DNA of 64,000 nt from contig CP137323.1 in NCBI GenBank assembly GCA_033182465.1, positions 992,001-1,056,000 on the forward strand, read 5' to 3'. This DNA comes from Sanghuangporus weigelae (taxonomy: Eukaryota; Basidiomycota; Agaricomycetes; Hymenochaetales; Hymenochaetaceae). The notes under the pieces are model-generated. The model had not been told where the DNA came from. It saw only the letters and a program-made list of their open reading frames with translations, and did not search any database. Made by a program: the position numbers and the translations under genes. Shown here piece after piece: positions 1-64,000 of the stretch (position 1 is its first letter; each line of letters begins with the position of its first letter).

Positions 1-972
1 ACTTCTGCATAAGAACGCCTTTACCGATAGTCTGGACAAGATGATTGTTCAAGGCACCCTCAAGATATGTCAAGGATATCGAATACTGATCATATAGTCT
101 GTCTGGAATATCCAGGACAACAGACACGGACAAGTTGAGCATCTCCCAAGAGGAGCGTATTGAGAAGCTTTGTGGACCCATCCAACAACTCGACGCTAAA
201 GGAGTCGGCGATGAATTCCAAGTCTTCCCCTGCTTCCGTTGCAGAGCGCAAAGAGAGTGGATAAAACTTCAAGTTGCGGCCTACGGTCATGAAATGAGAT
301 CAAGTTAGTGACAAAAATCTGCAAGCGTGACTACTCACAGGCCCTGCACAAGAAAGGAGATGATGAATGTCAGCTCATGATTTTCCTTACAAGTCATATG
401 CATTTTACCAGATTGACTCGATATTGGCCACTGTTCCATCATCCCCATGCCTCATCTGGATCGTAGTCCGTCATCTTGCTAAGCTGCTTGCCGACGATGA
501 GCTCAATATGTGTGGTGTAGGGTCCTCCTTCAAACGCAACATTATTTGGATTGTAGAACATCGTCGAAAGATATCCCAGAATTGCTGACAGAGTTCGATC
601 CGCACACATATGTGCGCTATAGCGTGGCGAATAGAACGGGAGGGGCCACTGGCCAAGGTTCTGCAACAGAGTTCCGAGTTTGTCCTGGAGTTCTTGAACT
701 TTCGAAACACAAGCACTCTGCGCCTGTATGTCGGACGTGATAAAATTCTAGATTGAGAGTGAATCTATCCCGACTACAGCAAGTAACTGATCGGACGGAA
801 AGTATGCTTGCCGTGCTTCAGTTTGTTTGCTGACAACAACAATATTGAGGCACTGGCTCAGCAGGGCTTGATTTTCCGCCTTTGGACCCAAGAACAGAGC
901 AGAGACGCGCTCATGGTCTTCGCTATCTGGAATCCGGAAAACGGGTTGATCACTTGTCGACGTTCCAGACAT
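1..972 (-). pseudogene. PLP-dependent tyrosine/aromatic-amino-acid decarboxylase, N-terminal part, frame-disrupted
   Basis: Enzymes of this group use pyridoxal phosphate to decarboxylate aromatic amino acids. The start ATG is at 972, and the protein opens MSGTSTSDQPVFRIPDSEDH. A first intron follows SDQ. The next exon carries the family stretch YSPRYSAHM...NPNNVAFEGGP...IELIVGKQLSKM, then DGTVANIESIW, then RNLKFYPLSLR and LDIPDRLY...VQTIGKGVL, running off the left edge. Joining ESIW to RNLKF needs a 5-nt microexon at 339-343. Two frame changes are not explained by introns. One falls between DPDEAWG and DGTVAN (about 432-445), where the Gly-His that normally follows AWG is lost. The other falls after STKLL (about 150-165). 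I infer a pseudogene; two assembly indels are the alternative. The family call is strong and the exact substrate is not known. The C-terminal two thirds, with the catalytic lysine, lie outside the window. Confidence 0.72.
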
Positions 973-1047
973 GCTGATAGATTAGACGAGTTACTAATTT
1001 GACAGAGTACACAAGTTGATTGACTGAATATCGACCTAGAACTGCTC

Positions 1048-1054
1048 TTTTATA
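1048..1054 (-). promoter_or_regulatory. TATA box of the decarboxylase gene
   Basis: TATAAAA read on the minus strand, about 76 bp upstream of the ATG at 972, a normal distance for a fungal core promoter. Confidence 0.5.
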
Positions 1055-1954
1055 GGCCTGGAAGTCAATTATGCAAGCTGATCACGTTCAGCCTGTCTTT
1101 GATGCTCCGGCCGCGGCGTATGTGAGGTGTCTAGCATTCCATGCCTGGCGTGCATCAGAACCCCACACATGAAGGCCATCCTGGGTCCTACGTTAGAACC
1201 AATTAGGTCCGCGCCTCTGGTACGAACTTCGTCAAGTCTAACGGGATTTCACAGTGGTGCAGCGCAGGACTAGGAAGGTACTTTTGGAGTTTAATGACAT
1301 CATCGGCCACGGAAAGTCTGACGTAACAAGTGGGCATGGTTTGGTTTACTGCCAAGGTAAGCATCCAGTCTGCCAAGCGTTCTGAACTGGCCAAAGCGGA
1401 ATCACTGAGACGATTTCGTCCTTATCGTTACGTTGGTGACGCGCTTCTTCTATTGAAGCTTGAACAGGATGCATGGAAGGCGTCGGCTTCACTCCATAAT
1501 TGCATCTCGATCGCATTACGAATGTGAAGTATTGGAGCTCCATAACGTATCACATTCCGAGAACTTAGCTTTCTGCGATGTGACCATGTTCCAGTGGACG
1601 CCAAGAGAGGCAAGCGGATCATAAGGCGCATTTGCTAGGGGAGAAGAGACTTTTCTTCGAGCAGGTGAACTACCGTGATACTGATAGGGAAGTCGATGGC
1701 CTTCAATTAGAGAAGTGCGTAGCACTATGTTTCCTGAATATTTGAGTCATCTGATGGTACATTTATGCTGCATCCCCCAAAGAAACTGAGCGTCAGAGCA
1801 ATGAGAAAGCGTAAACAATACAACTTACAACTGAAGGTTGCTTCGAAATCGGCCACAGCACACCGCTATCTGAAATAGAAAAACCTATCTAACTGAACAA
1901 TCAGAGGAAGTAATCGAAAGCGGAACGAAGACGTGTTACTATTTCTCCTCCGTA
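1055..1954. other. Gene-free stretch
   Basis: Only short overlapping frames on both strands. A 63-codon minus-strand frame at 1203-1394 is clean but matches nothing I know and has no convincing splice partners. Confidence 0.4.
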
Positions 1955-2236
1955 TTAACCACCGCACCGATTGGATTGACCGCGAGGTTCATTATTTACG
2001 CTCTCCGGAAGATATCCACCGCTGCTTCCGTACTGATCTCCTGTGCTCAAGTCCTGAACATCTCCACCGCCATAATCCCCTGAGCCCTGAGTGCGGTCCC
2101 CGCTGCCTCCACCAAAGTTTCCCGAGTTGCCTGCTGGATGATTGTCACGATCGGTGGAGCTTGGATTGTAGTCACGGCCAGGGTCACCACCTCCTATACC
2201 CGTCGAAGAAGAGAAGTTTTCATTTGCGTTCGACAT
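1955..2236 (-). CDS. Small Gly/Ser-rich hydrophilic protein, hypothetical
   Basis: A single open frame of 93 codons starting MSNANENF, with no introns seen. It is dominated by Gly, Ser, Asp and Asn with GGG and GSGD patches (GGDPGRDYNP, GNFGGGSGDR, YGGGDVQD) and should be disordered and soluble. An in-frame ATG 27 bp further up would add MNHFVELDH. Its start and composition resemble the N-terminal part of the proteins at 33988-34797 and 50862-51201. It lacks their C-terminal DKGV...KAG and SDG blocks, and I found no downstream exons for them. It could be a truncated relative, an independent gene or chance. Function unknown. Confidence 0.4.
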   Translation of the reverse strand: MSNANENFSSSTGIGGGDPGRDYNPSSTDRDNHPAGNSGNFGGGSGDRTQGSGDYGGGDVQDLSTGDQYGSSGGYLPESVNNEPRGQSNRCGG

Positions 2237-2635
2237 GTGGTCAAGTTCGACGAAGTGGTTCACAGTTGAGGATGTACATCGCTTTCCGGGGCTGGATACA
2301 TTGAGTAAATCATGACGTACAAAGAACGGTCACGTGTAACGAGGTAGTAAAAATAGAACAAGATTCCTCTGCTCAATTGAGTACGCTGTGTTGAGGCTTG
2401 GACTTAGGCTTGGGCGCTCCAGACCAGGATATAGAAACCAATGTGAACGTTGCCATATCACGCAATTCGCACGATACGATTGGCAAAAATTCGTCTCCGA
2501 TGCTTGAGCATCGGGCCGCAGGCCCGCAGCCGTGCGTTCGTTTAAATTGAACTGCGGACGAGCATTGATAGCGATACACTTAAGACCAAGAGGATTGTCC
2601 GGCTTTTAACGACGGAAGATTGATTCCAGCCCGGA
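2237..2635. other. Intergenic, divergent promoter region
   Basis: 399 bp between the minus-strand Gly-rich frame and the plus-strand sulfotransferase. No repeat or clear TATA box seen. Confidence 0.4.
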
Positions 2636-4351
2636 ATGAGTGAACCAGCACTTCCTGAAGGCGCCTGTATCACAGCCGATATCCCAGATGCGACTATCGC
2701 TCGTCTTGGGGAGATCGTGATAAATCCGTATCGCCTCGCTCCTCTCACAGCTGTCATTCGAGACGGAGGTCAGACGTTGATGGACGCGCGAGTGCGCATT
2801 GTAGGCAAGGGGGATTCTGGAGTAAATATCGACTACCCAGTTTCTAACAGCGCTCTCTGGACTCATGGTGGAATTCCGCTCTTTGGCCTGTATCCCGACT
2901 ATGTGAACAAAGTTGAGGTCGCGTACACACTTAACGGAAAGCGCATTCGTGAGAGATATACGGTATACGCGCCACCCGTTCGCTTGCCTGCAGTCCCGAA
3001 TCAGACAGGAAGTTCGATTCCGCGAGTCGAATCCGTAACAGTCACTTCACAGCTCAAACATCGTCTCTATCTCTTCAATCATCTCGCTCGGATCCCGGGA
3101 AACAGTCGTTTGTTGAAATGGAACACACCACAAGGAGGTGCATTGGAATGGGACACCGTGGGAATAAACTGGATCGCAGATAGTCAGGGAGAAGTGAGAT
3201 GGTATCTGGATATTGAGCAAATTCATGATTCGACAACAAAAGACGGCACCGGTGCGACCATGGGTTTCCAACAAACTCGTGATGGAAGGATCATTTTTGG
3301 GCAGGGCCAACGGTACTACAAAATCGATCTGCTTGGTCGGATCATTTGGGCTCGTACTTTGCCCAGCAAGTTCGCAGACTTCTCCCATGAAATCCGTGAA
3401 ACAACCAAGGGAACATACGTTCTCCGTGTTGCTGCCGCTAACTATCGCCGGACGGATGGGACGCAGACGCGCACCGTACGTGATCATATCATCGAAATAA
3501 ATGCGGACGGCGACGTGCTGGACTTCTGGGATCTCGGTAGCATTCTTGATCCGTATCGCGATCCGTTGCTGCATACGCTAGGTCCCGTAGCAATCTTCCT
3601 GCCTAAGGGTACAAAGAAGACAGATAGTTTGGCAGAGAATGAGAAACTAGAAGGTGAAGGATTGCCATTTGGCGACATCCCCGGAGTGGGGGTAGGGCGG
3701 AACTGGGTGCATGTTAATTCGATCGCCTATGATCCCAAGGACGATAGTATTATCATCTCCGCGCGACATCAGGGTGTTGTGAAAGTTGGACGGGATAAAC
3801 AAGTCAAATGGATCCTTGCGGATCCACGCGGATGGCCGACGCAACTCGTTGACAAAGTCCTCACTCCTGTTGATGCTCAGGGTCAGCCACTCGTTCGTTT
3901 GGAAGATGGGACGTACACCAGCAACTTCGATTGGTCGTGGACCCAACATACGGCATGGCTTTCCGGCCGCGGCACGCTCACCGTATTCGATAATGGCTGG
4001 GGTCGTCAATTGTCTCCAACCAAACTTGAAGGGAACTATAGCCGAGCCGTCGAGTATCGCATCGACGAGGAGAAACACACTGTCGAGCAGGTCTGGGAAT
4101 TCGGAAAGGAGCGTGGTGATGATTGGTACAGTCCAATCACCTCCGTGGTTGAGTATCGTAAGGACACCGATACGCAGGTGATTTACTCTGCCTCCATCGC
4201 CTTCCTAACGCGCGAAAAGCTTGTGCGTCCCGTCCTCAGCGAGGTAAAATACGGCACACAGGAGGTGTTGGCTGAGTATCGCTTGTACAGCCATCAACCC
4301 GGTAATGCGGGCTATCGTGCTTTGGTGATTGATTTGGAAAATGCGTTTTAG
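2636..4351 (+). CDS. Bacterial-type aryl-sulfate sulfotransferase (AssT family), intronless
   Basis: A 571-residue enzyme expected to move sulfate between phenolic donors and acceptors without PAPS. It lines up end to end with enterobacterial AssT as I remember it: an N-terminal beta-sandwich (about 1-125, with LFGLYPDYVNKVEV), then the six-bladed propeller. Catalytic positions are present: His251 (FSHEIRE), His359 (NWVHVNSIAYD), Arg377-His378 (SARHQGVVK) and His438 (WTQHTAW), the last matching the sulfated histidine of the E. coli enzyme. The start is the first ATG giving a full-length match; there is no signal peptide. The Cys pair of E. coli AssT just before WTQHTAW is absent (PLVRLEDGTYTSN here). 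Together these suggest a cytosolic enzyme. The frame has no intron, while nearly every confident neighbour is spliced. That fits acquisition from bacteria, but this is inference. Natural substrate unknown. Confidence 0.9.
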   Translation: MSEPALPEGACITADIPDATIARLGEIVINPYRLAPLTAVIRDGGQTLMDARVRIVGKGDSGVNIDYPVSNSALWTHGGIPLFGLYPDYVNKVEVAYTLNGKRIRERYTVYAPPVRLPAVPNQTGSSIPRVESVTVTSQLKHRLYLFNHLARIPGNSRLLKWNTPQGGALEWDTVGINWIADSQGEVRWYLDIEQIHDSTTKDGTGATMGFQQTRDGRIIFGQGQRYYKIDLLGRIIWARTLPSKFADFSHEIRETTKGTYVLRVAAANYRRTDGTQTRTVRDHIIEINADGDVLDFWDLGSILDPYRDPLLHTLGPVAIFLPKGTKKTDSLAENEKLEGEGLPFGDIPGVGVGRNWVHVNSIAYDPKDDSIIISARHQGVVKVGRDKQVKWILADPRGWPTQLVDKVLTPVDAQGQPLVRLEDGTYTSNFDWSWTQHTAWLSGRGTLTVFDNGWGRQLSPTKLEGNYSRAVEYRIDEEKHTVEQVWEFGKERGDDWYSPITSVVEYRKDTDTQVIYSASIAFLTREKLVRPVLSEVKYGTQEVLAEYRLYSHQPGNAGYRALVIDLENAF

Positions 4352-4510
4352 AATGCTATGATGGTAGTTCCATAATGATCTTGGTTCTGTAAACATATAC
4401 GTGTCAGAAAAATCTTTCTCCGAATTTCGTAGAAGAAAAACATTCGAAGCACTGGACCTTTCCAAAACCATCTACACTGACTATGTCTTTTGAAATTCAC
4501 CAGAATACAT

Positions 4511-4590
4511 ACCCAATGGCTCAACGACGGACCCAATGGCTCAACGACGGACCCAATGGCTCAACGACGGACCCAATGGCTCAACGACGG
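4511..4590. repeat. 20-bp minisatellite, four copies
   Basis: Four head-to-tail copies of ACCCAATGGCTCAACGACGG without a mismatch, 160 bp after the sulfotransferase stop. Perfect identity points to recent expansion. Confidence 0.95.
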
Positions 4591-5271
4591 GTCCAGGGTA
4601 TGTTTCTACAAACACAAACAAGACACCGTACAGCCACCGCTGACTAAATGATTTTACCGTACCGTACTATCTGTTGTTCCGATCTGTAGTAGCTTCAGTA
4701 GGTAGGATTCTCGGCCAATTCCTCAAGGACCACTTGACAGTAACTACAGCGGAGACCTAATTGCCACATACAGTATGAACTTCATATGAGTACATGATGC
4801 CAATATGTTTCTACTAGAGGATCTTTACACCAACCTCCCGTCCTTTTGCCGAAATGTCACAAGCAGAAATATCGGTTGTGTGAAGTTTATGGTGAACTTA
4901 CATGTAAACTTATAGGTAAGCATTCCAACTTCAACCGCACGTGTCATTTTTCTTTTGTTTGTTACTGACATACCTTTTTGAGAGACTAAATGATGGCCAA
5001 TGCGATAATTGCGATTCCTTCCATATACCCACGCGTCGCACAATGGTGCGTTCCCGTCTCTAGATTGCCTTCTTGTCAAAAAGCTTCTTTGCCGCCTCAG
5101 TCATCGCGAAGTCTCATCATGGCCAATGCCGATGCTACTTACGTCTGGGGCCGAGGAAATATTGAATACGGTGAGAATTACTCGGTCCTTCGCACGACGT
5201 CTGTACCCACGGGATATAGCCGAGTCTCTATAGAATGCATATTAAAGCATGATTCGGAAGCGATGCGCTAA
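4591..5271. other. Gene-free stretch upstream of the P450
   Basis: No coding frame with support. It carries the P450 5' region. Confidence 0.4.
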
Positions 5272-5279
5272 CATAAAAG
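5272..5279 (+). promoter_or_regulatory. TATA-like box of the P450 gene
   Basis: CATAAAAG about 75 bp before the ATG at 5347. Confidence 0.4.
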
Positions 5280-5346
5280 GGGGCTACGAGTGCAGCCTGT
5301 GCGTCGTCACACCACTTTCCCATCTTGACTTCACGCAGAAAAGCGA

Positions 5347-7496
5347 ATGTCTTCGTTCGCGAGCAACGGTACCTCCGTATTTACATCCCTCCACGCGGGG
5401 TCTTCGCTTGACATACGAGACAGTATGAGCTATCTGGTTAGTGGTGCCGCCGTCCTTGGCTTCTCCGCCCTACAATACCTGCAAGCTCGAAAGCGTAATG
5501 TATGTTCTGGGGATGTTCCAGATAAGCAGGGATCAATTAAAGCCTTCCGTTAGGTCGATGTTCCCGCAGTTGGTCCCTCCGGCTGGCTGACCTCGTACTA
5601 CGGCGCTCTGAAATATATCCTGGGAGCTCGTCCTATGCTGCAGGAAGGATATGAAAAGGTGAATATATATCGTATTTCAGACGGAAAAGCTGCTAATTGT
5701 TTCATTGTTTCGCTTTTAGTATAAAGCTCGCACATTCAAAGTCCCGGAGCTGAGAAGATGGCTTGTGGTCGTGAATACCCCCGAGCTTATTGATGAGGTG
5801 CGCAAAGCACCGGATGATAAACTTTCATTCTTGGAGGCAGTCAGAGATGTAAGTTCTTATGAACGAATTAGATTTCTAACATTCAGCTTCATTTATTTCA
5901 ACAGTTAATTGCCTCGGAGTTTACTATGGGCCGTCTCATAGATAATGACATGTATCACGTTGCAATTGTACGCTCTCAACTGACGCGAAATATCGCTGCA
6001 TTGTTCGACGGAATCAAGGAGGAAATCGCGCTCGGCTTTGATGAGGGCATTAACGCTTCTGGATCTGGTGAGCAGTCTCTTTGCTTGCACGAATGTTATT
6101 TGATGCGGATTACAATAGAGTGGGTTTCTAGACCTGTGCTATCCACCGTCATGCAGGTCGTCGGAAGAGCAAGTAATAGGGTGTTTGTTGGCCTTCCTGT
6201 CTGTGAGTTTGCACAGATATTTTCTCCGATACATAGCCAAGTATCAATCTGACCTTCATTCAGGCAGGGATAAAGATTATCTTGACATAAACGTTCGCTT
6301 TACTATAGATGTGATCAAAGCATCTCACATTATCAACTTGTTCCCGAACTTCATGAGACGGTAAGTTAGATTTTGTATCAGTAAGTAAGACTGTCAGAAA
6401 TAATGGTATTACCAGGCCGGTCGGAGAGCTCTTGACGTCTGTTCCTGCGACCACCCGTCGAGCATTGAAGCATCTTGGGCCAATCATAGAGTTTCGGTTA
6501 CGTCAAGAGGAAGAGCATGGCCACGACTGGTCTGGGAAGCCTGTCAGTATGCTCCGCTCGGTTTCAATGAGAATCCGATAATTACTGTTTTTCATGTCAG
6601 AATGATACGTTGCAATGGCTAATAGAAGAAGCACCTGAGGGTGAACAACGCACAGTGCTGGCGCTGACACAAAGAGTCCTCGCATTGAATTTTACAGCGA
6701 TCCATACTTCGTCCATGGTAACGTACAGGAGACACGTTTCTCTATGCGTAGACTAATACACATCTTTTTTGCACAGAGTTTCGCGCACGCTCTTCTACAT
6801 CTTGCTGCTCGTCCTGAGTATATCGTACCACTTCGCGAGGAAGTCGAGCACGTGATTCAATCGGAAGGATGGACAAAACTTGCTATGCAAAAGATGAGGA
6901 AGGTCGATAGCTTCCTAAAGGAGAGTCAGCGTTTCACTGGAATCGGGTCATGTACGGTATTTCATTTCTACTTATACGAGTTTTGCCGATGGATTTTGGT
7001 CTTATTGTGCAGTGTCCATGTCCAGAAAGGCCATTGTCGACATGACGCTTTCAGATGGCACGTTCCTTCCTGCGGGTACTCACATTGCATGCAATGCTTT
7101 TGCAGTTCATAATGACGATGACAACTATGAAGATGCTAAAGAATTCCGTCCATTCCGCTTTGCAGAAATACGCGATGGGAGCGCGGAAGAAGGAACAAAG
7201 CACCAATTCGTCTCAACGAGCAATGAGTACCTCCCATTTGGCCACGGTCGTCATGCTTGGTAAACTATCATTTCTCGCTTGTTGAAACAACACGCTAACT
7301 CGGAGCATGTTTGCCTGTGACCAGCCCTGGAAGGTTTTTCGCGGCAAATGAATTGAAGGCAATGCTCGCTTACATTGTACTTGCTTACGATTTCAAGCTA
7401 CCGGATGGCTCACAGCGACCCAAGGATATAGAGTTCGCCCAGGCTCTCGCCCCAGATCCAAAGGCGCATGTTCTATTCAGACGAAGGCAGACCTGA
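5347..7496 (+). CDS. Cytochrome P450 monooxygenase, membrane-anchored
   Basis: Eleven exons join to 522 residues: 5347-5499, 5554-5658, 5720-5848, 5905-6067, 6119-6202, 6264-6360, 6416-6542, 6601-6717, 6777-6951, 7013-7259 and 7325-7496, with all introns GT..AG and frame kept. An N-terminal membrane anchor (SYLVSGAAVLGFSAL) places it on the ER face. The ExxR helix is ESQR in KVDSFLKESQRF. The heme loop is FGHGRHACPGRFF, with the Cys codon split by the last intron. Hydrophobic I-helix residues are LNFTAIHTSS. The loop followed by AANELKAML resembles the ent-kaurene-oxidase-like and basidiomycete CYP512-type enzymes, which oxidise terpenoids. That sub-family is a guess and the substrate is unknown. 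No terpene synthase or other pathway partner is adjacent. Confidence 0.92.
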
Positions 7497-7853
7497 TTGA
7501 AACTCACTAGATCAGCCTATTCTTGTCTCATCGAGTAAAGCATCCTCACACATCTATCATTCAAGTTGTTGAAGTGTAGAACTTGACTGAGCGTGCTTTC
7601 GAGATGCTTGGCGTTGCGGTCAGCAGACAATATTACTTTCTTTTTCACAAATATCTCGGAAATCTACAGTGCGGAACGCCACTTCCCATCAGATCTACCG
7701 AACCTGTATTTTTTTTGTGAAATCTCTCCGAAAAGTGATAAAAAAACTCGGTATAAATTTCAAAAAAATGCCAAGGTATGTTTCTATTTTCTGGAGGGAT
7801 TGTGGTACAAGTAAATCCAGAGATTCCTTGGATGTCTGAAATGGAAAATGTAA
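7497..7853. other. P450 3' flank, gene-free
   Basis: AT-rich spacer between the P450 stop and the first TA-flanked element. Nothing coding seen. Confidence 0.4.
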
Positions 7854-7855
7854 TA

Positions 7856-8490
7856 AGGTAGGGAAAGTATAAACTCGACCAACCGTGACGCGACGCGCCT
7901 TACCCCTTTTGGCCATCCACCCTCCCACAACATCTCAACGGAAATACACACAACTCAACACCTCAAATGAAAATTCTGACTTCGTACATTTGTAGGGGGG
8001 ATCCATACCTACATTTTGTTGGTTTTATTTCCTAAAAATATGGTCATTTGAGCTTCCTATTTAGGAAAGAATCCTGACTTTATAAAGTTACTCAGAATGT
8101 CTTTTCCGCATGTTTTGGTACAACTTGAAAATTTTTGACTTACATTTTTGCCGCTTACATATGCAAAATTATTATGTAAAACTAGCATTTGTCATACACT
8201 TGTCATGCATTTGTCATGTATTTGTCATACCCAAATCGAGTAGTTTTACTTGAAGGTCCAGCAAAGCATAGAGAAGCCTCCTAGAGGCTTCAAACCAGCT
8301 CTAGGAAGCTAATTTACATTTGTAGAGCTTCAAAGATGTGAGTTTCAGGGGAAATAAAACAAAAGTCCTGGGTTGGGTCAACCAGACTTCAGATTTTGCC
8401 GCAGGGTCCTTCCAAATCGGGTTAGATCAGGGTTCATCAGGGTCATCAGTCACTTGTGACAGGTTGGTCGAGTTTATACTTTCCCTACCT
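7856..8490. mobile_element. Short TIR element E1, TA target site, non-autonomous
   Basis: A 635-bp element. It begins AGGTAGGGAAAGTATAAACT and ends with the reverse complement of the same sequence. The inverted repeat runs about 30 bp (through CGACCAACC) on both arms. TA dinucleotides flank it at 7854-7855 and 8491-8492, as for Tc1/mariner-type insertion; superfamily not proven. No coding frame. Inside lie a run of about four CATTTGTCAT-type repeats near 8185-8232 and a subterminal AGGGTTCATCAGGGTCATCAG motif shared with the right end of element E2. Confidence 0.8.
8185..8232. repeat. Short imperfect tandem repeat inside E1
   Basis: Four imperfect copies of an 11-12 bp unit of the type CATTTGTCATG. 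Confidence 0.6.
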
Positions 8491-9635
8491 TAAGAGCAAA
8501 TTCTTCTATTAGCCTGTTAAGGCATGTAATGCCCGAACCAGAAGGCCTGCTAAAGATAAGTTATTAGAGTAAATGATATGATTCTACCAAGATCTTTTCT
8601 GCTGTGAAGAAATGTCGGTACTAGTGTTGCATCAATGGTACGAACTCGAAGCCCAGGAAAAAATGAAATGGGCATTTGATCGACATTTCCTTAAGTAAGG
8701 TAGGGAAAGTATAAACTCGACTAGCTGTGACGCGCTGTAGTGCGCCGCACTTGCCTGTACCGGTACGTCGGTACAGGCCCCTCAGTACTCTGTACAGTAT
8801 ACCATCGTGCGCCGACCGCTACACCTCCGCCGCTCCTTAAGACCCTCCAAACCGCCGCTCCTTGATTCGCGGCTCAACCAATACGTCCGTCGCCTCCCGT
8901 CCTTCGAAGACTTCCCAAACCGAGTATGCTTGGCCAGCCGCACTTTCTGATATGCGGGCGCCTGGAACGTTGCAGCGGATGTATCGGCTACGGCGGCGGA
9001 AGGATATCGAACCGTATAGCCGATGGAATATTCGTCGGCTCCTGTTGATTGGCTTATCCGACGTCGGGTAGTGGTTTTACAAGGTCCCAGGTACCACGTT
9101 TCATGTTCATACTATGCTGCTTCGTGCGCCGAGTCCGATTGTCGGACGCGGCGGCCACTCGCGTATTCCCCTTTTAGTATTATTGCCTCCCCTGACGTTT
9201 CATATTCGTGTGGTGCGACCACTTAGCGATATGAGCGCGCCCGATGATGATGCGCCGCGCCAATCACCGCCAGCCCGATCAGCGCGCGCCCGTGTCTTGG
9301 CAGCTTTGCGGCGTGCCCCAATCTCCGGGTCCGCACCGATTGCGCGCCTGTGACGCGCCGTCACTGTCGCCGCCTCTGTGACGCTCTTCCCCAGCATTCC
9401 CCAGTATATATAGACCTCATGTATGTAGTGTTCAGAAGCAGTAGTTCAGAATAGATCTCAGTGCACTCCTCTCGTCTCTGTTAGCCCCTTTTGCTCTCTA
9501 TCGCCTTCGCCGAAGACCGTGTGCCGACACAAGACGCCGCCCCCGTTTAAGGGAATAACAGGGGCACGTGCTCACTCGCCACTGCGCAAGTGATCGGCAG
9601 AGCTATCCCCCGTCCTGGCAATCGGCAGCGCCATC

Positions 9636-10235
9636 GCCCTCTTGACAATCAGCGACACCGTCGCTCTCCTGGTAATCGGCAACACCGTCGCTCTCCTGGT
9701 AATCGGCGACACCGTCGCTCTCCTGGTAATCGGTGGCACCGTCGCTCTACTAGTAATCGCCACCGCTCGCAGGACTCGACAGCGCCATCGCCCTCTTGAC
9801 AATCGGCGACACCGTCGCTCTCCTGGTAATCGGCGACACCGTCGCTCTCCTGGTAATCGGCGACACCGTCGCTCTCCTGTTAATCGGCGACACCGTCGCT
9901 CTCCTGTTAATCGGCGACACCGTCGCTCTCCTGGTAATCGGCGACACCGTCGCTCTCCTGGTAATCGGCGACACCGTCGCTCTCCTGGTAATCGGCGGCA
10001 CCGTCGCTCTACTAGTAATCGCCACCGCTCGCAGGACTCGACAGCGCCATCGCCCTCTTGACAATCGGCGACACCGTCGCTCTCCTGGTAATCGGCGACA
10101 CCGTCGCTCTCCTGTTAATCGGCGACACCGTCGCTCTCCTGGTAATCGGCGACACCGTCGCTCTCCTGGTAATCGGCAGCACCGTCGCTCTACTAGTAAT
10201 CGCTGCCGCTCGCAGGACTCGACAGCGCCGTCGCT
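9636..10235. repeat. 27-bp satellite in a higher-order arrangement
   Basis: Unit GGTAATCGGCGACACCGTCG plus CTCTCCT (27 bp). Runs of the unit are separated by a ~73-bp spacer containing AGGACTCGACAGCGCC, at 9771, 10033 and 10214. The spacings of 262 and 181 bp equal the spacer plus 7 and 4 units. Because 27 is a multiple of three and the unit has no stop in several frames, long open frames appear on both strands; I treat them as a by-product. Confidence 0.9.
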
Positions 10236-10802
10236 CTACTACTTATTCGCGACGCCGACATCTTGACTCGTCGGCGGCTCTGCCGCGTACATTATCGGCG
10301 GCGCCCCCTCTATACGCGGATCATACCATAGCCCTTACGATTGAGCTCTCCCCACGACTGAGCGCGCATCCCGATCGGCAGCAGTGCTTCCGGGTCAAAT
10401 TGTCCGCCACGGCACCGAGCTGTCCAGGAGGTTTAGCCACGAGTTGGATCCCTTCTTACCTCTCCGATCTTTGACACCGCCGACGCCTCTCTGTGGTCGA
10501 ACACCGTCACCTTCGCCGCTGCTTAAGAGGGTCTGATAGTCTACATTCAAAATGTCGGTCGGCGGTGTCGTATCTGAAGGTGCTACAGATGTCCGTCCTA
10601 CTAAGGGTGCTGAATGTATGAAGGAACCTCCAAAAATGGGATGCCGACGCTATCAGACTCTCAAAGACCTACTACCCGGCAGGTGCCAGGAACCGTCGGA
10701 GACGTAATGGATGGGTCTAAGGATGCCGCTGGATAAAGGGAATAGGATAACAGGGCCGCCGCCCAAAAGGGGGGATCACAAGAGGCTGCCGACGTGGTAT
10801 AA

Positions 10803-11330
10803 ACTCGGCCACAGGAAGGTATGAAGTGTATAAGATGAATATAAAGGATAAAATGGAGTGAGTGGCTGGAGAAGGCGCCGCTGGGTCGTCTGATAGGATG
10901 CCTGGGTCGTCGGATGGCCGCCGACGTCGAATAGAGGGGTGCCGGACTGAGGGGGAGGCCGCAGGAATCCGCCGCAGTAGCGTAAACGTGATAGATGAAA
11001 GGAAAAGACCGTATAAGATCAATATATGGGATAAACTGGAGTGAAAGGCTGGAAAGGACGCAGAAGGGGAGTCTGATGAGATGCCTGGGTCGTCGGATGG
11101 CCGCCGACGTCGAATAGAGGGGTGCCGGACTGAGGGGGAGGCCGCAGGAATCCGCCGAAGTAGCGTAAACGCGATAGATGAAAGGAAAAGACCGTATAAG
11201 ATCAATATGTGGGATAAACTGGAGTGAAAGGCTGGAAAGGACGCCGAAGGGGAGTCTGATGAGAAGCCTGGGTCGCCGAAGGGTCGCCGACGTCGAATAG
11301 AGGGGCGCCGGATCACTGAACGTCAGAGCG
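10803..11330. repeat. 183-bp tandem repeat
   Basis: The word CGTCGGATGGCCGCCGACGT at 10908 recurs at 11091 and, diverged, at 11274: an exact 183-bp period. About two and a half to three copies. Being 61 codons long, it leaves a minus-strand open frame (10661-11377) with 61-residue repeats (PLYSTSA..RRP, FIYHVYAT). No known domain. Confidence 0.88.
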
Positions 11331-11487
11331 GCAGAGGCGTACCAGAGGCGGCGAAGGCAAGTAGAATGTGGAGTCAAACAAGAGGAGATGTCAAGGATAG
11401 TATATAGTCAAGGGGGAGGCTCAGTACATGAGGGGAGACTCAGAGTGAGGGATATCTCGAACTCTGGCGCTCGGTCTGGTACATGCT

Positions 11488-11551
11488 CTTGGAATCCTTG
11501 CTAGGCTTGGAATCCTTGCTAGGCTTGGAATCCTTGCTAGGCTTGGAATCC
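11488..11551. repeat. 18-bp tandem repeat
   Basis: About 3.5 perfect copies of CTTGGAATCCTTGCTAGG. Confidence 0.9.
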
Positions 11552-13137
11552 TGTCGTCTACAAGCTAGTATAAGCTCTATATATACTCTACTGCTGTCGC
11601 CGACACATCCTACTGTCTGACAACATCTCCTGAGTCATCTGGGTTGCCAAGGGCCGCTGCCGGAGCACCCAGGTGAAATCTGAGAGCGGCAACGTGAGGG
11701 GGGCATCCAATCACATGAAATATTGAGTATCTGCAATAACACGGGCGCCGGCGGAGTCGGGCTTGGCGGCGCGAGTCGGTGGCTTGGCACGCCGATGTAC
11801 CACATGCCTACCTTCCATACATGGTCTAATGGGGGCCGCCGCGTCAGGGGGAAGTCGGGAAACATCGGAACCGATGATTGGAGGCTGATATTGCGTATAT
11901 GAGACAAAGGGCGCATCAGCCGATGTCCCTGAGGTGTCCGATGCATCGGCGGCACTCAATACAGAGTGTGGGCGATCCCTAGTGACTAATATGAGTGGCC
12001 GGAGCGGCAGTGCTGTGGGGGACTGCCGGACTGGTGGCAGATACATCGTAATGAGGCATGTAAGCACATATGACAATATATAGCTCCCTAGACAATGGGG
12101 GACTGCTTGGTAAGCTGTAGGAGGCGTCGGCGAGGGTACCTGAGGATGTCTGAGTGTCCGCCGCATTGATCGGCGCCAAGGGGGGCCGACTCGGAGGCAT
12201 CCAGAGTCGCCGCACGGCTGTACGTATGGTAAATCATAAGATCGGCGGCACGTAGTCACTGAGGGATGTGTCCTATAGTGCCTGGTGCTGGGTAGGAGCT
12301 GTCGGCGGACCTGTCTGAGTGTCGGGGAGCCATCGGCGGATCGATTTGGGTCATAGGAGGGCGCTGCAGTACAGTACGTGTGCTGGAATCAATGGATACG
12401 TGCTCAAATGATGTCCTGAGTGCAATAGGAGTGTGCCCTCACACTCTCAGGTGTCAGCAGTGCTGGGATATGGTATCTGCAGTAAGAGGGAGCCATAGTA
12501 TGAGTGTACTGGCACAGGAGGAGCCAGTGCGCTACAGCGCGTCGCGCGACCCTGACCTTCCTCATTTGGCACAACAACACAACTCTTTAATTCTGCCTCC
12601 CACACCTCACAAGCATACATTTGCTTTGCATACATGTCTTTGGATTGTAGATGCCTACAGATATATGTTTTTAATTTTCAAAAATACTAAGATTTGGCCG
12701 ACCAATTAAGGAAACAAGTTTTTTTGTACCAAATGGCTCAGAATTCATTTTCCATCATCCTGGCGAAGTTTCAGAAATTTTTGAAATTTTGACCTCTAGA
12801 TTTTTGCCGCGTTCCGGAGAAGTCCGAATGACTAATACAGCCTATATATGATAATTTTACGCTTAGTTAACCGTTATTAGTAAGAGTCATTTCTTATGGA
12901 TTCCATGGGTGCTTGGAACTCAGCATAGACTTGCTTGAATATCATAAAAAGCATTATTTCATATCTTAAGACACATTGGCAGACAAATGCTATGATATTC
13001 TGGTGTTCAACAAGTACCGGGATATCTGACCTCGAGATTTTTGCCGCTAGGGTCCTTCCTAATTGGGCTAAATCAGGGACTTTCAGGGTCATCAGTCACA
13101 TGTGACAGCTAGTCGAGTTTATACTTTCCCTACCTTA

Positions 13138-13454
13138 GCTGCCATACTTACTGTAGAGTGATCGACACCGGGCGAAAAAGGTTGCCCCTCAGGAAGAGTT
13201 TTCTCTGATCGATATACATCGTACCATAGCTCTATGCAAACGACGCAGAATAGAATGTCGTAGAGTTTGTTTGGAAGTTGACGTGACTTGAGTTAGCACG
13301 ACGATCCTACCTGCAAATGAAAATAAAAAAGGTTCGGGAATTGCCGCAAGATCCAGACGCGACAACAGAACAAACAACGCCGAACACGACATCCTTTCCA
13401 ACTACACTAGCAAATTACACCTAGCGGTGAAGCGACCGTCGTCCCTGCTGCAAG
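13138..13454. other. Upstream region of RAD17
   Basis: 317 bp between E2 and the RAD17 start. No gene seen. Confidence 0.4.
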
Positions 13455-16091
13455 ATGCCATCTAAGCAAATAAAAAAGCGAAAAGACCCTTCCTCCCCTT
13501 CTCAAAGTCAATTGGCGATAACGAAGTCCAAGAAAGCAAGCGTAGACGCCGTAGGCACCAAGCAAAAGCCAGTCAAGCCACTGCTTTCAGTTCTGTTATT
13601 CTACATCCTTGAATTGTGACAACTCAACTGATTAACTGCTAGATAATAGGTCTCCAAGCCTCCCTTTTTTGACTTGTCTAGCAAAGGAAAGGCTAAGGCG
13701 AAACCAACGCCAGAGGTTATTTCCTTGCTCGATGAATGCGACATGAAAGACGCGGCTGGTACCTCTGTCGGTGAGGAAATCTTCCATCGTAAATGCCAGT
13801 GTATTCACTCCCGTCATGGACACTTAAGGTAGCCAACTCTGGGTGGACATGTACGAACCTCAGACAGAAGTACGCGGTTTTGCAAACATTTAAGGAAGGG
13901 CAGTTTGTTAACTAGCGTGCCAGGCTCAACTAGCTGTACATAAGAGAAAGGTCGAAGATGTCCGAAGGTGGTTTCAAGAGGCGTTCGAAGGTGGACCAAC
14001 AGGCAAGCTGAAAAAGTACCGCGTAAGTAGTGAATAATGTGAAGCACATTTATTGCTAAAGACCATGCAGAGGATTCTGGTGCTGACCGGTCCAGCGGGC
14101 ACTGCAAAGACGACTACCGTGCGTGTTCTGGCGAAGGAGCTAGATCTTGACATTTTAGAATGGCGAAGTACGATGGAGGAAAGTTATCAGGAGGGTGACT
14201 ATGGTTTGTTTCCTCACGTCGCGAGTGGCTGCCTCCGCTCAACTTTCTCCAGACCGGGAAAGCCTTAATCAGAAATTCGAAGCGTTTCTAATTCGTGCCA
14301 CCTCTTGTCGTCAGTTGTTAAGCGCGTCGAATCAGACGACGACTTCCTCTTCCCGGACACGAATTCCAAGTTCTTCGTCCTCGTCATCGAACCTTGCTTT
14401 CGGATCGAACTTTGGGACGAGGCAAATCGTCCTTCTGGAAGATCTTCCAAATATTCTACATCAACCCACACAGGATGTATTTCATACTGTCCTGGAATCA
14501 TTCGTGACTTCTGTTCAAAGCACACCGCTAGTCATAATTATCAGCGACGCTGCTACGAGAGGAGAAGTCAGGGATGAACGTCTTGCTCAAGGAGGTGGAC
14601 ATTGGTTTTCCCGTGAGACGGTTGATATTCGAACTGTCCTGCCTTCGTCTCTGCTCAATGGCCCTTATGTCACGCAAGTCATGTACGATCATCTGTTTAT
14701 CTTCACCGCCGCTCTCCTGACATACTCTTCATCAGTTTCAACCCTGTCGCTCCTACGCTCATGCTTCGAGCGCTACAGGAGTTGTTGAGCCGCCACTATG
14801 ATGAATCGGACGCTTGCCATTCCAGTCGGCCAAGCAAAGACGACCTGAATATAATCGTTGAAACATCCAATGGCGACATTCGTAGCTCCGTCATGGCGCT
14901 TCAGTTTGCTTGTGTCTTAGGTGACACGAAGGTAAAGGCCCAGAGAGGCAAAAAGAAAGTAAACCGAGCGCTGTAAGTATCCGTAACCATCGAAGAGTTG
15001 ATCCTTTGATAAATGCTCAATCTTCTGAAGTATGGAAGCAATCACAAGGAGGGAGCAGGCTCTGGTTCTTTTCCATCTGATGGGAAAGGTGCTCTATAAT
15101 AAGCGTCTGTCTAATCGAATCATTAAGCCATTATGATGTATTGATCCTGAATATAGGCAAAGGTGACCCATTAAGCGCAACAACGCCGGTTAAGGATAAA
15201 TATCGCGAGCAGGCATTGGATGCACGCTTAAAGATTCCCCCGCCGCTGCCGCAGTGGTTAGCTAATGACGAGCGCCGAGCGAGTAGAGTGGATGTGGATG
15301 TGGGTGCCAATCACTGTCAATTACGATCAAGTCTGATATGATTTCAGACTTTATACGCCGAGTCGCCCATAGACGCCGGTCTGTTCGCGCTTTACATTCA
15401 TCAAAACTACCCTCAGTTCTGTGATGGCGTCGATCAGTGCGCAGAGCTGAGTGACTGGCTCAGCTGGATTGATTCAAGCGGGGGAGAACAAGTTCGTGAA
15501 GATTTACTGATCACTTCGTTTTGCATCTGAGAGTTTCCCTAGTGGCATCAGGCAAACCCTTACCGATTCCACCTTCTAGCTCTTGGAACCTTGCATTCTC
15601 TTCCTTCTCCAGTAACCCGACGGGGTCAAAAGATATATAAAGCCGAGTTCTTTGACTTCCTGAAGAAGACACGTGATGCTGAGGATGCAGTCTCGGACGT
15701 TTCATGCTGGTTACAAGAATCGGGAAGCGTGCGATGGTCAAGAGACGAGATCGCAACAGAAATGGGTTCAGTTCTGAAGATGCAGACACGAGGAAGCGCT
15801 TCCGGCAATTTGAAAGGTAGTCAATACATCTTACGGGCTTTTTGTGCATCCGATTGATTTTCTTGCGCAGATGCTATCGACCCGCCCGCTTCCCACTCGT
15901 TATTTTCTGCCATGACGTTTTCCAAGCCAGCGTCTCAAAAGGCATTAGCGCTGGACGGAGATACCGATGGAGCAGATGAAGGCGAGATTTCAGTAGAAGA
16001 GGATGCTCCGCGGCGCTTAGAAGGAAAACAACTGAAAGAAAATGCCGATGGCGCTGGTGTGCTTACGGATGACGATATAGAGGAATTTTGA
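13455..16091 (+). CDS. RAD17: RAD17, checkpoint clamp loader large subunit
   Basis: Rad17 replaces Rfc1 in an RFC-like complex that loads the 9-1-1 clamp on damaged DNA in the nucleus, enabling ATR signalling. Twelve exons join in frame to 679 residues: 13455-13589, 13650-13758, 13829-13869, 13924-14022, 14071-14203, 14253-14682, 14736-14972, 15031-15104, 15157-15299, 15348-15491, 15543-15816 and 15871-16091. The N-terminus is a basic tail (KQIKKRKDP). Then come LWVDMYEP and ELAVHKRKVEDVRRWF-like residues typical of the family, Walker A GPAGTAKTTT and Walker B VLLEDLPN. The C-terminal block has ESPIDAGLFALYIHQNYPQF and LSWIDSSGGEQ. The C-terminus is acidic (DDDIEEF). Its start lies 318 bp after element E2, which may have changed its promoter. 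CHK1, which acts downstream, is 35 kb away. Confidence 0.95.
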
Positions 16092-16973
16092 AGCTGAATA
16101 TTCGAGTAAATATGTATGTGTCTGGAGAGCGTATTGTTCGACTTGCATACTTACTTCCTTGACGACCTATTTTGAAGCTGGAATTATCAGTCACAGACGC
16201 AACTGTACTTTACCTCTTTCGCTACAATTGCATGTCTGGGTCATCCATTCTCTGCCCGACGATATTGAGTCATCCAGACGTCATCTCGCGACAATAAAAT
16301 TCGCCTTTCGGAAGCGGTCACAAGGCGTTTTTTTCTTTATGTTTTATCCAGCTCCACGCTGATTTTGGCGAAATCTCGCTTCTTCGATTGGGGTTCGCGG
16401 TGCTATTAGAACCACTGCAACTGCCATCCAACTAGTTCAACTGCGAACAAGATTTTGCATGTTGAGTTGCCCGTCTTGAGCCAGAATGCGGTGTTGACAC
16501 TCCAGAAGGATACTCTTTAGATCCGATTGAGGTCCTATATTGACGGGAAGTAAATCTTTATGCTGATCTAGCCGAATGTGGCGTTTGCATTTGTCTTCAG
16601 ATTCCCTATTGGGTAAGGTCAATCATCGATATTGTTTTATTTAGGTATTTAGAAGATGTTTCGCGGATTGCATCAGGACTTTCTTCTGCGAACCAATCCT
16701 TTGAATCGATGCCTTCGCCCCACTCTGTTAGCCGATCGCTTCCTTTGATGCAGCCAGAAACTTCCATTGATTTGCGGACCCTGTCCTTGTACTCATGTTT
16801 TGGCGTTTTTCCTTGAATGCAGGGTTCATTTCCGGTAAACAAACACCGGAAATAGCCAGACGGAAGAGGGATATAAGCCGACATTGTCCATCTTCATCTT
16901 CAACGATCCATTCGTACCTGCTATCCCAGACTTTCTCGCTCTTCAGCACCCACACTCGTTTGATTACTTCAGA
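16092..16973. other. Gene-free stretch
   Basis: Two overlapping minus-strand frames (16606-16884, 16728-16955) lack recognisable motifs and overlap the promoter of the next gene. Nothing else supported. Confidence 0.4.
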
Positions 16974-17757
16974 ATGCGCTCTTTTAGTATCTTCTCCCTT
17001 GCCGCCGCTCTTGCTCTCTCAGCCTTCTCATCAGCAGCACCCATCGCTGTTGATGGCGGTGCCCGTGTCGGTGTGGAGGTTAACACTCGAGGACTTGCGG
17101 ACGTTGATGTGGAGGACGTCAAGCTTCTCTCGTCACGCGATGACCTCCCGTCTGTTCCTAAGATCCTCAACAACTTGACCGCAGAGCTTTCACCTGTAGT
17201 TGACAAGATCAGTGAGTTGGCTCCGATCTCTGCAGGAGCGCCTTTTCTGATGGCAATGCTACATCATATAGACGCTCTTACCGGTGTCGATGATTTGGTC
17301 GCTCAGCTCGGCCCTCTCATCAACCAGGTAGTTGACATCGTGGGTACTGCTGTTAGTGACGTCAATGCCCTCGTCGGCGCACCTGTTGCGACTGTCCTTG
17401 CCTCTGTGGATGGGAAAGTCCAGGTCTCTGTCTCTGATGTTGCACAACTTACTTCAGGAGTCCTCACTGTAAGACACTTCAACTCATTAATGTGTAAAAT
17501 ATAAGCTGATCAACTTGCTTTTGCAGCTGGTCGTCAGCGCTCTTGGAGCTGTACTCAAAGTCGTCAATGGTGATCTCTCCAACGTTGGCAGTCTCCTTTC
17601 TTCGGTCAGCGATGTCCTTACCCAGCTCGTCAGCGGACTGGCCAACGTCGTGGGTGGTCTGCTTTCAGAACTTGTCCCTCTCGTTGGTGGTCTCGTTCCT
17701 ACACTCACGAGCCTCGGCTTCACGACACTTGGCAATGTTCTCAACCTCGTCCTCTGA
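16974..17757 (+). CDS. Secreted hydrophobic protein, paralog 1 (221 aa)
   Basis: Three exons (16974-17211, 17272-17468, 17527-17757). A signal peptide MRSFSIFSLAAALALSAFSS ends near AAP. The mature chain starts with a polar stretch (about 20-60), then NNLTAELSPVVDKI, and is afterwards rich in Val, Leu, Gly and Ser with a loose amphipathic pattern (LVGAPVATVLASV, GLANVVGGLLSELVPLVGG). It lacks the eight-Cys pattern of hydrophobins. The first intron (17212-17271) is exactly 60 nt and has no stop, so retention would add 20 residues. It is placed here because the paralog has its intron at the same point. Function unknown; a cell-surface or extracellular role is inferred from the signal peptide. 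Confidence 0.85.
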
Positions 17758-18630
17758 AAATCGATACGTCTTTGCGCCCATATACCCCTTCCTTACATCT
17801 TACTTCGGTATCTCATAACCAGATAATATAATAGTGTACTCTGAAGTAAGATTGATGCAGTAGTTCCTAAACTGAATGCGCAAAGCCAAGTTTTGTGGTG
17901 GTTGCTACCTATGTCCTACTGAACGATTGTGATCGTGACCCTGCCCGAGCTTCGATGGCGAGTAATTTATCAAGGTGCTTCCTCATGGCAGTGGGCGGTT
18001 TTACGACAATAAACTCGCCGTCTCTAGGACGTCATAAGTTGTACATTCTACTAGTATCTCTTCTCCCCCCCCCTCCCCCTGCGGTGAGCGCGGGGGCGGC
18101 GGACTCTGACCGACTGGTATTTCATGCATTATTAGAGTCATACTTGCTATCTTTACACGGGGGCTTGTCAGATCGCGAGTCTACTTTTACTTGGCCACGA
18201 GATTCTCGGATCTTACAGTGCAAAAATGAGACGGCAATAAGCAAAAATGACGATACAAGCCCGAAGCTCGTACTAGTTCGTAATGTACATTCGTTTTTCG
18301 CTTGATCTACCTCCGCATTCGACGCGTACACTCTGCACGCCATATGAACGAGTTTTATGGTTCTGCGAGGGTGCGGTGTGCGACAGTTATGGGAGCAGGC
18401 TCCTCAACACACTCATTCAGCGATGAAAGATGGAATCGACCACTTCCTTCCCGGGCCCCGAGCTGATAGAAAAAGACGAACGCATGACATTCGTTCTCTA
18501 GATGACGTTATCGAGAGAGGAAAGTTGCCAGTGAGTAATTTCGCCAGAGCGTTATCATCCTCGGCTTTTGTCGAAGGCGCTAAATGATAAATTGTCATTT
18601 ATCGGCAACAACTATTCATGTTAGGTTCAC
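17758..18630. other. Gene-free stretch
   Basis: 3' flank of the first secreted-protein gene. It holds a C-run near 18066-18080. Open frames at 17895-18305 and 18357-18587 show no recognisable content. Confidence 0.4.
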
Positions 18631-18638
18631 ATGACTAT

Positions 18639-19251
18639 TAGGGTTCCGACCGTATCGTATACGGATACGGCCGTATAACTCGAGTCTTATACGGATACGA
18701 CCGTATGAAATACGGCCGTATATTTGGTGGTCAAGGTCTCATACGGATACGGAACACCCGTATACGGGAATACGGCGTATACGGAGGTTCCGTAACTCTA
18801 CCACATTAGGACATACTAACAAATATTTTTTCAAAGTGTTCAAAGTGTATCTCGATACAATGAAGGTTCTGTTCACTGATAATGGTGCTTTGGGATAATT
18901 TTCATAGCTGTCCGAGCAGATCAGCGTATATGTGATCACCGGATGTGTGTGAATAATCGCTTACCTGGTTGCATATTGCCAAAATTTTTGCTGACACCAG
19001 TCCTGCCGTGCTTGGCAACACTCAAATTAAAGAAAATAATATGCTCCCCGCATGGAAGGCAGGGACAAATACCCTTCCAAAGGGCATACGAGGTGGAGTT
19101 CCGTATATGGCGCATATGCCGTATACGATAATTTTTGACTTTTTTTATACGGATACGGCCGTATATTTTCTTCTTTTTCTCTTATACGATACGGCCGTAT
19201 CCCGTATACGGAAAGCCGTATACGCATTATACGCATACGGTCGGAACACTA
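18639..19251. mobile_element. hAT-like MITE with perfect 8-bp target duplication
   Basis: A 613-bp element. The left end is TAGGGTTCCGACCGTAT; the right end reads TAGTGTTCCGACCGTAT in reverse complement. It is flanked on both sides by ATGACTAT (18631-18638 and 19252-19259). The 8-bp duplication and the terminal TAG-GTTCCG type are hallmarks of the hAT superfamily. The arms are built from many TATACGGATACGGCCGTAT palindromic words, which would fold into long hairpins. No transposase frame, so mobilised in trans if at all. Confidence 0.92.
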
Positions 19252-19387
19252 ATGACTATGCCTTTTCCCCCATTATGCAGAACCTTTCTCTCATACGGAA
19301 AGAAGCTTGGCTGACTTATCTATGAAGTTACTTACTCGGATGCCACTATCTCGCCACGCTCAGCAGTATCATGCCAGTGGAGAGACT

Positions 19388-19803
19388 GGATGCTTATCCG
19401 TAAGGGATCTGGCGCCAGCGCCAGACCTAGATGGGTTGAAACTCCGCTGGTTATGCGTCTGGGACAGGACCTAGCAACCGTAAGGACAGAACCGGGACCA
19501 GTCCTAGAAATTTCTGACCTAATGTGATGTTGATTACCAAGATCTTCATATAGGAGCGTCGATCAGCATGAATAATCGTGTGACCTCATTGTTCGGGCGT
19601 ACTAGACCACTTCAGGAAGGCGGACCCTGCGATAGGGTCGTCTGGCACTCTCTCTGAGTCTGGGGAGGGGTCGACCCCCCTTCCCAGATCACCCAGTCTA
19701 GCACTCTCTGAGATGACCGAAAACTCGGCTCAGCCCCTCGGGTAGCATCGGACCGGCGATTTAGGTCTGGCACCGTCGCCAGATCCCTTACGGATAAGCA
19801 TCC
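19388..19803. mobile_element. MITE-like element with ~40-bp inverted repeats
   Basis: A 416-bp unit. The left end GGATGCTTATCCGTAAGGGA and following CTGGCG...CCAGACCTA return inverted at 19761-19803 with a few mismatches. ACT flanks both sides (19385-19387, 19804-19806), a possible 3-bp target duplication, as in PIF/Harbinger-like elements. Too short to prove. No coding capacity. Confidence 0.75.
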
Positions 19804-19806
19804 ACT

Positions 19807-20341
19807 GACAGTGAAGGGACCCATGGTTAGTTGCTCGCAGACCTCGAGGCGAGCCGCGTGCGGTGTCTCCATATGTATCATTCGAGCAGCTCTCTAACCG
19901 TTGCCAGATACCGAAAGCTCTGATGAGGTTGAAAATATAACTGGAGACGGCATCTTTCACGATCATGATGTCTTTTTCGAGTTTTTCTTGTCCGTATGAA
20001 TTATCTGGCCGAAAATTGTTCGTTACGAAGCGGGCAAGGCTAATCATCAATGTTTCCCCGCAGAATCTTCTGGCTCGCGTCGATCAAATTTTGTCATGTT
20101 GAACCAAGGTTAGCCAAGACATTGTGCATTCATTCAACTCCTCCGATGAACTCGAAACATTCGACTTGATCACGGAGATTCGCTCGTGTGCGGTAGGACC
20201 CGGGCAAAAAAAGCATCGTGGAGGAATAAAAACCAGTTCACCTCCAACTTTTCCTTTCAGACTTTGTCTGACCAAATTCTCTGACGCCCTCATCGCTGCC
20301 TGCCTTCAGGCGCCACCACACTCGTTGATCCTACATCAAAT
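19807..20341. other. Upstream region of the second secreted-protein gene
   Basis: 535 bp. An AATAAAAACC word near 20224 may act as core promoter, about 115 bp before the ATG. No gene. Confidence 0.35.
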
Positions 20342-21125
20342 ATGCGCTCTTTCAATATCTTCACTCTCGCTACGGCTGTCGCACTCTCCGCTTTCTCGTG
20401 GGCGGCTCCTCTCAAGGCCGACAACGGTCTCGTTGCTCGTGTTGACGTGGTTACTCGTCGTGATGTTGAGAGTGCCAATATCGTCGCTCGCACAGAGCAG
20501 CCCAATATACCTGACATCCTTGACGGCTTGATTGCGGACCTCACCCCCCTCGTCGACGAAGTCGGTGAGTGGCATACATCTCCAATAAGCTTCGATTAAT
20601 CCAGTCTAATTTCCGCTCTGAATAGCCGCGCTCACCGGCACTGAAGATGTGGTTGCCGCACTCAACCCTATCCTCGAAAAGGTCGTCGACCTCGTCGGAG
20701 GCGCTGTAGGCAATGTAGACGGTCTCCTCGGTTCTCCGATCGCGGCTATCCTTACCTCCGCCTCTGGAGCCTTGCCGGTCTCAGTCGGTGATGTTGCCCA
20801 GCTTATCGTCAAAGTCCTCACTGTAAGCACTGAACTCTTCACTATCGGAACCATATTGTCTGATTCACATGAACCGTAGCTTCTTTCGTCTATTCTCGAC
20901 GCCGCTCTCAAGTTGGTCGACGGGGACTTGTCCAAGCTCAATGTGGTCATCGGAGCCATCAACCAGGTCGTTTCGCAGCTCGTCATCGCGTTACTTGGAG
21001 AAGTCGATGGTCTACTCTCATCGCTGTTGCCTCTCGTCAGCGGTCTCGTCCCCACACTCGCAAGCCTCGGCTTGAGCACGCTAGGCAGCGTCCTAGGCAC
21101 GCTTACTGGGCTCCTCGGTCTCTAG
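20342..21125 (+). CDS. Secreted hydrophobic protein, paralog 2 (221 aa)
   Basis: Three exons (20342-20564, 20626-20822, 20880-21125). Signal peptide MRSFNIFTLATAVALSAFSW. The layout is that of the gene at 16974: a polar N-terminal stretch with IADLTPLVDEV, a 197-nt middle exon in both, and a Leu/Val/Gly-rich end (LPLVSGLVPTLASLGLSTLG). The total length, 221 residues, is the same although exons 1 and 3 differ by 15 nt in opposite directions. The first intron here is 61 nt and interrupts the frame if kept. Tandem duplication is clear; the MITEs lie between the copies. Function unknown. Confidence 0.87.
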
Positions 21126-21425
21126 ACTGTCGATAGTACTGACTCGGATTCTCCATCGTGTTTATACGTGATTCCTGCAGAGTAATCAGCTTTGGAGCAG
21201 GCCTTTTGACTAGTGTCGGGAATAATCATTCCACATCTTCTCCTGTAATGTCGTGAGATGACGATTGTTGTTATTTTCACTGTTGTTAACTTGAACTTGT
21301 TTGAACTGAGCTCTTCGAAGTTCAGTTCGTTCGATGATCGCGTCTGAATATGAGCGCACGTGACCGCGTAAGTCTTGATTTGAAAGAAAGGAACTCGTCG
21401 AGTTTGCGATTTTACCAACACCATC
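21126..21425. other. Intergenic between secreted protein and MED8
   Basis: 300 bp, no gene seen. Confidence 0.4.
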
Positions 21426-22286
21426 ATGTCAACCCAACCTAGCGGTTCCCAGTCTACAATCCCCGTCGCGCAACTTGAATCGATGAAATTCAAAATCTCC
21501 CAAATTATGGAATCCATAGTGTTACTTCAAAGAACAATCGAATGCGGTGGCCAGAATGCGATGCCATCTTGGCCAGACATACTCGCAAAATACAATGTCC
21601 TTCTCTCACAAACCCACAATCTCTCTACTTCCTTGGTTTCCACTCCACCATCTTCCCATGGCTCTTCTGACCAAGTTTCGTCTACTAAGCCATTGGCAAA
21701 GCTCGCGCTCCATCCTTCCTCTGCCCTTCCAGATCCGCAACTCGACAACGACCTCATCCCACTGCTGCGGAACCAACAGACTACGGATGTTCTTCGATTT
21801 GAAAACGATATCGTACGAAGACTATCAGAGCGCCTACCGACAGCTGCAATGCAGAAGGAGCGTCCGACGTCCATAGATACTTATACAGCCGTACTGAATG
21901 CATGCATTGACATTAAATCCGAGCACGACGCACGCTGCGACCGTGCAATGCGTGCAGTCGCACTACTACGCGAAAAGTACGATTGGAAAGCGCGCGTTGC
22001 TGTCGACGTCGAGGAGCCAGAAGAATTCGTATCCGTCAGCCCGCAGCTCCCGTTGTCTCCGTACAACAGCAACCGCATGTCACCTATTCCTCAAGCAACG
22101 GGACAGTCCGGCGATGATGAAATGGCGGTCGATGTATTCGGGGATGCAGAGGGTGCTGGAGACGAAGATGACGATAGCGATGACGATGAGGCAGAACTGG
22201 AGGAGGTCTTAGGACCTTCTCTCCAGCCAACGCCTGGTGGCACACCAGGACAAGACAGCGTTGCTTCCACACCTCGTCCAGATTGA
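21426..22286 (+). CDS. MED8: Mediator subunit 8
   Basis: A 286-residue single-exon frame. Med8 is part of the Mediator head and links activators to RNA polymerase II. The N-terminal half holds the family region: VAQLESMKFKISQIMESIVLLQR, then MPSWPDILAKYNVLLSQTHNLSTSL, predicted helices. A central part (LIPLLRNQQTTDVLRFENDIVRRL) is also typical. The last 80 residues are Pro/Ser-rich and strongly acidic (GDEDDDSDDDEAELEE), expected to be disordered. The start is the first ATG, preceded by CCAACACCATC. Confidence 0.88.
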   Translation: MSTQPSGSQSTIPVAQLESMKFKISQIMESIVLLQRTIECGGQNAMPSWPDILAKYNVLLSQTHNLSTSLVSTPPSSHGSSDQVSSTKPLAKLALHPSSALPDPQLDNDLIPLLRNQQTTDVLRFENDIVRRLSERLPTAAMQKERPTSIDTYTAVLNACIDIKSEHDARCDRAMRAVALLREKYDWKARVAVDVEEPEEFVSVSPQLPLSPYNSNRMSPIPQATGQSGDDEMAVDVFGDAEGAGDEDDDSDDDEAELEEVLGPSLQPTPGGTPGQDSVASTPRPD

Positions 22287-22388
22287 GGCTTTTCGGGGAC
22301 ATGTTGTTCTTGTGCGTGATATCAGATACATTTCGTCTCTTGGTGAATGCAAGCGTTTTGTATATTATTCAACTACTACTCTTCCCAC

Positions 22389-23197
22389 TCAATTCACGGT
22401 CTGCAAGTGTTTCGTGGATTCTATGAGCTTTTCCCATCTGCCGTCATTCCAGCTTGCCACCATTTTCCACTCGTCGCTATCAGCACCAAGGACAATCTTG
22501 GGCCATAACAAATACCCAATCACGATCGTATCTGCAAACGAGAACGTGTCTCCGAAGTAGTACAACTTATCTTCGCCATTTCGTTTGTAGAAACCCGCAA
22601 GCCTATCCAATCCTTCCTTCACCGTTTTCCAGACTGCATCGCGAGCAGGGCCGGGCGGTGCGAAATCTTCCAACTTCTTACCAAACATCTTCTCACGTGT
22701 GGTGCGAAAGTAAACCTGACTGGGCGGATTAAGGATTTTGTGGGCTGCTGGCAGGTTAATCGGACGTATTGGGAACGAAAAATTCGCTCCAACAACATGA
22801 TCCAGCACCGCGACGGCAGCACGAGATCCCGGTGGAAATAAGAGCGGCTTGTCCGGATAGGTAGCATCGAGATATTCCGCAATCTTCGTAGAATCTGTGA
22901 TGACCTTGCCCGTGGCTGAGTCATGAATCGCAGGTAGCGTATAGTGATCACGACCGTCGTCCTTCTTCGACGTCGGTGCTCCGCCGAGTTTCTTCAGAGT
23001 CGGCTCGATATCAGGGTATTCGACCCATTCTGTCTTGTATGGAACTCCCTTGTAGTTTAAAGAGATTCTGGACGAGTGTCAAATAGTCAGAAATTTCAAG
23101 AATGGAGCGATCAGCGTTACCATTACCTGGTTTTGAAGGTGTTTGGCGACCAGGCCTTTTCCGGCAGCTTTGAAGGGATATCGTAGAAGGTGATCAT
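22389..23197 (-). CDS. Glutathione S-transferase, etherase/FuA-like, copy 1
   Basis: Two exons (23127-23197, 22389-23067) give 249 residues. A thioredoxin-like N-terminal domain begins MITFYDIPSKLPEKAWSPNT, followed by NYKGVPYKTEWVEYPDI and the cis-Pro region YTLPAIHD with ITDSTKIAEYL for glutathione binding. The helical C-terminal domain ends GDTFSFADTIVIGYLLWPKI. The SPNT/TFKTR entry and WVEYPDI are typical of basidiomycete etherase-like and FuA-class GSTs, soluble enzymes linked to detoxification of wood-derived phenolics. The exact class is not certain. The tandem copy at 23685 is nearly identical in the 5' half and clearly diverged in the 3' half. Confidence 0.92.
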
Positions 23198-23684
23198 TGC
23201 AGAAGAACGCGAGTGCTAGTTCGCAAATCTGTATCCCATGGTCGTCTTATATCGTCCTTTTTAGTTTCGTAAGCTGGGCTCTCGAGCTCATTAATAAGAC
23301 TCTCTGATGCTTTCATGCTTTCACTTGGCATGTAGTAAGCTGGGCGGTTGAACATTACCAAGAGTGATAGTATCATCACACGTCAGCCCCAAACCATTTC
23401 ATTTCACTTTACAGAAATTTCAGGAAATACTTGTATGATTTGACTCAGCTACACAGGCCTCCGGAGACAGTAGACCGTCATGATAGCAGCCTGAGAGGAA
23501 CTGGGACCTCAACGTTTGAGTGGCACTTACTTTTATGGTCAGTCGACAGCCTCAACGGATTGTGTAACAGCGTATGCATCCTAGTCCCGATTAGCATATA
23601 TCTTCTCTTTTGTCCTTTATAACTTGTCTGATATACGTATACTTGTACATCGGCGTCTCCAAGTACTGGTCTCAATTTCCCAAT
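23198..23684. other. Spacer between the two GST genes
   Basis: 487 bp, no gene. It serves as promoter of copy 1 and 3' flank of copy 2. Confidence 0.45.
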
Positions 23685-24487
23685 TTAATTTACAACGTGA
23701 AGTTCCTTCGTCGATTCAACCAACTTTGCCCATCTTCCATCACACCAGCTCGCAAGCATTTTCCATTCGGCACTGTCAACACCAAAAATAATTTTCATCC
23801 ACACCAAAAATCCGATGACGACGGCATCTGCGAATGAGAACGTGTCTGCCAAGTAGAACAGTTTATCCTCCCCGTTCTTGTCATAGAATTCCGCGAGCTT
23901 GTCCAACCCTTCCTTCACTTCCTTCCAGATAGCATCGCGAGCGGGGCCCGGTGGGGCCAGCTCTTCGAGTTTCTTTCCGAACGACTTTTCGCGTGTGCTA
24001 CGGAAATATGCCTCGCTGGATTCATTGAGGCGATAATTCGATTCCGGAAGCAGAATGAGGAAAAGCTTGGTAATCTTCTGTATGAAGACGTATTCCAGCG
24101 TCGCGACGGCAGCACGAGATCCCGGTGGAAATAAGAGCGGCTTGTCGGGGTAGGTAGCGTCAAGGTATTCCGCAATCTTCGTAGAATCTGTGATGACCTT
24201 GCCCGTGGCTGAGTCATGAATCGCAGGTAGCGTATAGTGATCACGACCGTCCTTCTTCGACGTCGGTACTCCGCCGAGTTTCTTCAGAGTCGGCTCGATA
24301 TCAGGGTATTCGACCCATTCTGTCTTGTATGGAACTCCCTTGTAGTTTAAAGAGATTCTGGACGAGTGTCAAAATGTCAGAAATTTCAAGAATGGAGCAA
24401 TCAGTGTTGCCATTACCTGGTTTTGAAGGTGTTTGGAGACCAGGCCTTTCCCGGCAGCTTTGAGGGGATATCATAGAAGGTAATCAT
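23685..24487 (-). CDS. Glutathione S-transferase, etherase/FuA-like, copy 2
   Basis: Two exons (24417-24487, 23685-24357), 247 residues, with the intron at the same codon as in copy 1. The first domain differs from copy 1 by very few residues (SKLPGKAWSPNT here, and one fewer Asp in the KKDDG stretch). After residue ~125 the proteins diverge (YVFIQKITKLFLILLPESNYR here against HVVGANFSFPIRPINL). FLADTFSFADAVVIGFLVW-type residues keep the C-terminal fold. Divergent C-terminal domains on a shared glutathione site suggest different electrophilic substrates; that is inference. Confidence 0.92.
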
Positions 24488-25427
24488 CGTAGACGAGTGC
24501 AAGTGCTAGCTCACGAATCTGTACTCTCACCTGTGAGAGTGTGAGATGAGAAGTCGATGTACTGTACTACTTATATCGTTCTTCAAGCTTTAGTTTAGTA
24601 AGCTGTGCCCCCAAGCTCTTTAGTAAGACTTTCTGTAGCTTTCTCATGCTTTCCCCAATGTTTGCTGCGCCCGCAATCATCCCAGTAAGCTGTGAAGCTG
24701 AGAGGACCAATTGACTTCAGCGCAGTACAAGTTTGAGCTTGGATGACAAAGTTGAAGTCCTTATCTAGTCATGCTTCCCACGGTTACCCTCGTAAGTTCT
24801 TGAGCACCGACCACTATTCTTATTTTAAATGTCCGGAACGAACGGACCATATCGGTTCGTCTTGAAGGGTTGCCTATAGTATCGTACGCCCGCTTTACGA
24901 CCACCTCCTCGGATCTCCTCCCCCATTATGCGAATGAATCACACCTGGACTGATCACGTACTTTAATTGTTGTATGGTTTCCTGTCCTGAAGATGGAGAC
25001 TTTCGAGAACGGCCAGGGTGATCAGGATCTCCGTGATTTCCGCAACGATGTGCCTCATCTCCATACCATACGTGCTTAGAGGTGCTCTTGTCTTTCTCTG
25101 ATGGCACGCAGACAAATTCCTCGGGCATTGCCTGGCATTATGCCCAATTGGACCGTGTCATTCATAATACTGACGCTAGTCATGATCGGGACCTTTCGAA
25201 CCACTTGTCTTATGATGATGGGACCAAATGCAGTATCGCCGAGAACTCCTACCTGCGCGTCTAATTATCTTTGGCATCGTTTGGATCGCCTTCCTCCACC
25301 GATCACAATCACCAGCCACTATGCACACATTTTCAGGTTTGATCTTCCCATTCGGCCAGCATTCTGCGAGGATTACATAGCCAATATTTCGGCACCTGAA
25401 CCATGATACCCGGCTGCTAGCTGTTGG
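24488..25427. other. Gene-free stretch
   Basis: Promoter side of GST copy 2 and of the DUF6533 gene. Open frames near 24895-25406 overlap on both strands and show no recognisable domain. Confidence 0.35.
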
Positions 25428-25435
25428 TATTTAAA
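25428..25435 (+). promoter_or_regulatory. TATA-like box of DUF6533 gene A
   Basis: TATTTAAA, about 48 bp before the ATG at 25476. Confidence 0.4.
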
Positions 25436-25475
25436 GTGCGGGAATTAGCCTCCTGTTCTCTACCCGATCAGCAGT

Positions 25476-27253
25476 ATGAACATAAAGGCCAACCACAATG
25501 ATGCCGCAATGGAAGCGCTTTTGCAGACATATTCAGATTTACGGACGTTCAATGTGAGTATCAAATTGAAATTTATCACCTTATTTGACCTACGTTACTA
25601 TACCAGTTAGTCGTCGGTATGTCCTCACATGCTGGGAAGGGCCATCTGTGAGCTGAGATAGGCCTTAGTGTCATTTTTAGCCCTGGCAGTCTATGACACC
25701 ATTATCTGTTTAGCGGAGTACGCTTCGGTCTCGATTATTTGTGAGGATGTCGTATGCTGACATTCTTCGTACACCATCTAGTGAGGTGAGATCATTGCGT
25801 ACCATGCTGTAGTAACCCAAGAATGAGCTCCTAAACTGTTAGAGACGCCTTATCTGGGTGAGTTTTACCTCTTTTCGATGCAGCTCCGTATTGAAGCCCG
25901 GTTTTGTCTAGAAAGCCAAATGGTCGTCGGGAAAGTTCCTGTATATTGGCTCTCGATACTCGATAATCCTCTACCTGCTAATGTTGATTCCAAGTAAGTT
26001 TCACGATTCTTTCTTCACATCCAATGGTTATTGATCATCTTTAAACATATAGTGCGAGTAGCGAAGGATTGCTCAATTTCAGTAAGAGCTAGAAATATAG
26101 AGCATTACCAAACCGGAGCTAATCGGATGTCTAGTCGGCAAAAGTTCACTTTAACGTTCAATTATGGTGCGTGCAACTTCCGCTGGTTAGAACGCACTTT
26201 CTCAGTCCTCCGTCGGGCTAGGTTTCATTGGAGGATTCTGCCCGGAATGTCAGTCGCGATGCTCATCTCAGATCCCATTGTAACCTATTTTCATCGAGTA
26301 AATGTAGGTTTGATGGCATTTCGAACGTACGCTTTGTATGCTGGGAAAAGGACTATTAAATGGTTCATTATTCTGCTTTTCGTCGTGTGTACCATTCACG
26401 CCTTCGCCTTGGTGTCATCTTACTTCTGCTTTCTTTCAGTCGGAGCAAATCGCGCTACTTGGGATGTTCGGCCTTATTACTGCGAAGGCGACATGTACGT
26501 TTGCTTCTAGCCTAATGCTAGATAATACTAACAACTCCTTGGTGAAGTCACTCCTCCACCAATGTATGTCCTTTGATAAGCATGATTCATTGCAAGTCAT
26601 AACATGTATCGTACTTTCAGGCCGGGCCTTCCGTGTATCTTTTCTGTTTCATCCAGGCCAAGATTCGGGTCCATAGGCGCCTACCTCTGCGGTTTCGTGT
26701 TGGGTGTAACCTTGTGGACCATGTCTCTGACGAAGTTACTTAGAATTGGTACGATTCTGGCTCCCTACATTCCAAATGCTATTTCTCCTGACGTTGAGAT
26801 ACCAGTCCTAGCCGGGGAACGTAGCATCGTCCTTATTCTCCTACGTGATGGTAAGAGCTATTCTATCAGTCTCTTGCCTGTACTGGCGCGAAACTTATCG
26901 TATTCATTTAGGTGCTCTATACTTTACGATTTGCACTTTGTCAGTCTGTCTGCGAGTGTCGATTATACACAGACAAACTAATTTCGTTTCTAATTTCTAG
27001 GTTACTCCTGTCCGAAGTTCTGGTCTTTCTCTTTGTGCCAGAGCAACGCTCAGTGCTTAGGGACATTGCATTACCCGTCATGATAAGCATGTCCTCCGTT
27101 TTATCCGGCCGTTTCATTCTTCATCTCAGAGAGCATGTTTTTGAGAGTTGCCGAGTTGAGAGCCGTTCTCTTCCTTGGCCATCTTTCCGAGAAGTAACAT
27201 CGACCAAGGAGAGCCCACGGTTTGCTAATTCATATGCTTCACAATACTGTTGA
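25476..27253 (+). CDS. DUF6533-type multi-pass membrane protein, copy A
   Basis: An intron-rich gene starting MNIKANHNDAAMEALLQTYSDL and ending SYASQYC. Recognisable pieces are the first membrane helix with FLALAVYDTIICLAE, spliced to DEVRSL (the YD..EV signature of DUF6533), then KWSSGKFLYIGSRYSIILYL, and GLMAFRTYALYAGK before a helix IKWFIILLFVVC. The last exon has LLLSEVLVFLFVPEQRSVLRDIALP and RFILHLREHVFESC. Around seven helices are expected. Inner exon borders are only partly resolved, so damage in the middle cannot be ruled out. The family is large in Agaricomycetes and has no known function. Confidence 0.75.
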
Positions 27254-27700
27254 TGAATGATCACGATCCATGTCCATCCCCTTTCCACCTCCATCCCCTT
27301 TCCACCTCCATTATACTCCTATTACTTGGTGACAGTCGGCCTTACGTTCATGCGGGCATGATTCTTGTGTTTGAGCACTCCTGTGATATCCCACTATGAC
27401 CTTTGTTTCTGCTTCCATACTCGCGGACACCAGGCTATAGTGTATCTCAAAAAAATTAATTGGACTCAATTTTGATGATTTTCTGTCACAAGTAATCGCG
27501 CGTGTCGTTCAATTCCCAGATTAGCAACACCGAACGAAGCCTCGAGTCCTTTGGTTCCGCTTCGATCATTTAACCTTCTCAATATCCGATCGGCGGCATC
27601 AATCACTGAACCCGCATCCGGGAATGAACGGCATACGGGAGAATTCTGAGACGAGGTACAATGGCACTAGTTCTGATGATCCGTCTGTTTTCTTCGTGGC
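27254..27700. other. Spacer between the DUF6533 genes
   Basis: No gene. It contains two direct 18-bp copies of CATCCCCTTTCCACCTC near 27276-27311. Confidence 0.5.
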
Positions 27701-27708
27701 TATATAAA
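27701..27708 (+). promoter_or_regulatory. TATA box of DUF6533 gene B
   Basis: TATATAAA, 69 bp before the ATG at 27777. Confidence 0.6.
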
Positions 27709-27776
27709 TCCAGGGTCACATAGGAGATGCGACTGCTGTACCTCTCGCCCTTGCTTTTAGGATCACCAAGAAGAGT

Positions 27777-29571
27777 ATGGACAATGACACTTCAATGCGG
27801 CTTCAAATACTTTGTCAAACAATCTCAGATTCGCGAACTTGCAATGTAAGTAGGAATTCTAAATGCTACGTATCGTCAATTCTCACGTCTTCTATAGATT
27901 ATCATTGGTATGCTGCGAAATACGGGCGGCCTGTCTCAGGGACTGACGGGCATTTCAGTTGCTTTCTTAGCTCTGGCCGCGTATGACATAGTCATATGCT
28001 TTTCAGAGTATGTTGTGGTGTCCTCCTTCCTTCGGTGTATTTTCTCGAGAAGATGCGCTGACGTTTCATTCTACTTTCACCAGCGAAGTCAGTGCTATCA
28101 GCACTGTCATCCATATCGCAACTGACGATGTCTTCAACATCAGTGTCATCTTATATGGGTTCTTCTTTCCCGTGCCATTTAGGGCTTGATGGGCTAATCT
28201 TCACCTAGAATGCACAATGGTCGACGGGTAACATTTTGTATATTGGGTGCCGTTATTTGATGTTCCTTTACCTGGTGATGCTACTTCATAGTACGTTTCC
28301 TAGCTTTTCATTCAATTTTCATACACCGTGCATGTCTGATGGCTCCCATCTATGTACATGCACGTCTAGTACGGTTTAAAACCGATTGCTCGTCAACGGT
28401 AAATCTCTGAAGCCTGAATGCCCTACGCCCGGTATCCAAATAAATGGACTTTTAGGAAACCAAACAACTGTTCCACCTTCAGTTATGGTACATGAGCCTA
28501 CTAATCTTGATTTCCTGATTCCATCAGCTTCCCCTCAGGCTGGGCTTAATAGGCGCATTCTGTCCAGAATGTCAGTTCGATTGTTTTCAGTACTGCCTTT
28601 GACGTTCCATTCATGCCTTCGAACAAAAGGTTTGATGGCTTTGAGAACTTACGCACTCTACTCTGGAAGAGTGTTTGCTAAGTGGTGTATTATATCACTG
28701 CTTGTCGTAAGTATCATCGCTCCCGACTTTGCTTATTCCATATTACGTTTTGGACAGGCAGAACTAGTCTCGCTCCTGAAATTATTCGTTTTCATTACTA
28801 CAAAGGTGGCATGTAAGTCAATTCTACTTCTGTGTACGGGTTTACGACAGATTTCACACTTATATAGTTTCATCTGGGCCACCAGCTGTGTATGTTATCT
28901 TGCTGCACGTTCGAGTACACTTGGGAATGACAATTTGAACCAGTTCTGGACTTCCGTACATCCTCTCCATATCTTACATGCCAAGAGCAGAGTCGATAGG
29001 CTCCTATCTCAGTGGATTCATATAGGGAGCTAGCCTATGGATCTTGTCTCTGTTCAAGTTACTCCGAGTTGGTACGATCATTAGTTTCCCATTAGCGTTG
29101 TTTCCTTCTGATCTGAAGCTAAACTTCTCAGTTTTGACGGGACAACGAAGAATTAGTTTGATTCTCTTGCGTGATGGTAAGCAATGTTTCTGAAATTTAT
29201 CTCTCTTCTCTTCTGACAATGGCCCCAAACCAGGTCCTTTATACCTCACAGGCTGCACGATGTCAGTCCAAACGGTAACATACTTCATTGTCAGACTGAC
29301 TATAGATGCTCTCTCTAGACTATTACTTTCAGAGGTCCTGGTCTTTTTGTTCATGCCAGAACGACGTGAAATGCTCAGGGATATTGCTTTACCGGTCTTG
29401 GTCAGCATGTCTTCGATCCTATCAAGCAGGCTCATTCTCCATCTTAGAGACCACGTTTCAGAAAGCTGTGAGGTGGAAAGTCGATCTCTTCCTATGCTTC
29501 AGTTCCGAAAGACGGAATTAAGTATGGAAAGTCCTAGGGTCTTGGATTCGTATGCATCGCAGTATTGCTGA
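27777..29571 (+). CDS. DUF6533-type multi-pass membrane protein, copy B
   Basis: Starts MDNDTSMRLQILCQTISDSRTCN and ends SYASQYC, as copy A does. It matches copy A exon by exon: FLALAAYDIVICFS then DEVSAIS, GLMALRTYALYSGR before KWCIISLLVVSII, and a final exon with LLLSEVLVFLFMPERREMLRDIALP and RLILHLRDHVSESCEVESRSLP. The shared intron positions show tandem duplication. Middle exons are not fully resolved. Function unknown; plasma-membrane or endomembrane location is inferred from hydrophobic helices. Confidence 0.75.
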
Positions 29572-30280
29572 AGATGGTCTGAAAGTCGCGTTAGATTTGT
29601 CAAGCTTACGATGTATGTACATAGCTCACCCGACCAGGCCATCAATATATGATAGGTCCTATATACCAGTCGGTATTTTGATAGAATAGTATTCGGCAGT
29701 TCTGTAGGTATAATATTGTGTTACGCGCTTCAAGGTTACGACAGATATGATATCGATCATTGAAGACTCCACCGATGTTAGTCAGATAGTAGCCTCCGAA
29801 ACTATAGCCAGCAAGGCTCCTCGAGTCGAAGAAGTTCTGTTTGTTCGGTGTTAGGGTGGGTAGACGGAAAAGACAATTTTCGACACTTCTGTAGGAACAA
29901 AATCTCAACGCGAGATACGATTCAGTCGCGCAACGGTCGGGAAGGGACGCAAGCAAGGAAGCAGGAGTCGAGAAGAGACATATCATCGTGTTGAAGAAGT
30001 TATAGGAATTAGAAAACTCCGCAGATGTGGAAAGGATGACATGACCTCGTAAGGCGCGGGATCTCAGGGAGGCAGGATCTACATCCACAGGGTTGTGCTG
30101 CGATAGCTCTATTCACCAGTAGATGCATGAACAAATCCATGAACCGGAGAGAGATAGTTCCTCAATGATAGCGCCTTGTCCACTTAGCAGTATAAACTCC
30201 GACCGCATCTAGTTGATACGCATGGGTAACAATACGATCCATTCTTACAGACTGGCCTGTGTAACCGAATATAGATTTAT
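29572..30280. other. Gene-free stretch
   Basis: A 148-codon minus-strand frame (29642-30088) has no family resemblance and no splice-supported extension. Treated as noncoding. Confidence 0.35.
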
Positions 30281-32007
30281 CTAGTTTGGCTCCCACATCA
30301 GTTCATTCAATGGTATCTCAAGTCTCCTCGCTACCAAGAGTGCTTGATCATACCCAATTCCGCACCTAAACGAGACTCCTTCCAGTTTTTCTTGAACAGT
30401 TGCACGGTGCAAGAGATGCATCGAAACTAATTCCCGTATCTAGAAGGTCATATAAGAAATAAATAGGTGGGGACTGAGATGTGGCTTACCGAAGCCGACG
30501 TTTGAACTCGGTATACGTCTACCTCTACTTTGAGCTCGGATACATCGTCCATCCTTTTACCGATCTCATCATCATATTCTCGCAGAAGTGAACCGAGAAT
30601 GGCGACCAACCGGTCGTATGAGAACGACATAGGCCCTATGAGGCGCTGAGGCACCTGATCGCGATTGCAGCTAATTAGTTCGTGAAGAAATGACGGTTAC
30701 AAACTGTAGACCTTAGCGATAGCCCCAGACTTCGTTTTCCTCGTACCGCCTCCTTTACGTTTACGCCGTGACTTTTCGTCGGTCCCTCGACCAAATATGC
30801 GATAATCCGTCTTTGCAGGGTTATAGGACGCAAGGAAGGACGCCAATATAATGAACATCGAGAGAACAGACAGCTTCGAGACCGAGCTCGTTGCATCTAT
30901 TGATGGGTCTGACGCAGAGGGTAGTTGCGCTCGCCTCAAATCATCAAGCCCAAATCCCATCGGAAACGAGTTGGCAACGCTCCACTCGGTCCGTTCCATG
31001 CTCCGGGGGTACAAGTTCTCCATGGCGCTCATGAGCGTTGGATTGAAAATTCTCAACAATTTTATTCGAGCAGCTTCGGATGGAGCAACGAATGGACCTT
31101 CTTCTTGATGCTTCCAGTCTTCTAGTACAGGAGAAACGAATCCAGGCCACCGTACGGCCACGATGTAAGCGAGTTCTATGGGATCGGAAACAAAGGGTGA
31201 GCAGACGTCGAATACTGCTTCAACGAAATGTCGGAATAGTGGCTCGAGAGATGAGTTATACATCGATACCACATCTCCGGTATCTGTAGGGAAAGTAGCA
31301 CATATTCTCTCTATAGTGTCTAATTCTGATATGAGCCGCGCAATACTGAGAATGGGATTCAAGCAAACCTTCTCTGTTTAATTTATCTATTTCAATGATG
31401 TAGGGATCAGCCAGAGTGCCGGGAGCCGGTGTGATATCCTCCCACGCGTCCTCTGATATGAATATCGTCGCAACGTTGAGCTTCGTCTATGAATAGCAAA
31501 TTCAGTATATTCTTGAGAATAAATAACTGGACTCACCAGCTCTTGAAGTCTGGATAATGGATGTATTAGTCTCGGTAGCGTCTCTTTCAGTCTCTCCGCG
31601 CGTTCCAGAACAAGGATTATCTTCATAGGGTCATCTTTCTCGTCCAGCGTCGAAGCCAAATCCGCATTAGGGAATAGTGCGCGAATGTTGTGCAGAAAAT
31701 CGTCAATATTATCGTTCTTCTGATTTGTTAGTACAGCGCGTTTGGCCTCGACATCGGACTCGGAGTAGCATTCCAGAAGATCATACAGAATAGAGTCAAA
31801 CAGAAGCCTCTGTGAGAAGCATGCGATACAGTCGACAAAAGCGAAAACAAGACGCGAGGAAGAAAGTTGCTCGGATAAAACCTGCTTTAGCGTTAATTGA
31901 GCCACGTTGGCAGATGAGGTATCTCGGATGAAGATGAATGAGGGGAACTTTGCCCCAATGATCGTCCTGAGCTGAAGTTTCAGTTCGCCCTGACTCGAGG
32001 AGGACAT
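30281..32007 (-). CDS. ORC5: Origin recognition complex subunit 5
   Basis: Five exons (31537-32007, 31369-31486, 30712-31325, 30490-30654, 30281-30439) give 508 residues. Orc5 is an AAA+ subunit of the complex that marks replication origins and loads MCM. Family stretches are ISEDAWEDITPAPG...DPYIIEI, HFVEAVFDVCSPF...DPIELAYIVAVRWPGF, the C-terminal FIILASFLASYNPAKTDYR followed by a basic run (RRKRKGGGTRK), VPQRLIGPMSFSYDRLVAI, SMHLLHR and EIPLNELMWEPN. The position expected for Walker A (FIFIRDTSSANVAQ) has no GKT, so nucleotide binding is probably lost. One intron (31326-31368) is only 43 nt and is needed to join NREE to LDTIERI. Confidence 0.9.
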
Positions 32008-33884
32008 ATTTCTGCTGTCGCGGTTCGTTCGTTCGACACAAGGCCGTGGATGGATTGAGCAGAAGCCTGAGGGAGCGAGATGTCACATCATGTGATATAT
32101 GACCTACGTGACTTTTGTGTCCAAATCGCCGCGGCGCTTGTTTAGACCTTCAAGTTCTGATTCTCCGTTATGGTTCTTGTCTCGTCTTCTACTTCATATC
32201 CACCTTCGATAGAGCTCTCTTATAATCGCACTGAATGATTATCATTGCAAATACCGGGTCTGGATTTATTGCAGTTCTTTCTCCGCCTCTAAAAATGTCT
32301 ATTTCTTTCATCTTGCCGAACGGAAAACAATAAGAACCTACGTATGCTGCTGTATGCGCTCCATCCGAAACAACCAACGTTCTAGTTGACGTCTCCTAAG
32401 TAAGAGGAACTGGAGAGTGACACCTCTGTACGGACCATATATACCCTAAGTAAGGCCATGTTTTCTCCAGCATTAATATATTGACGAGCTCAAGGTGAAG
32501 AATACCTAGTATACTGTTGAAAATCTCTGTCCATTGCACTACACGGCTTTGAATTGACCAGGAAGCGGTTCCGAATATGCCCTTCTTCTGAATATCTTTG
32601 ACCGATGGCGATAATAATCTTGCAAACCCAGGAGCCAAAAGTCGTTCCACCGAAAATATGCCAGGTATATTGACCTGAGTCTAGTCGACAATACGTACTG
32701 CCAAGCCAGGCAGACGATGGGTTTTGATTTGATGAAATCCTGCGGACTAACCTCATTAAGAAGACCTACATAGATCGGCTTTCGGAGAACCTCTATTAGC
32801 CATTATAATAAATTGGTTCAAGGGTCAGAAGGTCATGACAATACAGAAGAGCTGAAGATGCGGGAGCATATCAATATACTTCCGCCTTGGAAAGTGCCAC
32901 AAGGTATTCTCTGCCAACCAAGGTCGCACTGCTCATGCGTTTGAGGACAAGGCTCAATTCTAACATGTATGACTCTAGCGTTTGTGAAGTACAGAACTAC
33001 AATCGTTGACGTCAGTTTTTTACAGTCCAGAGCTTCGAGCATCAGTCCTCCGCGATCAGGAATACCGACACCATTTGGAATTGTCAATATCTGGGACGGC
33101 TGTAATCATCTTCCGGAATCTCAAGAATCTTATCCGATATAAAATTGACACAGGATGATGAGAATGGATCGATCCCGGCGAAATAGCTGCATGTACAACA
33201 CGTGAGGCGAGTCCCGACCGGCCGATGCGTCGCAGCGGTCTCCGATCGAGCGAGCGATCTTGAAAGGCCAGGCTCTAATTATGCGCAGTCTTGTAGCACG
33301 TTTGCGTGCTCAATGATCACACAGCACGCAATAAAAATAGGCTGGGATTCCTGTATCGGCTCAGAAGCATTCGGTGAAGAGATAGGTACGTGATGCTGTA
33401 CATGTTCGCGCAAGGCACAAGATGTAGTGAAGGGAAGCTGAGCAGACTTGACCACACGAGGAGCTCTCCAATATAGGTCCCAGGAAAATATTTTCGCCAC
33501 ACTATCATCGCACCAACGCCACAACGATGTCATGGGTGCGAACGTGCATACCGAATCCAAGCAAGTGCCCTCTTTCTTTTGTTCTTCCAATGCACCGCTT
33601 CAGGCGACCCTTGTCCTCCGATCAGACGGATGCGACTGGAACCGAGAAGGTTTGAGAGACGAAAGGAGGCGAAAGTCCGGATGAGGCACTGAGCTTTTTT
33701 GTGGTACACAGCCTTTGGGGCCATTTTGCATAATCCTTCTCTAATTGGATTATTCTAAACGAAAAGAGCCAATCCACTTCCTGGGTATTGAAGTTGATGG
33801 AGGGCCTTAGAGCTATGCTGACTTCAATGTGATCGATAGGACTGAACGCAGTTCGGGAGACCGCATCAGTGCTAACGATAAGGC
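32008..33884. other. Long gene-free stretch
   Basis: 1.9 kb with only short frames on both strands (for example 32833-33087 and 33279-33590). None has a motif or codon pattern I can support. Confidence 0.35.
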
Positions 33885-33890
33885 TTAAAT
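33885..33890 (+). promoter_or_regulatory. TATA-like box of the Ser/Gly-rich protein gene
   Basis: TTAAAT in GGCTTAAATACC, about 100 bp before the ATG at 33988. Confidence 0.3.
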
Positions 33891-33987
33891 ACCGCGCAAA
33901 ATGGTGAGATGAAGACATCCGTGCTAAGTACTAGCATCGAAACCTTCCGTACCGGAAATTCTCCTCAGTTCCTCGACGCACACCAAG

Positions 33988-34797
33988 ATGTCTAACTACG
34001 ACAACGATTCGTACGGCAGCTCCGACCGTCGCGGCGACAGCTACGGCTCAAACAACGACAACTCTGGTCGTGACCGCAACAGCAATGACAACGACTCATC
34101 CGGCCAGAACAACTCTAGTTCCTACGGATCCTCAGACAATTCGTACGGTTCCAGCGGAAACACGCACGGCAGCTCCGGCAACAACGACTCGAGCTATGGC
34201 TCCAGCGATCGTGATAATGACAACAGCTACGGCTCATCGCGCAAGGACAGCGACCTTTCCTCTGGCAACCAGAGCGGAGGCAGCTATGGATCTCGGAACG
34301 ATGATAACGATAATTCCTCATCAAACAAGAGGGATGACGACTATTCGTCCGGAAACCGCGGCTCTTCCGGTAACACCCACGGATCCTCCGGAAATACTTA
34401 TGGCTCCGACTCTTCCAACCGTGGTAACGACAAACCGAGCTCGTACGGCTCTTCTGGAAATACAGACTCTTATAGCTCCTCCAGCAACACGGGCTCGCAC
34501 GGTTCTTCTGGCCAGCAGGACTTCCTCGACAAGGGCGTTGGTTACGTCGCGGAGAAAGCTGGCTATAGCAGCCTTGTGAGTTCTATCCATATTTCATTTG
34601 ATATTCATAGTCCAATGTGGTATCTACGCATGTTTCTAGTCGCGCGGCAACGAAGAGAAGGTCAGCGATGGTATTCGCTCTGAATTCTCCAAGCTGACGG
34701 GTAAGTGAAGAGCCCACTCCCTGAAAATCCACTGAGCCGAAATGCTCAACGTTTTCTCTGACCAGGTCGCGATGTGCCCTTCGCCGACAAGAACTAA
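33988..34797 (+). CDS. Ser/Gly/Asn-rich hydrophilic protein with conserved DKGV-KAG-SDG C-terminus
   Basis: Three exons (33988-34575, 34640-34700, 34766-34797), 226 residues. Residues 1-175 are low complexity, built on repeated SYGSS, GSSGN and THGSS with Asp and Arg interspersed, surely disordered. The conserved end reads FLDKGVGYVAEKAGY, then (exon 2) EEKVSDGIRSEFSKLTG, then RDVPFADKN. The protein at 50862-51201 has the same three-part end, with the same 61-nt second exon and the same phases. Extreme hydrophilicity recalls LEA-like desiccation or heat-stable proteins; that comparison is inference. No signal peptide or membrane helix. Confidence 0.85.
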
Positions 34798-35928
34798 GAA
34801 CTGAGGCAGAATCGTGCGCCCAACGATATTAGCAACGGGACTGAGCGATTCGGACTCTTTCTTTGGCTTTGGAGACAAAGTATGTAGTATGCGAACTGTA
34901 ACAGCTCTATATTTAGCGCGAACTTTGTTAGCCCAGCATAAAATGAAAATGAAATCAACATATAGGTATCAACATTGCCACGTCACGTATTGTATGAAGC
35001 GCACATGAAGCGATGTAACATTAACATTGACAAGAGGACAACAACAAACAAGTACATGATTTAACGGAAATTTCCGTCATTTGCGACCGTTCCGTCCTGT
35101 TCTTTTAAAACGACGTCAAGTCCATGCATGTGCCCGTCATGTTGGCCTAGACACGCAATGCAACATCATGTACATATTAGCAGGCAGGATGAGATCGCTC
35201 GTCTGCCTCCGTCCTATCAGCACCAGTCACCTTGGGACAAGTCCCTCATCTCATAATCTGGCACCACCCGCACACTGAGGGTCATCAACATGAAGAGAAA
35301 CAACCACCTCGGACAAGAATCAACTGGACGCTATTTGGTCAGTTGCGTTCTCGCCAGAGAGGGCATCTTCTCGCATGCGCAGCTCAGTGATGAATACATA
35401 GATAAAAATATAGACAGATCGATGGAGACGACGGTCAGAAAGTGGAATAGGGTGTTCTACAATACGATTTTAAAGACAAGGCAGAGAGGAGTCAAGATGA
35501 CCAGCGTAAACGACTTTCCAAAATGTCGTCGCAGGCAGGAGCAATCTGCCACTCAACATTCTCGGAAGTGATGATACCAAAGGTCTGTTCATCATGGCCA
35601 ACCGGCTTGGGATCGTTTGGGTTAGATGATGAGTGTTGAGAGTAGTAGAAACGCAGTCAGTTTCATGTGTGTACTTGTGAAATGACATAAGCAATCAATG
35701 TGTCTGTGTCGATCATCCAAGTACGGTATCGATTTCTCACTTGCATGCAGTCCTCTCAGTCGAGGTCGGCCACGTACCCGACAAGCTTGGAAAGCGTAGC
35801 TTCGCTATCTCTCATAGCGCGTCCGGATTCCCGAGCTCTCCTTTGCTGATAACTGGCCCGCAGAGCATAGTCGGTCGACTAAGAGGTGCTACATATCATC
35901 ATATCAAAACCAAGTCGAAGAGGCCAAG
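34798..35928. other. Gene-free stretch
   Basis: 1.1 kb between the hydrophilic-protein gene and the VHS-GAT gene. Short frames only. Confidence 0.4.
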
Positions 35929-37902
35929 ATGCAGTCGGTCTTCGGCGGCGACTTCACGAGGAACATGTCTCCTCTCCAAAACCTGATTGCTCGTGCAGTA
36001 GATCCATACAAGCTCGAGCCCGATTATGCCGCTCATTTGGAGGTGGCGGAGTACATCAATAAGAAGAAGGCGAATACGTACGTCTCTTCATCCTTCATTC
36101 AACTTTATTATGCTAATTCGTTATTGATTCCTATTCTTTGGCGATGGCGCTTAGCCCGCGAGAAGCAGCAATGTCTATCGCGCGTATCGTAAACAATCGC
36201 AACCCGCACATCTCCCTCCTCGCGCTCTCCCTGCTCGAGACCCTCGTCTCGCAATGCGGGTATCCCTTCCACCTGCAAATCGCCACGAAAGAATTCCTCA
36301 ACGAGCTCGTTCGACGATTCCCCGAGCGTCCGCCTCCCTTTCCCGGGCCCGTGATGACCAAGATCCTCGAGCTCATTAAGACGTGGACCCAGACGCTCTG
36401 CTTGGAGAGCCGCTGGAAGGAGGATTTGGGAAATATCAGAGATATGCATAGGCTTTTAACTTTCAAAGGGTACAGGTTTAGAGACGTGGGTGTGCCTAGT
36501 AGCGTTCAACCTGCTGTTGCGTCTACTTCGGTGGGTATACATCCATTCGCATAACGGTCTAGAATGTGCAGTTAACAAGTTGATCTTTGCAGAACTTGAA
36601 GTCAGCAGAAGAACTTGAAGAAGAAGACCGCGAAGCTCAGCAAGCTAAGTTGCAAGAACTCATCCGGCGTGGTACACCGCGGGACCTTGCCGCGGCGCAG
36701 GAGTTGATGAAAGTCCTTGCTGGGGCTGAACCAGAGAAGAAACCTGATTATCGCGCGCAATCGCTCAATGAGCTTAACAAACTTGAGCAAAAGGTGATTT
36801 TGCTCAATGAGATGTTGGATAATGTCGATGTAGAACACGGAGAGCGCTTTGCGACCGGGGATGCGTATGATGTACGTCTTCATTGTTATTTTCGTTCGAG
36901 CTACATCATGGAAAAATAGGCTGATGATTGCTTTTCAGCAAGTTAGCGGTATTCTGTCCGCTGCGCGGCCTAAAATCCAAAAGTGGATATCGGATGCGGA
37001 GGCTGGCGATCCAGAAATGCTAGGTAGGTCTGCCCATGAAAAGTTGAACGCGAAAATGACACGTCACGCAGATATCTTCCTCCAAACGAACGACCAAATA
37101 AACTCCGTGCTTAATCGCTATGAGGCGTTCAAGAAGGGTGACTATACAGCTGCTAGGAACCCGATACCCGCAGAACTGGCCAGGTAAGTTCCTTCTGCTA
37201 TCATATATTATTCTTCAGATAGGCTGAATGTTTTTTTTTTCTTGAAGCACGTCACGGACGCAAGATACCTCTCTCATTGATTTCGATGACCAATCGGATC
37301 AAGCAACAAATCCGAACAATCCAGCAGATGATTTGGCGAGTCTCTTTGGCCCTTCGAAAAGCACTACCTCCGCGCCACCCTCTCAGCCTTCCTTCCACCA
37401 GCAGCCACAACAACAATATCATCCCGGGGTAACAATCCAGCACCCTACACCCTCTATATCAGGACCAGCGTCCAATGGCTCCTCGAACACGCTCGCTGAT
37501 CTCTTCAGCACCCCGTCTCCGTCTCCGTCTCAAGGCGGACATGGTGGAATGGGCAGCATCAGCTTACCATGGTCGCCTGGTCCTGGTCCAAGCACTCAAC
37601 CGCAACCCACCTCTCCAACTCCGACTTCTACCTCGACGTTCCAGACTCCTCAGCAACCTAAACAGCCGCAGGGAACGTTCTGGAGTATGCGACCTGGTTC
37701 TGGTTTGGGTGTGTTGGCTAGTATGAATAGCGGTCAGAGTAGTAGTAATGGTGGTGGCGGTGGCGGTGGAGATAGCCTTGGTTCTCAGATGCAGAGGCCT
37801 CAACAACATTCTTCACCTGCTGCTTCTGCTGCAACGACGACGACGGCGACGGCGAACGCACAGGGGAAAGATCCCTTTGCTGACTTGGCTGGGCTGTTCT
37901 GA
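35929..37902 (+). CDS. VHS-GAT domain trafficking adaptor (Tom1/GGA type)
   Basis: Five exons (35929-36077, 36155-36530, 36593-36871, 36939-37183, 37248-37902), 567 residues. The VHS domain (about 10-150) has NLIARAVDPYKLEPDYAAHLEVAEYIN, REAAMSIARIVNNRNPHISLLALSLLETLV and IKTWTQTL. The GAT domain (about 190-350) has LQELIRRGTPRDLAAAQELMKVLAG and ETFLQTNDQINSVLNRYEAF-like residues. Such proteins bind ubiquitinated cargo and Arf or phosphoinositides at Golgi and endosomes. The last 215 residues are Pro/Ser/Gln-rich and end DPFADLAGLF. Short DLASLF and DLFSTP motifs could bind clathrin or appendage domains. No GAE ear domain follows, so it is closer to Tom1 than to a full GGA in layout. Confidence 0.88.
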
Positions 37903-38632
37903 GGAGTCATCTGGAAACTGTAAAATTATCAATTACCCTCGTCTTTATTTTGCATGTCACTGTAGTCATTTGGATGTGCACTGAACTGCTACATTAACCG
38001 TTGTATTTCAGTTTTTATAAAGGGCAGTGCAAGAGATCTGGGTATCGAGACCAGCAAATCGGAGGATGGAGTGATAAGATAAGATAAACTCGTACTTATG
38101 TGATTTGAGTACCTTATTCGGACATTCTCGGCGCTACAAAATTTTCAGTCATCTTTTTCTTTTTAGCTTTATAGATTCACCTCCTCGTACTTGTCTACCG
38201 TCTCTCTGTCTTCCTTTCTCGCTCAGTTTCCGTAGCTGTGTCTTGATAGACGCGCGGTGTGTAGAATCTGTCACCGTATCAGACCGATCTGCTCGGAGAA
38301 CAGCTATAAGCAGAGCGTCTATCTAGTGAGCTGTGTACCAGCTTCTGAGCACTAATCGCTACGATTCGCCGAACTTCTGCGCAAGTATAATATGAAAACG
38401 GTCGGATCTATAGTAAACCAGTGTTGACTCGTCTCCTCTTTCCTAGGTCGTCGCAAGGCTCAAGTAAGCGTTCCGTGTACAGCCAATCGCTCGTTCATAT
38501 AAACCCTCGAAGCCATCCGTCACCAGGTTCCTCCCCCTTACTCCGTTCGAGGCGCGCATAGACAGTTTTCCAAATAGGCCTTCAACTCCGTTCGCAAACC
38601 AAAGACGGTCGATTGCTGTTAGAAGACCCAAA
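37903..38632. other. Intergenic, upstream of ARG5,6
   Basis: 730 bp, no gene seen. Confidence 0.4.
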
Positions 38633-41830
<3,198 letters not shown>

Positions 41831-43208
41831 AAATACTCGCGAGCGACGCCGTTGCTTACGGTTGCTTACGGAAAAAATAGGCTTCGAAATCCGGTGCGAC
41901 ATTCAGTTGAAGTGCTCGATCGGATGAAGAGCCGCGAGGTCAAAACGACGTCAGACAATTTGTTGGATCGGTGAAGAAGACTTATGTAGTACCATTCCTT
42001 TGTTTATTTCTCATACATATTTATGCATAGATGATTTCCTTATGCAGAGCACAGATGCCTGTCTATCCATCTTAAGTAGAGCTGGGTGAGGTATACGCAA
42101 AGCATATCAGAAAAGCTTAAGGTAATAGTGTTCATCCGTCGCCAGACTCTCCTTTAAGTCAAATTTAACATACAGCAACCTACAGCAATCTGAGATACTA
42201 CAGAAGCCACGGATATCTTATTCACCTAATTTCAACGCAGAGTAGATTCCATCAATCTCTCTTACATAGGATACTGGCCTTAAAACAAGCGAATACAGAT
42301 ATTCTTTTGCTTTGATATCTGAGCGAATAGCTTAGACGAAGACGGAAGTATCGAATCCCGTTCTCGATGCAATTGCAAGTTTCAGTGAAATATTATGAAT
42401 GAAGAGTACTCCATTGTTGGTAAAGGATGTCAAAGTCGTAGTACACATCAGGCATGTCCAGAAGGGACGAGTCATGAAAAGCTCAGCACTGACCAGCCGA
42501 ACCATTTAGTTGCATCTCAATCTCCGTTCACACCCGTGGGGTGGATTCTACTGTAACAAGGGGATGAAAGAACTCACTTTGTGCCCGGCCGGCAAGAAGC
42601 GCCGGGTATGGAACAAGTAATACTACTCGTTCACGTCCTGCTTTAGAAGAGAAGTAAAATGTACAACTCAGAAATTGACATGACATCTTCGAGGTGTGAA
42701 ATAAGCCAGGTGTGTGAAAGGACTCAGGGAAGACCCGGAAAAGATTCTCTCAGAGTCGACGTACACAAGCGAAGACTAACAGGACTAACAGAACAGGGAC
42801 GAACGAACCAATCGAGATCCCTCGTCACGAGGTTCGAAGACTATGAATCAATGATGTTCGATTCGCCAATACGAATCATAATGATTATTCTTGTTTGCAA
42901 GACATGAGTGGGTGACTAACCAGAGCGCCTTACAGTATGCGGGTCGAATCTCTGTCTTACTCAAGTTCGTCGCTAAAGACAGGCTTAAAACGTAGCTAAT
43001 TCTTCTGCACGAGCGGCGCTTCCCTCCGGAAACCATAACAAACAAAACCCGATCTATTTTCCATATTAGGTGAAGTAGTCTGCAGACATATATAGACCAA
43101 CATTGTAGTATGTCCATGTGTACGAGAAAACCGTGAAGACTCGTAAGTGCACGCAGAAACTTGACAAACAAGACACCGATAAGAGACAGTCGTTATAGAA
43201 GTAACCAT
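41831..43208. other. Gene-free stretch between convergent genes
   Basis: 1.4 kb; no frame with support on either strand. Confidence 0.4.
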
Positions 43209-45290
43209 TCACTCCAAAACAAAGTTCTTCGTAATCCACAAGCGCTGCGCCATGACCACAGCGCGCATGAGATTCGTGCACCCCAGAGTTCTTTTCCCCC
43301 GTTCTTGAGGGCTCGGCATATTATCAGCCGACTCATTCGAAATCGAGATCGGACTTGCAGGAACAGGAGATGTTGGAAAAGGAGGCGGCGTTTTAACAGA
43401 CCCGGATTCACTTACTTGCATTTGATACCTCATCTCGTGCATTTGCGCTTCCTCGGAACCCTTTACGCCACTTCCAAGGGGAGTGTCGGACGAGTTAGCA
43501 GTTACTACGCCTTGCTTCTGAGCTTGAGAAGATGGGGACCAAAGGGTTTGCCCAAAGACACGGGCGCGAGCGAGAACAGAGCCAGACCCTCTAGTACGAA
43601 GACTTGCGAGTTCTTCCTGAGTTTTCTCTGCTTGAGGATTCCCAGTTGCGCGCCTTGTCGAGACTGTGCTCTTAAGCGTACTCCTAATCCCGAAGTCCAA
43701 GTGAGCATAGCTCGGAGCTGATTCGGTGTAGAGGCGAGGATTTATGGAAGGTGGGAGAGAAGAAGTCGCTGTTAAGATAGGCACGGCGATGAACACTGAA
43801 TGAGAGGGAGAAAGGTCATGAACAGGAATCGGAGGCGGCATAGATGGCGCGTAGATGGTACAGCTTTTCGATCGCACTAAGATGGAATCACCAGCCGTTG
43901 CCCGGTTTCTATCTTTGCTTGATCCGCTTGTTTCTGAAAAATCGGAGTCACTGACCAGAGGTGAGCAAGGCTCAGGAGACTTCAGCTTCTCTAGACATTT
44001 CGGCTCCGAGGCCGGTCCAGACATCGACGAAGATAAAGGAGTTTCTGGATACATGTTTCTGGATAGAGAACAGATCATGTCAAGATTGTTATTCGATTTG
44101 TTGATATCAATCTTCGATGCAGGACGTGAACGAGGCGAGTGCTTCTTCATGCCAGATTTATGGTGGCTCTCAGAAACTGAAGCAATATCCGCGAGTTCGA
44201 AGCTGTTGGGTTCGTCTGAATGGGGAACATCCTCGCCATTTTCAGCTGACCTGAATGGATTGCCGATAGAAATAGGATTAGACATTGATTCTAATTGACT
44301 CCTTTCATCAGAAGGCTCGGGAAAAGAAGACAGCAACGACAGATGTCCTTCAAGGAACGACTCGGGAAAAGTTTCATATTCAGTAAGGCCGGACAGCTCG
44401 GCTGCTGAAGCAGTAAATACATTCAATGAAGATGGAGGATGAAGCGCACCCGTATCTTCCGTAGTGATAGGGATGATGCGGTCGAAAGCGCCAGAATCGA
44501 GCTTCCGAGGAACTGCAGAGATACCAGAAGGAATGACGGCGCACCCACTAGGAATATTCTCATTGTCGGCAATGGTTGCAACAGGTTCAGAGACAGAAAA
44601 CCAATGATCAGAAGTAATCTGTTCAGCCGATTCGGCGATGTCACAGTTTGTCCGAGCTGAATTCTCCAGAGAAAGCGCATTACGGTTCTTCGGGGAGACT
44701 TGGCGGTGTGGTAATACAGATACAGAGTTTTCGCCGGAAAGAAAAGAAGCAGCGGACCGGGGAAGTCGAATAATATCGCTATTCGCGTTTCCAGAAATGA
44801 GTTGCCCATTCCTCGCCCGGAGAGAGCGGGCATTCATCAGCGGCACCGGAGCCCTTCGTAGAGTCGCAGCGGATACGGATCGACCCATTGTCTGCCTTAA
44901 AGAAACATCATTCTGTACTTCAACGTTTTCTTTCTCTGAGCCATCTTTTCGGCGAATTCTTGGGGTTGCCTGGGGAGAGATACTCGAAGAAATGCGCCGA
45001 CGAGAAACTGTGGCTGCCGTGTACGAGACCAGGTCAAATGATGCCCTTAAGTCGAGAAACCATCAAAACGTACGCTTTCTGACGACAGATACGCTCGCCA
45101 CATCCTTCTGTGTTGTAGAGGAGCTTATAGTCTCATCGCGACGCGCACTTCTTGCTTGAACCAAGGAGTGAGCCGCCCTCTCGGTGGAATTTAGGTCATG
45201 CTTCGAATGTTTCTTGGATAGACGACTTGAGGAGCTGATAAGTTGCGCGTGTCGCTTTGAGCTAACTGGACACTTCGAAGGCTCTACCAT
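43209..45290 (-). CDS. Large disordered Ser/Pro-rich protein with KEN box, unknown
   Basis: Two exons (45074-45290 and 43209-45013), 673 residues, with the intron placed where ARG-Lys-rich VVRKP joins TVSRRRISSS. I do not recognise the family. The N-terminal 70 residues are basic and Ser-rich (SKRHAQLISSSSRLSKKHSKH). Residues 76-95 are basic (SRRRISSSISPQATPRIRRK), followed by a KEN box at about 100-102 (GSEKENVEV). The middle is Ser/Asp/Glu-rich low complexity. Islands such as PSINPRLYTESAPSYAHLDFG and the C-terminal LMRAVVMAQRLWITKNFVLE look ordered and hydrophobic. No membrane helix or signal peptide. Nuclear or cytoskeletal location is possible but only a guess. Confidence 0.75.
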
Positions 45291-46503
45291 GGTCAGACAC
45301 TAGACACGGTGGTTGCTGATGGGATCTGGGTCGGTGAAGTAAGTGCGGCACAAACTTTATTTGTTTGGTCTTATTTGTGCATGTGCAGGACAATGCTTAT
45401 GTCAGGTGACTAGGAATCACGGAAATGTCCGGATCCTGCCCTGAGCCTTGAGCCCTAACCTAACCCTGTCGTGTCCTCTTGAGTCTATGTACGCTTCTGA
45501 AACTAGCCTGAATATTTGACGATTCGTCCTCTCTCGAAAATATCAACCGCGGACTCTACGATAGAACCTGATTCCCGAGATGGATACTACGCACCATGTT
45601 GTCCAGATTGGATGAGTCCCGCTGTGTCTGACGTATAGGCCAGAAAACAGGAACCAAGATAAACACGGACAGCTATGGTGAGTCGACTTTCATTATTTTG
45701 GAGAAGGCCGTGTATGTGCCGGAATCGGATGATACAGTCGTATACGAGCCTAGCAAGGAGACATAGTCAGATGTTAAGCCTGCAGCAGCATGCAAAGCGT
45801 TAGCAACCTTTGATCAATGCTGTGGTTTCACAGTGATGGCAGGAACGCGACGTTGAAACTTCAAAACGTTGTCCATCTGCCTTTTTCAAGTAGTTCAGAT
45901 ATCAGTTCGATCTGTCCAAGCCGTCTTGTCTTTCCCATGCTTCGCTTGATTGTGTCAATCATGTCGCTTGTGGGTTATGGATCGTGATTTTGCCTCTACG
46001 GGCCTTGATTATTGATCTGAACCAGACACGATGCGCTTCCTCTCATGCGACAGATACTGGATGCAGACATTTGGCATCAGTCTATCTCTTTTCTGAGACG
46101 GATGCGGTCGTACCTAGGTTTAGATTGTTTTTATTCATGGTCTGTCTGGCATTTGTACCGAGCAACCTCGAATTTGTCGCTGGTGTGCTATCATGTTGTT
46201 CCGGTCTTTTTGTACATCGATCACATATCAAATGAATTATATTCATGGATAATATATTTATTTCTCGTTTCCACTTGCTCAGAACAAGTCTTGGGTTCTC
46301 CCCCTCCCCTTCTCTGGTTTCTCCTGATTCCCCAATACTGTGATGGTATTAGCAGGCGTTTCACATCAAGAAGGGATATCGCACCTTGTTGCAGTTGATG
46401 AGTGCCTCGGCCAGAAAGTTACTTAAACTTGGCGAGCTCGCTTGCTCTCTCGTATTAATTTACATCGATACAAGTTATTTCAAAACAAGGCGCAAAGCCC
46501 TTA
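45291..46503. other. Gene-free stretch
   Basis: 1.2 kb upstream of the disordered-protein gene. Short frames only. Confidence 0.35.
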
Positions 46504-47190
46504 CCCCATTCAATAGTCGTAGTCGCTGGTATTGGTAAATGATTCTGGTAAGATCTTAGTTTTGTCAATCAAGCGTTTTCTCAATCCAACGATCATAAAT
46601 ATAGGGATTGGAGCTGCAACCGCGGCTGTATAAATATCTGATCGCGCTCTGTAGTATAACCTACGAACTAGTATGAGGTCATTTGCTAAGGAAGGACATC
46701 GAGTCACGCTCATCGCAAGGAGCGCGGGACACCTAAAGAATACCGCTGTAAGTATCACTGTCGCTGGAAGCGATGTACTCAGATTTCTCTGCAGAGTTCT
46801 TGATTGTGCGTTCATTTTCAGCCCTCCATGTCGTTGCCTTCGCGGTGCAGACATACGATATTGCCTTCTTGACCTCCGCCTTCAACCCACCAACGCACAT
46901 CAGTTATATCCGGCTTTGTGTTGCAGTCCGGAACGTTGAGCATGGTAATGCGAATCTATTCCTCGAAATTGCGGACGATGAAGTTGCAATAAGCGCTAGA
47001 CACTGATGTCCGCTCCATCTTGTCTCGCAATTACCGCGTCCAAGGAGAAGGATTAGACGAAACCGGGAAGCGTGGCGCGCTGATTTTCACGGGTGCAACA
47101 GCTTCATGGAGGGCAACATTACAACTAATGCCTCTGCCGCGGGAAAGTTTGGTTTGCGGGCCCAATTCGGAAAAGATAACAGACACGTGA
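46504..47190 (+). pseudogene. Decayed short-chain dehydrogenase/reductase
   Basis: Pieces of an SDR appear in order: IVVVAGIG, spliced to GIGAATAA, then RSFAKEGHRVTLIARSAGHLKNTA (Rossmann nucleotide site), then FNPPTHISYIRLCVAVRNVEHG with FLEIADDE, then GALIFTGATASWR, and in another frame GKFGLRAQFGKDNRHV. The frame changes between the last two pieces, several segments are missing and no good start codon precedes the first. The YxxxK catalytic pair is not readable as such. I conclude a host gene remnant; a poorly spliced living gene is unlikely. The closest relatives are fungal NAD(P)-binding SDRs with the LIFTGATAS strand. Confidence 0.7.
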
Positions 47191-47234
47191 GTTGATCAAT
47201 ATTTAAGCATCAGCTTTCTTATTCTTCATTTCTT

Positions 47235-47706
47235 AGGGCCTGTTCGGCTGCAGCGTGATCTGAGATATTCCCTGCCAAAAAATGGCGCGTGATTTGAGAT
47301 GATGTAGAGGTGTGATCTGAGGTTGAGGTGAGCGTTCGGTGCACTTTCAGAAATCACGTTCTCACATCACTTCCCTGCCACAGCTCCGACCTGTTTTTCA
47401 GATAGCGGTATCTCACATCATCTGCCACTATCTCATCCATACACGACAACTCAACCACAAAAAAATTAATTAAAAATCACAAAAATAATCTATCCATACG
47501 GGCGCACTGCTCCCCAGTTGAAATTGAATTTTTACATGCCTGCAATGTGGTGCTATGGGCTCTCAGCAAAAGTGAGGGTTTGGGACCAGCCGCGAGATGG
47601 GGAGTGCAAAACCATTCCCACGGTTGAGGTACTCAACTTGCCTCAACTTGCACACTTGCATGTTGCGATTGAGGGAAATCACGATCTCTGCAGCCGAACA
47701 GGCTCT
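47235..47706. mobile_element. Short hAT-like MITE (GGGCCTGTTCGGC ends)
   Basis: The left end GGGCCTGTTCGGCTGCAG recurs inverted at 47689-47706 as CTGCAGCCGAACAGGCTCT, about 470 bp apart. GCCTGTTCGG termini are common in hAT-type MITEs. The flanks (TTTCTTAG and TCTTATAG) do not form a clean 8-bp duplication, so the insertion is old or the borders are off by a few bases. AT-rich interior without genes. Confidence 0.7.
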
Positions 47707-48303
47707 TATAGGTGACCGTAAACGCGAGAGGAAGAATGATCCATACTGAGGGCCCAACGAGGACATTCGACTCAACCTGGATATGTACTGCAAAGGTAAT
47801 TTTGTCGCCGTATATTTCGTCGTACTAGTTATTGACCCTTTCACCTTATTGCAGGCTTATCTTTACCTTACCAAGTAAGCAAGACCGTTATGTTTGGACG
47901 CAGGAACTCGACTTGTGTCCTGCGCATGAGAAGTGGTGAAGTCATACTAGGGATTCGGCAGATCCTGATATCTACATGACAACTGATGCGGCAATGACAT
48001 GAAGAAAGACAACATTCTGATGAAGCGTACGAAACACTCCGTAGTCGAGACCAGAATAGTTTGAATCCAAATCCAACACGTTAGTGTTTAAGATATGTAT
48101 AACATTTTCCTGGTCTGAATTCTAATGTGTAGGCTACCGCTTTCCGTCCAGAACCAACATCTGATTCTCATTCCGCCCGACTTTCCATACGTATAAACCG
48201 ACCGATCTAAACAGTCTCAGACCAATTGCGGAAAACGAAAAGAGAGCGTTGGCGTCCTTGCCAGCCAACGCAGGACTCGTCCTTATTTCCTCATGTCTCC
48301 AGC
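47707..48303. other. Upstream region of the kinase gene
   Basis: About 600 bp, no gene seen. Confidence 0.4.
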
Positions 48304-50696
48304 ATGCTTGGCCCTATGTTTGCGTCGCTGAAGACCTCGGTTAAGCCAAAGAGCTGTGCTCCGGCTCAACACCGATGCGAAGAGCTCAGTACGCGTCTGC
48401 ATGCGTACACCTTCCGGCAGCGCCTGGGGAGGGGTGCATTTGGACAAGTCTACCTTGCGGAGGTCGACGATGAGTCCATGTCGAGATTCAGTAGGGAGAA
48501 CCATGGAAAGCTTTTGGTCGCGGTTAAGGTCATCAGACGCACAAAGCTCGAGAAGGAATCGACGCGTGCGCTGGCGCGCGCAGAGGCGGAGAACCTTAGA
48601 CGTATTTCTGAGACTAAATCGCTTTTCTTCACACAACTGCGAGAGACGTTTTCTGATGCGCACAACCTGTACATTGTCACTGTGAGTCTTCTTCCCATTC
48701 CTTCATTGAAGATTATAGTATATTCTGAACCCCCAAATAGGACTTCCTCCAAGGCGGAACGCTGCGCAAAGAAATGAACCGTTATTACGGGATGGGAAAA
48801 GCCATTCCAAATGACAGGATTGTGCTGATAATGGCCCAGCTGGTTGAAGCTCTCGCTCAGATCCGCGATTTGCGCATCGTCCATCGGGACATAAAGCCCG
48901 ATAATATACTCCTCGACTCTCGCGGAAACGTAGTCCTCGCCGACTTCGGACTGTCTCGTTGGTTCGAAGTAGCCTCCTCCGAGGACGATTTCGAGGACGT
49001 TGCAAACGATAATCGGAAGACAGGGCGGAGAGTAGTAAAGTGCAACTCGCATCTAAGCATCTTCAAGTCCTGGCGCGAGAAAGACAGGCGGAAGGGCATT
49101 GACGATGCTTCAGGCTCACGGAGTGAACGGGAAGGCGAAATCTCGAGCACCGATACGGATAAGTCCTGTATGACGGACACAGGCTGTGGTACACTTGCGT
49201 ATGCTGCTCCAGAGATGCATCGCGGGGAGGCATACTCGTTCTCCGCTGATATCTACTCTCTAGGCGTCGTCTTCCATGAGATGCTCCTTGACCGCTTACC
49301 ACCCTACCCGCCAACAGAAGCCGAGTCCGTCCACGAAGACAATGAAGAATGGTTTTTAGACACTCCGAAGAAGAGTACTCAAAAACTGACGATCGAATGT
49401 GTCGCGCTTCACCTTCTCAAGTCCCTTCTTGCGCTTGACCCGTCAAAGCGCATATCTATTTCGGAGTTGCGCACTCATTCCTTCCTCTCTGGCGTTCACT
49501 GGCAAACACTCGCAGCTCAGACCTATACTCTTCCCGACTATCATTCCGCGCCTTCTCTTCCTCTCAAGCTACTTCCGTATTCAGGTGTGATTAATCCGGG
49601 AGTTTTTGTCGATCCTCTGGTTGTTCCTGAAGACGGGCTAGATCGTGCGCTCGACGAAACCTTTAATGTAGAGGGATGCTTAGTGATGAGGCGACGACCA
49701 GATGGAGAGCATGAGCGATGGGAGGGCACCGGAATCGGAAAGGTAATGCTGAACGTGTCCGAGAAGACCCTGCAGGTTTGGAACTTTGTTAGAGGTCGCG
49801 ATAGGCGTGTCACGAAGAGAGAATGGGCAGGAGATGTTGGTTATCGGAGGGAGACCTTCGCTAGAATGACAGGATTCAAGACAAATAAGCAGTCTGGATG
49901 TGGTGTTGCTGGACAGAACAATGCTGGCAGAGAAATCGAAGCTGTTGCACAGACAGAGGACCTTTCGAGTTCACACTCCTGTGACTCGGTGGTTGCAAGC
50001 ACGGGGCATGGCTCTTCGACTTCTCACGAATCAGCATCCGTCCGACATACGTCGCCTGAACCTCAGCATCCTCGCGTGCTGAGGCGAGTCACCGCGCTTA
50101 TACCCCCCAGACTAAGACCAGTGCCCTCTGTACAAACGCATATCTCAAGTCCGAGGCTAGGCTTACTACCTGAGCAATCAGACAATGAAAGCTCGGGTTC
50201 GGACTCCGATTCAGATATCAGCAGCACGATAGCTATTTTTGCTCGCTCGTTTTTAGCGTCCGAGTCCGACTCTGAACTGGAGGCGCAGGCTGTATCGAGA
50301 AGTGCGAGGCCAGTCTTAACTCGACTATCCACTGACCTTCCTATTTCCTCTCCGGGAGGTTCGCCGTCATCTTCACCTCCCTTCCCTTCATCTTACACCC
50401 TCTCCCGAGCTTTAGAGAATGTTCTGCCATCTCTCTTGTCTGCCATCTCCCCGTCCGCTGAGGTCCGTGCAGAAGATAAACTGCCCGCGAAACTCATGCC
50501 TCTAAGTTCTTCCTGTCCTTCCCCTCTTCCTTCGTCATCTCTTACCCATTCTGCTATTTCTTCGGTCCTTCCAACACCTGTGCGTGGCAATTCGCGCCTC
50601 ACGGGCATGGTCAACTTTCATGACGATGGTGCTAATAGTATAAAGAGAGCGGGAGTGGCTGAAATTCGCGGGATGGACTTGATAGTACAGCTGTGA
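48304..50696 (+). CDS. Ser/Thr protein kinase with long C-terminal tail
   Basis: Two exons (48304-48681, 48741-50696), 777 residues. Start MLGPMFASLKTSVKPK is the first ATG in frame. The kinase domain has the Gly loop GRGAFGQVYLAEV, VAVKVI, the alpha-C Glu in EAENLRRI, catalytic HRDIKPDNILL, DFG in LADFGLSRW and the APE motif in GTLAYAAPEMHRGEAYSFSADIYSLGV. Between DFG and APE sits an 85-residue charged insert. All catalytic residues are present, so it should be active. After the domain, a beta-rich-looking part (LVMRRRPDGEHERWEGTGIGK, LQVWNFVRGRDRRV) precedes ~300 disordered Ser/Pro-rich residues. I cannot assign it to a named kinase; the activation segment is more AGC/CAMK-like than tyrosine-kinase-like. 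Confidence 0.88.
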
Positions 50697-50861
50697 GGGA
50701 GGTAGTAGAGAATAAAGGAATTGTGGATGGCATGCCAAACTCAGTTCGGATGCACTTGCAGTCGAAGGAGTGCAATTTTTCATCATGCATTTATAGCATC
50801 GGAAATCCAACACTTTATCATAATTTTACACGCTAATAGCAAGATACATATTTAAAGTGAT

Positions 50862-51201
50862 TTAAGAGTAATTCTTATCTTGAACGGGGACATCTTTCCC
50901 TGGAATAAGATATGTCAGGGTACGAGATTGAGGGGCTGAGCGAGCGAAACATACCGCTTATCTTCTTGAATCCCGTACGAACGCCATCGCTAATCTTTTC
51001 CGTTGTCGAATGGCTCTGTCAATAATATGTTCATCAGTATGCACTAACGATAGACGGTGTGCCTTCTCTAACCTGTTTGTGACCAGCTTTACCCTCGACG
51101 AAATCAACGCCCTTGTCGAGCATGTCACCGTTACCCCCCGACACATTGTTGGGGTTCGAACCAGTCATGCCGGTGTTCTGAGTATTGCTCATTGGGTTCA
51201 T
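50862..51201 (-). CDS. 75-aa hydrophilic protein with DKGV-KAG-SDG motif
   Basis: Three exons (51073-51201, 50955-51015, 50862-50899) encode 75 residues: start MNPMSNTQNTG, a short Gly/Asn-rich lead (SNPNNVSGGNG), then DMLDKGVDFVEGKAGHKQ, TTEKISDGVRTGFKKISG and KDVPVQDKNYS. It is a minimal form of the protein at 33988, sharing the block order, the 61-nt middle exon and intron phases. A second ATG nine bases on could be used. Convergent with the kinase gene, 165 bp between stops. No membrane or secretion signal. Function unknown; small heat-soluble stress proteins look like this. Confidence 0.85.
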
Positions 51202-51250
51202 GTTGTCGTGATGTTTCTGTTGAAACGCTTCATTGCACCAAGTTACTCTT

Positions 51251-51257
51251 TTATATA
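51251..51257 (-). promoter_or_regulatory. TATA box of the 75-aa protein gene
   Basis: TATATAA on the minus strand, about 50 bp upstream of its ATG at 51201. Confidence 0.55.
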
Positions 51258-51628
51258 AGATTTCTGGACCGGTGACCGATTGGAGTGAGACAATATTGGA
51301 ATGGAGAAGCATGACGTCGAGAGCCACAGATGCACCCTATTATTTACATCCGACTATCCTATGACGATTGTGACATATCTCTGTGCCTGACGTTATTTCA
51401 CAGTAAAGACATTAATATTTCTACCTCTATTACTGATATAGCAATCATTCCACAAAAGGGAGCTACGGGTAAAACGAATAAAAGTGAGAGCGACGTAAGA
51501 AGAATAAACCAAACAGCACGTAATCAAAAGCAACGATCTAGCCAGATACACAATTATAAAATAACATGTAAATGAGAGGAGATACAGAGTCTGCGCCCAA
51601 GATAAGACGTCTAGAAGAAAAGCGGACG
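51258..51628. other. Intergenic
   Basis: 370 bp between the 75-aa gene promoter and the CHK1 stop. No gene. Confidence 0.4.
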
Positions 51629-53655
51629 CTATGTGCGCTTTAGAACATGTGGCTCCACATTTCCGTCCTGAATAACAGCTCTCCAAAGCTGACGCCAAGA
51701 GATCGGATTCCCCTTCAATCATTATTTCAAATTCAATCAATATCAGATATGTATTGGAACAATTCAAATTGGGTAGACCACTCACCTGATCACGCTGCAT
51801 AAGACAAAAGGAGCCCTCGCTTCCATTATACGCGAAGGGCTCGATCTCAATCCAGCCTTTAAATAGCTCATGTCGTCTATCATATCCACCAACACGCAGG
51901 CAAAGTCGGTCCGGTTGGGACTGATCCGTCGGTGCTAGTTTGGTCTTCACACCGAGATCATTCACAGCTGCCGTGACAAGCTCCATGAGCCGTTCCGGAG
52001 GCACGTCACCGTAGAAACGCGTAAGATGGGGTGTATATCGTCGGCCACGCTGTGTTTGAGACTGCATAGCAGAGATGAGATAGAGGCCGGTGAATAAGCA
52101 TAAATGGATTCACAAAGAGCAGGAGTGATCTCGTAAATTGAGATAGATGAGATGAAGAGGACATTTCGTCTTCGTCACTGTCCATCTGATCCGGGAGCCT
52201 ATGAAGAGGGACTGAGCGAAAGGTCAAAGTACCGTGTGAATAGAGCTCGCACGAGTAGTGAGGATCAATGATGCCCATGTCACCAGTCTGGTGAAGTGAT
52301 TGTGTCAGGCGCTGAGCAAGAGCGACTTGACCTTCGCGTTCAATCTGGCTCGGCCTATCGTCTTCGGTCAGTTCCGATTTCTTTCAAGAATGAACAGCGA
52401 GATCATACCGTAAGCACCACGGGTGTACCATGATTTCAGATAGTGTCATTCGGCTAGATGGATGAATATTCAGTATGCCACGTATCAATGCTTGTAGGCA
52501 TAATAAGCACATAACATCTGATCGTAATAGTAAGTCATACGCACAGAGTGCATCGGGGGTGAGCCGATTCCAAGGTGGGTCATCAAATATCTCTCCACGG
52601 ATGTATCTTCGGAACTCGTTACTATGTGCTGACGGTTCATCCCATGGGGTATCTATGATTGATGGTGAGCCTGAGAGTTTGCCCAAGCCGGGAGAAGAGG
52701 ACGTACTACCACACAGTAATGTAAAAAGGATAACACCCGCACCCCACACATCAATAGGTTCAGCGTGATAAGGATCGTCGGAGTTGAGCTGCGCGATTAT
52801 CTGTTATTAGCCTGCGTTCCAGAAACGCAACTAGATAATTTTAATTGCCTCGGGAGCGACATATGGTAAGCTTCCACATCGTTCGGTCAGAAGTCTCACT
52901 CGGCCGGATTCTTTATGTCGGAAAACGGAGCATAAGCCGAAGTCGGAAATCTTGAGACGACCAGCAACATCAAGCAGGAGGTTCTCGGGCTTGAGATCCC
53001 GATGACATACTCCTTGCTCATGAATATAATGCTGAGATCGAGTCGTAATCGGAAATCAGTTTTGATAGGTAGATGAAATGGCCGTCACGACGTACGAGAC
53101 CTGCTACGAGCTGGTTGAAATAATACTGAGCGACATCCTCATCCACTCCAACCTCCGGAGCTATAAATAGATCATCTCAGCTTCAGAGTAAACATGATAG
53201 AAATGGTGAATAAGTACCAATCTTATCAAATAAGTCTCCACCGCTTGCAAGTTCAAGCAGCATGTACACACCCGGAAAGTATTTCGCCTTCGGTTCGTTC
53301 TCTACGATGACTGCGTTGAGGAACTCGAGGACGTTAAGATGCTTCATCGCAGCATGTACGCGCATCTCCTTGTCGAGTGACTTTCGGTCTTGTTCTGTTG
53401 TCTCCGGTGTTAGCGCGACGACTTTGCATGCAGCAACACTGTGCGAGTCGAAATTGACCGCCTTGTAGACTCTGCGGTTGAAATTAGAGGAGAAGAGAAG
53501 GTAAATAAGAAGACGCTTGCGTAGAAAAGCCACCACCACCAATGCGTTCTATAAGCTGGAAGCCTGCATACAAAACTAGTTATCAGCCTGACGCGATCTT
53601 CTGCAAAGCACGACGCACCAGCGATACGAGGATACTTCAAGTTCGGAGATGACAT
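51629..53655 (-). CDS. CHK1: CHK1 checkpoint kinase
   Basis: An eleven-exon gene starting [13 protein letters not shown]. Chk1 is the nuclear effector kinase of the ATR pathway and blocks mitosis after replication stress. Kinase motifs: Gly loop [12 protein letters not shown], catalytic [24 protein letters not shown], then [18 protein letters not shown] and [41 protein letters not shown]. The C-terminal regulatory (KA1-like) domain has [38 protein letters not shown] and [16 protein letters not shown], ending EPHVLKRT. Two introns (53472-53520 and 52789-52848) start with GC instead of GT. Using them restores GFSTVYK and APELNSDD exactly as in other Chk1 proteins. RAD17, an upstream component of the same pathway, is also in the window. 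Confidence 0.95.
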
Positions 53656-54296
53656 AATATGCAAGACAGACTATTTGAGAAAGAAGAACCAATTGTGGCT
53701 AGACGGTGAGCATCGTCTGTCAGACGTGGTCGGTGGGTGAGTCACCGTGTGACCGGACTTGGCACGTGATGTGTGACTGGCGCGTCTCTCGGTCGGCCTT
53801 GGCTGCGAGTCGTGAAACCTTCGCATCCCACGCATCCATTTGGTTTTAGTCGGCTCAATCAATCAAACAAGGGACTCCCAGTTTCAATCTAATGGAACAG
53901 ATTGAGCGTAGTATACAGAAATATTACAGTAAAATCAGTAATCTGTTTCGACATCGAAGCGAATCCACTTAGCCTTCCGACTCGGATTGTCTCCTTCGTC
54001 CTGATGTACAATTCCGTGATGTGATCATCCTGTCCGGAATGCGAAGTCGATGGAAACTGACCTGGAACCACATTCTTGTCTTATACTCAGAAGGCCGATA
54101 AGTTCCAAATTGTGGACGAAACCACGAGCGCCGCCAAAGCAGCACAAGTGCTGTAAACATCATAGGCCTTCTGACTCCCGAACGAACACACACAGTGTTA
54201 TTCAATTTCAATTAAACAACTGACTCGCGATTGTACAGTATACAGGATAGATCGAGTACAGGACAACAATATCAATACAGGCAACTTGACTAGCCA
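53656..54296. other. Spacer; right part belongs to the kinase duplication
   Basis: No gene. From about 53806 the sequence is repeated, with few differences, from 60733. Confidence 0.6.
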
Positions 54297-56988
54297 TTAG
54301 TGTGTTTCTACATCAGAGCGAATCCTCTTCGTCTTCGGTTCTTCCTCTTCTCCTTCCTCCTCCTCTTCCTCCTTAGTATCATGCTCATTTCGTTCCGGTA
54401 TGGGATCCATAGTTCCTAGGTGATCGGTGGAAGTGTACGAAATGGGCTGAACTGGCATGCGGCTGTCGGGTTCGTGACGCCGTTTCCCTTTTTGTGTGCT
54501 TGACGATGGGATATTCACTTGCTTCGCCCTAGCGTCGAGTGGCCAGTTCTTGAGATCTTCCACCTCCCTGAGAAGCTTGAGGATCATTTCACGAATCCTC
54601 AATCCACCACCTTCCGCCTTCTTCAGCATCTCACCTTGCGCTTTGATTACATCAGTTTGATGCCTATCGGGAGTGTAGATAGGCAAGAATAAGTCTGAGA
54701 AGTCAATCAAAAGGTCGCGTAGTCCAGGCCGATCAGGGAAGTCCAAATCCTCGACATAGTTGCCCCCAGACAGTTTGAAGCATTTCGCGCGGCCACCGCT
54801 GACCTTACCGTCGGTGCATTCTTTCTCTTCGTCGAACATTGCCAGGAAATCGGTTAGATCGTCGGTACTCAACGATGAGTTTGTACATCGGACCAGAGTG
54901 AAGGTCAGCGCGTGAAGGAAAGACTCTAGATCGTCGACATAATCATGAACCTTTGTCTTCGAAAGTCTCAGAAGCAGCCCAGATATGAATTGCCACGTGC
55001 CCTAAGAGAAGCTTCAGCTAATCTGAGACATAATGAATGGAAGAAGGAGCATACCGTACGTCCCGGACGATGCGAATAACCTTGATTGGCATGCCTGCAG
55101 AGATCCCAGTCAATCAATCTACCTGACCCATCATCCATGATTAACACATTTCCAGGGCTTATATCTCGATGAAGGATTTCTGCCTCGAACATAGCATCAC
55201 AGTGGCCTGCAGAGTATCAGCAACGGGAAGAATCAGGACCGACATTCAAGCGCTTACATAATAAAGCATCTGCAACTGCCCGCAAGAGTACTGTAGTAGA
55301 TGGGAACGAAGTCAGATCACGCCCAACCTCTTTGAGGACAATCCGATAATGAGAATAACCGAGCATATTTCTCTGCAGGAACATCTTGTCGCCACAAACC
55401 CAATCCTCGAGGATGAATTTATCGGTCATAGTGCAATGGACCGTGTTGTACATGCGACCGCGAATAGGCATCTGCTCCGTTTCCTCAGAGGATGAGGCCA
55501 ACGCATTCGATGAGTCGGGGTCACGAAACGCCTTTAAATCGGTGTGCACGGCGCAAGTCGGTTTTTCTGTGCAAAGCTCGTCCAATTTTCGAACGTCGCC
55601 GGCGGTCACAAGTGGAATAAGGTTCCGCACGTTGCATCGCTCCATTTTCTCGTACGATATGTGTTCGACCACGACCATATCCATGTCGATTCTCCAGGAG
55701 TCCTTTAGCCAACAGATCTGTCCGCTTTCTGGGTCAAAAGCAGGCGTCCCACGCGAGTTGCGGCCCAACAACGAGCATGCCCATCGTCTCGGAAAAGTGC
55801 CAATGTAACTTTTAAACTTCATTGCACCTGTTTCCTGTCCCACATGAAGAACTGGGACCAAGAACTTGAAGTATCTCGCTCTCCGAAAGTATTCAGATCG
55901 ATCTTGAAACTCTTGCTCACTTTCGTAATTAAAACGATGCTGAATCAGAGCTTTCCTAGCGTTCTTTAACGATTCTCCGTCGATCGCGGTCGCGGGACGG
56001 ACAGTCCAATCCCAGCCACGTTGAAGCTGCGATAGCCTACTGAAGCGTTCAAGGAAATCCACAAGCCAGGATACCTCGATATATTTGAATGATCTGGTGA
56101 CAACCGCGCCGGCTCTGTCCCAGCGAATCAAGCGAGCAGAATCACCCGCAATGAGCACAGAGAAGCAGTGAGTTCGGAACGACATTCCCATTTGCGCGGC
56201 TGCGTAGGAAGTGATCTGTCCGATTATCTCCTGAGATGCATTGTCACTTCTTACGAATTCGTGCTTCGCCACGTTGACACCTTCTTTGGGGTCTTTGAAC
56301 GGATCCTTGGAACGCTTTGGTTTGAGTTCCATAGGGAATTCCATCTTCGAGAAGTCTGTCACGCGATCCGAGAGGCTTGAGCGCGCCTGACGATAAGCAG
56401 AGATGTCGGGAGCTAGACCCTCAATGACCCAGTTTGGATCACCTTTGTAGGCCGTTTTTGCGAAGCGTAAATTACTGATCTTTAGCTTGTTCAGCGCTTG
56501 TATCTTATAGGAGATAATCAATGGAGAGGCAAATAATATGAAAGGAAGCTACGCACCAGCGGGTCATACATCTCCAATTCAACCTTCCAGTTGTTATCCA
56601 ACGTAAAATCTAGTCCTTTGCTCCTATTTCTCCTTCTTGTACCATATGCATGAGTAGGCTTGACGAATGCCTCCAAAAACTGCTCGACCGGCATAGGACC
56701 GAGAAAGTACTTATGTGTTTCGCGGTACATGTCTTTCTTGTTGTCCGAAGCTTTTATTGTGGGTGAACAATCATATAACTTGCCCGACGCCTTTCTATGA
56801 ATAGGAGTGGAAAACTGGAGTAACGCGCTAACAGGGGCGCCGGGCGACACGTGTGGTGGTGTCCGTGGAGGCTCTGCAGCCGCACGCTCCAAGAACGGAG
56901 GAGCACTGGCACTGATGATGTATAGAAGAGAAGGCACGTGAGTGACACTAATATCATGTGATCGCGTCCAGCAAGCCAACCTTTCCAT
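54297..56988 (-). CDS. FunK1 fungal-type protein kinase, copy A
   Basis: Four exons (56557-56988, 55258-56503, 55055-55206, 54297-55001), 844 residues. FunK1 kinases are a basidiomycete expansion of uncertain function. The N-terminal part carries the family lead (PMPVEQFLEAF, VELEMYDPL, SYAAAQMGMSFRTHCFSVLI, ARLIRWDRAGAVVT). The kinase core has FILEDWVCGDKMF, RIVLKEVGRDL, catalytic LHRDISPGNVLI and LIDWDLC in place of DFG, then GTWQFIS, DDLESFLHAL. The C-terminal tail is acidic (DTKEEEEEEGEEEEP) followed by a basic TKRIR, a possible nuclear signal. The start is the ATG of MERLACWTRSHD, shared with copy B; an upstream in-frame extension is open only in copy A. A TATA-like run lies about 85 bp upstream. 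Confidence 0.92.
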
Positions 56989-57068
56989 TTCGAATGCAAC
57001 AGAGAATAGTAGCAGGATATCGTTCGAGTGAGAGCTAAGAGTTGGGTATAGAGTAGTGAGTGCAGAGA

Positions 57069-57076
57069 ATATATAT
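57069..57076 (-). promoter_or_regulatory. TATA-like run of FunK1 copy A
   Basis: ATATATAT about 85 bp upstream of the ATG at 56988. The same bases end the window at 63993-64000 for copy B. Confidence 0.4.
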
Positions 57077-58285
57077 GGGCTGTGGCGACTTCTCTTTGTC
57101 TTATGCTCAGGGTCCACACCTGGCCACAGAGAGGCAGTTGGCCGCAGACCGGTAAGTTCCGAATTGCATACGAAGCCACAGCGATATTCACTCTTTCTGT
57201 AACAGTGGGAATATGCGTTACACATGAAAATGAGAAACAAGCCACTTTCTATACGACGAAGTTCTTTTTAAGGATTACTAAAGGTCGCTGGATTAAAGTG
57301 AAGTCTGGAATGGATCTGAGTCGTGCTTTTGCCACGGCATTCTATGCTATTACTGTCTTCATCCAGCTCGAATATCGGTACATTGAGTCCTATGGTAAGC
57401 CCTACAATTCATGACTACACAAATACTTCTAATTTTTGGCCGTAGTTACTACCTTGGAATCCATGACGTCGAATCTTGAAAGATCGAACTCATACTGTCT
57501 TCTGCTTAGCCAGACTCCAGCATCACTACTCCTCTATTCCATCAGCAGGAAGCTTACTAGAGTGACAGTTTTGCATTTGTTCCTTCAGCGCAGTGCGTGA
57601 TGGCACATATTTCGTAGCTTTCGACTCGGAGAGTCAAACATTGAAGGATATACTACCACTACAAGCTTAATTGTCAACTCCCAAAGCTTGAACAGTATTT
57701 CTAGAAGATTACATGAAACACTGCAGCAGACATGGTCCATGAAGCACTGATATAATTAGGCCGACAACCAGCAGTTTTATAATGAAGTCGAAATTCACAG
57801 AAAAGGCTAAACAGCTTCTATTAGCTTATAAGCCAATATAATTTATAAAAGAGGTAAAATTTGCATAAGTGCTTACTTCAGACCTCGAGATTCCATAAGA
57901 CGTAAAAGCTGGCAACAGACAGAGATAAGGCTTGTTAAAAGGTGAAAGTATGATTGGCACTTATCACAAATGTAGATGGCTGATCAAAACTGATCAGACT
58001 GATCGACACTTCCAAGTTGTATAAGTACTTACATGTCACCTCTGATTTTGGCAAGACGCGACTATTCTTCTGATTTTGATAAGTAGTTTACTGGTGTAAA
58101 AGGATATATAAGCTAGTACAAGACATCATAAGGCAGGCTGAGATTTCAGATATCGGTTCACTATTTTAAAAGCACACTAAATCCTTATTCCCCCACGCAC
58201 TGTGACAAATAAGATGTTGAAGTCATTTGGGATTGAGAGCTGCGCAAGCACGTGAGGTCGAGGACGTGCAGTCGGCAGCTCTTCA
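57077..58285. other. AT-rich gene-free stretch
   Basis: 1.2 kb between FunK1 copy A and the HMG-box remnant. A 110-codon plus-strand frame at 57082-57414 lacks motifs. From about 57650 strongly AT-rich. Confidence 0.4.
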
Positions 58286-58450
58286 TTAGGGATTGAAGGG
58301 TGAGCGCGAGAAGAGACGTGACGACGCGGAGGAGTCAGTAGGAGCTGGAGCAGAAAATGGCCCACTGTTGGTGGGTGGTTCACTCGGAATGGACAGCTGC
58401 GTGAGGGCTCGAGATCGAGGACGCGCAGTCGGCGGCTCTTCGTAAACGCG
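58229..58450. repeat. Internal ~62-bp direct duplication at the 3' end of the HMG-box remnant
   Basis: The minus-strand stretch coding EEPPTARPRSRALTQLSIPS (58389-58450) recurs with changes as EELPTARPRPHVLAQLSIPN at 58229-58290, at or beyond the stop. Confidence 0.75.
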
Positions 58451-59689
58451 GAACATGGAATTCTGCTAAGGACTGGAGAGTCAGCGAGGACGAATGGCGG
58501 AAGTTCAAACGCGAAATTTACACACCTGCATCTCGCCGCCACCAGTCAAGAAATCAGGTACCTGCTCTTGCATACTAAAGGCCGACTGTTGCTGCGGTTG
58601 CGCATGTGAGCTCGGGAACTGGAACGTCTTCATCGCGTTATATTCGCCCTCTCTTTGCTGCGCTGCAACCTGTCCGTTCACTTGCGACCGCTGCTCACCC
58701 GCTGCGCTAGCATTCTCCATCGCGGGTGATCCTGTGGAGGAGTTGTTATTCGAGCCTGCGTTTGTCTCCGAGAGCTGTGGAAGCTTGATCGCAGGAGGCG
58801 CTGGTGGGTAGAGGTCCGTCTGCTGAGCCAGAGCTCCCGGAGCACTTGTTGAGCGACGGCTCTGAGGGAACACGAAGCTAAGAGGGCCCGGAACAATGCT
58901 CTGGACTGTCTGTGCTGGAATCTGTGCAGACAGTGAATGTCCATGTCCATGCCCATGTCCTCCGTGGTGCGAATAGGACGACTAGATGGGACCAGATTCC
59001 AGCGCAAAACTCACAAGTGCATTTCGGATGTCGATTGCGAGACTCCCGCCTGATCCAGACATGGAAAATCTCAGCGGAAGGGAAAGCGGCCACGCCTGAC
59101 CTCGCGACTGAGGTCCCTTTCATTCGCTTAAAGAAGTTCATAAGATCCGCAACCAGCACACTTCCGCACGGCCGACGTACCATGGGCATATCTCCTCGTG
59201 CTCCTTCTTTCTTTGCTTCGCCAAGTCGTCCTAATATTTGCGCTCTTCCGCCGATAACGAACGCCATTGCTGCGAAATCATCTTTGACAGATCAGCTTGG
59301 CGTCATCGTCGCGTTACCGGGTCGCCCTCCTGCGCTTCAGCCGCTTCTGCCAGGCAGCACTCGCGACGGAACAACATGAACACATTCTCGGCTCGCTTGA
59401 TATAATCCCCGTCTCCGCGCTTTGGCAGTTGCTCCATACCAACGAGCTGAAGAGTATGCGCATGCGGGTTTGGAGGAAGCGGTGGAGGTACTCGCTGAGC
59501 TTGAGGCGCAGGTTGAGTTGCTGGGTGACTAAAGTTGAGCGTATGCGAGTGCATGGGCAGAGAGAGAGAGATGGAAGAGCCTCGCCGGCGAGCGGCGAGA
59601 GTCAGAGGTGCTCTCGGTTTGCATTGGGAGCGTTGAAAAGAGCTGATCTGAGCAGTAGGCGGGGCTGTATCTGCCTGCGCCCTCTGCAC
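58286..59689 (-). pseudogene. HMG-box transcription factor, inactivated
   Basis: The reading order matches a fungal HMG-box (MATA_HMG-type) regulator. The N-terminal Pro/Ser-rich frame starts MQRAQADTAPP. The box begins GDGDYIKRAENVFMLFRREC and continues RQADLSKMISQQWRSLSAEERKY, DDLAKQRKKEHEE. A His/Gly-rich stretch precedes SIVPGPLSFVFPQSRRSTSAPGAL, PPAIKLPQLSETN, MKTFQFPS, QEQVPDFLTGGGEMQ and, after an intron, NSMFRVYEEPPTARPR. Two in-frame stops fall inside the box, a TGA before RQADLSK (about 59310) and a TAG at 59231-59233 where Trp is expected. Both fit C-to-T type changes. The part joining box and C-terminal region is also poorly conserved. It lies between the two FunK1 copies. Confidence 0.8.
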
Positions 59690-60732
59690 ACTCTGGCTGC
59701 ATCTCGCTACATGCAGCGTTGTGAACTGGGGTTGACCAGGTCGCTGTTGCAGCTGACTCGCATCTTGATGTCGCTCGGGCTCGAAAAGTGAAGGAGAAGA
59801 AAAGGGCGTCGACGGTTCGGCTCAGAAGGTGTCAGTGGTGGACCGTGATTACCATTCAGTCTGCATACACTCAGAAAGAAAGAGATGCCGGTGGCACGAG
59901 CCAGCCCGCTAGAAAATAAACAAGGCGTCTCGCCGATTTCCTCATGAAAGACCGAGAAAAGTGCATAGAGGGGCCACCAGAGTGGCACAGAGGAGATAAT
60001 GGAATGGAAGTGAGGAGGAGAGACGAGATGATGCGTCAACGCGACCTAAGTATGACTGGTCGGAGCTCAAAATGTGCAACACGTGACCGCATAGACTTGA
60101 CTACTCGACTTTGAATTTATGGTTGCATAATACATCCTAGCACAAGCAATTCAATTCTGTATATTTGAAAGTTAATTCTGGTCATATATTTCTTGCATAA
60201 TCTTAAGCATCGCTCATGTATATTATCTGGCCTCCAAAATTAATCTGATGTGATAATGTGCTGATACTACCCTTGTAGAAAAGTTATCTTACTTTGACTA
60301 TATTATTAACACGATTTCGTGCTTCTGCTTCGATTGTATTCAAGATACCAGACTTGTCTTCTGCTTATCCAGCTCATAACATATTTATGAGTCATTATAT
60401 AGTGCACGGAATGCATTTATCTGCTCACAATACATTCATTATAATATCATTGCATTTCTGTAGTGCTGAAGATAGTTCTATACTTATATAAGGAGAAATT
60501 CATCCTGATGCTCACATCTTATAAATATGAATCTGTACTTATTATTTTCTTAGAAAATACATCTCACACCTGTCGCTAATTCGCCATAAATTATCCGTGT
60601 TGCCTACCTCTTTATGGCTGCTTTCATCTGCTTATAATCTACCCAAATTCAGATATACTCTAGACCAGCTGACTAAATGGCTGTCAGCTACTTACAGCGT
60701 CGATCGGCGAAATGACTTTTTACTGATGTCTA
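59690..60732. other. Gene-free stretch, AT-rich right half
   Basis: Upstream flank of the HMG-box remnant, then about 600 bp of AT-rich sequence up to the right duplication copy. No gene seen. Confidence 0.4.
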
Positions 60733-63700
60733 CGAGTCGTGAAACCGTCGCATCCCAAGCATCCATTTGGTTTTAGTCGGCTCGATCAATCAAACAAGGG
60801 ACTCCCAGCTTCAATCTAATGGAACAGATTGAGCGTAGTATACAGAAATATTACAGTAATATCAGTAATCTGTTTCGACATCGAAGCGAATCCACTTAGT
60901 CTTCCGACTCGGATTGTCTCCTTCGTCCTGATGTACAATTCCGTGATGTGATCATCCTGTCCGGAATGCGAAGTCGATGGAAACTGACCTAGAACCACAT
61001 TCTTGTCTTATACTCAGAAGGCCGATAAGCTCCGGGCTGTGGACGAAGCCACGAGCGCCACACAAGTGCTGTAAATATCATAGGCCTTCTGGCTCTCGAA
61101 CGAACGCACACAGTTTTATTCAATTTCAATTAAACAACTGACTCGCGATTGTACAGTATACAGGATAGATCGAGTACAGGACAACAATATCAATACAGGC
61201 AACTTGACTAGCCATTAGTGTATTTCTACGTCAGAGCGAATCCTCTTCGTCTTCGGTTCTTCCTCTTCTCCTTCCTCCTCCTCTTCCTCCTTGGTATCAT
61301 GCTCATTTCGTTCCGGGATGGGATCCATAAATCCTGAGAGATGATCGGAAGTGTAAGAGACGGACTGAACTGGCATACGGGAGTCCTCCTCGCGACGTCG
61401 TTTTCCTTTTTGAGAGCTCGACAAGGTGATACCCACTCTCTTCGACCCAGGATTTTGCACCCAATCCTTGAAGTCTTCCACAGACTTGAGAAGCTCAAGA
61501 ATCATCCCACGAATCTTCATCCCCCCTCCAATCTCCGTCTTGAGCATTTCCCTCTGCGCTTTGGTATCCTCGGTTTGCAATCGACCGTCAAGGTAGATAG
61601 GCATGAACAAGTCTGCGAAATCGACTAACAGGTCGCGTAGTCTAGGTCGACCAGGGAAGTCCAAATTCTTGGCATAGATACGCGCAGCCAATTTGTCACA
61701 TTTCGCACTACCACCTTTAATCTTGCCGTTAGCGCATTCTCGCTCTTCATCAAATCTTGCCAAGAATTCAATGAGGCCGTCCGCATCCAACGACGAGCTC
61801 GAAAATCGGACCAAAGCGAATGTTAATGCGTGAAGGAAAGATTCCAAATCGTCGATATAATCGTGGATCTTGTTGCTGGGGTCGCTCAGGAGAGATCCAG
61901 AAATAAACTGCCATGTGCCCTGAATGAAACATCTGATTCTGCGACACACAAGTGAAGAGAAATAAAATGAACTTACAGTACGACCCGGACGATTCGACTG
62001 ACCTTGCTCGGCGTGTCTGCAAAGATCCCAATCAATCAATCTGCCCGTACCATCTTCCATAATTAAAACGTTGCCCGGGCTTATGTCACGATGAAGGATT
62101 TTTGCCTGGAACTGAGCATCGCAGTGGCCTGCGCGAAATGCGGTTATTTTGATGAGTCATGGAATACAACCTATTACTTACACAACAACGCATCCGCGAC
62201 CGCTTGCAAGAGCACCGTAGTAGATGGGAACGAAGTCAGATCACGCCCAACCTCTTTGAGGACAATCCGATAATGAGAATAACCGAGCATATTTCTCTGC
62301 AGGAACATCTTGTCGCCACAGACCCAATCCTCGAGGATGAATTTATCGGTCATAGTGCAATGGACCGTGTTGTACATGCGACCGCGAATAGGCATCTGCT
62401 CCGTTTCCTCAGAGGATGAGGCCAACGCATTCGATGAGTCGGGGTCACGAAACGCCTTTAAATCGGTGTGCACGGCGCAAGTCGGTTTTTCTGTGCAAAG
62501 CTCGTCCAATTTTCGAACGTCGCCGGCGGTCACAAGTGGAATAAGGTTCCGCACGTTGCATCGCTCCATTTTCTCGTACGATATGTGTTCGACCACGACC
62601 ATATCCATGTCGATTCTCCAGGAGTCCTTTAGCCAACAGATCTGTCCGCTTTCTGGGTCAAAAGCAGGCGTCCCACGCGAGTTGCGGCCCAACAACGAGC
62701 ATGCCCATCGTCTCGGAAAAGTGCCAATGTAACTTTTAAACTTCATTGCACCTGTTTCCTGTCCCACATGAAGAACTGGGACCAAGAACTTGAAGTATCT
62801 CGCTCTCCGAAAGTATTCAGATCGATCTTGAAACTCTTGCTCACTTTCGTAATTAAAACGATGCTGAATCAGAGCTTTCCTAGCGTTCTTTAACGATTCT
62901 CCGTCGATCGCGGTCGCGGGACGGACAGTCCAATCCCAGCCACGTTGAAGCTGCGATAGCCTACTGAAGCGTTCAAGGAAATCCACAAGCCAGGATACCT
63001 CGATATATTTGAATGATCTGGTGACAACCGCGCCGGCTCTGTCCCAGCGAATCAAGCGAGCAGAATCACCCGCAATGAGCACAGAGAAGCAGTGAGTTCG
63101 GAACGACATTCCCATTTGCGCGGCTGCGTAGGAAGTGATCTGTCCGATTATCTCCTGAGATGCATTGTCACTTCTTACGAATTCGTGCTTCGCCACGTTG
63201 ACACCTTCTTTGGGGTCTTTGAACGGATCCTTGGAACGCTTTGGTTTGAGTTCCATAGGGAATTCCATCTTCGAGAAGTCTGTCACGCGATCCGAGAGGC
63301 TTGAGCGCGCCTGACGATAAGCAGAGATGTCGGGAGCTAGACCCTCAATGACCCAGTTTGGATCACCTTTGTAGGCCGTTTTTGCGAAGCGTAAATTACT
63401 GATCTTTAGCTTGTTCAGCGCTTGTATCTTATAGGAGATAATCAATGGAGAGGCAAATAATATGAAAGGAAGCTACGCACCAGCGGGTCATACATCTCCA
63501 ATTCAACCTTCCAGTTGTTATCCAACGTAAAATCTAGTCCTTTGCTCCTATTTCTCCTTCTTGTACCATATGCATGAGTAGGCTTGACGAATGCCTCCAA
63601 AAACTGCTCGACCGGCATAGGACCGAGAAAGTACTTATGTGTTTCGCGGTACATGTCTTTCTTGTTGTCCGAAGCTTTTATTGTGGGTGAACAATCATAT

Positions 63701-64000
63701 AACTTGCCCGACGCCTTTCTATGAATAGGAGTGGAAAACTGGAGTAACGCGCTAACAGGGGCGCCGGGCGACACGTGTGGTGGTGTCCGTGGAGGCTCTG
63801 CAGCCGCACGCTCCAAGAACGGAGGAGCACTGGCACTGATGATGTATAGAAGAGAAGGCACGTGAGTGACACTAATATCATGTGATCGCGTCCAGCAAGC
63901 CAACCTTTCCATTTCGAATGCAACAGAGAATAGTAGCAGGATATCGTTCGAGTGAGAGCTAAGAGTTGGGTATAGAGTAGTGAGTGCAGAGAATATATAT
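60733..64000. repeat. Segmental duplication, right copy (runs off the window)
   Basis: Direct copy of 53806-57076. It ends at the window edge still inside the identical stretch, in the promoter. Confidence 0.93.
61215..63912 (-). CDS. FunK1 fungal-type protein kinase, copy B
   Basis: Four exons (63481-63912, 62182-63427, 61977-62128, 61215-61919) with exactly the exon lengths of copy A (432, 1246, 152, 705 nt), again 844 residues. Exon 1 and almost all of exon 2 look identical to copy A; I saw one silent base change. From the end of exon 2 the copies part: LLQAVADALL against LLRAVADALL, then many substitutions in exon 4 (for example ARIYAKNLDFPGRPRLRDLL here, GNYVEDLDFPDRPGLRDLL in A). Catalytic HRDISPGNVLI and DWDLC are kept. 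The acidic tail and TKRIR are again nearly the same. An intact frame suggests both copies are or were functional. Confidence 0.92.

Follow-up and report, generated by a model that had tools for sequence, protein, structure and literature searches.

The sequence analysed here (the window) is a 64,000-nucleotide stretch of the Sanghuangporus weigelae genome, corresponding to positions 992001-1056000 of contig C6. Close to its start lies a single open reading frame encoding a 571-residue protein of the arylsulfate sulfotransferase (AssT) family, which is flanked on one side by the 5' part of an aromatic amino acid decarboxylase gene and on the other by a short tandem repeat and a spliced cytochrome P450 gene (Table 1). 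A glyoxal-oxidase-like gene lies beyond the decarboxylase, and a gene for a fungal protein kinase of the PF17667 family is found further to the right in the window.

Table 1. Features of the AssT locus, in window coordinates
Feature	Position	Strand	Basis
Non-canonical aromatic amino acid decarboxylase gene, 5' part, truncated	442..972	-	match to PDB 6ebn
AssT ORF, intronless, 571 aa, pseudomonad-type, predicted cytosolic	2636..4351	+	ORF, Pfam, phmmer, tree, structure match
PF17425 N-terminal Ig-like domain, residues 27-113	2714..2974	+	Pfam E 2e-25
PF05935 AssT catalytic domain, residues 135-561	3038..4318	+	Pfam E 6.6e-122; Foldseek 4p04/3ets, TM 0.86
His251 codon, catalytic (E. coli H252)	3386..3388	+	alignment
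H359-V-N361 codons (E. coli H356, N358)	3710..3718	+	alignment
Arg377 codon (E. coli R374)	3764..3766	+	alignment
His438 codon, sulfated histidine by family (E. coli H436)	3947..3949	+	alignment; H436N mutant 4p04 matches here
Tandem repeat, perfect, 20 bp x 4	4511..4590	.	160 bp after AssT stop
P450 gene, spliced, downstream	5425..7496	+	heme motif FGHGRHAC across intron; start codon is our reading

The AssT frame contains no stop within its 571 codons, and an in-frame TGA lies five codons 5' of the ATG. Both domains of the family pass the Pfam cut-off of 24.2 bits by a wide margin (PF05935, 407.6 bits; PF17425, 89.1 bits), and the match to the catalytic domain spans positions 6-374 of the 374-position profile. 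A phmmer search of the PDB recovered the E. coli AssT crystal structure 3elq with an E-value of 1.4e-144 over residues 21-567. In the alignment, the fungal residues H251, H359, N361, R377 and H438 correspond to H252, H356, N358, R374 and H436 of E. coli, which make up the catalytic list given in E. coli numbering in the available part of an earlier account of the family (PMC10932419). The chain of the H436N mutant (4p04) accordingly shows an asparagine in the column of the fungal H438. All five residues are retained in each of the 78 bacterial sequences (rows) of the tree set described below; two distant sequences outside this set differ in this regard, with L062 retaining all five and L097 having a lysine at position 377. 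An AlphaFold2 model built from a 20-row alignment (mean pLDDT 79.7, pTM 0.84) was compared with the PDB using Foldseek, and the top nine entries were all AssT structures with TM scores of 0.84-0.86, followed by the Streptomyces protein Cpz4. The related family PF14269 (Arylsulfotran_2) gave no match to the fungal protein up to an E-value of 1, and an NCBIfam search assigned it to no family. The protein contains a single cysteine (C11), and its N-terminus is not hydrophobic according to a hydropathy-window heuristic (maximum 1.0). With just one match to PF05935 in the 33.87-Mb, 13-contig genome, the gene is single-copy. The locus is a full-length bacterial-type AssT with intact catalytic residues, as a preliminary description made from the letters alone had claimed. 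The same description held the gene to be intronless amid spliced genes, and the uninterrupted frame next to the GT-AG-spliced P450 bears this out. Its view of the product as a cytosolic member of a PAPS-independent family is likewise consistent with the absence of a signal-peptide-like N-terminus and of a cysteine pair, and with the PF17425-PF05935 architecture with its retained catalytic residues.

To identify relatives we used a pattern-based scan of a genome collection covering 84,980 species, which returned 58 AssT loci. Those of pseudomonads and of Azotobacter/Azomonas are 65-71% identical to the fungal protein and one from a Rhodocyclaceae MAG 69%, while the AssTs of other groups are at 43-48%. 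In a sample of the Azotobacter family, matches were obtained in 29 of 398 genomes and were full-length in 27, with identities of up to 73%; a Rhodocyclaceae sample gave matches in 3 of 297 genomes, one of them full-length, and a phylum-level sample in 6 of 398, with the Azotobacter genome itself among them. The closest relatives by BLAST are thus 65-73% identical, and belong to the Pseudomonadaceae and the one Rhodocyclaceae MAG. The plasmid collection yielded 16 records, all below 60% identity, and the scan of the viral_contigs collection gave no match. Several further features of the bacterial loci were apparent. In Azotobacter vinelandii a second AssT-like protein (L003:2448-3821; PF05935 2e-23, PF14269 4e-19) is encoded directly before the AssT relative. 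Three of the genomes sampled from the Azotobacter family contain AssT fragments, namely those of L092 (G417), L093 (G332) and L094 (G002:C1:2469971-2470153), with internal stops in the pieces from G417 and G332, suggesting that the gene decays in places. The AssT of Pantoea sp. Ap-967 (L022) groups inside the Pseudomonas putida group, and this genome is possibly misnamed.

The protein search and phylogeny against bacterial AssT that the preliminary description had proposed point to a bacterial clade. A quick tree was computed from 79 rows, after merging identical proteins, dropping eight that were partial or below 30% identity (L056, L059, L061, L092, L093, L094, L098, L099) and removing by hand the distant L062 and L097 (25-27%). 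A more careful tree was then built from 36 of the 79 rows, hand-picked for spread. In the latter the fungal protein falls, with 25 bacterial rows, into a 26-row clade of predicted cytosolic AssTs with a support of 100/100. Within this clade the forks next to the fungal protein carry supports of 45/0 and 55/53, and neither a position outside all 25 bacteria as their sister (p-AU 0.27) nor a grouping with L065/L066/L069/L070 (p-AU 0.37) was rejected. The quick tree had joined it to these same four sequences with a support of 96, whereas the careful tree did not. A placement with the signal-peptide-bearing AssTs of Budvicia and Leminorella was rejected (p-AU 6e-5). The fungal branch is long (0.36 in the 36-row tree). 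The fungal protein belongs to the pseudomonad-type cytosolic clade, with its inner position left ambiguous by the tree. As all the remaining sequences of the tree set, both inside and outside this clade, are bacterial, the direct reading is a transfer from bacteria to the fungus.

The composition of the gene is closer to that of its present host than to that of its relatives. Its GC3 of 0.52 falls within the range of five putative native ORFs (0.48-0.72), whereas ten of the bacterial relatives lie at 0.80-0.90. Its codon usage correlates at 0.69 with the pooled native ORFs and at 0.25 with the pooled bacterial ones. When six native ORFs of at least 800 bases were each left out in turn, they gave correlations of 0.55-0.86 with the other natives and of 0.16-0.77 with the bacteria; this measure is soft, because the native glyoxal-oxidase-like ORF lies nearer to the bacterial set (0.77) than to the other natives (0.55). 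Comparison of the fungal gene with L065, L069 and L003 shows differences at 0.73-0.76 of four-fold sites and at 0.15-0.17 of second codon positions. At second positions this is similar to the divergence within four bacterial pairs (0.11-0.16), whose four-fold sites differ by 0.34-0.44. At the protein level, 81 of the 82 columns that are invariant in the 78 bacteria are unchanged in the fungal AssT, and 17 of the 280 columns invariant in the 59 close rows are changed. The fungal AssT protein is thus constrained. Large synonymous change coupled with little excess change in the protein points to selection acting since the transfer. The exception would be a donor that was itself of low GC, which would also explain the composition. 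The reading that best accounts for these observations, to which we assign a probability of about 0.85, is that the fungus acquired a cytosolic AssT of the pseudomonad type by horizontal transfer long ago, and that the enzyme has been kept by purifying selection and likely operates by a PAPS-independent sulfo-histidine relay, with the activity, location and substrates inferred from relationship.

The gene might further be old and widespread in fungi, going back to an ancient shared transfer. This is compatible with the long-resident transfer favoured above, as it concerns age and spread, and we entertain it as a tentative possibility somewhat short of an even chance. The long branch, the compositional fit and the ambiguous sister group are all compatible with such an age. 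In addition, a review reports 1,747 sulfotransferase genes in FungiDB, retrieved through six InterPro entries, among them the one for AssT (IPR010262), the total being that over all entries in the part of the review available (PMC11625862), so that further PF05935 genes may well exist in fungi. Against great age and spread speaks the uninterrupted 571-codon frame in a neighbourhood of spliced genes. Moreover, a plant review, in its accessible text, states that plants lack PF05935 and that both aryl families, PF05935 and PF14269, are found especially in prokaryotes (PMC4199319). A literature search of partial coverage, mostly outside subscription journals, likewise found no publication describing a mushroom AssT of the PF05935 family.

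The neighbouring genes raise the question of whether the AssT acts in a working biosynthetic cluster, in which the decarboxylase would make phenolic-amine acceptors and the P450 would also take part. The left neighbour, beginning about 1.7 kb upstream on the opposite strand, is indeed a relative of a known decarboxylase (E 9e-44 to 6ebn), the right neighbour is a P450, and the Psilocybe decarboxylase is reported, in the portion of the study available, to take Tyr and Trp (PMC13062060). However, the decarboxylase gene consists of two pieces that correspond to residues 63-157 and 322-469 of the 1013 of 6ebn, the second of which (L063 9422-9862, minus strand) lies upstream of the window. Its frame stops where the homology reaches residue 469, the piece that follows has no PDB match, and the roughly 1.1 kb between the end of the frame and the end of the next gene is too short for the 544 missing residues. 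The gene is truncated within its catalytic domain and is treated here as a relic; the same part of the Psilocybe study states that all activity is lost without the C-terminal domain (PMC13062060). Because of this truncation the phenolic-amine cluster was rejected and no gene cluster is claimed, such an arrangement being in our view very unlikely.

An assembly chimera or bacterial contamination, with which an intronless gene would be compatible, is more improbable still. Within a contig of 2.71 Mb, the AssT gene is located at about 995 kb with fungal genes on either side, and its composition is unlike that of the ten potential donors compared. The P450 starts about 1.1 kb 3' of it, and its heme motif FGHGRHACPGR is joined across a 65-bp GT-AG intron that splits the heme Cys codon, which is restored on splicing. 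The Psilocybe-related decarboxylase gene lies on the other side. Of ten neighbouring segments searched against Pfam, five pass the curated cut-off, one is a weak match and four have no match; none of the five passing segments belongs to a bacterial-only family. The flanks at 1000-2635 and 4352-5400 match themselves only across the genome, in a search that omits simple repeats and very common words, and this also led us to reject an insertion of the gene within a repeated element. We accordingly read the sequence surrounding the AssT gene as fungal chromosome, and the long contig with its fungal neighbours speaks against the bacterial contaminant contig that the preliminary description had considered as an alternative to residence in the fungus. 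Elsewhere in the window, 54001-57076 and 60928-64000 are tandemly duplicated segments, each about 3.1 kb long and 91% identical, holding the PF17667 kinase gene. GC-richer tandem arrays are present at 9613-10202 (27-bp unit x 22, also read as 262 bp x 2.3) and at 10828-11312 (183-bp unit x 2.7), and Rfam gave no match over the window.

To trace the origin of the predicted cytosolic form, the N-termini and the loop 412-439 were compared in the 78 bacterial rows, using a 13-residue hydropathy window with a threshold of 1.6. The 59 rows at 67-73% alignment identity, which comprise Pseudomonas, Azotobacter, Azomonas and the one Rhodocyclaceae MAG, show neither a hydrophobic N-terminus (0/59) nor a loop cysteine (0/59), and all of them possess C11 (59/59). 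In the 19 rows at 43-48%, on the other hand, the hydrophobic N-terminus (maximum hydropathy 1.7-2.4) and at least two loop cysteines are both universal (19/19 each); this joint presence is limited to rows of that identity, because the distant L062 and L097 (25-27%) carry the hydrophobic N-terminus and lack the loop cysteines. Since the start of each row was taken as the most upstream ATG within 45 codons, some of these N-termini may be too long. The fungal protein has no cysteine in the loop, and its N-terminal segment LPEGACITA aligns with the N-termini of its bacterial relatives. With both features missing from all 59 close relatives, the cytosolic form is the state of the donor clade rather than one made by the fungus, and the absence of the signal peptide and of the cysteine pair probably predates the transfer. 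The occurrence of AssTs with and without signal peptides is already noted, with reference to earlier work, in the available part of the above account (PMC10932419). The preliminary description had instead proposed that the fungus lost both features in adapting the enzyme to the cytosol; its comparison was with the enterobacterial enzyme, whose crystal structure does have the cysteine pair by alignment, but the nearest relatives found are the pseudomonad AssTs, and their traits rule this loss out to near certainty.

Taken together, these observations suggest a scenario in which a fungal ancestor acquired a pseudomonad-type AssT gene that already lacked the signal peptide and the cysteine pair. 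The gene would have settled intronless in the nuclear genome and drifted toward the host base composition while being held by purifying selection. Its product is predicted to be a cytosolic, PAPS-independent arylsulfate sulfotransferase, both in location and in activity. The AssT reaction is described as proceeding in two half-reactions, with the sulfuryl group passing via a histidine, in the text available of the above account (PMC10932419). In the fungal enzyme, an aryl sulfate would donate its sulfuryl group to His438, and a phenol would then accept it from the resulting sulfo-histidine. The sulfate would probably be held during transfer by H251, H359, N361 and R377. As in its bacterial relatives, neither a disulfide nor export would be needed.

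The substrates may be plant or soil phenolic sulfates, from which the group would be transferred to phenols, and the benefit to the fungus could lie in recycling or detoxifying phenols. In an exon-wise scan of the genome, which recovers spliced genes (PF00282, 11 exon matches) yet can miss families, there were no PF00685 sulfotransferases and no match to PF14269, and PF00884 gave one match below the cut-off. As no PF00685 member was recovered by these exon-wise scans, no intracellular source of aryl sulfates is visible, and the simplest guess is that they are taken up from outside. One might go further and regard the AssT as the sole phenol-sulfating or desulfating enzyme of the fungus, a PAPS-free cytosolic 'phase II' fed by environmental aryl sulfates, perhaps with 'phase I' supplied by the P450 next to it, but we consider this extension unlikely.

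Among known systems, the predicted cytosolic AssTs of the Pseudomonadaceae (Azotobacter vinelandii, Azomonas macrocytogenes and the P. putida group) are the nearest counterparts, sharing with the fungal protein 65-73% identity from end to end, all the catalytic residues, the conserved C11, and the lack of a cysteine pair and of a signal-peptide-like N-terminus. They differ from it in GC3, which in the fungal gene is fungal-like, and in setting. In P. putida KH-21-134 the AssT gene lies behind a TonB receptor gene, which is itself preceded by a divergent LysR gene, a setting that suits sulfate-ester uptake, whereas the fungal gene lies among fungal genes and no TonB receptor or LysR genes were seen beside it. 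We take the enzyme of this type in P. putida S-313 to be the one named AstA, and the P. putida neighbourhood presumably corresponds to the genes named SftR/SftP/AstA; a literature search of partial coverage found nothing on P. putida AstA. The enterobacterial periplasmic AssTs (PDB 3elq, 3ets, 3ett, 4p04-4p07), whose partners are presumably DsbL/DsbI, share the fold (TM 0.86), the domains and the catalytic residues. They are 41-42% identical in structural alignment and differ in the loop that precedes the catalytic histidine, where they possess a cysteine pair absent in the fungal protein. The Arylsulfotran_2 family has no more than a broad name in common with the fungal AssT. Genes annotated as 'arylsulfotransferase' are on record for the fungi Cryptococcus, Beauveria and Raffaelea, and in the available parts of these sources they appear by name alone (PMC3744442, PMC12142624, PMC7441637). 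A precedent for the transfer of an AssT from a bacterium to a eukaryote is provided by the ant Colobopsis sp., whose gene has its closest match in Sodalis, according to the part of that report available, and which thus involves a different donor and a different host kingdom (PMC13320244). If confirmed, the fungal case would bring into the fungal cytosol an enzyme from a bacterial clade, transferring sulfuryl groups without PAPS, and would represent a clean instance of a trait fitting the cytosol, namely the lack of an export signal and of a disulfide, that existed in the donor lineage before the transfer. The enzyme also lends itself to a simple assay. As a protein, the fungal AssT does not stand out from the known bacterial clade to which it belongs, and the surprise lies in the host rather than in the machine.
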